Assembly: GCA_011800155.1 (NCBI GenBank)
Contig: CM022370.1
Span: forward strand, 2,728,001 to 2,792,000
Reading direction: 5' to 3'
DNA from: Flammulina velutipes
Taxonomy: Eukaryota; Basidiomycota; Agaricomycetes; Agaricales; Physalacriaceae
DNA: 64,000 nucleotides
Below, one piece after another: positions 1 through 64,000 of the stretch. Numbering within the stretch: the stretch's first letter is position 1; each line of letters starts with the position of its first letter. Both the position numbers and the translations under genes were made by a program. Under the pieces are notes generated by a model that ran no database searches, was not told the origin of the DNA, and was given only the letters and a program-made list of their open reading frames with translations.

Positions 1-471
1 TTTCAAGTAGTTAGATGACTGTTCTGAGACAGCGCCAGGAACGTCGATGGCACAGGCAATGGCTAAACTTCAATTACTCAAAGTAGCTCCAATGGCTCTA
101 AGTTCCTTTTGCTTTCAGATTCAAAGTCACCTATGTGACAGAACTTCTATTCAATCCTATCAAGCTAACCGACGGTAAATACTGCTTTGTGGGCTGCGTC
201 TACTGGGGGTCTAAGCTATTTTACAGTATGCTAACGAGTGTATTATATAGGTATTTCTAAAGAGCGTGACTAAAGCTGGTTTACTGTATTTTACCCGCCA
301 CAGGAGCGACCACCACGTTGGCGGGCCCCGTGAACCTCGTTGTGCCCTGGGCCCTATGACCTTCATCATTCTTAGCCAGGTATTTGTCCTGGATGCACCC
401 AATGAGGAGTGGCGTACCGCGCGGGCACACAGCTCCTGAGTGATCCAAGGTCAGCTGGCATGCTTGTTCCA
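1..471. other. Left-edge sequence without a recognised gene
   Basis: I see no recognisable coding sequence. Only short overlapping open frames of about 63 codons occur. This is the left flank of the hAT element that follows. Removing that element joins this stretch to position 4272, and the joined sequence does not give a protein I recognise either. It is probably old repeat or intergenic DNA. Confidence 0.4.
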
Positions 472-479
472 TGTGTATC
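472..479. repeat. Left 8-bp target-site duplication of the hAT element
   Basis: TGTGTATC, repeated exactly at 4264-4271 just outside the right terminal inverted repeat. Confidence 0.92.
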
Positions 480-3400
480 TAGTGAATAGCGCGGGTCGGC
501 CGGGTTTTGCCGGGTTGCGGGTTCGGGTCACTGCCGGGCACGGGTCATTTTACTCGATGGCCGATTCGGGTTTACCCGGCCGACCCGTACTTATATCTAC
601 GGTTGCAGCTATCCTACGCGCCACAGTGTGAAAAAGCCTCCATGGAAGCAGAATATAATAGGCATTTATGAGTAATAACTGTACAGTTCATTGACGGTGG
701 CTTGGAAGGTGGCGCCAGAAATACAATCAGCGAAGGCGGACCACCACACTAAAAAAAAGTCATGGCGTCGTCCTCGACCCGCAAGCGCAAGGTTTCTGAT
801 GCATCCTCCAAGGCGTCGCTATCATCTCGCGTCTCCAACACTGCCCGTAAAGCCGTTAACAACGTGAAGAAGGCCGCTAGGACCATCATTCCAAAGAGGC
901 CCAGAAAAAAAACTGTCGTCGAAGATTCAGATGGTAAGTTCATGAATATCTCCGCCGAAGACATACTCACATGTCACAGATAATGACGAGGATGTCGTTA
1001 TGGACAGCCAACACTCTATCCCAGCGTCTAGTCGTCCCCCATCCTCGACCGCGACATCTATTATCGATGTCGACACCAATACAGATGCCGATGAGGACAT
1101 GGATAAGCTAGAAAAACAGCTCAGTACGTCTATCCTTTCGTATCACTACACATTACTTACCATCTTGCTCCAGCAAAAGCTATTCGGAGCTGGCGCTCAC
1201 CCTATTACGCCTTCTTCGAGAACCGCCCACAGATTGAAGTCGATGTGGCCAAAGATACCGTCTACCACGTCTTCACTTGCATCAAGTGCGGTGGGACGAA
1301 ACGGCGTGGAACGACATCTGATAGTGGATCGACAGGCGCGTTAAGCCGCCACATTGTTTCTTGTTGGGGCCAGACCATTCATGACGCCGCATTTGCCACA
1401 AAGAATCTTGACAAAGCTAGAGAGATCGTCAAGAAGCACAAAGTAATGAAAGACGGTAAGATCACTTACCTCCTGCGACGTATCAAAGGGGCCGTTGAGT
1501 CGTTCAGTACGGCAGCACCGACGTCGGCTGAGATTAGGTGAGTACCAAACATCCTTGGTGAACTGTACTCCCTAACCTTTTCAAAGGGTAACGTTTGCAC
1601 GCTGGGCAGCGGAGAGCATGCGTCCCTTCAATATTGCGAAGGATCGTGGCCTCCGTTGGCTACTCCGCACTGGCCGTAACGAGTACTATATCCCCCACCC
1701 CACCACTGTTGCATCGGATGTGAAGCTACTGTTCGGCGCTGCCAAGGAAAAGTTTGCGCTGGAGTTACAGGTGAGACACATCATATACAATGTTAACTAT
1801 AACTTACATGGTATTCCAGAGTACGGATGGCTTCCTAGCGTTTGCGATCGATTGTTGGACAGCGCCAAATCATCGTCCATGGATGAGTATTGTGGTGACC
1901 TTTCTTCGGAATGGAGAACTCGTAACGGCGCTGCTCGATTTTGTTGAGTTGCCAATGGTAAGCATGAATATTGAAGAGGCGTACCATATTAATTGACCTG
2001 CAGTCTCACACTGGCGAAAATATGGCGAAGGCGTTCGACGACGTTACGGAAGACTATGGCATTCGCGATAAGGTAAGCATGCAATAGATAGAAGATGATT
2101 GAGATACTGACGAAGCCTATAGGTTGGCACGGTCACTGCAGACAATGCGTCGAGCAATGATACGTTCCATGTCCATCTTCAGGTCTTGAATCCCACGTAC
2201 CGTGGACAGCGCAGCCAAGTGCGATGCTTCGCCCACACGCTGAACCTCACTGCCGTTGGAACACTCCGTCAATTCGATCCGCCAAAACGAGTTCGCGATG
2301 GCATGGCTGTCGACAAGCTCTTGACGGAGGGCGAAAAGGAGCTACTCAAGTTGGCGGAGGACATCGAATATGATGAGCTCGAGGCAAGGCTTCTTGACGT
2401 AGGCGAAAACGGCGTGCAGGACGACGACGAGTACGACGACCTGCCCGATCTTGTCGATGCGATGACAGAACAGGCGAGGACAGAGTGGGCAGACAATGTC
2501 ATGCCCGTTCGAACCGCGTTACTCAAAGTGAGTCCATTCATTTACCTAATAGACGCTCCAGGCATTGAATGTGCGTTGCCAGGCCCGCAAGATCTCCTTC
2601 AAAATTATAAACTCACCCACGTTGCTGATGGTTAGCTGGTTCAAACTGCTAGATAAACATGGTATTGGCGAGCGCATGCTACCGCGCGACGTCTCGACGC
2701 GGTGGAATTCAACCCATGATATGTTAAAGGTATTCCTTGAGATGAAAGAGTATATTAATGAATTCACGGCGGAGCGTGAGAATGGGCTTCGTGATTACGA
2801 ACTTGATCTAACCGAGTGGGAGATGTTGACCCAACTGGTCAGCGTGCTTACGGTTCGTGGTTCTTTTTCCCATGCATTCAATTGCTCACTCATTCCTTTC
2901 TTCCTTTCCCCCCACTTTCGTATCCCTGTCAATGCATCTCTATCGCCGTCGCTCTTGCCATCGCTGGCCTACCAACTGCCACATCATCGTCTAACCAACC
3001 GCCAACTATGTCAAATCATGCAGGTCTTGAAGGACGCCACGCTCTATTTCTCAACGGACTGTCCAAGTGTCTCCTCTGTCATCCCCGCCATGGACGCCAT
3101 TGACGAACGCCTCACCAATGCATCGATATCAAACCAACGATACGCCGCTCCTATCCGTGCCGCACTCACCATTGGAAAGCGTGTCCTGAACAAATATTAT
3201 AGTTTGTCGGATGGATCTGACGTTTATCGTATCAGTATGAGTACGTGTCCTTGTTTGGTTTCTTGCTTGCCTACTCATAGCCGCTCAACTAGTTCTTCAT
3301 CCGTCACACAAACTCGATTATTTTCGCAAGCAGGACTGGCCGCGTGACTGGATCGACACGGCACTTGCAGTGACGCGAGAGGTTTGGGAGAGTCGGTACC

Positions 3401-4263
3401 GAGACAGTATGGTGACGGCGCTGGATAGTGCAAGCATTGAGGAGGAGACAGACAAGAACAAACCTGTACGTCGTATTACTTACATTCGTGCAGATTTACT
3501 AACCCTACACTGCCTAGGTCAACGAGTTTACTAAACTCATGAAGGAGGGCATACGTGTCGCCACATCGGATGCCGACGAGCTCGACCGTTATCTCGCTGA
3601 TAGTCGCGTCACTACGGAGGACCCACTCGCATGGTGGTTGGGCAATCGCTCGACATATCCATCACTCGCGCAGATGGCCATTGATTTCCATTCGATTCCT
3701 GGTATGTCGTCCTTGCATAGTTCTTTTCGTTTACTCATACAGTACACCTCTTGTAGCTACATCAGTCGCTGTTGAGCGCACATTCAGCCGTGGCCGAATC
3801 CTACTGTCCCACTTACGCAATCGCCTGCGTAATGCTACAGTCCGTGCCCTCATGTGTTTCGGCGACTGGAGCCGTAACGGAATGCTTGACGATGGTGAGA
3901 TGGCGCAGCGTATCGAAGGGAGCACAAGGAAGGCAGCGAAGGAAAAGTCAGAGAAGCAGAAGGGTGACGACGACGACGTTGACGACACCTTAGTCGACGA
4001 CGCTATCTACCTATAATTCAGCTCATTTTTTTATTTTCATTTCTGTATGTTGTCCTTAAAGTAAAAGTAGATATTCGTATTTACATTTAGAGTACCTCGA
4101 TAAATACTCTATTTCTGTGTTCTGAACACGGGTACCCGACATGCCCGACCCGTAAATATCCCGACCCGTCCTAAACCCGACCCGTACTGTTACGGGTTCG
4201 GGTTTGTCCGTTTCGGGATATTTCAGGACATTCTGACCCGGACCCGACCCGCGCTATTCACTA
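480..4263 (+). mobile_element. hAT-superfamily DNA transposon, apparently complete
   Basis: The element starts with TAGTGAATAGCGCGGGTCGG at 480-499, and the exact reverse complement lies at 4244-4263, giving 20-base perfect terminal inverted repeats. The 8 bases TGTGTATC flank it on both sides (472-479 and 4264-4271). That is the target-site duplication length expected for hAT elements. Both subterminal regions (about 490-600 and 4125-4255) are dense in CGGGT and CCCGACCCG motifs in both orientations, which are candidate transposase-binding sites. Inside is one multi-exon transposase gene on the plus strand without visible stops or frameshifts. Perfect ends, perfect duplication and an open gene suggest a young and possibly active copy. 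Activity is inferred, not shown. Confidence 0.93.
762..4016 (+). CDS. hAT transposase with BED zinc finger
   Basis: This is the transposase expected to cut and paste the surrounding element. The gene is split by about ten short introns; the first is 934-979. Exons join into one frame from ATG 762 to TAA 4014-4016. The N-terminus is basic and looks like a nuclear localisation signal (TRKRKVSDA; then KRPRKKTVV). A BED-type finger follows, with CIKCGG and a later HIVSC. The RNase-H-like core shows FAIDCWTAP (first acidic residue region) and VTADNASSND (second acidic residue), then the hAT hallmark CFAHTLNL. The C-terminal dimerisation region has the typical SVAVERTFSRGR with a downstream RNRL. 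The tail is acidic and lysine rich. No premature stop was seen in any exon. Exact splice sites are my reading and some may shift by a few codons. Confidence 0.9.
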
Positions 4264-4271
4264 TGTGTATC
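4264..4271. repeat. Right 8-bp target-site duplication of the hAT element
   Basis: TGTGTATC, matching 472-479. Confidence 0.92.
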
Positions 4272-5038
4272 TCTTCATTCTTAGGTGATCCGCGCGGGCC
4301 TTCAATTAGCACCCGCATGGTCCCTGTTGCCTTGTGTTTTTCCTCTCTCGATAGAGAGGCCTTATTTCCAATAATGCCCCGCCCAGGAATCGGGCCTGTC
4401 GTATTGGCGGCTCAACTCCTAGGTGGGTCCTACAGTGCCTCTGGTGCTTCCTATGCAGAGCCCGAATGCTATCCGACAGAGGGACTTGGGTTTCTGTGCT
4501 AGATCTGGGAGATCTGCCCGATCTGGATTATATTGATGAGATCCAGGGAGTCAGAGCGTGATTCAGGAATAAGGTTTACTTCCCCTGAGATCATGACTCA
4601 TGACGCGACATGCCTTTGATGGATTCGATGGTCGATCTCCGTCCTCTGTGTTTTGGTAGCTAAGTCCGTCCAAGTGTGGCGGGTGGTTCGTGAACTGTAC
4701 TTGGAAGAGTGGGATCCTTATTTCTAAGTACCCGACACGATGGCGGGTGCAAGACTGAGTACTGGTTTTATTGATCGGCCTAAGTCGAGTTACTTGTATT
4801 GTAGTTTTTAGGTTCCTCCCGCTTCGAGAGCCGGGTCGATTGCCTGTACGAACCAGGGTATGACTTCAAGGTTCCAAGGATGAGTCCCAGTAACAAGGAC
4901 CTTCTCCGTACTGCTAGCCTGGTGTGGAGTGGTATATTCCGTCCATAATGCCTTCTTCCTATGTTCATTCTGCCTTGTTGGCCTTGTACCAAATCGCAAA
5001 ATATGGGGGCTTTGCCCATCCAAATATTACAAGGTGTA
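4272..5038. other. Unassigned repeat-like sequence between hAT and gypsy remnant
   Basis: I see no convincing gene here. The stretch lies immediately past the truncation point of the minus-strand gypsy pol fragment. It could be unrelated target DNA or a rearranged part of that element. No copy of the sequence upstream of gag (7.2-7.7 kb) was recognised here, so I do not call it an LTR. Confidence 0.35.
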
Positions 5039-6376
5039 TCAGCGGGTCTGGCTGAATGAGTTGGTCATGTCAAGTTTGGCCCAGAGTTTTCCTTTCCCAC
5101 AGTCAGCGAGGATATCGTCGACGCGGGGCAAGAGATAGCGGTCACGGACAGTGTTCTTGTTGAGTTCGCGATAATCGTTGACCATGCGTGGTAGGACAGT
5201 GTGGTCGGGAGCACCATTCCGGTATTTGGGTACACAGAAGGATGGGGAAGCATGCTCTGATGATGGACATAAATGTCCAGCTGCTAGGTGATCGTCGAGG
5301 AGGGCTTTCCAAGCTGCTTGGTTCTTCTTTGCAGCAGCGTAACCACGACCATTGTTGACCTTGGTAGGATCTTTGAGTTGTATGCGATGATAGATGTGGT
5401 CGGGAATATCTCCAACATCAGGGAGACAATGAGTGAAAAGGTCCGTGTAGCGCGTCTTCATCTCTGCATCCTTTTGCTTAAGGTGCGCTTCAAAGGCTAG
5501 GGTTTCCATTCGATCACGGACTTGTAGCATGACCGCAGCTGGAAGGAGAGTGTGAGCGAGAGGGACTGTAAAGTCTCGTTTGGGTTTTGGTGGTTTCTTG
5601 ACGACAGGTGGTGCAGGTGGTGCAGGTTTATCAGAGTCCCACTCGCGGGGAGGATATAGTGGGGGGTTCAGCAAGTCAAATCCAGTTCGCTTATCGATGG
5701 CAGTGCGGAGTTCAGCGTCAACAATGATTTTTTCTTGTAAAAGGAAGGGTAGTCCGAGGATAAGGGGAATGGTACAGTTATGAAGAACTTTCGCTCGATG
5801 AATACCCGAGGTCCAGCTCCCATCTCCAGATGACACTTGCAGCTTCACATACTCCCGTGAACCCAGCCCATGACCCGACAGCGACGCCAAATTATCCTCT
5901 TGCAAGGGTAACTGGAAACGACGTAGACCAAGCTGGGTGACCAGCTAGTTGTCAATCACTGTAGAGGGGCAACCATGGTCAATGAGCGGTTTAATGAGTA
6001 TGGGGAAGTCGCGTATAGCGGGACCAGTGATGGTCATATGAGGGATGAGGTGGGGGACAGTGAAAGGGACGCACGAGTCATCAGACGCATCATTGACGTC
6101 CTCGATCTAGGTGGCGTAGACAGCGCCCGATGTTTCTTTCTTGACGGTGGCAGGTTTTGCGGCCAACGCCATATCAAGAGTGAGGGGACGATAGGTGGCA
6201 GGGTTGACACGGTTGTTTGGGGGAGGAAGACTGCGCATTGGGCAGGAGTCGCTATAATGACCAGCGTAAAAAGTGCGACAATTGAAACATCCCTCGTGTG
6301 TAGAGAGAAGTGCGCGTTTAGCTTCAGTGAGCTTTGGAACACTCACAACAGTATAGCCTGTTCCGGCGCTAGGCAC
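5039..6376 (-). pseudogene. gypsy pol remnant: zinc knuckle, protease, partial reverse transcriptase
   Basis: A knuckle CFNC..H....C is visible, with six rather than four residues between the second Cys and the His. The retropepsin region shows LIDHGCPST, and the D-x-G triad is present as DHG. A TAG stop interrupts the same frame a few codons later. Downstream, ILGLPFLL matches the second conserved protease block. The longest open stretch is 5039-5905. It carries a linker rich in Pro and Lys, then the RT opening motifs VNDYRELN and AKLDMTNSF, and ends right after. The polymerase active site is absent, so no functional enzyme can be made. Confidence 0.85.
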
Positions 6377-6388
6377 GGAAGTGAGACG

Positions 6389-7071
6389 TTAAGCGAGCAG
6401 GGGATTGGAAATACGAGAGAGTAGGGCAGCAGTGGCAGCAGCTTTCCGGTGGGTTCGTTCGGCACGTTGTTCGGAAACAATTCTCCTGACCTCGTCTTCA
6501 TTCTTGACAAGCTTCTCTTCTCGAGCCTTAACCTCCTTCATCCAGACAGAGAGAGAGTTGGCAAGAGGAGGCTCACTGCGGATACTATCACGAAGACGGG
6601 TACTCATGTGTGAGATGATATGTTACCGAAGTCCGGCCTCAGGTAGAGCATGAGTAGAACCAGCGTTGGAGAGGGTGGTGCTGCTATCCTGAAGTGAGAC
6701 GGCCCAATGCCAAAAAGATCGCTTCCCTTGTTGAGAGAGCTGAATGGAGTCGAGGAGTTTGACGTCCCAGTCAAAATCCAAGACCTAGTTCTGAATCTCC
6801 TTGAGAAAGGAGGGAAGACCCATAGCGTTGATACAGGTCTTGTCGGCCTGGTACCATTGTTTCAGCATAGATTGTTCGAGACCGTTGGTGACGTACTTGA
6901 CAATGTCAGCGGCATCAATGGCGCCATGGTGCATATATTTTTTCCACAGGCGTCAGAGTATTCGACGAAGACGGCAGGAGTGACCTTTCCTGCAGAGAGG
7001 ATTGGACAGTCCTTGAGTTTCGCCTGTTTGACGGATGCAGTTGTGGTGGACGTGGGGGTTGTGGAAGACAT
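6389..7071 (-). pseudogene. gypsy gag-like remnant
   Basis: Two minus-strand open pieces, 6862-7071 and 6389-6607, resemble basidiomycete gypsy gag. The first has KLKDCPILSAGKVTPAVF, a motif class common near the start of such gags. The second is a charged, probably coiled-coil segment (KAREEKLVKNEDEVRRIV) that leads into the zinc-knuckle region. They are in different frames with non-coding sequence between. Upstream, near 7080-7115, is a run of CAGTGG-type hexamers. I infer a decayed gag; family assignment rests mainly on its position before pol. Confidence 0.6.
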
Positions 7072-7080
7072 GGTGGGTAA

Positions 7081-7116
7081 GGGCAGTGGCAGTGGCAGTG
7101 GCAGTGACGGTGACGG
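7081..7116 (+). repeat. Short hexamer microsatellite, CAGTGG-like
   Basis: GGCAGTGGCAGTGGCAGTG followed by GACGGTGACGG. A small imperfect six-base tandem run near the 5' end of the dead gypsy gag. Confidence 0.6.
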
Positions 7117-8321
7117 TATACAAGACTCTGGTGGAGAATCGGTAATGGTATCGGTGGTGGAGGACGATGGCAGCGACGAAAGGTCTGAATTGGTGGAAAC
7201 GGCAGGTGATGGGGAACGGTGACGGCGGTGGTGGGCACGGGTGACCAGTGGGGTTGGCGTTGATGGTTGTCTACGTGAGTAGGACGTGGTGACTAGTATC
7301 CAGCTGGAACCGTTCCGTAGTGGGTGATCCCAGTACGATGGCTGCCGGTACGAAGGTTGTCGGTGTCAAAAAAAAGTGGAAGGGTGTCGTGTAAACGACA
7401 ACCAACACTAAACGGGCAAGACAGACAGGACAAAAGAATCTTCGTTGTGTGCAATACAGAGTCAGCTAGTAATACAAGAGAGAGATAAGTTATGTACCTT
7501 TGTTGCGTGCAATACAGAGTAAAGAGCAACGAAGGAGAGTTGATCGTAAATAATGGTTCAGTGACAGTGTGGGAAAGTGTGTGTATGTAGTAAACTGGGG
7601 GACCAGGCTTACATGTAGGCTGTATAGCTCTATGCTATCTTGGTCTATATATCTAGAGCCTATTCTCCAACACTTCTTCTTACCTCAATCAAAAATGATA
7701 CTCCTAGTAAACCAGTATTTAGAATGTTCATCAGCTTCCATCATGCTGGAAGCAATAAAGAGCTACGGCAACCTGCTCCTCGACCTCAACAGAGTTTCAC
7801 TGTGCGTAGTCAGAATTATTCTGGAAGACATCATCTGTGTCGATGGCTGAGACCAGACAGATACAGAGCTGGAAGAAGTGATCTGGCCACTCTGTTTTGA
7901 GCGTCACAAAAGTGTGGTGGAGGAATGATTCGGTGGGGCGAGAAATGCATTGATGCACATTGTATTAATGCAAGTACGAAAGACCCCAAAATTTGCGATT
8001 CTAAGAAGCATTCTTAGTGATAAAATGAACCTATGAGTACAAGAACCTCTAGTTACAGACCGAAAGAGCATGTATGATACAGTGTAAGGAGTTTCCGCGG
8101 TACGAACGGAAAACTCCTAAGATTTGTCGGAATAGCGCCACACGCTGAAGGGCATGTAGGTATAGACAAACCACACATGACGATCTTGAATATCATCATC
8201 AAAAGTACCCCGATAGAGACATTGTGATCAAATACACTTGAACGCGCAAAACTCCGAAATACTTAACAGAATTCGGCGAGTTACCCTTACACAATGAAAC
8301 TCTACATAAGGAGACGCAACA

Positions 8322-8347
8322 CCAGCAAGCAGTTAAATGCTTGCTGG
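8322..8347. repeat. Perfect 10-bp stem hairpin
   Basis: CCAGCAAGCA, six-base loop GTTAAA, then the exact complement TGCTTGCTGG. No T-run follows and no gene is adjacent, so a role is not apparent. Confidence 0.6.
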
Positions 8348-9604
8348 ACTAGCAAACCAAATGTTCATACTACTCAGACGTCGGGATATTACATAGGAGA
8401 CTCAGGAGTCAGGGTAACCTTTTAGGCTTTCAAAAGATACTGCTCGATCACCAATTGACTTACTCCGGTGGACTGTTCCTGATCGATTCTCGGGATCCAC
8501 AAGTAAATCGTTACTAGGACCTACAATACGAGTACTATCGACAATCCGTAAAGATACAACGATAGCTTTTCTGGAGTACTACCGGAAAAGTCCGAATACA
8601 ATACTAAGAACATACTTATGCGTCCAGTATACCCAACCTAGTCAGTACTACTCGGACTCGTAGTATGAAATAAGAATACGAACAAAGGCTAAGAGTTCCT
8701 GCTAGACAGGACTCGACCGCTAATAATAGTGGAAACAATGAAATAGTGGAGCTTCCAAGCATAAGGAACAACCTGGCGCCACTGAAAACTCAGTTACGGC
8801 GCCACCATTGGTTGGATTCAAAGCAAATAGAAGCCAGAACGAATAGGCAGCAATGCCAAGGGCACCATTAGTGCATCAGGAAATGCTCTCCTGCTCTCGG
8901 TTAACCTAAGTCTATCAGGTACACTTAGGTTACTCAGGTGCAGCTAAACCTGAAGACAAGGTTCAGATCAAGGTTAGACCTGAAGCAGACTGAGGTGAAC
9001 TAATAGTAACACTAAGTATACCTCGAACAACTAAAGTATACTATAGGTATTGTCTTGTCTTGAACCTTTACTGCCTGGAAACTCATGCATAACTTCAGGT
9101 ATAGTCTTGTGCTTAAGCTTAGCTGAAGGTTTACAAGAGGAATCCTTCAGTTCATCCTCAAGCAGTAACTAGAGGTCTCAATAATACTTGACATTTCAGT
9201 TAAAGATAGCAGAAAATAAATGTCTCATTAAAAGCAATAGTATAATATGATGATTGGATAATAAAAGAAGAAATACTAGAAGAAAGAGTAGGTTAGTCAA
9301 GAATCAAGTCAAAAGAGCAAGAAACATACCAGAAGAGCACACACAATCAAGAGTAAACACCTTTGAAGAAGAGACAATGATTAGCACTTATAAGAAAAGA
9401 AGAAGCAAGTCCACATACCAAGAGAACATTCAAGACTTGAAGATTTAAAGAGGGAACATGAAAGAGAGGAATGATGGGATCAGAGCTCAGCTCTGGTTTA
9501 AATACCAACATGAAGTCACATGACCAGGGCAGAGGGTTTGGGTCCGGAGGTCCGGACCTAAATTGCCTGCCTGTTGGACTTGATCAATTCTTGATTCTTG
9601 ATTT

Positions 9605-9915
9605 ATTACTGTTCAATCAATAACTCTCTGGAACTTGCATGAAAGGTAGCAGACCTATATATGGTTGGAAAGTGTTTAATTAGGGCTACAAGACGAGCCT
9701 ATAACCATGGGAAAATAAGGGGTGCAGCTCCGGCCATAAGTCATTCAATGAATTCTCTGTTTCTTGTGTTCAAGCAATAGCACTACTACACTTGACTGGA
9801 AGGTATAAGTATTATATACTGTCAGAAAGCGTTTAATTAGGCCTACAAAACGCTTATATAATCATTGGAATCGCAGGGACGCACCACAAGTTATAGGCAA
9901 AATACATGATTTTCC
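9605..9915. repeat. Diverged tandem duplication, unit about 157 bp
   Basis: GAAAGTGTTTAATTAGGGCT at 9668 and GAAAGCGTTTAATTAGGCCT at 9825 anchor two adjacent copies. Flanking similarity continues on both sides, for example TGTTCAATCAATA against TGTTCAAGCAATA. The copies differ by many substitutions, so the duplication is old. It probably belongs to an LTR or an untranslated part of a dead retroelement. Confidence 0.65.
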
Positions 9916-11789
9916 TCAGATTTCTCTGGTATTACTTGCTTATAGTATCTATCCTATTATACAGTAATTAGACAACAAGTGCCAGAGTCTAGTCCTGTTG
10001 AAGACTGTTGGAATACTTTGGATAATCTGTAAGTAGTACAAGGCAGGTCTGAGGTGTACTTTGGATAGCTAAGGTCTGACTTGTTACATTGATATCTTGA
10101 AGTTGACTCTAAGATACCTAAGTTTCTTGGTAGTTGATGTTCAACCTGGTGCTGTCTAATGCTAACCAAATGACACTATAGGTTATTGGATAGCAGTTCT
10201 GTTAGCCTCTGTAAACCTAGGTATGCTTAGGTGCTTGAGGCTTACTAGGCTGGCTAGGTCTGCCATAGTTAGCTTGAGGTAGAGTCTTCACACCCCTTTC
10301 CTGATGTCAGCTACTTATATCTACACAATAACAACACTTTTACATAGTGTGTTTATGAGGCATCTATTTGCCTATAGTAAGGTATAACCTGGGAACATTA
10401 GCACATTGTAGTACTGGAAAGACTGTCAGTGGTAGTGAACAATGTGGGATATACTGGAAGACTAGGGAAGGGTATAAAGGTAAACTACAAGTCTAAAAGT
10501 TGTTAACAATGTCCGCAACAGTTTGGTATCTCAAAATAGGTGAATTTACAAAGTTCAAGTGCAGACTGTGCAGCTCGGGCATTGGACTGGCAATCTCTAA
10601 AAGGTGATTTGAGTGAATAAGCCATTTTAAGAAATTGGCTATTACCAAAAATGTCTACTATGAATTTAAACTCTGTCGTACAGGTCCTTCATTCAAGCTC
10701 GCTTCGTGAGGAGTGTATCAGGCCTAATAGGTAGTTCCTCTTGAAGATTTTGTTTAAAAATAATCTGAATATCTCTAGAATATAAACTGAGTTATCTGGT
10801 AAAATTCTGAGCACTTCTGAGCTATTGTTGTGGCTGGACGACGAGCGGGATTTTGGTTGATTGATTCTGCTGACTAAGCTTATTCCTTTGTATTTAGAAT
10901 GGAAGCCGCAACAAACAAGATTTGGGCTCAGTAATAGTGCTGTTGGCTCAATAATAAATAATTCAGTTTTTAAAAAAGAAAGGAGGGAAAAGAGAGAAAG
11001 AGAGAGAAAGAGTTCTGAATATCTGTCTCCAGGTTCAAAGATCAATAATAAAATTCTTATAGATGCATGGCTTCTGATGACACCCTCCAAGCTCATTCCG
11101 AGGGCCTTACAGTATTGGAAGGACCTCTGAAAGAAAATACTGCCTAAATTTCCTTTTTTGGGGTGCTATCGTGTAGAATCCGGGACCGACACAGGTGATG
11201 GGAACATACCAATCCAAATCTGGATTATTATGTCAGCCCTCCTGCGTGTGAAACCAATTGTGTCTCTCTCTTTGTGCAACATTTCTCCACACAAACCCTA
11301 GAAATATGGAAGGGATGTACCAAGGTATGAATTAGATTGCTATTTCAACAAGAGTGAGATTGATACGGCCCATGGATGTGTGGTGAAGCTGATGACAGTG
11401 CTTCGTCAACTGTAATCATGGGTTTCTTCATATGTATTGGGCTCAGATATTCTGTGATTAAGCATCCGAGAATATGAGGTGAATTCAACATGTTTGACAA
11501 TGATATGTTGCAATGATATTGCCGTCCGAGTCAATGATTATAAAGAACTCGACAATTGGATGTGCAGTCAAATGAATCAAGATTGAAGTGTTATTGAATT
11601 TATAATGCACCCAACCTATTGATGAAGCATCTGTAACAGCAAGAAGAAGACGAGACAATGTTGTATAATATACATTGAATCACGCCCAAACAAGCGGGAT
11701 GACACACAGGGAATGACATAGAGACCCAAAGGGAGATCATTATGTAATCATTTGGTATCTGGGCGCTATCTGCCAACAGCACTATTACC

Positions 11790-12246
11790 CAAGAGGTGCC
11801 AGATCTCTGAATCTTGGAATTCTTCTCACGATGCCCCCCCCCTAAAAAAGGAAAGCACAGCTTTTGGCACCTCCAACGGCTGCCGGTCCTTGGGTTGACT
11901 TGTACCACGACGTTCACGCCTCTATTGCGTCTTTCATACCTCTGATTGTAGAAGAAAGATGAAACGACCATGGTGCATCGTCAACGTGTATGATTACTGT
12001 AAATTACGGCTCGAGAAGTTATCCTAACCCTCATTGCGCTCTACATTCCGTGCTGACCCCAAATATACCTCCATTACCAAGCTCTGAGAATAATTCAAGA
12101 CAAATAGCAACACTCAAGTCGGAATCTTCCTTGTTTACTCCCTCGAATGCTCACTGTGGCGTCCATGGCAGTGACCGAATAATGATTGCCGTGAAATCTC
12201 GCGTGGCTTGATCGGTAGCCAAGATTCAGAGATCTGGCACCTCTTG
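11790..12246. mobile_element. 457-bp non-autonomous TIR element (hAT-type MITE)
   Basis: The left end begins CAAGAGGTGCCAGATCTCTG at 11790, and the whole 28-base terminal repeat (11790-11817) is exactly reverse-complemented at 12219-12246. CTATTACC flanks both sides (11782-11789 and 12247-12254), an 8-base duplication consistent with hAT transposition. No coding capacity is seen inside. A shorter, decayed relative lies at 25093-25333. The terminal repeat differs from that of the hAT element at 480-4263, so another transposase presumably moved it. Confidence 0.93.
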
Positions 12247-12530
12247 CTATTACCGACCCAAGATTTGTGGATCACTGAGTTGCAGTTTATTATGCGAACG
12301 ACCGTAATACACCTTTCGCTCAATTCACCGTCCGATCAATTTCCTCTACGTTTAAAAAACCATACACCGAGACACAGTCAAAGTATATGTAAGGTCATGC
12401 GAGGCCATGAATGTAAAAATTGGGGTATCCGACGTATGAAAAATGTCTATCGCAATAGTCCGTCCGTGCCAAGTAGTAACTGAATAATCAAGTCCGCTAA
12501 AACAAAAAGATCCCCCTCACAAAGCGTCGC

Positions 12531-13914
12531 CTATACGGGGACGGTGCTCCAGCCAGCAACGTTGACTTTACCATCGGGCGACACGCCCGTCGATTGGTTG
12601 GGGCCCGCTGCAGAGTCCGGTGCGGAGGGAACGTTGGATGCACTTGTCACCTCTGCAGCCGCAGCGCCACCTGTCGCAGTCGCAGTGCTGGCGAGGATGG
12701 ACGACGCCGCCTCCGGTGAGATGGTCTCAGTGGTGACAGCCTCCTTAACAGCACCCGCACCTCCCGAGCGCGCAAGCTGTCCGAGCATCTGGGGCTTGGT
12801 ATCGACGTACGCGAGGGTAGGCCCAGCGATCTGCTTGTTCGTGGCCCGGTTCTTGACGTTGTTGATCAACGGCTGGGGGTCAGAGGTGATCCAGATAGCG
12901 ACGGGGCCGTCAATGCCGTCAGGAACGATGCACTCCGCGAGGGGGAGGGTGATGGCGAATGCAGCACCTCCGACCATCATTTGGCAGAAGAGTTGCTATC
13001 GTGAGGGGTTAGATGAGTGGTAACCATCATTTTTGGGAGAATACGCACGTCTTCGGGGACGGTACCGTTGAGGGCGGCTGACGAGAAGGTCAGGAGGGTA
13101 CCGGGGAGGACTGTCTCAGTGGTGGTGATCGCGAGAGTGGGTTGCGCTGTAAATTAAAGAGTCAGGATGGTTTTCATTGAAAGTCGCAATTGCACGAACC
13201 TGGGATACCAAGGTCGCAAGGTCCAGAGAAGAAGGGGCCGGCGATGGCGAGGACATCAGAGGGCGTGAAAGCAATGTCGAAGGCCTGGGGGATGGCGCTT
13301 CCAGTTCCGGATAGGACGTTGAGGATGGTTTGATGGCGGGCCTCGATGGTTAGGATAGATGCAGCAGCGCCGAGGATGATGGGATCCGTCAAGAGGGTGG
13401 CACCGCCGAGGTATGCGGCAACACCAACGTTCTCCACGACCCGTGCGGTAGCAGCCATGGTCGCGACGTCCGTCAACGCGGAGTCGAAGTTGAACGAGCA
13501 GGACGTGATGGGCACTTCGCCGAATGCTTTTAAGCCAGCCTGACAGAAAAATGAGGACGGATTGTTCATAGAGGGGAAGAGGACACACCTGGAGGGCGAC
13601 TGAGTGTGCAGCCTCATCTTGCTGGATGATGGTGAAGATCTCGGCGGGGATGGCTGCTGAAGTGAATCCAGCATCAACAAAGTCGGCTTCCTGGAACTTT
13701 GCGAGGGCTTGAGTGTAGAAAGCGGATTCAAGCTGCTCGAGGACATCGGCAAACTCTGCAAAAAATAAAAATAAGATGATGTTAAATTTTGATAGTCAAG
13801 GGACGTACTGAAGACCAAGATATCAGCGTCCGCGCGCTTGCCATATACACGTGCGGGTGCAGCGTAGGCAGCGAGGGGAGCGGCTAATGCGAAGAGACAA
13901 GTCGAATAACGCAT
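12531..13914 (-). CDS. Secreted ferritin-like protein, RDS1 family
   Basis: Four exons on the minus strand start at ATG 13914 and stop at 12531. The N-terminus is a signal peptide (MRYSTCLFALAAPLAAYAAP) followed by a Lys-Arg, a possible processing site. The ferritin-like helices show LEQLESAFY, then DEAAHSV and IEARHQ, two E-x-x-H pairs of the kind that bind di-iron in ferritin-like folds. The C-terminal third is a predicted beta-type region ending in an Ala/Ser/Thr-rich tail. Members of this family in fungi are stress or nutrient regulated (fission yeast rds1). The precise biochemical role is unknown. The intron phases agree with an unbroken product of about 370 residues. Confidence 0.85.
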
Positions 13915-15392
13915 GATTACAGTAGAAAAAAGTTGACGGAATAAAGCCTGCTTAAAAGAACGTGTGGGACTGAAGATTCCGAGCAACTATAATGACCAGG
14001 GGGTGCAGCCGGGCAGACCCAAAGAAAAGGAATGAATGAAAGTAACTGGTATATGGATTATTAGCGGTGAGTTGATTGTAGAATATGTTGGGACTCACGG
14101 GGAAGAACGAAGAAAAGGTGCGTGAAAGGTGGGAATGAGATATCAGGGCAGGGCCTTTCATCCTGCTTTTGTATTGGCTGGGTACCGATATCCTGGATCC
14201 GAGCTTGATTGGTTTCGGTGAGATCGGTCCTCCTTGTTTGGAATCTGACGGAAGTCGATCTCTCTAACGTCTCTATGGCGACCCTTGAGAGAAACATTCT
14301 CTCTGCAACACTGTTCAGAGCAAGTTGTCCATATAATTGCAGGCTATATATCATTCTTCAACGCCGAGTTCTACCCACTGAAAGCGCTGAAAAGGACGCG
14401 TCTTTGAGAGCAACCAATCGCTGTCGATCAGTAATTGATCAGGAGCAGCGGGGGCAGTAGACGGACGCACCGACATCAACCTCAGCTCATCGTTGCAGGT
14501 TGCCCAAATTACGGTCATTTCGGCGGTGTACTCGGCTCACATAAAATGAAGACTTCTTTGCCTCGTCCAGTGTGTTCTGCGCTGAATTTTCCCGAAGGCT
14601 ATTGAATGTTACAGGGAGCCAATGGCGCAATCGATCCGGCATCCAATGACAATGTCCCACGACCTACAAAATGAATAGCTTTGGAGGTGCGTAGGATAAC
14701 TATTGGTCAAGTTGAAAGTGTATGACGCCTGTGCCATTCCACAAGGCGGCTCGCCTCCTCGCGGAGGGTTGTTTGATGGACTAGTCTGGTGAACTAGCCT
14801 CTACGCATACCCATAAAACGGATGCTAACGAGTATTTCTGAATGGATTATTGCAATCTTAGACAGTGAGTGTTTCAATGAAGGGATGATTCGCGTATCAT
14901 CCATCCACAGAGATAACATCTGCCAATGCCACTATCCAATCAAAATGATACGAACATTAAACGAACTACATCGTCGCACTTGGAGATCTACTGACTGATC
15001 TGCCGCAATAGATTCATGTGTGGCGCTCAGGAACCCAACCGGGATATATCCGAAGATTCACGTGTGGCGCTAGGCAACCTCCCATCCCGAAGCTCCAGGC
15101 CTGGACACGTTATTTCATACACAAAATAATAGTACATTACGACCTTGCAGGAAGCGTTGACACCTTTGCTATCTATCAGACACAGATGGCAAGAACGCGT
15201 AACACCTAACGTTAACAAGAAGAACGAGTGGAACTTTGGCCGATCGCTCGTCTCCATAATTATTAATTATCCAGACGCGCGCAGCAGAGCCGGGATGTCG
15301 AGCCAGGCAGGTAGAGACTGTACGAGTAGAGTGTGTTGCAACATCGATCACATTGGTTACCCAACTAGGCTTTGACCGGAACCATCATCACC
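13915..15392. other. Intergenic region between RDS1-like gene and PP2C
   Basis: About 1.5 kb between two divergent genes. I see no coding sequence with family resemblance. A short imperfect direct repeat around TGTGGCGCT occurs at about 15018 and 15063. It probably holds both promoters. No tRNA-like sequence was recognised. Confidence 0.4.
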
Positions 15393-16790
15393 ATGCGATT
15401 CACTGAATCACCCAACGCTCGCTCAAAGTCGATAACAGCCGCAGAGCTCGACACGCACGGCGTACGCTCCTTCTCCTTCAAATAATCCTATCTAATGCTA
15501 TATGGCCCAGGTTCTCAACCGCCATGCAACCAAGAACACGTCCTACCAGGTCGGCGTATCCGAGGACAAGGGCGTCCGCCGCACAATGGAGGATGCACAT
15601 TCATTCGTCACAGACTTTGACAACATCCGCGGCCAAGGCTTCTTCGCCGTCTTCGATGGCCACGCAGGAAAGCACGCCGCAGAATGGTGTGGACAGCATT
15701 TTCATGAGGTTCGATTAGTCTTACTTCGTCGCGTTAATTAAATCCAACTCTACACAGTCCCTACTCAAGTGTCTACGCAAATCGCCTGATCTACCCATCC
15801 CCGACGTGCTAAACGAGGCGTTCCACGATGTCGATGCGAACCTCTCGAGGATGTGTGAAGAGTCCGAGGGCAAGATACATTCCGGGTGCACGGCTGTCAC
15901 AGCCTTCGTCCGTCTCGAAGACGCCACCGGCAAACAGTCCTTCCGTCCGCAGCCACCATCGCCCCCCGCAACCACGCCCACCGTCGAATCGCCGACCCAA
16001 CAGCAGCAGCCCGATGGCGACGACTCCAGCAGCGACGTCGAGAGCGGCGTAGATTCCCCCGCCGAAACAGACGCCAAGCCCAAGAAAAAACCAAAGACAT
16101 CGACGCGTCTCAAAAACGCCATAAAGAGCCTCGGAAGTGGGTCCTCGCTCTCCCCAAAACCTTCGTCCCAGAACCTGTCCCGCAAGCCATCAACGGAGAC
16201 AGTCAACGCCGTACCCATCTTCGTACCCCCGGCCAACGTACGTCGCGTTCTCTACTCGGCGAACGTCGGTGATGCACGCGGGGTCCTGTGTCGCGCTGGA
16301 AAGGCCGTCCGCCTGACATACGATCATAAAGGATCGGACAAGCAAGAGGCAAAGCGCATAACAGACGCCGGAGGCTTCGTCATGAGCGGCCGCGTCAACG
16401 GCGTCCTCGCCGTCACCCGAAGTTTAGGCGACTCTTCCATGAAAGAGTTCGTCGTGGGGGCACCCTACACCACCGAGACCGAACTTTGCGATGAAGATGA
16501 ATTTCTAATATTGGCTTGCGATGGGGTGCGTTTCTTCTTCTTCTTGGGGTGTCTGAAATATTCATTTCGCAATAGCTCTGGGATGTAGCCACCGATCAAG
16601 CCGCCGTCGATCTCATCCGGGATATCAACGACGCGCAGCATGCAAGTCAGAAGCTCCTCAAGTATGCGCTCTCTCACCATGTACGTATCCCCTTCCATAT
16701 CCCCTTCCCAAGCTCATCTCCTTCCAGACATCCGACAACGTCACCGTATGTGTAATCATCTTCAAGAACACCGCACCCAAAAGTGCATAA
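15393..16790 (+). CDS. PP2C-type protein serine/threonine phosphatase with internal low-complexity insert
   Basis: Mn/Mg-dependent PPM phosphatase. Five exons were read: ATG 15393, introns at about 15462, 15708, 16526 and 16681, and stop TAA 16788-16790. PP2C motifs in order are RRTMEDAH (metal and phosphate binding), [10 protein letters not shown] (metal-binding D-G), [30 protein letters not shown] followed after an intron by LWDV, and SDNVTVCVI near the end. An insert of about 115 residues, rich in Pro, Ser and Lys, separates [10 protein letters not shown] from [13 protein letters not shown]. It is predicted disordered and probably regulatory or phosphorylated. The product is about 390 residues and most resembles the Ptc1-type group. 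The substrate cannot be told from sequence. Confidence 0.9.
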
Positions 16791-17052
16791 ACCAGGATCC
16801 CTCCTCCCCATAGAGTCAGACCACGGACACAAATTTTCTGTAATTGTAGTAAACCTTTTCACCTGTCCTGTTTTCAGCTGTAGTAACACTGGCTAATTGG
16901 GTTCCAACATATATTCTTGTTAATGGATATGAAGTGCTTGACATCGTGTGAGCTAAAACGATAAACCCTGCTGGCCCATCATCAATTCGTACAACAGATA
17001 ATTACATGTACAACAAACAATACAATAATCTCATAAATCACCACCCAGCCTT

Positions 17053-19607
17053 CTACAACAGCTTTGTTATTACACCAAGGCCCTACGCACCCCAATCAGC
17101 AAATACCCAAACACACCCACTGTCACATACCTTCGTCTTCCCCTCCCTAAACAACAACTTCATCCCTTCCTTCACAAACTCAGGATGGGAGATAAACTCA
17201 AACGTCACCGTGGCCCGATCCCCAGTGCGCATGATCCCCTGGGGATGGTCCATCCCAATGATCTTCACAGTCTGCCGTATCGCCTATCCCCGACGTTAGT
17301 CCGCACCACAAACAAAACACGACGACATACCCCACAATGCAACATAGCCTGATATCCCTTCTGTAACGTCGTGTTGTGGCTATATGCATGGATCGCTAAG
17401 TATTCGAAACAGAAAGAACGACGAGGGAAGACGTACTACAGAATCAACACCTGCCCTTGGAATTGTCGCACAGCTATAAAAGGTCAGACATCCTGACTAG
17501 ACTCCGACGCCACAAGCACATACCTCGCGGAGGCGCTTCGTTCTTACTAACAATAACCATCCCCTTGCGCACCGTATCCCTCTTCACCCGCTTGAGCGCG
17601 AACGACACACACTGTCCCGCATCAGCAGTAGTCACCGGCGCTCTATCATAAAAGGATATATATAAGTCCTACGCCATATGGACTGAACACCCACCGTTTC
17701 CGCTGCATATCCTTAATAACAGTCGGCGTCCAATTCCCATTCGAGTCCGGCCCAAACAGAACGGCATCGCCAACCTTGGCGCGTCCGTTGTTGACAATGC
17801 CGTTCACGACCGTGCCCACGTATGGGACGGACCATATCTCAGTTATCGAGAACTACCGAAACACGCGTCAGGCGAATCAGGCAAAGCGGAAGGAGGCATA
17901 TTCACCTCTAACGGCTGGTTTATGGCGAACTTTTCCCTGTCCCCTTCACTTGAAGGCAGGAGATTCAAGAACGTGCGCAGCTGGAAAATATTTAGAACTA
18001 CGGCTCGTAAGCTGAGAGAAATCCGCGTACGTGCTCATGGCCCTCCCCTGTGACATTAGAGATCTGGAAGATAGGACAGACTCTACGAAGAGTAATTCAG
18101 TACTAGAAGAGAACGATAGATGCCTGAGATTTTACTTGTTCTTCCCAAACGCAGTTCCTATCTCCACAGCAGCCTCAGTGGACTTTACAAAGACAGGCTG
18201 CATCCTACAATTCATGAACGTCAACCACTTGAAAACGCAAGAAAGAAGCACTCACCTGCATCCTGGACTCTTCAAGATCTTGACCACCTGCTCCACAGTA
18301 TCCTTCATGACATGCGGCGGAGTCATATCAATCTAATGCCAAATTCACATTCAAACCAACCAAATTATAGTCCCAAGAGCCTACCTTTGTTATACAAACC
18401 ACTATGGGAACACTAAGAGCAAGGGCGATGGACAGATGCTCTTTCGACATCCCGATGAGGCCTGCATTGCCCCCTACTATTAGGATGACACACGACGGGG
18501 CGCCGGACGTCAAACCATAGAGCGTAGTCTTGAGATATCGCTCATGTCCAGCCAAGTCTATCGGGAAAAGAGTTGGATGAAGCAGACGAAGATGCGTGTA
18601 ACCGAACCGATGAATGATACGATCTTTGCCGCCTGTGCTGAGATGTCCTCCCAGCCCAGCTTCTCCCTCCTCACGCCCTCACCATTCAACGTAGATGAAT
18701 TGGGCAGAATGGGAGCGCCTGAGGGACCGAATCCCAATATCTAGCGAGCGTTTAGAGTCGGTCAATTGGAGTAAATGGAAAGCTTACTTCCAATCCAACA
18801 CTGGACGTGCGCCCGCTTTCAATCTCATGTTTATGACGAAAGAGGACTACACGGGCCTTTCCTCGTCCGTCATCAAGACCACCGCGGGTGAGGACACCAA
18901 GAGTTGTTGATTTACCACTGTCTACGTTCCCAACCACTGCACACCGTACTTCCGGAGTGAGGGACACATTGGGAGGGGGAAGACGCAAGAGAAGGGTCCG
19001 TCGTGGATGGCCTTGCTTGACGTCAACAAGGATGGATACCTAAGTAAGTAAGAGTCAGCGAAGTCATTTGAGCGCTATAAACGCACCTTTCCGCCTATTT
19101 CCTCGACTGCTTCGACGAGCCTTGAGTGCAGAAACGCCAGATCATCGACTGAGCACTCTTTGCCTCTCCATCCCTCCGAGGCATCTGTCAATGATCCTGC
19201 CAGAAGCTCCGCGTTTGGAGGCTGCGCGCCGATTCGCAGGACGTATTCGCCAAAGTTCTGTGTGATGAGGCCTGCTAATGTATCGCGCGCTCGTTCGTAG
19301 TCCGCCGGCGCTTTGGAGCGTAGTTGTGTCTGCTTGAATGAGAGGAAAGGAATGGGCGATTGGGGAATGATATACGCACCAAGATCTTGTCTTCGACTTC
19401 TGCGAGGTCTGTATCGTGTATCAATGATTCCTCTTGCTTGACCTCCACTACAGGCGGCGGCTCAGCCTTGGTCTTTCCCTTTGTCCGATGGGGTTCCTTC
19501 GTAGCTGCCATAGCTGCAATGCCCTGCTGTCTCTGCTTCGATAACTCTCTCGAATGAATATCCTCGATTTCCGTCTGAAACGAACGAAGAGTTGCTTTAA
19601 GTGCCAT
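17053..19607 (-). CDS. GTPBP1/GTPBP2-like translational GTPase
   Basis: A minus-strand gene with about ten introns, from ATG 19607 (an in-frame ATG lies at 19628) to stop 17053-17055. P-loop GNVDSGKST, then [16 protein letters not shown], a block typical of GTPBP1-like proteins and containing switch [13 protein letters not shown] is the G3 region after a splice that rebuilds the Asp. TKID (G4) is rebuilt across an intron before [11 protein letters not shown]-Tu domain II and III regions follow ([11 protein letters not shown], then DRATVTFEF) and the end is [16 protein letters not shown]. The family is linked in animals to ribosome rescue and mRNA surveillance. Here that role is inferred. It is head-to-head with mitochondrial uL15 (start codons 79 bases apart). 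Confidence 0.9.
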
Positions 19608-19686
19608 TTTGTGGTGGTCAATAGTCAACCTGACTCAACTGATCGGCGGGCGGCCCCCCTAGCTGACACTTTGTTTTCCTTCCATC

Positions 19687-20629
19687 ATGGCGTCGCGTCT
19701 CCGAGTCACGTTGGCTAACCTCAAGCCAGCTATAGGCTCTCTCACAAAGGTATGCATTACCTGCCCTCAACAACACTTTCCTAACTCCCTCTTGTGTGTA
19801 GCAAAAACGAGTCGGTCGAGGACAAGGCTCAGGCTACGGAGGAACCGCAGGACGAGGCCACAACGGTCAAAACTCCCGCTCAGGCGCAGGAATAAAACCA
19901 GGCTTCGAGGGCGGCCAAACACCCATAACAAAACGCTTCCCCAAGCGCGGTTTCTACAACCAGTCCGTCCCATTTACACCCACACCCAAATCCCACATTT
20001 TTTGACAAGTACACTGCAGGAACACAAAGACATGGGCCACCGTCAACCTGGACCGTCTACAACATTGGATAGACCAGGGACGGATCACTTCCTCGCCTGA
20101 CAAGCCCATAACCGCCCGAGAGCTCCTCCTCAGCGGGTGCATCCACGATGTGCACGACGGAATCAAAATACTCGGGGATGTGCGTTCTTCTCTTGCCTCT
20201 ACCTACATCTTGTCCGTAATGACCTGCTCCTAGGGCGTCGAGCAGCTCAAGAGCAAGATATGGATAACCCCGTCGCGCGCGTCCAAGAGCGCCGTCGAAG
20301 CCATCGAGGCTCTCGGCGGGACCGTCGTCTGCAAATACTACAACCCCCTTGCACTCCGCGACTGCGTCAATGGCCGCACGGACAGGACAGAGGCTGCACC
20401 AACGCGACGAGAGGATATTGGTATGTCCGAATCCAACATAGGCTTCGCGTTATTAACCGTCCTCACAGTGTGGTATGGCAGAACACGGAACCGCGGTTAC
20501 CTATCTCCGGAATACCTCGAAAAGTTGGAGGACGTGCCGTTTGTCGAAGAGCGATGGAAACAGTTGGCTGTTGAGCTCAGTGCTTGGCGCAAGCAAACCT
20601 TTGACATGCGTAAAGTCAAGAGAGTATGA
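19687..20629 (+). CDS. MRPL10: Mitochondrial large-subunit ribosomal protein uL15m
   Basis: Five exons from ATG 19687 to stop 20627-20629. The uL15 signature [19 protein letters not shown] lies directly after the first intron, followed by [19 protein letters not shown], which is the conserved glycine-rich loop that threads into 23S-type rRNA. The middle part has [10 protein letters not shown] and the C-terminal extension ends in [12 protein letters not shown], as in fungal mitochondrial L15. The total of about 270 residues suits the mitochondrial rather than the cytosolic family. A short N-terminal leader ([13 protein letters not shown]) is basic and lacks acidic residues, fitting mitochondrial import. 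Confidence 0.92.
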
Positions 20630-20727
20630 TACACCGATCTTAATATTTCGCTGTGTTTATCTTCATTATACTTGGGTATAATACGAACGCGACGCGGCCA
20701 AACCCACGATGCGACTTTGCTTTTTTG

Positions 20728-22441
20728 TCAAAGTGCAACAGTAGAGTTAGCTGCCAAACTCCGAAAATATTCCTCCTTCTGCCCTCTCCTTTCACCCTTC
20801 TGTATAAATCGACGATGCACGCGCGATCGTCTGTGTACGTCCCAACCTTCCTCGTCAATGAGTACAGGCCGTTCAGCGTCTACCGTGCACACATCGCAAG
20901 TGCGTTTCTTGCGCGCCTCTAAGCGAGACAGTGGACTAGATGACAGTCAACAAGAGAGGATGCAACAAGGCCGCCAAACACATACTTGATCTCCTTCTCT
21001 GGGACCGCCAACATCTCACTCGCCACGTCTGAGAGTGAACGAGGGTCCAACTGAAGTGTCCCGTCCAGAAAACCTGTATACGTTCTAGAGAGAAGAGTTT
21101 TGGTACAACGAGACCACTTACCGTCAACGATCCTGTTTGCCGGTTCTTGCACATTCGGTACCCAGCCCTCTTGGATATCTACACCCATTTCAACAAAACG
21201 CAAAGGGGGGAAGTCAAGGTCAACTAACCACTAACATCAAGCAGATAACTCGAAAATTCATCCCCAGCCGCTCTTACCTCCGGAAGCAGCTTATTCCGAA
21301 TCCAAGACACCTGTCTCTTCGCGTACTGACGCGTCGAGGTCTTCATCTTCTCGACCGCCAAGTCGAACGCTTTCGTGTCCTCGGGATCCATGAGGTACTG
21401 ACAGAATTCCCTATATCCTACATGGAGCGCGTCAAAGCATGCTTTGAATGAATGACTGGAGAAATACAGACCTATGGACTGATATATCCCAGTGGTAAAG
21501 TCCAAGCTATGGTCGACCCCAGATGTCTTGATATCCAGTAGCGCCCGGACTTCGTCCACAAGACCTCGCTGTGTTTGTTCATACAGAGAAGGGACAGGAA
21601 AGGATATTCTCTCACTGCAAGCATCTCGTCGACACGGGCGTCCAGTCGTGGGTATATCACAGGAGGGCTTGCGTACAACCAGAGGAACAGCGGTCGATAT
21701 CTACAGAAGACATTAACCCTGGGTGAGTGGCGAGCACCGTCTGGCATACCTCGGGGCGTAGGTAGTCTGAGCCTGTTCCGCAATGTGTTCACTCGCTAAA
21801 CGGCCAGATTCCTTAATGATACAGAGACTCCGATGCACCTTCCGTGTGTCCCTCCAGTGCCACCGCGCGCCCATTGTTGGATCAAGGGCGTTGAGGAGCT
21901 TGTACATGACAAGCGCATCGTCCGGAGGGACATCCGGCCAGGTGGTGAAGAGGTGCAGAAGCTCTGGCGGAAGCTGGGAGATGGAGTGCGCGAGTGCTGG
22001 GGAAGGCTCGCTCACAGTCGCAGTCGCGGGGCGTTCATTCTTGACGCTGCCGGGGAAGACGAGATGCTGGATCCAGTAGGACGTGCCTCCGACGACGATG
22101 GGCACTTTGTTTTGAGAATGAATGTCGTCAATCTTGTAAACCGTTAGCTAGGGGTCGGTGAAGTACAAGGAGTTGTAGCGCACAATATCAATGGCGTCGG
22201 ACACCCAGTCAGTGACATTATATTGCTGTCCAGGCTGTCGAAAGCCCATAAGATGATGCTCGACACCGTCCATCTCCGACTCTGATACTTTGTTGGTGAT
22301 AATGTCCATGCCAGCGTAGACTTGCATCGCGTCGGCGTTGATAACGCTGCATCTTCCCAGACGCTTCGCGAGTTGAATGGCAAGCTTTGATTTGCCTGTG
22401 CCCGTCGTGCCGATGATGGCAATGAGAGGGCGAAGAGCCAT
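20728..22441 (-). CDS. MOD5: tRNA dimethylallyltransferase (isopentenyltransferase)
   Basis: Adds an isopentenyl group from DMAPP to A37 of some tRNAs, in the cytosol and/or mitochondria. It starts at ATG 22441 with P-loop IGTTGTGKSKLA, then INADAMQVYAGMDIITNK (DMAPP and tRNA recognition) and VGGTSYWIQHL. RWHWRDTRKVHRSL matches the conserved core, and later YAKRQVSWIRNKL is the usual C-terminal core motif. The last exon carries a C2H2-type zinc finger (KKRTCDVC...WDVHRRSRVHRR), as in Mod5 and TRIT1. I chose a canonical intron of 50 bases (GTATGT..CTAG) before the finger, because it alone keeps the frame to stop 20728-20730. About six introns. Divergent from PRP38 by only 52 bases. Confidence 0.9.
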
Positions 22442-22493
22442 TTTCGTGGGAAACCAATATCACTGCTTGACGTTCTTCCACCATCATTGACAT
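22442..22493. promoter_or_regulatory. 52-bp divergent intergenic space MOD5/PRP38
   Basis: Start codons of MOD5 (22441, minus) and PRP38 (22494, plus) are separated by only 52 bases. Both 5' UTRs and core promoters must lie in this spacer or overlap the other gene. This is inferred from coordinates; no core motif was identified. Confidence 0.6.
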
Positions 22494-23504
22494 ATGGCAA
22501 ATACAACCGTAAAAGGCGCGCTTGCCATCCACGGCCAAAATCCTCAGGTTAGCTCGTCCACCACCACACGGCTCTCGCTTACTGGCTTAGTTCTTAGTCG
22601 AAACTGTCATTCGCAACAGAATATATGAATCGAATTTCTGGAAGGAGCATTGCTTTGCTTTGACTGGTCTGTGCTCTCTCTCATCCATTCCATTCCCTTT
22701 CGCCCGCTCACCCTTCAGAGTACAGCGGAAAGCCTCATCGACAAAGCCATCGAACTAAAATACATCGGAGGCGTCTACAGCAACCAACGTCCCACGGAAT
22801 TCATATGTCTCCTCCTCAAACTCCTTCAAATCCAGCCGGAGAAGGAGATTCTCATCGAATATCTCCAGGCTGAGGATTTCAAGTGGGTCCGAGCAGTCTA
22901 TCAGTATATGTATTTTAAACCAAGATGAACAGATACCTACGCGCTCTGGCGGCGCTATACATCCGAATGACCTTCCGTGCGGTCGAGGTATACGACCTCC
23001 TCGAACCACTAATGAAGGACTTCAGGAAACTGCGCGTACGCAGCATGGGTGCGTCCTCTTTCTCTCCCTTTTATAACCACCACCTCCCATTTTAACTAAC
23101 TCGCTCCATACGCAGACGGATACTCCCTAACCTTCATCGACGAATTCGCAGACGCGCTGCTCACAGAAGAACGGGTGTGCGATATAATCATGCCCCGACT
23201 GATAAAACGAGATGTCCTAGAGGAGAATGGCGATATTGGACCGCGGAAGAGTCGGCTTTTGGATGCGCTGGAAGGGAAGGACGAGGTTGAACGCAGGAGC
23301 AGGAGCCAGAGCAGGAGCAGGAGCGGCAGTAGGAGTCCGACTGGTGTCAGTCCTGCGCGGTCAACCAGCAGAAGCAGAAGTCGTAGTGGCTCTCGTTATG
23401 TCTCGCGTAGCCCTTCGCGCTCGCGCTCGCGTTCTGGTTCTCGGTCGCCTTTTCGTTCGCGGAGCAGAAGTATATCACCAGATAGAATGGAAACAGACTC
23501 CTAA
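22494..23504 (+). CDS. PRP38: Pre-mRNA-splicing factor PRP38 with RS-rich tail
   Basis: Component of the U4/U6.U5 tri-snRNP, required for spliceosome activation. Exon 1 encodes MANTTVKGALAIHGQNPQ. After the intron comes YIGGVYSNQRPTEFICLLLK, which is the conserved PRP38 start. The helical core continues through LQIQPEKEILIEYL and, after a splice at DFK, YLRALAALYIRMTF and LEPLMKDFRKLR. It ends with FIDEFADALL and IIMPRLIKRDVLEENG, the usual C-terminal boundary of the domain. The final 70 or so residues are rich in Ser-Arg dipeptides (SRSQSRSRSGSRS), as in metazoan PRP38A/B and unlike budding yeast Prp38. Four exons, about 270 residues. Confidence 0.93.
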
Positions 23505-23540
23505 TAGACTCTGTGTATATCCCATTCGTCTTGTTCGCTT

Positions 23541-23576
23541 GAGGTTAGGGTTTCGAGTCTTCTCTTGACCATCACC
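23541..23576 (+). promoter_or_regulatory. Conserved upstream block with TTAGGGTTT (telobox-like)
   Basis: GAGGTTAGGGTTTCGAG, then CTTGACCATCACC. The same two pieces recur in order at 32523-32561 upstream of the paralogue. TTAGGGTTT here is at 23545-23553. Conservation between the upstream regions of two diverged paralogues suggests a regulatory site or a shared untranslated leader. The function is inferred. Confidence 0.5.
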
Positions 23577-23766
23577 TTCTTTGCTCGTCTTTTTCTCTGT
23601 CGAACGTCGCTCTCTTTGCATAATTATTCTTTCCTGTATCGTCGCTGTCTTTCCTGTCCTTCGCTGTCCCTCGCTGTCCTTCCTGTAGAACCAGAATCTT
23701 CCCAATGTTAGTCCTCACTCTTCTTCTTTTCACAACTGCTCACCCCATCGCGTACCAGTAATATCC

Positions 23767-24773
23767 ATGGATCCTTCCCATCGCTCTCGTTTCCCTCTCA
23801 TTCAAGTCTCCGACGCGCACTTCACGCGTGAACACGTCTACTCCATGCTTCATACCACCAGCAAAACGAGTACCAACGAGGCGCCGTTCATCCTCATAAG
23901 CGATCTCCTCCTAGACGAAATCAAAAAACCGCCTCCTCCCACACTCTCACCTTCTCGGTGAGTCGCATTCTCCATCTATCATTCGTCCACTGAGTGAAGC
24001 GACTCTCAGAATCGACGGGACCCTCAAACGCCGAAAAAACATAATGGGTTTCGCAGACGAATTCATCTCCCTCTCCAGAGCTCTAGTTCTCGTCTACACA
24101 GATATCACCCCGCTCATCAGCAGCAACACGACCTTATCTGTGCAACAGCAGCATGAACTCGAACAGCTGTCTACCAAGTTGATGAAGCTCATCACGCGCT
24201 ATGAGACCAAGGTCGCTGCAATCCAAGAGGTCTGTCATATTTAACCGTGAATGTTGCCAGCTCAACTGATTTCCGCCTAACTCAAAAGACCTTCTTCACA
24301 TGGAAGCAGCGAAGTGTTTTCTATGGCGGGTTGACAGGTGCTGTGCTCGTGTCCGTGGCCATCTTGCTCCTTCTCTCCTTCTTCAACGCTTCCCTGGTGG
24401 ATTTTCCTACAATTCGGTCCATCCTGGACGCCACAGACACCACTGTTTTGATCATCGCCGGACTTGCAACAGCTTGGTGTCGTACGTGTTTCTCTTTCGT
24501 AATCTCTCCTCTCTGATTAACCATTCTCTAGTGAACGCCAGTCTCGCGTCGTTAGAAGGAACACAAAGACTCCTGACTTACTTTTCAGAGTATACCTTCA
24601 GAGACGTGATGGGCTGGCTGGCCTTCCACGATTCCCTCGAGCCCTTCATCAAGTCTGGTCATTCCATTCAGAACTATCCTTTTTCTCGGAACCTCAAAGA
24701 GAAGGTTTGCCGTTCTCTTGTATTGCTGTCTAGTTTCTTACGGCCCAGTCGTAGTGGGTGGTTGACAGTATGA
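23767..24773 (+). CDS. Lineage-specific two-pass membrane protein, paralogue of the 32.8-kb gene
   Basis: I do not recognise a named family. Four exons are supported by canonical introns and by the matching structure in a second copy at 32801-33855. The soluble N-terminal part leads into RIDGTLKRRKNIM after intron 1. A helical segment with LEQLSTKLMKLITRYETKV ends at intron 2. Two hydrophobic stretches follow (LVSVAILLLLSFFN and TTVLIIAGLATAW), then after intron 3 an amphipathic tail with FRDVMGWLAFHDSLE. Intron positions and phases equal those of the paralogue although residue identity is low. The 3' end after NLKEK is uncertain; a short intron may exist there. Confidence 0.65.
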
Positions 24774-25542
24774 AGAGGGCATTCATATACGAAGAAGAGA
24801 TGCGTATATTCAGAAACGCATATGGATATAAATTACTCTTGTGAGAGTGATCAAGGTGTGTGCTCACAGCAAGACTATTAAATTCTCAGCACTCACTCAC
24901 AATTGTATAGTCGCAGATTCCCGTTGCAACGAAATTTTGACGTTCCCGTTCTGTGCTATTTAGCTGTTTGTCTGAACCTGTGAACTACTGTATCCTTACC
25001 CATCCATTCCTTGCGTTGTACGAAGCTTTGCAATTGAATTCATCGAAGTGGAATAGGTACTACTCAGGTAGAACGAGTCATATTACGCCGCTCAAGAGGT
25101 GCCAGATCTCTGACTCTTATGCATTGTTCGATCATCGCTGTGGACGCCACAGCGGTGCAATGAGTGGTACCGGTAGATCTTGAGCAGTAATTTTGTACAT
25201 TGAAGATGACCCATATGTAATGTTCCATATCACAATCTTGGTACTCATGTTGTGTGTGAAAGACGTGATCGAAAGCCGTGCTTTCTTGGGAGGACTACAT
25301 ATCGTGAGAAGAATTCCAAGATTCAACCTCTTGACGTCGTCTGGTAACCGTCCTTCTCGCCGCCTGCATCCCGCACACCTGTCTCTCTCTCGACCTCTGA
25401 CGTGGTGTCGTGTCTTTTCGTGACTTTTTTTTGGGGGGGCGATACAATTACGCCACGTTGTGGTAAGGTTAGGGTCTGCCGACGCGTGACAACGCACACG
25501 CTTCTTGTGACCTGTCACCCAACGCGTCCTCTTCCGCCCACC
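24774..25542. other. Intergenic region holding a decayed MITE
   Basis: Apart from the TIR relic at 25093-25333 and a GGTTAGGGTC motif at 25468, 73 bases upstream of CTF4, I see nothing I can assign. Confidence 0.45.
25093..25333. mobile_element. Decayed shorter relative of the 11.8-kb MITE, inverse orientation
   Basis: The left end has CAAGAGGTGCCAGATCTCTG, identical to the terminal repeat at 11790. The right end (25316-25333) reads CCAAGATTCAACCTCTTG, the complementary terminal repeat with ten internal bases deleted. Inner sequence also matches: GTGGACGCCACAGCG corresponds to GTGGCGTCCATGGC near 12155 on the other strand. TCGTGAGAAGAATTCC matches the inside of the left end of the other copy. 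Flanking octamers ACGCCGCT (25085-25092) and ACGTCGTC (25334-25341) agree at five of eight positions. They may be an eroded target duplication. Confidence 0.8.
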
Positions 25543-28500
25543 ATGTCGGAGAACACGACAGAAATCAACGTGAACGCTCTTCAAGGACGTCTCAATCTCG
25601 CATTCTCCAAAGATGGCTCGTGCGTACTCTCATCACTGTCTGGCAGCGTCTAACAGTGACACGGCACAGACGACTGTTCACCGGAGGAACAGATTACATG
25701 GTACACATGGTCAACCTCGATGAACACCCAGCCATGGACGGGGAACCGCTAATATCGGACAACGAGCTCGAAGAGATTCTTACATGCATGGAATGTTGCG
25801 TGCGTTCTTGCACAATTCACATCTGCCCATTCGCTTAACACTCCGACAGGGTGACTCTTTGCTGGTGGGGACGAGCAATTCAGTCGTACATCGTTTCAGG
25901 AAGGACACACCAGAGCATCTAGGAAGCGTAGGCTCTGTCAATGGTGTACCCGTGCAATGTATTGCGATAGATCCCAAAGGGAAGAAGGTCGCGATAGGCT
26001 CACAGTGCGTCCTCTTTCTATCCTTTTCTTCATATCTAACAGCATCTGCTCCAGAGACCCGGCAATACGAATCATAGATCTGGAAGACTTGGACTATGTT
26101 CGCGCGATAGAAGGACACCCCGGTGGTGTGCGCAAAGTTTCATGGCACCCATCTCTTCCTATCCTGGTAAGCATGCAAAGCATCTCCCCTACACTGACCT
26201 AATCATTTCCCAAAGCTTGCTTGTGGTGCCAACGGCGTCTTAACAGTATGGGATCTATCAGGAGACGAACCCCAGATCCAAAAGAAACTAGACGGCATCA
26301 TCCCTGCCGTAAAAGACGTCGAGTGTGTATCCTCCAGTCTTCGTTCCTGCCCGTACTCACGTCTTCTAGCTCTATGGAATACCTCCATGACTGCTCTGGG
26401 GCCTGGCATCCAAGCGGTGAATACTTTGCTGTCATAACAAAGAGCCACGGTACGTCTAACTGTAAAAGCTACAAATATTTCCAACTTTGCTTTCAATAGA
26501 GATTGTGACCATCTCCTACCCCGCATTAATCAAAACTGGCTGGTTCATACACAAGAATATTACAGGGACTCCTACCGCCATTGCCATGTCAATTAACGGA
26601 GCCTATATTGCTACGGCTACAGGACGACACGTCTGCGTCTGGTCGACGGACACAAAGACTCTCGTAGCACAGTCAGTTTCTCATTCATTCTGTTATTCTC
26701 CGTCTGAGTGACATCTATACAGACATACCACCAAGAACGAGAACCTGATCACACAGATTGCGTTCTCACCCCGAGACAATACCTTAGCCTGGACAGACTA
26801 TCATGGTTTCCTTACCCAGTGGCGAAACCCTGTCCCGAGCAGCAAACCAAGCCCCGTCGAAGTCACAGCCGCCAAATCCTCTTCGGAGTCGGATGTCGAC
26901 CACGAGTTCGATGACTTGACAGAAGGGGGGGACTGGGAGGCGCTTGTTGACAAACTACCCTCAGCATTGAAAGACGACGAGACTGATGCTGGGGTTGAAG
27001 AGGCTGAACTAAATTATGTAGGTGGGTAACAAGTAACCATACCAACCGTGTTTCTGTTGCTCATGCTCATTTAGTCAACGTTACGGAGCCTCAACCTCCC
27101 TTTCAACCAGGTGCAACACCGATGGACAACAAGAAGCGTTACCTCGGTATGCCCTCCTGTAAGGGTATCATCACTCTACTGACATTTCATAGCGTACAAT
27201 ACCATCGGGGTTATCGAAGTGACTGACCAGGCTGAACACTATATCATTAACATCGAGTTCTTTGATCGTTCGACACGTCGTGGATTGCATTTCACCAGCG
27301 CTCTGAAATACGACATGGGCTACCTCGGTGAGCTATATGATATAGATCCTGCTCAGTCAACATATTTATGTGTTACAGGTGAACGCGGCGCGGTATTCGC
27401 CTGCCCACCGGAAGAAACACACACCGCGCAAGTTATCTACAAACCGTACGGTACATGGTCATCACAGACGGACTGGAAATATGACCTGCAGCGTCAGGGT
27501 GTCCGCGTCCTCGGTGTCGCTGCTGGGAGCGTTGCGCCGGCGTCGAGTCTGCGCGAGAGCACCGACGGCGACTTACAAGGCTACGGGAATGTGGTCATTG
27601 CCACTGACGAAGGCGATTTGACGTTTTTGAGCGGTACTGGGAGAGAAAGACGAATAATGGGCTTGGGTGCTGATTTTGTTTCGATGGTGGCTGGGCCTGA
27701 ATGGGTGTTCGTGGTGCACCGTGCTGGTGGGACGACCATGGATGGTGCGTCTACTCAATTCACCGTTGAACGACTGATGGAGTTTGCATCTCAAGGCTCC
27801 CAAAATCTCTCGTACAGTATGATCAACTTTGACGACTTTACGGTTCGACAACGAGATTATCTACCTGTGCCCAAAGATCATCTTCTCAAATGGGTAGGGA
27901 TTACGGGTGAAGGAGTGAGGTTCTTTTCTTTCTTAGATTTCATGAGTCTAATTTTCTTTAGGCTCCGGCGATTTATGATAGTAGTGGTCGTATCCATGTC
28001 CTCACGAAGCATCGGATACCACACCATGCATCATGGGCACGCATCATGGACACATCTCTCCTTGAACGACGTCAAGGCAAGGATGAGTCGTACTGGCCTG
28101 TGGGTATTGAAGGGAACACGTTCATGTGTCTGATCTTGAAGGTATGGACATAGTGTTTGTCTCGTTTCTTCATTCTCATATTACGCCAGGGAAGACAAGA
28201 TTATCCTGGCTTCCCTAGACCTCTTATTCAGGAGCTTCCCATTAGCATGCCGTTCAGAAGTGATGATCCCAAAGAGGAGCAGTACGTTATATTCTCTGTC
28301 CACAGCTATTGCTTTTCCTCACATAAATTTAGAATCGAACGTGAGATGCTACTGCGCGATATGGCCCTCGATGCATTGGACGAGGAGCTCACCAACGAAG
28401 ATATCATCTCCAAAGAACGCGCGATGGACAAGGAATTCATACAGCTCATCCAGGCTGCCTGCAAGAACGACAACGTTCCCCGTGCCATCGAGCTCCTCAA

Positions 28501-29452
28501 GCTCCTCCACAACAAAGCTTCAATAGACGCAGCCGCCAAGATCGCGGACTATTACCACCTCGCGGGGTTCAAAGAAAAGGTCCTTCGGTTCAAGGAAATA
28601 CGAGAGGAGACCGAAGATCGGCTGGAGGTGGCTCGGGAGAAGCGGAGGCGGTGGAACAAGTCGGAGGCCCCAGCCAGGCGATTACCAGAGGTGGGCGATG
28701 GTGGTGGGTTGGGTCGAGCGAAGCCGTTTCAGGACTTTGGGCCTCCCCCGGCTATTGCGAGGCCTGGTCTTGCGCGTGCGCAGCCCAGTGTTGAGCGGAG
28801 CAAGTATGAGAGGGACGAGGCGGCTCCGTGGGACGACGAGCCCACGCAGGAAGATGAGAAGATGAGGGAGCCTGAGGTGAAACGGAAGCGAACGCCTGAG
28901 ATGGAGGAAGAGGACACCTCGATGCCTCCTCCGCCTCCAAAACAACCGAGTATGTCTTATTTCCAACAACTCTTCAATTGCTTGATGCTGATGTACGCTG
29001 AAGAAACCAATCCCTTTGCGCGGAAGCATCCTCAGGAAACGACCCGGAATCCATTTTCGCGGCGGACTGACAGCAACAAGATCCTACAGAAAAGCGAGAG
29101 TTTCTTTGAAAAAGTCGATGCTGCTGAATCTGTCAGTGCAAAGCCTAAACGTGAGGGACTCCTTTTCTTTTACAGGTTTGTCAATGTTAATATGTGTTCT
29201 ATAGGTACGCTCAAGGGTAAGGACAAGGAAAAGGAGGGAGGACCTCGACAAACTACGTTGTTCGGTATGCTTCCCAAGCAGAATGGTGTCAAAAAGACGA
29301 CGAGCAAGAGGGCGACCAATGGCGAGGAGGACTCTCAGATGACGGATGTGCCCATGTCAGATGCGCAGGACTCTGACGTGACGATGGTGGCGACGCAGCA
29401 AGCAACGGACTGGGAAGAAACGCAGCCAGCTGAGGAGGACAGTCAATTATGA
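25543..29452 (+). CDS. CTF4: CTF4/AND-1/Mcl1 replisome adaptor
   Basis: Trimeric hub that links the CMG helicase to DNA polymerase alpha and other clients. It also supports sister-chromatid cohesion. About thirteen exons from ATG 25543 to stop 29450-29452. The N-terminal WD40 propeller is visible as repeats, for example [34 protein letters not shown] and [12 protein letters not shown] middle acidic linker follows ([14 protein letters not shown]). The second propeller (SepB domain) includes [12 protein letters not shown] and a C-terminal helical bundle with [14 protein letters not shown]. The tail is charged and carries [11 protein letters not shown], which resembles a PIP-type peptide. No HMG box is seen, unlike vertebrate AND-1. 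Confidence 0.92.
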
Positions 29453-29539
29453 TTTTGTGAGGTTTATGCCAATAATGAGTAGTGTGTGTTAATGCTATGT
29501 ATATAAATGTGGGGTGGATATGTATATGCAATGTGTAAT

Positions 29540-31060
29540 TTAATTGTCCTCTCTGAGGTTGTCGCGAACGCCGAGGTCCTATGAGATGATTCAATGGAGA
29601 AGATGGGAAAAGTAGAGCGTATTGCTTACCTGGGGAGCGAAGGGCCACTCGTCGAAAGCCTTTACGATCAGCTTCCAATCTCTCACGTCCAAACACCTCA
29701 CCGGCGTGGAGGGGTCCGCCCTTTCCTCTGGGGGTAGGGAGGGATCATGTAGTTTTTTGGCCAAAGTCTCGCCATTAGGGCCTAGCAGACTATAAACCAC
29801 ATACAATCAGAGGAAAACAAGGGGCGCAAAAAGAGAAGAAGCTCACCCAAGGGCTTTCGAGATGGGCTGAATTCGCAGGACAAATAGGCGTCGCAGGCAG
29901 TAATCCCATTTATCCATTAGGTGTGGAGGAATAACCTGGAAGTTCATTAATTAGTCTTATATCCCGCATGTCGATATGACACAATACGCACGTCCTGCGC
30001 GTCTGCACGCGGGATTACCACTGCAGTTTGAAAGGGGGCGGTTCCCTTCAGCGCGCGCTTCGTCTGCTTCTGGTACGCTGGCGGTGCCGGATGAAAATGT
30101 GCCTCAAAAGGCTGGGTAGCTTCATACGGAACGGGGGACGTGCAAGTCGACAAGGCTTGAGTGATGAGCGAAAGCTTGCAACGCGCTGCCACACCCTCCG
30201 TGACCGTAGCTGCCATCCGCTGGGAGCCGTTAGAACGAGAATAGATGAGAAGGAAAGGGAAAGGACGAACGCGATAGAGGCCATGGGAAAGCACGAACTG
30301 GAGTGGAATCCTTCCGTATTTAAACAACCAGCCTTTCTCTGGTATGAAACGGAGTATTTGGGAGACGAGCTGGTCGCCGTAGACGTTGGACTGGACGTGG
30401 GAGATGTATCGGAGTTGGGGGTGTACTGCGCGAGTTAGATGGGTTATATTAGAAGAGTATTAATGATGGACGAACAAGTCTCCCAAGGATGAGTCTGAAC
30501 ATCTTTGAAATGCCCCGCCGCGTGCAGCTTGTCGTACGTCGCCCAAAACAGACCAGAGTGCGAAAAGACAACTATGCGGTCGTCGAGCTTCTCTAATGGC
30601 TGGGGAAGGGGAGTTCAGTCGCGTTTACGGTGGTTATCTGGAGAGGACGGCGCACTTTGAGATACTTGAGGTATTCCGGGACTTCTTCGAGGACTATGAG
30701 CTTTTTTATTCGCTCCCGCGGTAAATTCAGCAGGGCTCTCGTGAGTTGACCAGGTCCTGTAACGAGTTGATCAGAGCTACAGGTAGACTTTGCAGACGAA
30801 AACACACCAGGAAATGCCTCTATAATCGTCTGGTCCTTCACTCCGTCTGGAACAAACGCCTCTGCTATCTGTCTAGCAGCCTCTGGATCTGACAATGTTA
30901 TTCGACTGTTCGTGAGCTTGTTTGATCTGAAGATTGCACGCCATTTGCTGGGTGGAGGTAGCGTCACGCTGTAGAACCGTTTTGGAGTCGCAGTGAAGAC
31001 GGAAAAGAGCTGGGCGCGTCGACATGTAGTTTGCAGACAGTTCATCATCAACAAATCCAC
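29540..31060 (-). CDS. MTF1: Mitochondrial transcription factor MTF1 (mtTFB; rRNA dimethylase-like)
   Basis: Partner of mitochondrial RNA polymerase for promoter melting; it has the fold of rRNA adenine dimethylases. ATG 31060, with alternatives at 31048 and 31045. The first exon begins with a basic leader (CRRAQLFSVFTATPKRFYS) suited to mitochondrial import. TIIEAFPG is followed, after an intron, by GPGQLTRALL, which resembles the SAM-binding motif I (GPGxGxLT) with changes. LEEVPEYLKYLK follows. The middle exon has WLFKYGRIPLQFVLSHGLY. The last exons give SLLGPNGETLAKKL and DWKLIVKAFDEWPF, ending NLREDN. Introns are short; the stop is 29540-29542. It converges with CTF4 with 87 bases between stops. 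Confidence 0.8.
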
Positions 31061-31119
31061 GCGCTAAAAATAATTTCGAGAATGTAAGCGCCGCCGGCAG
31101 TGGATTGAGGTTAGGGTTT
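31002..31119. repeat. Direct repeat copy 1 (MTF1 start and promoter)
   Basis: About 115 bases covering the first MTF1 codons and the upstream region to TTAGGGTTT (31111-31119). Similar to 32424-32535 by eye, from GAAAAGAGCTGGGCGCGTCG through GAGGTTAGGGTTT. Confidence 0.8.
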
Positions 31120-31343
31120 ACTCGGGTGGCGTAGGCGAATTCAGTGGGAAAGATATCTATTACTCAGAGGTTACATTTAAACGTCGCGAAGCTGATGTTG
31201 ACCTATTGCAAGGAGGGTTCAATGTACAACCTTGTTTGCCTATTTCCTCAATATCACTTCCGCCGCGTTATTACTTGGAGTATGTGGTACCCTATGAAAC
31301 GTATAGAATGAATTATCACAATGGTAACGTATAGAATGAATCA
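31061..31343. other. Intergenic gap between MTF1 and the next minus-strand gene
   Basis: About 280 bases. It holds the MTF1 upstream region with the telobox-like TTAGGGTTT at 31111. A short tandem-like piece (ACGTATAGAATGAATxATCACAATG, in two fragments) occurs at 31298-31352. Confidence 0.5.
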
Positions 31344-32270
31344 TCACAATGTTAAACCGACTGAGAAATCACGATAGAACACATCTCTTTCTTCCATCGT
31401 CTCGTATAAATCGTGCCTCATGATATCGTCTTCAATCCTTAGCAGAACGGGATACGACCACCCCGGCACACGTCTGCCAGATAGAAAGGTTGACTGCGAG
31501 TCCAAGTTCCATATATGAGGCTGTACGCCAGCACAGCAAATGCCCATCACAAGTGTCAGTAGCCTCAGCATCCTCGCTATGGCCTCACCCTCCGAGCCGT
31601 TGGCAACGCCCAATAGCTGGATGCACATACATTGTATATGTTCTTCGTACCTTTCCGCGCTCTCTTTGAGATCATGGAGCCTATCGATGAGATCCTGGAG
31701 TTTCGTAGGTAGAGCCTCGGTAAAGATCGTACCCTTTGAGGGTTTCCCAAACCAACGCGCGTAAATCGACGTCGGCCGTGGGCCATATTTGTCCCGCATA
31801 ATGGAAACGAGAGGCTCTTCCATCGAGAGGATACTATCCTCACTGGCCTCGATAGCAACACGAAGTGCATCGAAGGAAGCTGCCATCTTTCGGATCTGTG
31901 AGCGCACTTCTTCGTCGAGTTGTTGACCGGAATCAAGTAGACCAGCACATCTGTCTAGAAGAGCTGCCACGTCCTGTTGGGCATCACAGAGGCTGGATAG
32001 GGCTTTATGTGTGATATCACGAAAAGACGATACAATGGGGCCGCATGTTGGTTCGAGCGTGTGGGCATAGAATATGAGATTGACAGCGCGGAAGATATAT
32101 TGGTGTTCTGCGTTGTTGAGGTCGATGGGAACTTGAAGGGGCATGAGCCACTCGGTCTGTTCAACGGGTAGTATCATAAGCATAGTGAACGTATCGTGAG
32201 AACAAACCTTCAAGTAGGATTTGATACCAACAAGCGTCGTTTCCCGCTCACTAAACGACAATCCATACAT
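31344..32270 (-). CDS. Lineage-specific protein, paralogue of the 56.7-kb gene
   Basis: I do not recognise the family. Read with one intron: exon 1 MYGLSFSERETTLVGIKSYL, an intron starting GTTTGTTC, then exon 2 from TEWLMPLQVPID to the stop at 31344. The protein is about 290 residues, mostly alpha-helical, with DAQQDVAALLDRC and later YEEHIQCMCIQLLG. The highly conserved centre is KYGPRPTSIYARWFGKPSKG. The copy at 56688-57585 has the same intron position and about 60 percent identical residues by eye in exon 2. Purifying selection between the two copies makes a real gene likely. No signal peptide, membrane span or catalytic motif is evident. Confidence 0.75.
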   Translation of the reverse strand: MYGLSFSERETTLVGIKSYLKVCSHDTFTMLMILPVEQTEWLMPLQVPIDLNNAEHQYIFRAVNLIFYAHTLEPTCGPIVSSFRDITHKALSSLCDAQQDVAALLDRCAGLLDSGQQLDEEVRSQIRKMAASFDALRVAIEASEDSILSMEEPLVSIMRDKYGPRPTSIYARWFGKPSKGTIFTEALPTKLQDLIDRLHDLKESAERYEEHIQCMCIQLLGVANGSEGEAIARMLRLLTLVMGICCAGVQPHIWNLDSQSTFLSGRRVPGWSYPVLLRIEDDIMRHDLYETMEERDVFYRDFSVGLTL

Positions 32271-32423
32271 GACCTGTTGTTCTCTTAGTCTCCTACAAAA
32301 TGATACAATTGCGACCTACTTCTTTGATGTTGGTGGTCGAAAGCTAAGCTGGTCGAGTCCACTGCCGGCGGCAACCAGATTTGTTTCTCCATGGACCAGC
32401 TGGACCAGCTGCATTCACTACTT

Positions 32424-32535
32424 GAAAAGAGCTGGGCGCTTCGACATCCAGCTTGTAGATAGTTCATGATCAGCAAATGCAAGCGCCAGAGATAATTTCG
32501 CTGGAAGCGCCACTACTAGGCCGAGGTTAGGGTTT
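32424..32535 (-). pseudogene. Duplicated 5' fragment of MTF1
   Basis: The minus strand reads MNYLQAGCRSAQLFS here (within 32424-32482), against MNCLQTTCRRAQLFS at the start of MTF1. The similarity continues upstream of the start to GAGGTTAGGGTTT. The coding sequence is then lost into unrelated sequence, so it is a truncated copy. It now lies between two lineage-specific genes and forms part of the upstream region of the plus-strand gene at 32801. Confidence 0.75.
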
Positions 32536-32561
32536 CAGTCGCTTGACTCTTGACCATCACC
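32523..32561 (+). promoter_or_regulatory. Conserved upstream block with TTAGGGTTT, second copy
   Basis: GAGGTTAGGGTTTCAGTCGC, then CTTGACCATCACC; the partner is at 23541-23576. TTAGGGTTT here is at 32527-32535 and also belongs to the duplicated MTF1 upstream region. Confidence 0.5.
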
Positions 32562-32800
32562 ACTCTCCTTGTCCTTGTCCTCGCTCTCTTAGTATTTCTG
32601 GCATCTTTCAACTATTCTTTCCTGCTCGCTGTATCCTCTCTCTCATTCTTGCTCGCGTTTCTGTTCGTATTCCTTTTGCTCGGCCTTTCTCAAAGCTCGG
32701 TGCTCGCGTCTATCTCAGTGCTCGCGCCTCTCTCTCCTCTGACCGATCCATTTTGTCTCATCCTTTCTTACTTGCTATCACCTTCCAGATACATCACATC

Positions 32801-33855
32801 ATGTCTGCCCGCCCAGCATTGCGTATTGCCGTGCAATCTGTCGCCGATACTGAAGCTCGCGTCGCTTGGATTCTCTCCTATCCAGACCTTACCTCCATCA
32901 CCGTAGCTCCGTTCACCGACATGAGTGAGCTATTCATCGCTGATACCAAAAGACAACTGGATCCCTGTAGGTGAGTGACCTTCAAGTTGTACTTGTCTCT
33001 TTCTTTCTTATTGATACGGTCCTTAGCATCGACGGGACCTTCCAATTCAAGCAAAACATTCTGGCCTTCACATATGAAATCGGCCCTATCTCCCAGAATC
33101 TCTGCAGCCTCTACGACCAGATCATCCCGAATATCACCGTCACGCATACACATCTGAATACGCAGCAGCACAGCAACCTGGCAACTCTTATCGTCGAGCT
33201 GGAGGGACACCTGTGGGAGTATCATGACAAAGTCATCGACATTCAAGACGTTCGTCTTATCAATCTTAATTAGTTTACCAGGCTGAACTGACTCTTATCT
33301 ATAGAATCTTTCGTTCTTTGAGAAACGTAAAATGGTTTTACGAATATTACTATCGGCAGTGCTCGCATTCGCAATACTGGTCTACCTCTTAACCCCCGTT
33401 TTCTATTCGGGAACAGTCCCCGACCTACATTTGGACGCACTGCGCGAGCTAGTCGCGCTATTCGTTGCCTTGCCTTCTTTCTTGGCTTGTATGCTATATT
33501 TCTTTTACATCTTCTCACTCCTGACTCTTCTCCAGTGAAAGCGAGCATAGAAGAGCAAGAAAGGACACTCCTCTTCCACGCCAATTTTCTGGAATCCAGC
33601 TTTGAAGATATCCGTGGCTGGTTTGACTTCCTTGACTTCCTCCAAACGCTGAACCACGGGGGTCAATTTACGCGCGAAAACTTTCGTCTTTCTATCAATT
33701 TTAAAAAGAAGGTGAGTTATGGGTTCGTTCTTTCCTCACAGTTCTCTTACTGGTCAAAGTGGATCGATGGCAGGCTGGAGACAATGGAAGTGCTGAAGCA
33801 TACAATTCGCCATTTTGTTCCCCGTCCCCCCACAGTGGTACTCTCCGCTGCATAG
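32801..33855 (+). CDS. Lineage-specific two-pass membrane protein, paralogue of the 23.8-kb gene
   Basis: No named family recognised. Four exons match the 23767-24773 gene in number, phase and position. Exon 1 ends at DPC, and exon 2 begins SIDGTFQFKQNIL, against RIDGTLKRRKNIM. Exon 3 has two hydrophobic stretches (ILLSAVLAFAILVYLL and LVALFVALPSFLA). Exon 4 begins KASIEEQERTLLFHANFLE and includes DIRGWFDFLDFLQTLN. A possible 30-base final intron (GTGAGT..CACAG) at about 33712 is in frame either way, so the C-terminus is uncertain. ATG 32801 was chosen because the paralogue starts at the equivalent distance from the shared upstream block. Confidence 0.65.
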
Positions 33856-34408
33856 GACACCCCACCACTTGACAGACACTGTCTCTTTGCCCCACAACCA
33901 GGTGTGTGCACTTTTCAACTTTAGTTGTGCACTAACTCATTCGTCTTGATTCTACAGAAACACAAGCGCGTCTCGATTCCTTGATTCGACCTGTACGATT
34001 TGAAGATAGAAGCTTTTCCCCACTTTGTAATATAACGTGTACATGATTTTCGTAAGCGCGAAAGCTATGGGTAGAGGTGCTGTACATAGACAATGAACGT
34101 TTCCAGTCATCTCAAGAACGGGTTCCAACGTGCTGAATTTGTCAAAGCGCAAGTTTGGCGCAAGTCGGCTGCTTTGCCGCCACCGGAACTGTGAACCTGA
34201 ACGGCTTACAGCGTTCTACCATCGCCATCTCAGGAAGCTCAGCTTGCACATTAATATCGCCTGAGCGACTATAACCGATTCGAATGACTGTGAAGTGTGG
34301 GATACGACATGATTTCGAGAGCAAGGTAACAGGTGGCAAGTCATGCCAATTAAGCTATGTTTTGGCGGCGCAAATTCATTCTATTCATTAGGTTACTTAG
34401 TACTTTAC
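33856..34408. other. Intergenic stretch between convergent genes
   Basis: About 550 bases between the membrane-protein gene and the minus-strand P450. I see nothing assignable; presumably 3' UTRs. Confidence 0.5.
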
Positions 34409-36578
34409 TCAACGGGCAGTGGCAGTGATCTTGAGGGGATATGCAAACAAGGTCGTGCGCATGTTCAACACTCCTTCCTGGAACTTGTTTTGGTCGAATG
34501 ACTTGGGAAGCTCCATGTCATAAGTCAACATCAACTTCGCGACAGTCAAATGCAGCTCCTGGGTGGCAAATATCTTTCCGAGGCAGCTGAATGCGCCTAT
34601 GCCACTTGTCAATTCCTTTTCTAATCGCTCAGAACGAAACTTAAAGCTCACCATACGAGAAACAGAGCATCGCTTTCATATCGGTATGAGTGTTTGGGCC
34701 AAGACCATTTGGCGACCACCTCTCGGGGAGGAATTCCATAGGAAGAGGAGAAAAGTGCTTCTCGTCGGTTTGCTGCGTATATGGAGGAACGGACTGGACA
34801 ACATTCAGGCTACATTAACAGCAAAACAAGTCAAGTACGCTTACCACGACGATGTCTTCACTGATAAACTCCCCATCTATCATTGTTCCACCTGGAGGCA
34901 CAACACGGGGAAGACCACCGAAGGGCGTACCCAGACGAAGACCTTCCCAGACGACACCATAGAGGTAAGGCAGATCCTGAAGAGCCTTGGCATCGGTGAC
35001 CTCTTCTGGGCTGTTGAAATGTGCATCGAGTTCATCACGCAGCTTCTTATATACGGCGCGATCGCGAAGGAGGTAGAAGAGGAGGATAGTCAGCGTGCCA
35101 CCGGTAGTATCAGATCCTAATTATAATTAGGGTGAAGTCTATGTGATGCGTACGAGACGCCACTCACCAGCAGCAATAGCAAAGGCGGAGTCGATGTTCA
35201 AATCATCATCGCCCAAGCGTTCACCACCCTTTTCGCCGAGCTAGGAAAGATATAAACACGTGGCAATGAATCGACCTAAATGCCTTTTACCAAGTACGAC
35301 GCGATATCATCACCTGTGATATTCTTGCGGATGTTCATTAGCTTCGTCGCGGTATCTTCAAGGACATGGAATTCCTTGGAAGCAGGCAAGTTCCAAGCAA
35401 TGTCGAACAAAGAGGGAGATTCCCCAAGTCTGTTATAGGTATCAGTAGAATCATCAGATTCGTTTGTTTTCAAGATACACCCACACTTCGAAGACGACCG
35501 TGGCGTTCTGAGCGTTCTCAGATACATCAGTTGGGTCACCATTAGCCATCAATTCCTACACAAATCGTCAGACACGATGACAGTATCACAAGTAAAGACA
35601 CGTACAACATCGCTTGTGGGTCCAAAGGTCATCTCAGCCTACCCCAGATCAGCTAATTGCAAGACAGGACAATTAAATCCTCGCCATAAGGTCGTATGCC
35701 CAGTGCCGGATGATTTCAGACATATCAATAACACCATCTTTGTCGCGTCTCTGATCCATGACTTTGACCATCTGGAGCGTGCGCTTCTCCACGACGTCCA
35801 AGAGGCCAACGATGCTTCAAAAGGACACATCATCAGGACAATAAAGCCAAAACGCTAGACACAACGTACGACTTGGCCGTGAATGCCCCAGCCCAGGCCT
35901 TCCGTCGGATGTTGTGGATGTCCCTCTCCGGAGTGAAGAACAGTCCTCCTACGGGCGCACGCCCAGGTCTGTACGCCGTGCTCTTGTCCATACTATGGGC
36001 CGTTTGATAGATCGGATGTACTGCGTCCACCGACGCAATCGAGAGGGTGTTGGGACCTACCAGGTCAGAATAAGCAGCCGCCACAATACAATGAGGTCTA
36101 ACACTCACCCGTCCGAACAAATTTGCCATACTTCTCGTGCCATCCCTTGATTACCTGGTAGCGTTTTCCCGTCGAGACCATTCTGAGCATGGTCAGAGAA
36201 GTGACTTTGTTGAGGAAAGGCCCCGGGAAGCGCCAGAGGGGATGAAGAGGGGAGAGGCGGTACACCACGCCTACGACGATCATGGTGGCGAGGTATGTCA
36301 ACAAGCCTAGGGATGCCAGTGACACTGCGGTGGTGGATCCATGACCATTCAAAATACCACCTGCGACAGTTACGGCCCACCCAACAGCACAGACCAGCAA
36401 CGCGGTATCGCCACGATATTCATGCTTGTTCAAATAGTACGTCGTGAGCTACATCATGGCGTCAGGAATTCAAAACGACGATAAAGTAACAACAACTCAC
36501 AAACCCTGTAACGCTCGCGACGGTCGTAACGCCCTCGAATGTGAACTCCGGTAAGGGGAGAGTGCTGGAAACAGACAT
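34409..36578 (-). CDS. Cytochrome P450 monooxygenase, membrane-anchored
   Basis: Haem-thiolate oxygenase, ER-bound by its N-terminus. About nine exons. Two or three hydrophobic segments near the start (TALLVCAVGWAVTVAGG, then GLLTYLATMIVVGVVY) precede the proline-rich hinge HPLWRFPGP. GLFFTPERDIHNIRRKAWAG is the helix C region with the conserved WxxxR-like pattern. The oxygen-binding motif AGSDTT is rebuilt across an intron. EGLRLGTPFGGLPR has the ExxR pair, and FLPERW is the PERF-type block. The haem loop is FSYGAFSCLGK with the ligand Cys. Start 36578 (MSVSSTLPLPEF) was chosen; an alternative spliced start at 36622 gives MSD before TLPLPEF. The substrate is unknown. Confidence 0.88.
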
Positions 36579-37906
36579 CGATAGAAAGAAGGGAAGAAGA
36601 AGACTAGCGTATACTCACTCATATTACTCTGAATAAAAGCAAAATAAGTGAGCTGAATCGGGTACAGCGGCGTGAGAAGAAGAAGGATCTGTAACGGCGA
36701 TGGCACTATACTTAGGACTCTGGATACTGGCAGCGGGTTGGATAACCCAGAGTTGGACTCACGGCCTGATTTCAACAATTATACCATGATATAGCTATCG
36801 TCGGAGGTGAGCTCTTCTAGCTCATGGGAGGGAGAGGACGAAAGACATACAGGAAGTGTATACGCGGTGCCCATTTATTTGGCGCCACATAAGCATATGG
36901 ATATAACAGGATCGACGTTAGTAGTCTAACAAGCCAACTAAACAGCGGGGGATTGTCAGGGTTCAGTGTAGCGAAGATGCATGTGATTGGGTAGCCGCAC
37001 CTATAGACGAAAGAAACTGGCCAGCGTAAGCAGCGGACGGTGGTCGACGCCATGAAATGTTGTGGGTAATTGTCGGTATCATGCGGTAGACAGGACAAAA
37101 CTGTTGTTTACAAATCTCCCTGTGCTAGCGACGAGTATGTGTTATTTAGCACATGCCAGGAAGCGTGGTCCGAGTCGGTCGTAGAGTTTCCAAACGCTTA
37201 TACCGACGTGAAAGGATAATACGTCTGGCGACACCTGGAAGTGTGGCATACGGTGCCAGGCGTGTCCACGCTCTCTCGTAGCAAAGAGACGAGAATGCCT
37301 ACATGTTGCCAGAGTTGCTAGCGACGCGGATTGGACCATATCGAAGTGTGCACTGGCACTGACATACCTTCGTCATAAATCAACTTTCAACAGCTAGTTG
37401 CTGTTGGAAACCAAACAGACCGAAACATCTGCTAAGAAGGATGCCACGTTCTGTGTACGCGACTTGAAGCATTGAGGATCGAGTGAGTAGATTTCGAAGA
37501 GGAGGTTGCTCGGATGAATGGTACTGGTACCAGTCCATACACGGGGACGAAGCATGTCCTAATAACGCCACATTAGTGTGGTAATCTTTTGTGCGGAGGT
37601 GCAACACGATTAGAAGTGATGCTTGCTCAAGATTCAATGATGGTAATAATGGAAGGACCGATCGCGAGAATATTCAAATTGAAACTGTGGCAAAGGGTGG
37701 AAAATGATGGATGAATGAGTACTCTAATACTCCTGAACACTCGCAAAACCGCGCTTGCTTGGGTACTCCGCACACTGGAATGACTCGGACAAACACTGAC
37801 GTTTTTCTGGTTTTTTTGCGACCAAGGGAACCAAGCCTTTGTTCTCATATCCTACATCGATCAGCATTCTTTGCTCAAGTACGTATTGAGAGAATGTGCG
37901 GTTTTT
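36579..37906. other. Intergenic region upstream of the P450
   Basis: About 1.3 kb with only small, overlapping, unrelated open frames. No family resemblance and no tRNA-like sequence seen. It may contain P450 5' UTR exons. Confidence 0.4.
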
Positions 37907-38996
37907 TCATCCATAGGTAAAGGTCTCTGCCTCAAACGTTCTCTGCAAATCTACACCAGTGAGAACAATAAACGCCACAAGCCATTCCGGGAGGATATGG
38001 AACAGATAAAACATTCCCTTCTCGACAGGTAGGTTCTGGGAACCCGGGACAAGCGCGTCTAGCGAAGGCGTTTGGTGGTGCATTACCGAAAGTCGATATA
38101 ACGTAGTAGTCCCCTGCTCAGTGTTAAACTCGCCGTCATTGACTGTCGATAGACTTACCAAGAGGCCACAGAAGAGAAGCAGACATCGACGGCCGGTTGT
38201 GTTCACTCTGTGTCGCCAGTGTAGTGTGGCCGCAGTGTTCCAGATGATGAGAACTGCGACTAGCGCGGTGCTGGCGAATCTGGACAACAACGCGTAAGAA
38301 TTCTTTGGTCTTATCGAAGGAACGAGACCATCACCTTAGCACCTGATTTTCTTCATTTCTAGTCGGGTTTTCGCGTTGCAAGACAAGGCGGCAGTTTCCC
38401 ACACATCCGGTAACGATACTAGCCAAGAACACCACAAACATCGCATTGCTTATCCGGTTGAATCTCCGTCTCTGCTCTGGGTCATCGATTTTGGCCCCGA
38501 TCTGCTGTTTCGGTGTCTTCGTCGAGTACGGCGCTGTTTTCTGTTTCGCTAGTCGAGGAGCCATGATTGTATCTTGGCTACCAGTGCTGGTGGTAGGAGA
38601 CGGCGATCTACCACCACATGTCGAGCTCACCAGCGCGCAGGCGAGGAGACCGCATACATCCCAAGAAATGGTTATAAAGCCCATCCCAATGGTTGTTTGC
38701 ATATATACCGTCAACCCGTTGCTTTCGGTGCCTGGTCTCAACGCCACCGCCGCACGCAAGCTGAAAAGGACGACTCTGTCTACGAATGAGTTCTCGATAT
38801 CCGAACGAGGTCAAAGAAGATACCGTTCTAGGGCGAAACCAGCCGTTCCAACAACACGAAAGGTTGCTTGCTTCCTGTTCTGCCAGGAACGAGTAACGTG
38901 AAAGAGCAGGACAACGACGTGGGCGATGGCGAAAACGATAGACGGGATGAATTCCGACTCCTGGGTCAGGCCACCCACAGGAGAGGGGAACGTCAT
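37907..38996 (-). CDS. Seven-pass fungal membrane protein
   Basis: About five exons from ATG 38996 to stop 37907-37909. Seven hydrophobic segments are seen in order: SIVFAIAHVVVLLFH, RVVLFSLRAAVAL, IGMGFITISWDVCGLLACAL, NAMFVVFLASIVTGCVG, STALVAVLIIWNTAATL, RRCLLLFCGLL, and FYLFHILPEWLVAFIVL. A cytoplasmic loop between segments 3 and 4 is rich in Lys and Thr. The architecture, and the LPEW in the last span, recall uncharacterised seven-transmembrane families of fungi (RTA1-like or DUF7702-like), but I cannot assign one firmly. The exon joins keep the frame with canonical sites; for example the first intron uses GTATCT..GACAG. Confidence 0.6.
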
Positions 38997-39172
38997 GGTT
39001 GGGGTGCAACGAGCATGTCACTTCGCACCTTATAAGTTATAGAATGAAGCGTTACTGACATGTAGGGTCCAATGTCAGTTGCGCATCGCTTAAAATGTCT
39101 GTCTTGACGTTGAGACTAAGCGCGATGAAGGCGACTAAGATGTTCCCCAATGATAAAATACAACAACAAAGT

Positions 39173-40390
<1,218 letters not shown>

Positions 40391-40467
40391 TATGATGCTG
40401 GGAGGAGGAGAAAAATATTTGATGCGATCACAGCCCCTGTCTTCAAACTATCATTCACCTCCCCATA
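40391..40467. promoter_or_regulatory. 77-bp divergent space DIM1/PhyH-like gene
   Basis: Only 77 bases separate the two start codons, so a shared bidirectional promoter is likely. No motif was identified. Confidence 0.55.
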
Positions 40468-41874
40468 ATGCCAGGATATTTGAGTACAGAGCAGATTGAA
40501 TCCGTGTGTATCTTGCAATATCTACCTATCGAAGCTCATTCTTTGACAGTTCCGTCGTAATGGGTACACTCACACTCGTTTCCTTGTCGTAAACGCTGCA
40601 TCTTCCGCAGATACTTGGTCATTCCGCGCTTCCTAGACAGCGAAGATACTGCTGCTCTTCTGGAACGGTCCAAGCAATACCTGGAAGAATTTGACATCGC
40701 TTCCCATCCTCTGGTTTGTCCAAACTCGTCGACAGCGTGGCTATCACCCACTATCATCCCAGACCAAGTTCACCACCTCTGACGATAACCACGTTGGGGA
40801 TGATTACTTCTTGAACTCTGGCGATAAGATGTACGTTACATCTTCATAGGCTTTCTACCCGTCTCATCATTACCGTTTAGACGCTTTTTCCTGGAGGAAG
40901 GCGCGTTCGACGAACAAGGTAATCTCACGCGGGACAAGACCAAATCTGTCAACAAGATTGGCCATGGTATGGACTTGCATTCGCCACCATAACACAGGCC
41001 TTGATAACTCCCAGGAATCCACGAGCTCGACCCAATATTCCGCAAGGTCACGCTCCAAAACGAGCGAGTAAAGGCAGTCGTGCGGGATCTCAAAGTGCAT
41101 CACGATCCAGTCGGTTGGTTGAATAACTCCGACCATATCGCCAACAACTGACCATCCCCGAAGCACTACAATCCATGGTAATCATGAAACAACCCTACAT
41201 CGGCGGCGAAGGTAAAACCCATATCTCTCCGATAACGAACCATTCACCTCATAACCCGCAGTCGGAGAACACAACGACTCGTAAGCCTATATACCTCTTC
41301 TCTCACCGTGACCATTACATACCATATCAACCATCAACCCAGGACATTCCTCGTTCGTTGCTTCCGCCCATACTCCATCTCACCTACTGCCTATTCACAA
41401 CTTCCCAGTACACAGATCCTCCATCAGCCACAGGCTTCTGGATCGCCCTAGAACGCTGCACGCCCCAAAATGGTGCTCTATCCTTCCTGCCGGGCTCGCA
41501 TCTCACATCGCCCATCACCAAACGCTTCGTGCGGCTCCCCCAAGGTGGAACAGGCTTCGAAACACTATCGTCGCCATCAACCACTCCCGCTGCCTCCGAG
41601 GCAGAGTATGTCATGGAAACATGCGAACCAGGTGGGTAGACCATACCCCACTTCAGTGCGTAGGACTTATGATTTCCAAGGCGATCTTGTCATCATCCAT
41701 GGTGCAGTCCTTCACAAGTCCGAGCATAACCACAGTCCCCACACCCGCTTTGCATACACTTTCCACATGATCGAATCACCTCCATACGCTAAATACGACG
41801 AGAAGAATTGGCTCCAGCCCACCGAGGCCCTGCCCTTCTCCCACATCCTCGACACGCCACAAGAGTTTGTTTGA
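40468..41874 (+). CDS. Phytanoyl-CoA dioxygenase-family Fe(II)/2-oxoglutarate enzyme (PHYHD1-like)
   Basis: Non-haem iron oxygenase. ATG 40468 (MPGYLSTEQIES). Canonical splicing then needs several very small exons: 14 bases at 40550-40563 (completes FRRNG), 19 bases at 41262-41280 and 10 bases at 41343-41352. With these the protein reads GYLVIPRFL, later QPYIGGE, then VGEHNDSTFL joined to YTDPPSATGFWIALE. The iron-binding HxD is the HND encoded in the 19-base exon. The distal His is in VLHKSEHNH, and the 2-oxoglutarate Arg is probably in HTRFAYTFH. PGSH and GDLVIIHGAVLH are typical of the family. The substrate is unknown; the human homologue PHYHD1 does not act on phytanoyl-CoA. Stop at 41872-41874. 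Confidence 0.87.
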
Positions 41875-42387
41875 CCCTCATCAATGTAACACTTTGTACC
41901 AATTAGCCATTCAATATAAAAGTTCTCACTGCGCCACACAAAAGAGCACAAGAAAATAATCATAATGGATGTGCCTATTGCATTGCTCTAGTGATAGGTA
42001 GTACAGGACCCCTCCTCAGAGACGATCATTACCCATCCAGGGCGAAAAATCCGAGAGACGTATAGGTAAACAAACAGAACAGACAATATAACCGTTAGAT
42101 AGCGAAAAATTAATACTTGCAAACTTGAAGAAGCCAACGTATTAACTCGTCCTCCACACACGAAGCAACAGAGTGGGTCAGGATGCGGAGAGAGGGAGAG
42201 ACAGATAGGAAAGGAGTGATGATCCGCGGTAAAGCCAATAATACAGATGATAGGAAACAAGTGGAATGAGTGTGCAGTATAATGCGAAGAGATGCGAGTT
42301 GACAACGTAGATTGGGAGGGAGAGGCTGGTGTTGGCAGGGAAATGGATGAAGGAGGCGGTAGTGTGGACGTGGGGGATAGGGACGCT
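41875..42387. other. Convergent intergenic space
   Basis: About 510 bases between the stops of the PhyH-like gene and CDC24. Only presumptive 3' UTRs; nothing else seen. Confidence 0.5.
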
Positions 42388-45300
42388 TCATGTCACGAAA
42401 AGCGTAACCTGGCTCCCAGGCCTGTACTGCTCAAACGCCATCTGAACGTCTTCCGTCGATCCTAGCGAAACCATATCGCCATCCTCGTCCTTGTACTTGA
42501 CGCGGAGAGGGCCGTCGTCCCGTCGTGGTCCACATAGCCGTATCTTGCGCCCAACCTTCTCGACCAAATCGTCGTACTCCGTCGCCCGAGGAACCTGAAT
42601 CACAAAGATGTCTTCATGGAAATGCACCTTCACCTTCACCGGATGAGGGAAGGGCGCGTGTCCGGCACCGTTCACTGCGTCAAAGGTTTGTGATCGAGAA
42701 CCACGCAAGCCAGGACCACCCAACGAAGACTCACTGGACCCGTATGGTGTTATCGGCGATGACGAATTGGGAGAATAGTCAGAACTTGCGGTCGACTGAC
42801 TCGAGCCACTTCCTCGCTTGTGCGTCATGCTGCTGATGGATGTCGACGATTGAGAGTGGTTCCAGTGGGTGGTAGGCACGGGCGGGGGCGGTGCATTCTG
42901 CTTGGGGACGTAGGCACTGGGCTGGCTCGCACTCCGTGAACGATTTGTTACCAGAGGCGCCTGTGTCGCAATAGGAGCCGGGGTCTTGGGTATACCGTTA
43001 CGATAGTCGGTGCTTTCGGTGTATGTCGAACGGAGCCTGGTAGAACTGAATTGGCTCTTCAGAGGTGGGCGTTGGCGAGTACCAGGACCGAAGCTGCCGT
43101 CAGACGCGTACGAGCTGGCGCTCATGCTGGAAAGCGTAGAGGCCATACGGGGAGTAATGGGTCGCATGGCGCCTGCAGGCGGTGCTGCCCCAGGAGGTCC
43201 CCGCCACTGTTGCATATGCTCGGTGCTCTCAGTGTGAGCACGGGGTCGATCATACGGCGCAGGTTGGGGTTCACGTTCTGGAGGAAGTGATGCAGCCGTC
43301 CCACGTCTCGCTGTGGTCGGAGTCCCGCGACCAGAGGCTGGCGGCGCAGGAAAAGCGCTCATGGCAGGATAATCCTCGTACTCTTCATCATCGTTCTCAA
43401 ACTCGAAGCCATCGTGAGGTGGATAGCCTTGTGGACCTGTTCCGTACCCACCCCCAAACCCATTCTGATCATAAATGCTCTCTCCGCGGTTACGGCCGTT
43501 GGGTTGTTGTCCAGGGTAGGGAGACATTGTAGGGGTTTGGGGAGGGTACCCAGAAAAATTTCGGAGCGAAGGATTTGTGCTGTTGGTCAATTTAGCCAAA
43601 GGTCGCTCGGATGCGCGTTTCTGTGCAAGGTCCCTGATCAGACGATTTATGACGGTTTCCCACTGTCGCATCTGGTCCTCTCGTCGGCATCGCAGAGTAA
43701 AGTACTCCAAATCGTCATCTCCCTTCCACCATACGGCCAGGGGATATTGAACTGGCATGCCACCGGCTTTAAAAATCATCAATATAGGGAAGACCACGGA
43801 GAATATGTGGACTTACTCGAATTCCTTGGCGAAGACGGTACCGCTTGCGTGACATTCCCCAGAAATATCCGGCCTTTGAGGAGAAGGGGCGTGTTTTTCT
43901 TCTGCGGCTGTCCAACACCGCCAGGCAGAGGAGAAGGATTCGACTGCTTCTTGAGTATTGAATTGCTCTTGGACATCTTCTTGCCGTTCGCAGATTGGGG
44001 TACCGCTTCCTTGCAGCATAGGATGATCTTTTCGAAGAGAAAAACGTGGTACTCTCGGTCGATGTCGGATTTGGTGACAATGAAAATGTCGTCCAAGAGC
44101 AGTTGACCAAAGTTCTCGAGATGGTGACCTTTCCAATCATCGACCCGGTTTTGGAGATTCTTGACGGTCAGTTCGTTCTCAGCGTGGCGCTGGGCCTCAT
44201 TGATCTTGTCCGTAATCCGCTTTGCAGCGCCCGAGCCGGCCTTCAAATCCTCGTAATGGGGGTACGTTTGGGGATTAGCGGCTTTAATGAGCGACTGTCA
44301 CATTCCCGCGTTAGTAGGCGTAAATAGAGGTGCTTCCAATACTCACGTCCAATAGTAACGGATATTTGCAAACCCGTTGAATAGGCTTGATCAGGAAGGC
44401 AGGTAATTCTCCTTTCACATTGATCAGATTGTTCAGCGCCTGTTGACAAATGTTTGCATTAGCATTCGGTTGATGCCGACAGGCCCATGCGTGTTGTCAA
44501 GTCGACACACATGGAGGTCCCAGTCTGATAGCGGAGGCAAATAAGGCTCACCGAGAGGTTGGACTCGTTGGCCATCATGAGGTCAGAGGCGTTGGTGTAG
44601 TTGGCGCAGTAGGGTTCGTAGACGATGAATTCTTCTTCCTATTGTTCCATAAGCAGACGTTCAAATGATTGATGGAGGACAATGAGATGCCCCAATCGAG
44701 CAAATGAATAGACTTACGCTTTCCAAGAAGTGCTGTCCCCATCGCTGTTCCGGCCACGGAAGCTCAGCTGTGCTTTCGAAGCGGATGAGGAATTTGCGTT
44801 GAAAGTTGAGAAGCTGTTTGAGGTTGGGAAATAGCAAGTGGATGGTATCTTGGTCGATAAGATTGCTTTGGGACAAGGCGGCGGCGTATTTCTGGTGGAG
44901 ATATCAAGAAGAGGGTGGAGAGAGAGAACAAGCTACGAACCTGCATGATCTCGAGATCTTGAACGTATTTCCTTTCGGTCTCCACCATTTCCCGAATGAT
45001 GTTGTTTCTTGCTGATTCCTGAGCGGACGCTGGGGGTACGACTGGAGCGAGATCTGTGGCTAGGGAGTCGTGGGAGTCATGAGAGGACATGTACGGGGAG
45101 GGGGGTGGGTCGTCGAACGAGCTCTCTGGGAGATAGTTAACGAGGGCGGTTACGGTCTTGATGACCTAGAACGCGATATCAGTGGCAATGAGAGGCCTCA
45201 CGACGGATGAGCGCACCTTTACTAGGCCGTCAGTTGAATTGCGATCCCAAAGGTCTGTGACGGTGAAAGCTTCACAGCCGGGAATGCTCTTTGTGACCTG

Positions 45301-45696
45301 GTCTGTCCGAATCTGCATGGCGAAGAGGGCAATGGCGTGCTTTTTAGCACGGTCTGGGTTTGTGTCGAATTGCTCTTCCTTGAAGTCTGCGTTGTTGATT
45401 TTTGGGTAGCCTTCTGGTAGTTGATCGAATATATAGCACAGGGGAATGCCGAAGGAGAAGAGGTCCCATAGTTGAGTGACTGGATCTGAGGACTGTCTGG
45501 AGTCTGATGAGGAGACTAGATTGAAGTATCTGGGGAAGCCACGGATGCGCATGAGTCTTGTGCGTAGGCGGACGCATTCTTGGTAGAGGGAGGTGATAGC
45601 TGCCTGGTTGAGAAGGGTGTTGTTGGCAACGGGAGTGTCGATTTGCAGGCCAGTGCTGGAGATGATAGATTTTTTGCGACCGGCGACGTTGGCCAT
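42388..45696 (-). CDS. CDC24: Rho guanine-nucleotide exchange factor CDC24 (CH-like, DH, PH, PB1)
   Basis: Activates Cdc42 for polarised growth. The MANVAGRKKS start at 45696 was preferred to an in-frame ATG at 45876, because the added residues look like 5' UTR. The N-terminal CDC24/CH-like domain has SLYQECVRLRTRLMRI, WDLFSFGIPLCYIFDQL and YPKIN. After an acidic linker the DH domain begins NIIREMVETERKYVQDLE and contains LINVKGELPAFLIKPIQRV, the conserved helix pair. The PH domain has GQLLLDDIFIV and YHVFLFEKIILCC. A long Pro/Ser/Gly-rich region follows. The C-terminal PB1 domain (KVKVHFHEDIFVIQVP, ending SQVTLFVT) has the acidic DEDGD cluster that binds Bem1-type partners. About six introns. 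Confidence 0.93.
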
Positions 45697-46214
45697 GGCG
45701 GCGACGAGCAAAGAATTGTCGACGACGACGACGGCGGGACGAAAGGACAGACGACGTTGGTGAGAGTCAGTGGGAAGCCAACGCTCGATCTGATGTTTGC
45801 ACTTATTTGCATATCCAAATTCCCCTTTCGGCCATTTGTATTTCCAGCAACTTTTGGTCACTTTTATTGTTGTCACTGATTGTGCGAGAGAGCTCCGTAT
45901 AGAAGATTACAAGTGTGAGCTATTCGAGTGAGCTATTCGCTGCTCGTCGATTGTACATTGGAAATCGCATTTCAAAGACGAGGACATCCACTACAACGGA
46001 TCAATTGTTCGATCTGATACTTGGTTTACCCTCAAACGCCAACATTCGTCAGTTATCGTCGGAACAAGACTTTAGACCGCGCCGACGGACGGACAGTGCT
46101 GAACAGCGCCACGATCAGTGTGGCGTCTGCCGACATGCCGCATCCATTTCAATCTCCGCTTCAATCCATCTTGGGCGAGGACTCCAAGCACTGCTAGAAT
46201 ACCAAGCAAGACCC

Positions 46215-48747
46215 ATGGCACCAGTCCGTTCTTCGACGCGACGCGGTCAGATTCCGCCTCACGCTCTGCACAACATCCCGCCGTCCTCAGCGTCGCCCGC
46301 CAATCATGATCTCTTCATCGACCCAATGCTCGGCAGTCCGCTCGCCATGTACATTGAAAAGGACGTTGACGACAGAAACGCACTCGTCGATCTCATCACC
46401 GTACGTCGGCGCGCCTTTTTCTTCGTCTCGACGTGTTTTCTTACTATTCATCTCGCCAGGCTGCAGGAGGATTAGTGGCTACGGGCTACAGTGGCGTTAC
46501 CTACATCCTGGGTGAGCAGTTCGTCGCCGCCGCACATACTGGCACTGACGGCCGCACAGTCGATCCACTAAAGCCTTCTGGCCAGAATCTATATCGGCAG
46601 TACGCCAACAAGAAAGGCAAGGTCGTACTCGACTCGCGATGGGTCCACGAATGCATCAAAGCCGGCGAACTCCAAGCATTTGCGCATGGCTGGGCAGGCT
46701 GCAGGGTGACTGGCGCCGAAGTGTATGTTTCTCTACCGTGTATGCACGCACTTTTTGACAAGCCCTCAGACCGCCGCAGACGTCGATGATTGCTGTTGAG
46801 ATGCAGGCAGGTCCGTCGACAGCAGCGGTGCATATGCAGGTCAAGAAACGAAACACACGGCCTACGCATATCAGCATCGACCAGACGGTGCCCCCACAGG
46901 CAATCCTTACTCAGGCTATGCACCCTGCTGGCATTCCCGTCGAGAACATGGTCTCTGCCCATTTCTATCCAATGTACATGCCCCAACCCCGGCCTATGCC
47001 AGCAGTCCCACCCCAGGCATGGCAAGCCACATCGGGTATTGCACCACAACAAACACAGCATATACCCCCCGCCCCGCCACCGCCACCGCCGCCCCATCCA
47101 GTCGCGTCCGATTGGGAGTATGAGCCCACGGATCAGGACAACGACGGTCTTGTTGATACTGCCAACTCTTATGATTATAGATACCGCGAAGACCAGCCGC
47201 CTTGGGTTGGCCAACATACATTCTACGAGCACTCGGTATGCCCAAATCCATCGCGTCCATACCTATGCTAATCTTATTCTCAGTACTCCGCTGCGTATGA
47301 CGCACAAGGAGCCCAATCTTCAACTTTTCTTGAGGCCCCCGCTCAAGTCCAAACACAGGGCCAGCCCCAGCCACAGGCGTCAACCTCGACATCTCACATC
47401 ACTCCCATTATCGAAGACGATAGCGAAAGAACGAGAGGCCGCAAGCGAACTCGTACACAGGTAAGATCCACTATAATCACATCCGTCCAAGTCTTCGAGC
47501 TTTGTATAGTCAGTTCCTGCACCGCCCACCTCGTCACTTGTCACCCGCAAGGCCGCAGCTCGTTCACCTAGTCCTCCGAATCGTGTCATCAAAAGCACCT
47601 ACGGCGGCAACTTGTTCACGACCGAAGATGTCGATTATCTGAAAAAGTATATTGACTATTGCCAAGAACAAGGACTCGTTCTCAGGTCGGTCATTACCTC
47701 TATTTTGGTTCCTTGCTTTCACTGACGTGTCGACAAATAGTTTGCGTGAGATATGCCTGCGAGTCGCTGTCAAGGTATGTTATCTCCTGTATCAGACATT
47801 TCCGGCATTGAAGTCTACATTTCATGAAGGCCCCCCATCACACGTATGCAACACTCGCCTCTTCCTCGACGCCGGACTAATCAATGTCCGCTTCAGATTC
47901 TACTCCTGGCGGCGATACTGCAATAAGCACCAGATCCGGTTAGGTGGGTATACGATGACTGGAGATCGCGACGAATCTCCAAATGGTGACGGCGTCGGCG
48001 GCGAACTAGAGGAAGAAGAGGAAGAACCCGCGATACGTCCCAATACCGGATTTGGCACCACCATTGCAGCGGCTCAAGAGCGCATCAAGGCCGATATGGT
48101 GCCCCGGGCTAGGTCTCCTACGCCGCCTAGGGCCTTATTCCGAAGCACGACGGGGAAGGGCGTGGCATTCACCGTTGATGACATTGTTTTCTTAATTCGG
48201 TTTATGGACTTTCGCAAGTTCGTCACAATGGATTGTGTTTCTGCCGAAACCTGACGAATCACAGAGCGCAAGACCGGCTTGACATGGTCACCTTTTGGAA
48301 GGACGTGGCGTCTAGGGTTAGTCTCCGTATTCTATTCTAGATGAGAGGTTGTTTGGTGTTAATCATTTTACAGGCTCCTCATCATTCCCGCGCATCATGG
48401 ATGAAGTTCTGGCGACGCCATAAGCATGAGCTCAATCGAACTGAGGCAGATGGGCCTTTACCGCAGCCTCCGGAGAAGAAGATGCGATACAGCCGCGACG
48501 ACGACATTCTGCTTGCCAGGTATTTCTTGGAAAAGCCTGAAGGCACGTCCGATCAGGTCTTTCAGAATTTTGGACGTATGGTGAGTCGAGGTGTCTTATC
48601 GTGGTGATGGCTCTACTGAGAATACATCTATAGCACCCCCATCATCCTTGGAAAGGCTGGCAGGAGCATCATAGGATACATAAAGTGAAAATTGATCATT
48701 TTATGAAGCAGCTGGCGAATGGGGAGACCATTTTGGGGGATGTGTAG
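46215..48747 (+). CDS. RAP1: RAP1-like telomere protein: BRCT plus three Rap1-type Myb repeats
   Basis: Shelterin-type telomere protein. ATG 46215 (MAPVRSSTRRGQIPPH), stop 48745-48747, about eight introns. The BRCT region includes ALVDLIT, then after an intron AGGLVATGYSGVTYIL, and KVVLDSRWVHECI. A long Pro-rich segment (PPAPPPPPPPHP) follows. Myb 1: FTTEDVDYLKKYIDYC, LREICLRVAVK, APHHTFYSWRRY. Myb 2: FTVDDIVFLIRFM, MVTFWKDVASR, APHHSRASWMKFWRRH. Myb 3: YSRDDDILLARYFL, HPHHPWKGWQEHHRIHK. Each has the Rap1-specific PHH followed by W. The protein ends about 16 residues after the third repeat, so a C-terminal RCT domain does not fit. Splices inside repeats 1 and 2 were chosen to keep frame and family match. 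Confidence 0.88.
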
Positions 48748-49861
48748 GGTGGTTGGGTGGGTTTGGGGTTGAGTTGTCTATTGATATTTATCTGCTTGTT
48801 TATTTGTTTTCTTGCATTCATCTTGGTGCTCGTGCGCTCATTCCACATCCTAGTGTGGCGAGATCCAGTCTCTATTCAGATATGTGATGAGGATGACGGG
48901 GTACACGAGTGCCTACACTTGTTTCGCGCAGACGTTCGCTGACGCCTTTACAGCGTGATGATCGACTGGACGTATCTACCTTTTGAATGCAATGGTATTG
49001 ATTGAATCATAGCGTAGTATCACTGATCTTCCCCTAGCCTGTCAAGGTTAGACTATGAGATGGTCAAATAGATGGACATGTGTGTGGAATAATTCTCAAA
49101 TAGTATTCAGACTGTTGCAGTTGATTCAATGGCAGTACATATTCTCTGGAAACTACGTCTGTCTCGAGACTACAGCTCTGTCCCCCTTTGCTTGAAATGC
49201 TATATCCAATTATAGTTCGACCATCACTGGTAGGAGTTTGTAGGAGCCTGAGATTTGAGATTCGGAGGGCTTCCGAGAGTCTTGAAGGAGGTAAGTAGCT
49301 ACATATGCCATTGCCACGGATGGCCGTAGGCATATATATATAGAGTGACAGATGTGGTCGGTATATATTCACGAACATGCTCTTTCGCCTATTATCTACA
49401 CGTCGCGTTCTTACTTATTTATTCCCACGCTTTTCGAGCTCTTTACTCATGGATTACTTCCCACTCCCAGCTATCGAGGATTAGTTTAAATGCTATCGTT
49501 GGTTGCGTCCAATCCTCATGTACTCGGCGTAGTACATGAATATTTCGTGGCACATACACGACATATTCTCGAATATAGGTTTAGATGTAGCTTCAGTACG
49601 TCTACGAGGCTACTTTATGCTCACTTTCACTGAGCCTCTTGTTGACGCGATGCGCGACACCACACGTGGAAACGCGTTCACGGTGACATAATACGCGCTG
49701 CTTCCGTTGCGACCACGACCCTGTGTCAGAACATCAGATATGTCGGATTTTTTAATTTTACAATTCACCTCTTCTTCTCCCATTTCCCTTCGTCGTTGGC
49801 GACACTGGCAGGCTGGCCTGTTGTTTGCCAGAAACCAACTTCTCGCGACACCATCTCAGCA
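48748..49861. other. Intergenic region RAP1 to F-box-like gene
   Basis: About 1.1 kb. Short unrelated open frames only. I see no gene, repeat or RNA that I can support. Confidence 0.45.
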
Positions 49862-51724
49862 ATGTTCCGACGCAGCGTCGAAGGTGGCAAGTTCGGATCC
49901 GGACGACGTCGTGGAGCCGGTATCGAGAGCCCTCGTCGCCAAGGAGGCACTTTAATGAAGAGAGTCTCTGCTGTCTTCCGGTCGAGCAGCGTGGATACTT
50001 CTGTTAGCAGCAGCGAAGAAGAAGAGTCGACGGACAACGAGATTCGGAGACCTAGCGGCCTCGGCCGTATGGTTGTAGAGGAAGAGGACTTTGCGGAGGA
50101 CCATGACCTAGACGACATTGACGAGGCTGAGGTGGAACTACAGTACGCCTGGAAAGCACCTTTGGCTTCGCCCCGACGTCAGTATCATTCTCCGCGGGCG
50201 CCACCGACGAATCTGGAGAAACCCGTCCCACCCATTCCTTTCCCGCTGTCCGCCGATACCGTCAAGCAAATACTCGGCTACATACCCCGCACTTCGCTTC
50301 CCACTTATGCTCGTGTATCCCGCACGTTTTATGATGCCGCCAATACTATACTCTATGGAACGCTCGTGGACCCACCTTCAGCTGCTCTACGCGTCGACAG
50401 AGCAGAGCTTGTTCGGTCCTTAACGCTGACGACCTTTACGCCCTATTCCTACTCTCATTCTTCCCAGATGAACTACACCCTTCAGCTGGAACGCGTCCTC
50501 CCACAGATGAGTTCCCTGACATCGTTGACACTTCCCTACTTTGACCCGGATTTACTCCGTCAACACTCCGCGTTTGGCCTCAAGCGTCTAGTTCTAATGA
50601 ACGAGGAGATGAGTGCTGACGAGGAGGATGAACTTATCGGGTGGCTGGACGGACAGATTAACATCGTCGAGGTCTCGTGGCCTCGCCTCCGCGATGTGCA
50701 GCCACGGGAAGAAGAAGAAGAGTCTCAGGATTTCTTGGCCCCGTCCTATTCCCCAATATCCCAAACCTATACCACCGCGCCCAACACGCCGCTCACCCCA
50801 GCCCATCCTCCTGGGATACCATTCGACTTTCCTCACTCCCCCATTGCGCCATCCTTCACCGGCTCCAACTCCCCCATTACCAAAAAGGCCTGCTATAGCT
50901 CCCCGACTCTATTACCATCCCTGAAGTACTTGCATGGTCCGCCGCCACTCGTGGAGCGGCTCTGCCAGGTGGGCCTATCTCTTTCCCCGATCCTTCCGCC
51001 TTTTTCTGACCTCCTATTTTTTTCTCAGTGTCCCCGTCCTTTAACGCATCTCACCCTGACGTTGTCCCAGTCCATCTACGACGGCTTCCGACCTGCAGGC
51101 CTTATGCGCGCTCTTCCTTCATCCTTGCAGTCTATTGAGTTCATGTTCGCCCCGACGCTTGACCGTCGCACACGGGAGAAAATTCTGCGCGTGGCTGGTG
51201 CGGTGTGCGCGATCAGCCGTTTGGGACTTGGAGAATTTTCAGATGCACCGTCTCTACCCTCTCCGCCTATATCCCCACGTCGTGACGCCGATGCTGAATC
51301 CCTGTTCCCACTCCCACGTCCAAAATCAGTCGGCAGCCGAAAAAACAGTGTCAACGTCAAAAAGGAAGAAGAGGAACGTACGCGGGCGCTATGGCATCTG
51401 GCCATGGCGTGTGGTATATGCTTTCCGACGGTGGAGGAAATCAAGATTGTGCCGGGTAGCGAAAGCTACGCTGATTGGCTTGCTGCATCGCCTGTCTGGG
51501 AGAACGTCCAGAGGATTGTGTATGGTGAAGGGGCGGGAGATGTGTGGGTCAGGAAGCCAGCTGTGGTAGAAGAGGCCATGGAGGAGTCTGGGTATGACTC
51601 GGAGGACGACGATTATGGGACGGAGATCCATATACCAAGGGGGCGGGAGGACGTGGAAAAGCCTGTGGGCGCAGATATTCAACTGGAAGTGCATGGGCAC
51701 CACATGTCCCTCGATCTCATGTGA
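49862..51724 (+). CDS. F-box-like / leucine-rich protein
   Basis: One long frame with a likely in-frame intron (about 50970-51029, GTGGGC..TCTCAG). I prefer ATG 49862 (MFRRSVEGGKFGSG); an upstream in-frame ATG is at 49796. A basic, Ser-rich start leads to an acidic segment (SSSEEEESTDNE, then VVEEEDFAEDHDLDDIDE). The F-box-like helix pair reads PLSADTVKQILGYIPRTSL and RVSRTFYDAANTILYGTL. Downstream are irregular leucine-rich strands (VRSLTLTTFTP, SLTSLTLPYFDP, FGLKRLVLMNEE). Proteins of this shape are common in basidiomycetes and often act as SCF-type substrate adaptors, but no substrate can be given. The C-terminus is acidic and ends HHMSLDLM. Confidence 0.75.
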   Translation: MFRRSVEGGKFGSGRRRGAGIESPRRQGGTLMKRVSAVFRSSSVDTSVSSSEEEESTDNEIRRPSGLGRMVVEEEDFAEDHDLDDIDEAEVELQYAWKAPLASPRRQYHSPRAPPTNLEKPVPPIPFPLSADTVKQILGYIPRTSLPTYARVSRTFYDAANTILYGTLVDPPSAALRVDRAELVRSLTLTTFTPYSYSHSSQMNYTLQLERVLPQMSSLTSLTLPYFDPDLLRQHSAFGLKRLVLMNEEMSADEEDELIGWLDGQINIVEVSWPRLRDVQPREEEEESQDFLAPSYSPISQTYTTAPNTPLTPAHPPGIPFDFPHSPIAPSFTGSNSPITKKACYSSPTLLPSLKYLHGPPPLVERLCQVGLSLSPILPPFSDLLFFSQCPRPLTHLTLTLSQSIYDGFRPAGLMRALPSSLQSIEFMFAPTLDRRTREKILRVAGAVCAISRLGLGEFSDAPSLPSPPISPRRDADAESLFPLPRPKSVGSRKNSVNVKKEEEERTRALWHLAMACGICFPTVEEIKIVPGSESYADWLAASPVWENVQRIVYGEGAGDVWVRKPAVVEEAMEESGYDSEDDDYGTEIHIPRGREDVEKPVGADIQLEVHGHHMSLDLM

Positions 51725-52083
51725 GTTAACGACCTCAACCATTCTATGCATATAATCTGCTTCTTCTATTTGTATCTATACATTCACTTGTCATGTCGTT
51801 CGCTCTCCTAATATGCTGCACTGATACCCATACCTACATTGTTTTGCTGTCCTAATGATACCTATTCTGATTGAAACGCGCCACACTTCGGCGTTCCAAT
51901 TTAGAAGACCGACAGACTCCGTCGTGGTTAAACTTGATGGAGGCTACTACCCGATTTGGACATCGAGCTTCTTTTTCCCTCGCTTTGCTTCTTTTTTACG
52001 CATTCGTTTTTCTGACGTCGTCGCTGCTCTGCCAGCTCTCTTTCTTTTCTTCCACGACGACGACGACAACGACGACGACAACA
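51725..52083. other. Short intergenic region with GAC/ACA trinucleotide run
   Basis: About 360 bases between an F-box-like gene and the GH16 gene. It ends with the trinucleotide tract at 52056-52083. Confidence 0.5.
52056..52083 (+). repeat. ACG/ACA trinucleotide microsatellite just before a start codon
   Basis: ACGACGACGACGACAACG continuing as ACGACGACAACA, directly followed by ATG 52084. It sits in the presumed 5' UTR of the KRE6/SKN1-like gene. Confidence 0.75.
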
Positions 52084-54486
52084 ATGTCTGCGTCGCTTCC
52101 GCGTCCACTTTCGCGCAGTCCTAGCAAATGGTCGGAATTCGTGCGTCCTTGCGCTATGTTGCATCTCCTTTTCGTATTAACAGCAGCTACAGTCAAACTT
52201 TGAGACGCCATACCCTTCGACAAGCGCCAGCTCAGAGTTCCTTACCCTGTCGAAAAAGGTGCCGCCACACTTTCCCCTCCCTCCACAGACCGTTTACACA
52301 CTCTCTAGTACTCGTTATCAGCAGATCCATATTCATGGGGCTCCGACCTTTCCCCCGACCTCGTAGAGGCAGACGACGAACTGCATACGCCCGTTGACAA
52401 CGAGAAGACGCGAGATGTTGAGATGGGGGGTCACGTCGCCTCTGTGCGAGGACTCAAGAATCTGGGTTGTTTGGGCCTTTTGTGCATTGGGATATTGGCC
52501 TTGTTGTGCGTGCTGCGCTTCGTCGCGTCGATTTCATTCCTCACACACTCTGCTCTAGCATGGGATACCCTATCATTTCCTACTTCACGACCAGCGCCCT
52601 CTCTAATCAAGGCGGCTTCAACTTGGGCGGCCTAAACGCTAGTGGACAGGTCGGTTCTACGCTCGCTTTACCACCGACTTCCAGACTCATCTCACACCCA
52701 TAGGTACCTGACATACCTGGGAATTGGGGCCTTATAGATCAAGACACCCCAAAGGACGTCTACACCAGGAAATCACTGGAGGAACCCTCAAAAACAATGC
52801 GCCTCGTTTTCTCCGACGAGTTCAATACCGACGGTCGCACTTTCTATCCGGGCGAGGATCCGTATTGGGAGGCGGTAGACCTTCATTACTGGGTGCGTGG
52901 GCCCATCTAGCTACCTTTGATTAACCTCTTACGTTTCTCAGGGAACCAACAACATGGAATGGTATGATCCCGCAGCCGTCACCACGCAAGGTGGCGCATT
53001 GGTGATCACTCTTTCCGAGAAAGAGACGCATAACCTTCCTTACCAAGGAGGTAAGTCACCCCCGTTGTTCAATTAAAGTCCCCGCTGAACAGCTCGGTCA
53101 GGCATGATATCCACATGGTAAATATCGTCACATATCAACATCAACTCATCCTCATCTAGACCTTTTAGGAACAAATTCTGCTTTACTGGAGGTTACATTG
53201 AAACAAGTGTTGTCCTGCCTGGCGCAAGTAACATTTTGGGCTTATGGCCCGCTGTCTGGACGATGGGAAACCTTGGGCGGGCAGGCTACGGCGCATCACT
53301 GGATGGGACATGGCCGTATTCCTATGGTGGGAGATCCACTTTGCATCATCATCATAACCATCTGCTCACAATACCCTAGATTCATGTGATGTGGGGACAG
53401 CTCCAAATCAGACGCGGCAAGGCCTTCCTCGTCTGGCGACCATCGATGGAGACGAAGGCAAAGGCGGCGTCCTATCCTATCTACCTGGCCAAAGACTGTC
53501 GCGCTGTACATGTCCTGACGAGGACCATCCTGGCCCGAAGCACTCCTCTGACGGAACCTTCGTCGGGCGATCCGCTCCGGAGATTGATATCTTTGAAGCA
53601 CAGGTATGCTCTTGCGCGTTCCAGAATCAATGTGGTCTTGACGATGCTCCGCAGATAAACCAAGACACCCTTATTGCTGAGGTTTCGCAATCCGGCCAAT
53701 TCGCTGTGAGTACCTCATGATATCGACGTTCTGATTCTGAACCAATGCGCAGCCATTCAATTATGCGTACCAATGGGACAATACTACGGACAACATACAC
53801 ATTGAGGATCCTACTATTTCGCATCTCAACACCTTCCTGGGCAATGTGCTTCAGCAATCGGCGTCTGTGGTCACACAGACCGATCCTCGGTGTTATGAAC
53901 AAACAGGAGGCTGCTCTTCGATTTACGGATTCGAGGTAACTGTCGATCCTGGAGTGGTCGAAACTGTACTCACTAGTGATCACAGTATCGCCCCGGCTAT
54001 GATGAGGGATACATAACATGGATTTCTGACAACAAACTTGCCTGGTCCATAAAGGGCAATGGTGTCGCTGCCGACAACCGTGTAGAAATTGGAGCGAGAC
54101 CAATACCGATGGAACCCATGGTATGTCCACTGCGATTGGCTACAAGTGCTATATTGACTTTGCCAACAGTATGTCCTGGCCAACCTCGGAATGTCAGAGA
54201 ACTTCGGACCCGTCGATCTTGAGCACCTCAACTTCCCAGTACATATGCGCGTTGACTACATCCGTGTCTATCAGATGGAGGACGCTATCAATATCGGATG
54301 TGATCCTGAGGACTTCCCGACGCAGGCGTATATTAACAGGTTCTTGTTCACTTCTTACGTTGTCTTCAGTCTTCTAACGCGAAAGGTGACAGATATCCGG
54401 AAGCGTATGCGAACCCGAACTTGACGACTTGGGTTGATGACTATCACCAGAAGATACCCAAGAATTCGTTCTTGGAAGACTGCTAA
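52084..54486 (+). CDS. KRE6/SKN1-type GH16 beta-glucan synthesis protein
   Basis: Type II membrane protein of the secretory pathway needed for beta-1,6-glucan. ATG 52084, about twelve exons, stop 54484-54486. The cytosolic N-terminus (MSASLPRPLSRSPSKWSEF) leads to one membrane anchor (LGCLGLLCIGILALLCVLRF). The luminal GH16 domain begins after PDIPGNWGLID, with LVFSDEFNTDGRTFYPGEDP, GGYIETSVVLPG and GLWPAVWTMGNLGRAGYGA. The catalytic motif is EIDIFEAQ, with both Glu and the middle Asp of the GH16 ExDxxE. Near the end HMRVDYIRVYQ is the usual last strand, followed by the short tail KIPKNSFLEDC. Some introns are in frame. It fits the family in length and motif order. Confidence 0.92.
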
Positions 54487-55109
54487 GTGAGTGGGTGGGC
54501 TGGGAGGGGAAGAGCGGGGCTCGTTGCATTCGTCGGCATTCTAGAAGCAAACAAACACTTATACTCACACATTTATCGCATCCACACTGATAATCTTTAG
54601 GACGTTCTTTTTACCCTTTCTTGTCATAGGACTTACATTCTTTCATCCGTTCCTTTTTACTTTGCTTTCGTATTCGTGGGCCGTCGCTCGCGATGTATTT
54701 GTACGGTTGTATCTGTAGTCTAATTAAATAACTTTTCGTAGACAGATGAGCCTCTGATTTTGTAGGTTCAAGGTTATCTAAAATGTGTACTACGGTGTAG
54801 TCATTGATGCGTCCAGCGACTACAGCCGATACTAGACTGTCAAAGCGTGATATCACATTATTAGTCATCCAAATTGATACGCCACAATATCTCAGTTTTC
54901 TCGCAACGAAGACTGAGTCGTCTGCAATACCACGTACGTTTGAATATAAGGAGTGTAAGCTGTATGCTACGATAGATATTCCAGTCAGTATTACCAGCCT
55001 CTTCAAGAGCCAAGCCTCAGTATCACATGATGAATGGGCCATGTTAATCAATATTGTAGCCTGGAGATCCCTGCTCGAAAACGTTCGTTGGAACTCTCTT
55101 ATATAGAGC
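54487..55109. other. Intergenic region left of the nested elements
   Basis: About 620 bases, presumably GH16 3' UTR and spacer. A 146-codon minus-strand open frame (54611-55051) has no family resemblance and no introns, so I do not call it a gene. Confidence 0.45.
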
Positions 55110-55141
55110 CTGGTTCAGAGGGAGGGGGTAGGAGGCGTAGC

Positions 55142-55149
55142 CGCGTAGG
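55142..55149. repeat. Left 8-bp target-site duplication of E'
   Basis: CGCGTAGG, repeated at 56168-56175; it lies inside the left terminal repeat of F. Confidence 0.9.
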
Positions 55150-55177
55150 TAGTGTTGCCGTGAGCTGAGCCTGAGCT

Positions 55178-55185
55178 GAGCTGAG
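55178..55185. repeat. Left 8-bp target-site duplication of E
   Basis: GAGCTGAG, repeated at 55691-55698; both copies lie inside E'. Confidence 0.9.
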
Positions 55186-55690
55186 TAGTGTTGCCGTGAG
55201 CGTGAGTTGGCTCAGTGTGAGCCGCGGCTCAGCTCAGCTCATTGCCTTTTAAGGGCAGCTCATTGATGGCTCGCTGATGGGGCGGTCGTGGCGTCGTAAA
55301 TAAGTCAGCAGCGTATATCTCTAAGGTTGTTGAAGAGTGACACTTGGAAGTTGCTCTCGATCGTAAGTATAAGCTATACAGTACTATTTTGGCTCGATTC
55401 AGAGTGTTATTCCTCACTCAATCTAAGCCAGAATTGTCAAGTCTTCCGGCACTGCTATTCGTCTTAAATACAAGTGTAAAAATGACCGGGATGCAGTGTC
55501 ATATGTTTAACTAAGTATATCCTAGGATTTTACTGACATATAACATTGGGAAGCTGTCCTGACATCGAGAACGAACTGTGAGGAGAGTGTGAGCCATCAA
55601 TGAGCCATGAGCCATCATGAGCTGAGCCATCACGAGCCATCATGTCGATCAAAGCTCAGCTCAGCTCAGGCTCAGCTCACGGCAACACTA
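55186..55690. mobile_element. Non-autonomous element E (505 bp), inserted inside E'
   Basis: It begins TAGTGTTGCCGTGAGCGTGA and ends GCTCACGGCAACACTA, 16-base terminal inverted repeats. GAGCTGAG precedes it (55178-55185) and follows it (55691-55698) as an exact 8-base duplication that lies within E'. Subterminal sequence is rich in GAGCTGAGC and GAGCCATCA repeats. The only open frame is 62 codons and is mirrored in both copies, so it is not evidence for a gene. E and E' differ at a single base over the 477 shared aligned positions (A at 55545 against the complement of C at 55808). Confidence 0.94.
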
Positions 55691-56167
55691 GAGCTGAGCT
55701 TTGATCGACATGATGGCTCGTGATGGCTCAGCTCATGATGGCTCATGGCTCATTGATGGCTCACACTCTCCTCACAGTTCGTTCTCGATGTCAGGACAGC
55801 TTCCCAACGTTATATGTCAGTAAAATCCTAGGATATACTTAGTTAAACATATGACACTGCATCCCGGTCATTTTTACACTTGTATTTAAGACGAATAGCA
55901 GTGCCGGAAGACTTGACAATTCTGGCTTAGATTGAGTGAGGAATAACACTCTGAATCGAGCCAAAATAGTACTGTATAGCTTATACTTACGATCGAGAGC
56001 AACTTCCAAGTGTCACTCTTCAACAACCTTAGAGATATACGCTGCTGACTTATTTACGACGCCACGACCGCCCCATCAGCGAGCCATCAATGAGCTGCCC
56101 TTAAAAGGCAATGAGCTGAGCTGAGCCGCGGCTCACACTGAGCCAACTCACGCTCACGGCAACACTA
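55186..56167. repeat. Near-perfect 477-bp-arm palindrome formed by E and E'
   Basis: Left arm 55186-55662 and right arm 55691-56167 are reverse complements with one mismatch; the spacer is 28 bases (55663-55690). It arises from the head-to-head arrangement of the two 505-bp copies. Transcription across it would give a long hairpin RNA. Confidence 0.95.
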
Positions 56168-56687
56168 CGCGTAGGTCCCTCTATCAAAATATTTTGATGA
56201 TCCGAGTGATGGCCTCCTTGCGGCACATCACGGGATATTTCAACCTGTGGCGTTCTCATCAATTGGCGGCTCTCTGTATCCACTACAGACCTTAGCACTG
56301 AAGTGTACCTCCAAGTTAGATTAGTAAAAAGCTCTAACCGTCTTGAGAGTGTTTCGTTGTCCCGTTTCTTACAGTAATGGTTGTAAGCCCTTGTAAATAT
56401 TGTAAAGGGTAACTTCTGGTGTGTTTAACTGCTTACTGGGCAATATTTAACGAATATCAGCCGAGAACTATTGACTCGAGCTCACTAATATTTAAATTAT
56501 TGTAGTGAAACTTGCGCCACGACGCAATGACCGGACCGACGGCCATCACTCGGATCATCAAAATCTTTTGATAGAGGGACCTACGCCAACGAACCCCTCC
56601 CTCTGCACCAGTCTATCGATATTGATGCTCTGTGGGACTCATCGTTTCTTAAGCACCTGCCTTGAGGAGCCCGTGAGACGATAGACC

Positions 56688-57585
56688 ATGGGAGCGATAG
56701 AACGCCTCGGCGAATGGACGATGGCTGGTATTGAATCCTACTCAGAGGTTTGTTGTCTTGACATCTTCATTCCATTTACCTGATGAACAGACCAAATGGC
56801 TCATGCCTCTCCAAGTCCCGATCGATATCAACAACCAGGAGATGCGATATACCTTCGCCGCTACCAACCTCATCTTCGATGCCCACTCGCTCGAACCCCT
56901 ATGCTCCCCCATTGTGTTCTCTTTCCGCAATTTTACTCTCAAAGTCCTCTCCACCCTCTATGACGCCCAACAGGACGCGGCAGCCCTTCTAGATATATGT
57001 TCTAGACGTCTTGATTCCGGTGAAGAGCTCGACGAAGCAGCACATACACAAATCCGAAAACTAGCAGCTTCCTTCGATGCGGTTCGTGTTGCTATCAAGG
57101 CCGGCGAGGACAACATCCTCTCCATAAAGGATCCTCTCCTCTCCATTATGGGGGATAAATATGGCCCACGGCCGACCTCGGTTTACGCGCGGTGGTTTGG
57201 GAAACCCTCCAAGGGTACGATGTTCATTGAGGCTTTACCTACGAAACTCCAAGACCTCGCCGCCCAGCTTCAACAGCTACGAGAGATCGTGAACTTGTAC
57301 GAAGAGCATATTCAATGCATGTGTCTCCAGCTGCTGGGTATTACCGATGGCTCGGAGGCAGAGGTCATAGCGGGAAAGCTGCGGCTGTTGACTGAGGAGA
57401 TGCGCTCTTGCGTTTCTATTATGCCAGATCATCTGATATGGCTTCAGATAGACGAAGAACTCATTGGCAAGCCACCGATGTGGGCGTGGCCCGTCATCCG
57501 AAGGATGGAGGATAACATTATAAGACGCGATGACTGGGACACGATGCTTGAGAGAGATGCATTTTATTACCCTGTTACGAGATAA
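56688..57585 (+). CDS. Lineage-specific protein, paralogue of the 31.3-kb gene
   Basis: Two exons: MGAIERLGEWTMAGIESYSE (from ATG 56688), an intron GTTTGTTG..GAACAG, then TKWLMPLQVPIDINNQ to the stop at 57583-57585. About 285 residues, mainly helical. Conserved blocks shared with 31344-32270 are TLYDAQQDAAALLDICSRRL, QIRKLAASFDAVRVAIKAG, DKYGPRPTSVYARWFGKPSK and YEEHIQCMCLQLLG. The copies diverge most at the C-terminus. It starts 76 bases from the right end of the nested elements. I do not know the family or function. Confidence 0.75.
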
Positions 57586-58145
57586 TGCTACCAGATTTAA
57601 AGTAACCCTGTTATCTAGCCATGAAACTGGTGTGGGGGTCGTGGGGGTGTAGCCTGAGGAGGGCGCCACCTTAAATAGACGCAGTCTCTTGTATACCCCG
57701 ACTATTGAACGTCGAACTGTCATCAAACATGCATTCGTCGTCACAAACCATTCGTTTCGCAGCCTCAGCCTGTTCCTTTAATGCGTTTAGACATGTCCAA
57801 AAATATCACCTGCATTGATCGGCAGTTTACCAATTTTGACTTGGTGGGATCGACCGCCGATATCTCCAGCTCAGCGCTCGGCATGTTTTGGTTCAAGGGA
57901 AGGACTGTCAGCAATGTATCCTGAAGAATGTATTGACAAGTACTCAATACACAAATCGCTCTAGGAGTAGCAGTCTGGGCTATTTATAAATGTCATTATG
58001 AAGGATGAAGCTACGAGGCACGTGTCTGTGCGGTAGGAGACTAAGGGTCACCTCGGGGTTCGGGATGTCCGAGAATTGGTTTCTAATTCACTAACAATGT
58101 ATATAAGCATACGATTCAGTTTGAAGACAAGCACAGTAATTCACC
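57586..58145. other. Intergenic spacer
   Basis: About 560 bases; nothing supported apart from the presumed promoter of the dehydrogenase gene, with TATATAAG at about 58100. Confidence 0.45.
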
Positions 58146-59173
58146 ATGTCGTTTTTACGCTCCTCCATCCCAGACCTGCCAGAAGATTTGACTTTTGCAG
58201 GCAAAACTGTCCTTGTCACAGGCGCCAATACCGGACTAGGCTACGCCACTGCACTGCACTTGCTGCAACGCGGAGCGGAGACACTCATATTGGGTGTACG
58301 CAGTCTGGAGAAGGGAGAGGCTGCAAAGGCCGAATTTCTCGCTGACCCGATCGTTGCTGCTCGTAAACCCCTGCCAGACATCCTGGTCCTAGAGATCGAC
58401 ATGGCCTCGGAGAAGTCGGTTGTGGCGTTCGCAGGGAAGGTCCAAAAGTCAGTCGAGAACCTAGACGTCGCCCTCTTGAACGCTGGAGTCTTCCCTTTCG
58501 CCTATAACGTTTCGAGTAGCACCGAACCCCAACGGGAAATGTCCATGCAGGTCAACTACGTCTCCACCGCCATCCTCGCCAATCGCCTCATCCCGCTCCT
58601 GCGCTCATCTTCCTTGCGCTCATCATCCCCCTCCCACCTCTGCTTCGTAGGGTCTGTGTTTTCAATCAAAAGCGACCTTTCCTATCTCCCGGCAGGACAC
58701 GATATCTTCGATAGCATGTCCAACCCCAAACTCTTCAGTGGGCAAGCTCGCTATGGGGAATCCAAGCTCCTCTTGGCGAGTTTCGTGGATTCTTTGGCAA
58801 AGGAGGTTGACCCGAAGGAGATCATCGTTAACAACGTCTGTCCCGGACCAGTGCACACGAATCTGGCTAGGGAGGCTCAGTGGTACTTGAAGCCGTTCAC
58901 CAAATTATACATGACAGCACTCGGTGCCACTACACCGGCCGTGGGATCAAGACTGATCGTCAGAGCTGCAGCAGAAGACGAGCGGACACATGGCCATTTG
59001 TTGGTGAAAGGGAGTCCAGCGAGGTGCGTCGGTTACTCTCTCGTATCCATTTAGTTGTGCTGACTTGCTTTCGTAGAATCCCGTATTTGCTCGGAAAGGA
59101 CGGAGAGTCATTCAGAGAAAAGCTTTGGAAAGAAACTCTGGCAGCAATAGAAAACGCGCCAAAGGATGCTTGA
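58146..59173 (+). CDS. Short-chain dehydrogenase/reductase
   Basis: NAD(P)-dependent oxidoreductase of the classical SDR type. ATG 58146; one intron (about 59023-59074) before the last exon, stop 59171-59173. Cofactor motif TGANTGLG, then LEIDMAS (acidic pocket), LNAGVFPFAY (NAG), a Ser in CFVGSVFSIKSDL and the catalytic YGESK. NNVCPGPVHTNL is the PG motif. The C-terminus IPYLLGKDGESFREKLWKET comes after the intron. About 320 residues. This subgroup in fungi resembles retinol-dehydrogenase-like enzymes of secondary metabolism. The substrate is unknown and neighbours give no clear pathway. Confidence 0.9.
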
Positions 59174-59445
59174 AAAACGGAGACGGCTAATCTGATTAAG
59201 AACACTGAGGATGCACGTAAGTAGCAACAAGATCCTGAATTGAGGTTGAACTCGTACCATGAATATTTGAGAAAACTAGCGCCAGAACATGCACGTCCAA
59301 CTATACGACACAATGAAAGATCCTACACGTCGAAAAACAATCCACGCACAGCAAGAGCCTGAGATTTCCTTTGGAGTTGAATTGTTGTCTGTAGATTGAT
59401 TCAAATTGGATATTCTCTAAAGATGCAAACCGTAGAATAACGATT

Positions 59446-61100
59446 CTACGAATACTGTTTCTCGATCATCTTGGCGATTGTCAACAGTTGAATATTCGAA
59501 GTTCCCTCGTAGATGGCTCCCTAAAACAAGTTAATAACTGTAACAACGCACACCAAAGAATCACTCACGATTTTTGAATCTCTCCAGAACTTCTCGACTC
59601 CAGTTTCTCTTGTGAAACCAACTCCACCCATCCATTCAATCGCCTTGCCACTCACACTCTCGGCCACCTTGCTCGCAGTATATTTGGCCATTGCAGCTTC
59701 CCGGACAAAGCTGAGACCGTTCTCCTTACGTCTCGCCGCGTTGTATGTCAACAGGCGTGCCGACTCAATCTGAATCGCTGCCTCTGCGAACTGGAATGAC
59801 ATTCCTTGGTATTTTCCGATCGGCTGTCCAAACTGCTCTCGCTGGTAAGTGTAGGGAACGGCGAGGTCAAAGGCGCCCTGGGCGAGGCCTAACATCTGAG
59901 CAGCGATACCGATGCGGCCTGGATGGAAATCGTCAACACAAAATTAGACATCACGGTTCGTCTCCTCACCTTCATTCAGAATTTCGATCGCAATCTGAGC
60001 TTAGCGTCAGAACGGTTTCCCACATTAACGTGTTGGTTTTACCTTGTATCCATTCCCTTCACCCCCAATCACGTTCGCCGCAGGAACCTTCAGGTCGTCA
60101 AAAGTTAACGAGCATGTTGAAGATGCACGGATGCCCAATTTCTGCTCCTTCTTCGCAATTTGAATGCCCATGTCCTTTGTTGCGAGGAAACAGGTTATGC
60201 CTTTATAACCCTTGGACGGATCGACCTAGGAATACGGTGAGCTAGGACGCCTGAACTCGCGGGACAACTGACGTTGGCAAATATGAGGAATATTTCAGCT
60301 TCATATGAGTTGGTAATCCACATCTTCGTTCCGTTGATGATATAGTCGTCGCCTGATTTTGTCGCGCGGGTCTGAAGAGCGAAAGCGTCGGAGCCAGAAG
60401 CAGCTTCGGACAAGCAGAAAGAGCCAAGCTAATACTATGTCAGCGAGAAGAAATAAAAAGACCATGACGAGCTTGCCTTGGACTGAGATAGTTCAGTGAG
60501 CCACTTATCTTGCTGCTCGGAAGTCCCGTACTTTCGGAGGACGGTATTGACGAGAGTGTTGTGTACGTCACACAATACTGATACGGAGGGATCAACTTTG
60601 GCAAGTTCTTCTATGGCGATTATGGCAGCTGTGAATGAAGATTCTGCGCCTCCGAGCGCGCTAGGGACCTCGATACCCATGAACTGGGGCAACGTAAGGG
60701 AAGTTCACGGGAGTTGGGAGTTGGAGACTTACGCCTTGGCTGAAGAGATCCTTGATGATTGCAGGATCCATCATCTCGTTTTCGTCCATTTCTCTGACTT
60801 TGGGTTTGACGACGTCGTTAGCGAAACGTTGCACTATGGCAATGTTGGTCTACGGATAAGCTCAAGGTCCGTGTTGACGTACCTGCCTCCCTAATCATGA
60901 TTTCTTCGTCGGTAAAGTTGTCAAGAGAAGGACGCGGTTCTTGGAGGTATTCGCCCCTCTGAACTCTAGCTGTGGTTGCAAACGCTCTAGCGGTAGCATC
61001 AGACTGATCCAAATACAAGGGTAGGGAGAAAGACTTACCTCGCCGCGAGCGGGCGCATACGGGCAATTGGCGCAGCTGCCTTTACAACGTTTCTAAACAT
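59446..61100 (-). CDS. Mitochondrial short/branched-chain acyl-CoA dehydrogenase
   Basis: FAD enzyme of fatty-acid or branched amino-acid catabolism. ATG 61100 ([20 protein letters not shown]), a basic leader for mitochondrial import. [22 protein letters not shown] and [17 protein letters not shown] form the helical start. [15 protein letters not shown] is the signature with FAD contacts; [16 protein letters not shown] follows. The second half has [16 protein letters not shown] and [20 protein letters not shown]. The last exon rebuilds [17 protein letters not shown], where the Glu in YEGT is the catalytic base position typical of ACADS and ACADSB. Stop 59446-59448. Six or so introns. Divergent from the BIG1-like gene by 191 bases. 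Confidence 0.9.
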
Positions 61101-61291
61101 GATTTTGGCAAAGATGGTGGTAAAAGACAAGAAGCGATGTTGGCGCAAAGAGGTTCCCGAGAATCACCTGCCTCTACCCCGCATTGCGGTCCGAGTCGCC
61201 GCGGTAAGCCGAATTGAGCCAATCCAATTTGGACGCCATCAGTTTGGTTTGGCTCGTTTTCTCTTGACCACCTTCCTCATCGTTGCCGACG

Positions 61292-62269
61292 ATGACAAGA
61301 CTTGCTCTCTCGTTGCTGGCGCTGTTACCGGCAGCGCTGGCCTTCAAAGATACCATTCCTATTGTAGCTTGGTCGTCGCACTCGTATGTCTCTTCACCTT
61401 GCTTGCCTTGAAACAACTTAAACCTATCGTTTGCGCTGCAGTACGACTGCCCTCGACCAGCTAGCCAAGGCCCCTAATTTTGACAGTATAATTGTTGGCG
61501 ACGACCTCTGCTCTCATGGAGCGATTGTTATCGTTGACCAGCCCGGCGTACGTGTCCCCGCCGTTGAACAACTTTGCCGCTTTACTCAATTATTTCCAGC
61601 TTCATGCCTCTGACCTTCGCAGTCTGCCTTCTACATCGCATCTCGCACGCTCTTTGAAGTCCTCTGCATCCTCCCACCAGCTCCCATACGTGCCCACAAG
61701 CAGTCTGGGCGACTCAGGAGATTTAATGGCGCTCGCGCAGTCAATCTCGGAACGCTGTGCTTCGCGTCTCGTCACTCTCGCACCAGGAATCTCCTTCGAC
61801 AAGAATGAGAAATCAGTCGTCATGATCAACCTGCCTGCATTATCCGACGAAGGGTACACGCGCAAGAACAGCATGCTTGAGAACGGTATGTCCTTGCCAT
61901 CCGTCTTTGCCTTCCTCTAACTAAAAATCCTTGCCAGATGACCTTCTTGCATCCACAATGGCCTCATTGCCGTTTGATACCCACCTCGCGCTGTACAGCT
62001 CATCATTCATGCCCTCAGTGCATTATAAACGCCAGGTGGACGAGGACTCTACCCCCGTCCTGGACCTGCAGTCCAGGAAAACGAAGAAAGGAGGCATCCT
62101 CGCGCGGTACCAGCTACTTACGCCTGGACTTATAGTTACTATCCTCATTACCATCCTCATTCTCTTCCCCATTCTCTACTTTGGCATCAGTGCGCTTGCT
62201 AGCATACAGAGCCCCATTCGTATGGATGCTCCCAAGGGATTCAGTGCTGCAGACAGGAAGAGGCAGTAG
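61292..62269 (+). CDS. BIG1: BIG1/VOA1-like ER membrane protein
   Basis: Four exons. The signal peptide MTRLALSLLALLPAALAF begins at 61292. After intron 1 comes TTALDQLAKAPNFDS, IIVGDDLCSHGAIVIVDQPG, then intron 2 (GTACGT..TTCCAG) to LHASDLRSLPSTSH. VVMINLPALSDEG precedes the last intron. The C-terminal membrane span is LIVTILITILILFPILYFGI, followed by a short tail with Lys and Arg near the end (ADRKRQ). Architecture and motifs fit the Big1/VOA1 (Ac45-like) family, implicated in V-ATPase assembly and beta-1,6-glucan synthesis in yeast. The exact role here is inferred. About 270 residues. Confidence 0.8.
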
Positions 62270-62400
62270 ACTTTATGTACTTTCGTTGCTAATTGTACGC
62301 TCAATTCCATTTCCACTGGCCAAAAAAAGTGTCACCCTCAATCCCGATAGTTCGAGCATACATGAACATTATAAAACGCTGGATAGTACAACAGAGATTA

Positions 62401-64000
<1,600 letters not shown>

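What the first reader, a model, noticed from the sequence alone, without database searches (positions are those of the whole stretch)
55110..56611. Three-level nest of non-autonomous transposons (E inside E' inside F)
E (55186-55690) is flanked by GAGCTGAG duplications that lie in E'. E' (55150-56167) is flanked by CGCGTAGG duplications that lie in the terminal repeat of F (55110-56611). E and E' are both exactly 505 bp, in opposite orientation, and differ at one base. This gives an ordered history: F, then E' into F, then E into E'. The near identity implies recent movement, so a matching active transposase should exist elsewhere in the genome.
Basis: seen in the sequence. Interest (0 to 1): 0.85.

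Follow-up and report, generated by a model that had tools for sequence, protein, structure and literature searches.

The report
Nested jumping genes at one hotspot
In a fungal genome a small jumping element landed inside another and was then hit by a near-identical copy of itself; the landing spot bears what looks like the scar of an earlier visit and was also hit in two other copies of the host element, which suggests a hotspot.

Summary
The nest is real. E (55186-55690) and E' (55150-56167, split by E) are 505-bp elements in opposite orientation, one base apart, each with an exact 8-bp duplication; they belong to a 12-copy hAT-type MITE family (10 of 12 with exact 8-bp duplications). F was mis-bounded: it is 55057-56615, with 9-bp duplications. 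Three things go beyond the finding. (1) The 16 bases left of E' (GGCGTAGC CGCGTAGG) equal the palindromic hAT footprint predicted from the empty 8-mer of a substitution-free sister F: an earlier element came and left. (2) Two other F copies carry E at the same 8-mer, and one also carries another hAT-type MITE, H, at an overlapping 8-mer, so F arms look like a hotspot. (3) E and E' share a base absent from the other 10 copies: E probably came from E' or its sister, or gene conversion made them alike. No intact autonomous partner was found; the nearest is a single-copy hAT with one E-like end. Ordinary in kind, unusually legible; the hotspot rests on few events.

The parts
55057..56615 (+). F, non-coding element with imperfect subterminal inverted arms, about 525 bp without its inserts and the 8 extra bases; superfamily unresolved (9-bp duplications)
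   Evidence: ends set by alignment with 15 other copies
55048..55056 (.). left 9-bp duplication of F, TCAATATTG
56616..56624 (.). right 9-bp duplication of F, TCGATATTG (one mismatch)
55134..55149 (+). GGCGTAGCCGCGTAGG, palindromic hAT-type excision footprint of an earlier insertion at GGCGTAGG; its right half is also the left duplication of E'
   Evidence: 8 bases more than in the other aligned F copies; equals the footprint computed from the L068 empty site
55150..56167 (-). E', 505-bp hAT-type MITE split by E
56168..56175 (.). right duplication of E', CGCGTAGG
55178..55185 (.). left duplication of E, GAGCTGAG, inside E'
55186..55690 (+). E, 505-bp hAT-type MITE, ends TAGTGTTGCCGTGAGC
55691..55698 (.). 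right duplication of E, GAGCTGAG
55185..55662 (+). left arm of the E/E' palindrome (478 bp, 477 match)
55691..56168 (-). right arm of the E/E' palindrome
56169..56214 (+). inner left arm of F (46 bp), beginning inside the E' target
56541..56586 (-). inner right arm of F, part of an intact GGCGTAGG site

Best explanation
E and E' are non-autonomous hAT-superfamily MITEs moved by a hAT transposase supplied in trans, by cut-and-paste with 8-bp target duplications. The history is: F inserted at this locus (9-bp duplication). A hAT-type element, probably of the E family, inserted at GGCGTAGG in F's left arm and was excised; the hairpin-capped flanks were opened and joined, leaving GGCGTAGC CGCGTAGG. 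E' then inserted at the right half of that footprint, in the register also used in two other F copies. A second copy, E, which is E' itself or its replicated sister, inserted into a target 28 bp inside the end of E', in opposite orientation, and made a 478-bp palindrome. Shown: the boundaries, duplications, footprint sequence, empty sites, shared variant and recurrence at the 8-mer. Inferred: the transposase source, the identity of the excised element, the sister-copy route, and that the recurrence reflects target preference.
For: Exact 8-bp duplications in 10 of 12 E copies. TIR 12+12 with 0 in the control. The footprint computed from the L068 empty site equals the observed 16 bases. None of the 15 other aligned F copies has the extra 8 bases. 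Window F shows no substitutions against L068, with a 3-base length difference besides the footprint. E sits at CCTACGCC/GGCGTAGG in F copies L005 and L008. H sits at overlapping GCCAACGG in L005. Seven other copies lie 1-4 substitutions from E', and E and E' alone of 12 have G at alignment column 174. [quoted passage not shown] PMC4763223 (passages) describes hairpin-capped breaks made by Kat1, a hAT-derived transposase of the yeast Kluyveromyces lactis.
Against: No autonomous element with these ends was found. L009 lacks a duplication and L003 matches at 6 of 8. The footprint is a single case. The duplication of the window's F has one mismatch. E/E' similarity could partly come from gene conversion between palindrome arms. 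Reads were not available to test the assembly.
Confidence: 0.86

Rival explanations
1. E spread among F copies by ectopic gene conversion or recombination between F arms, not by repeated targeted insertion.
For: F copies are similar and repeated. L008 and the window share the left arm and the same relative orientation of E.
Against: L005 has E in the right arm and in the opposite orientation relative to GGCGTAGG, which arm-to-arm copying would not give. The E copies E', L008 and L005 share no derived variant with one another. Window F is 87.4% identical to L008 F but has no substitution against empty L068. The footprint next to E' indicates transposition.
Confidence: 0.1
2. The E/E' palindrome is an assembly or fold-back sequencing artefact.
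For: A near-perfect palindrome is a known risk (general knowledge), and read data were not available.
Against: Each element has its own exact 8-bp duplication (GAGCTGAG; CGCGTAGG), E' is interrupted exactly at a duplication, and E and E' differ at a base. A fold-back artefact would not create two separate duplication pairs.
Confidence: 0.03
3. E and E' look alike because of gene conversion within the palindrome; the second insertion need not have come from E' or its sister.
For: Both have column-174 G, absent in the other 10 copies, which conversion would also give.
Against: One base still differs. Sister-copy transposition explains the shared base without conversion, and other dispersed copies are nearly as close.
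Confidence: 0.3

Closest known systems
hAT-superfamily MITEs and Ac/Ds-type footprints
   Same: 8-bp duplications, ends beginning TAGTG, palindromic footprint built from flanking bases
   Different: No autonomous partner identified here; repeated use of one 8-mer inside another element's arm
hAT insertion hotspots of Hermes in vitro (consensus nTnnnnAn; PMC2803484, passages)
   Same: repeated insertion at particular sites, beyond what a short consensus predicts
   Different: GGCGTAGG does not fit nTnnnnAn; here the hotspot lies in a mobile element
Mutator-like (MULE) elements with about 9-bp duplications (superfamily trait recalled)
   Same: F makes 9-bp duplications and has subterminal inverted arms
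   Different: Outer ends are short and imperfect; no transposase could be linked to F

Membership tests
hAT superfamily (E family) | 8-bp target-site duplication | tested here: met
   10 of 12 copies exact, 1 partial (6 of 8), 1 none
hAT superfamily (E family) | short terminal inverted repeats of hAT type (YAGNG start; recalled) | tested here: met
   TAGTGTTGCCGTGAGC at both ends of 12 of 12 copies; two hAT-domain elements of the same genome with both ends found also begin TAGTG
hAT superfamily (E family) | palindromic flank-derived excision footprint | tested here: met
   observed equals predicted at 55134-55149, one case; that the excised element was an E copy is inferred
hAT superfamily (E family) | mobilised by a hAT transposase with matching ends | tested here: inconclusive
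   only a single-copy hAT on C8 with one E-like end; no second end found
Mutator-like superfamily (F) | about 9-bp target duplication | tested here: met
   14 of 16 copies exact (L070 counted with 2 bases lost at its left end), window 8 of 9, L080 not determined
Mutator-like superfamily (F) | shares ends with a MULE transposase element | tested here: inconclusive
   one PF10551 match in the genome; in the 9 kb around it no 9-bp-flanked inverted pair under the settings used and only seven one-mismatch, unpaired matches to 8-base F ends

The most novel reading that the evidence does not exclude
The arms of F are a preferred landing site for hAT transposons of this fungus: at least two hAT-type MITE families home to a 13-bp stretch of the F arm, so that one mobile element systematically parasitises another's ends, with repeated insertion, excision and re-insertion at one nucleotide position.
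Probability: 0.4. Interest if true: 0.6.

Novelty: new member of a known kind. Interest (0 to 1): 0.42.

Why it matters
It is a compact natural record of hAT transposition in what is most likely a mushroom-forming fungus: insertion, excision footprint, re-insertion at the same place and insertion of a copy into itself, with empty-site controls in the same genome. If the hotspot holds, it offers a defined target for asking what hAT transposases see beyond an 8-mer. The 478-bp palindrome would make long double-stranded RNA if transcribed, which could be tested for silencing of the family.

Tried and rejected
Autonomous partner of E. The exact end is found only in the 12 MITEs. With up to 3 mismatches the control is fuller than the search (103 forward and 121 reverse against 145 and 156), so weaker ends cannot be told from chance that way. 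TAGTGTTGCYGYGAG has 28 matches: the 24 known ends, one end each of two MITEs of a related family (L083, L084), a solo end on C4 (L085) and the C8 hAT; no second end was found for C8 or C4 within the stretches fetched. For the hAT-domain matches, 30 of 32 had loci cut out, with about 1.5 kb on each side, so ends farther out would be missed. The window's own hAT (480-4263) and the C13 hAT (L098) have different ends.

Superfamily of F: the single MULE-domain locus, C3:117853, gave no pair of F-like ends. An F-like pair of arms on C12 (L090) flanks a 556-aa reading frame that was not identified. A 37-bp F right end on C4 (L088) begins at the hotspot; what precedes it matched none of E, F, the related MITE or the two hATs used as queries and was not identified. 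These and other short partial F matches (C4:1149046, C5:2576245, C9:2267200, two on C12) were left out of the F counts.

The idea that E always inserts in one orientation relative to the F motif was dropped: L005 is opposite to the window and L008. The chance figures for the hotspot are post hoc and only indicate scale; none is used as a probability here. Two first tries were one base off and were redone: the F duplication table (redone) and the right end of H (redone).

Papers: searches were seen as listings with the start of abstracts; none of the entries shown described recurrent hAT insertion in another element's arm, but the lists are capped and most subscription journals are not held. 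Passages only were read of PMC8151067, PMC3744419, PMC4561436, PMC4763223 and PMC2803484.

Full report
Setting. The window is C3:2728001-2792000 of a 38.1-Mb, 23-contig genome. A protein of the window is 52% identical to one of the mushroom Cylindrobasidium torrendii, with weaker matches in other mushroom-forming fungi (10 hits in all), so this is most likely an agaric or a near relative; the species is not known.

The nest. The genome holds 12 copies; all 24 exact copies of the 16-base end belong to them. Ten of 12 have exact 8-bp duplications, L003 matches at 6 of 8, L009 has none. E' is one substitution from L002, and L003, L004, L005, L006 and L008 are each 1-3 substitutions from L002 (L008 with a 9-bp deletion as well). 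L009 is more diverged and L010-L012 form a subfamily about 10% away. For most of the family this is the picture of a recent burst. E and E' alone have G at alignment column 174, and E has one further private change (column 360); E therefore probably derives from E' or its replicated sister, or the arms were homogenised.

F. Thirteen fetched copies, two composite loci (L005, L008) and the window were aligned; short partial matches were left out. The ends are TAGCCTGG and CCAGTCTA, with 9-bp duplications exact in 14 of 16 (L070 counted with 2 bases lost at its left end, read by eye), 8 of 9 in the window, and undetermined in the rearranged L080. F is thus 55057-56615. L068 has no substitution against the window's F and L069 is 99.2% identical; both carry an empty, single GGCGTAGG. 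Apart from the footprint there is a 3-base length difference to L068, so one search's exact-suffix test was false.

The footprint. Left of E' the window reads GGCGTAGC CGCGTAGG, 8 bases more than the 15 other aligned F copies. Ac/Ds footprints are palindromic, built from the flanking bases (PMC4561436, passages), and hairpin-capped breaks are described for a hAT-derived transposase of a yeast (PMC4763223, passages). Taking the empty 8-mer of L068, doubling it and complementing the two bases at the junction gives exactly the observed 16 bases. So a hAT-type element most likely sat here before E' and left; E' then entered the right half of its scar. That the first visitor was an E copy is inferred from the position alone.

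A hotspot. E copies in L005 (C12) and L008 (C2) lie in F copies at the same 8-mer, CCTACGCC = GGCGTAGG. L008 is in the left arm, as in the window; L005 is in the right arm and in the opposite relative orientation, which speaks for independent events. L005 also holds H, a 418-bp element with ends TAGGGTAGCGG and duplication GCCAACGG, which overlaps E's target by 3 bases; the order of E and H there cannot be told. H has five copies at 98-100% identity (412-418 bp), all five with exact 8-bp duplications, plus one remote match (66%) that was not examined. GGCGTAGG occurs 1,105 times in the genome, and the two E insertions with exactly that duplication are both in F arms, as is E' at CGCGTAGG. Eleven of the F copies measured without inserts and the L070 copy are 517-529 bp long and so carry no insert (L068-L079). 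Counting the footprint, E', L008-E, L005-E and L005-H, five events share a 13-base stretch; a cautious count that lets L008 and the window be linked by conversion gives four. The right arm of L078 has a 3-base loss inside the same 8-mer, possibly another scar. The other E insertions (7 of the 10 with exact duplications) use different 8-mers, among them E in E', so the site is preferred at most, not required. The sample is small and the reading post hoc.

The missing partner. The hAT-dimerisation search gave 32 matches, of which 30 had loci cut out. Among these loci only the C8 one shows an E-like end (TAGTGTTGCTGCGAG), about 0.4 kb beyond the domain; it is single-copy and no second end was found.

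Verdict. A correct and well-read observation with wrong outer limits. What is there is ordinary in kind (hAT-type MITEs nested in another MITE), but the history is unusually complete, and the recurrent hAT landing in F arms is worth a population test.

Noticed in passing
window 480-4263; C3:2722834-2726616; C3:2712336 onward: Three nearly identical (99.9% or more) 3.78-kb hAT elements (ends TAGTGAATAGCGCG) within about 20 kb, each with its own 8-bp duplication (TGTGTATC, ATCACCGC, ACTTTTTA): looks like recent local hopping of a probably autonomous hAT.
   Followed up: partly
L005:1003-2467 (C12:1490163-1491627): A second composite: F with E and the different hAT-type MITE H inserted 5 bp apart in its right arm.
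   Followed up: yes
L083:172-847, L084:166-834 (C2): A related MITE family of 669-676 bp, ends TAGTGTTGCCGCGA, exact 8-bp duplications.
   Followed up: partly
L098:252-4106 (C13): A 3855-bp element holding a hAT domain match, with ends TAGTG(T/C)TGTTCC and duplication CGTATATT.
   Followed up: no
window 31561-32170 and 56777-57386: 613 bp at 78% identity in inverted orientation; the second lies in a 284-aa reading frame next to F.
   Followed up: no
L080 left end (C7): An F copy whose left end is preceded by an inverted copy of its own terminal sequence.
   Followed up: no
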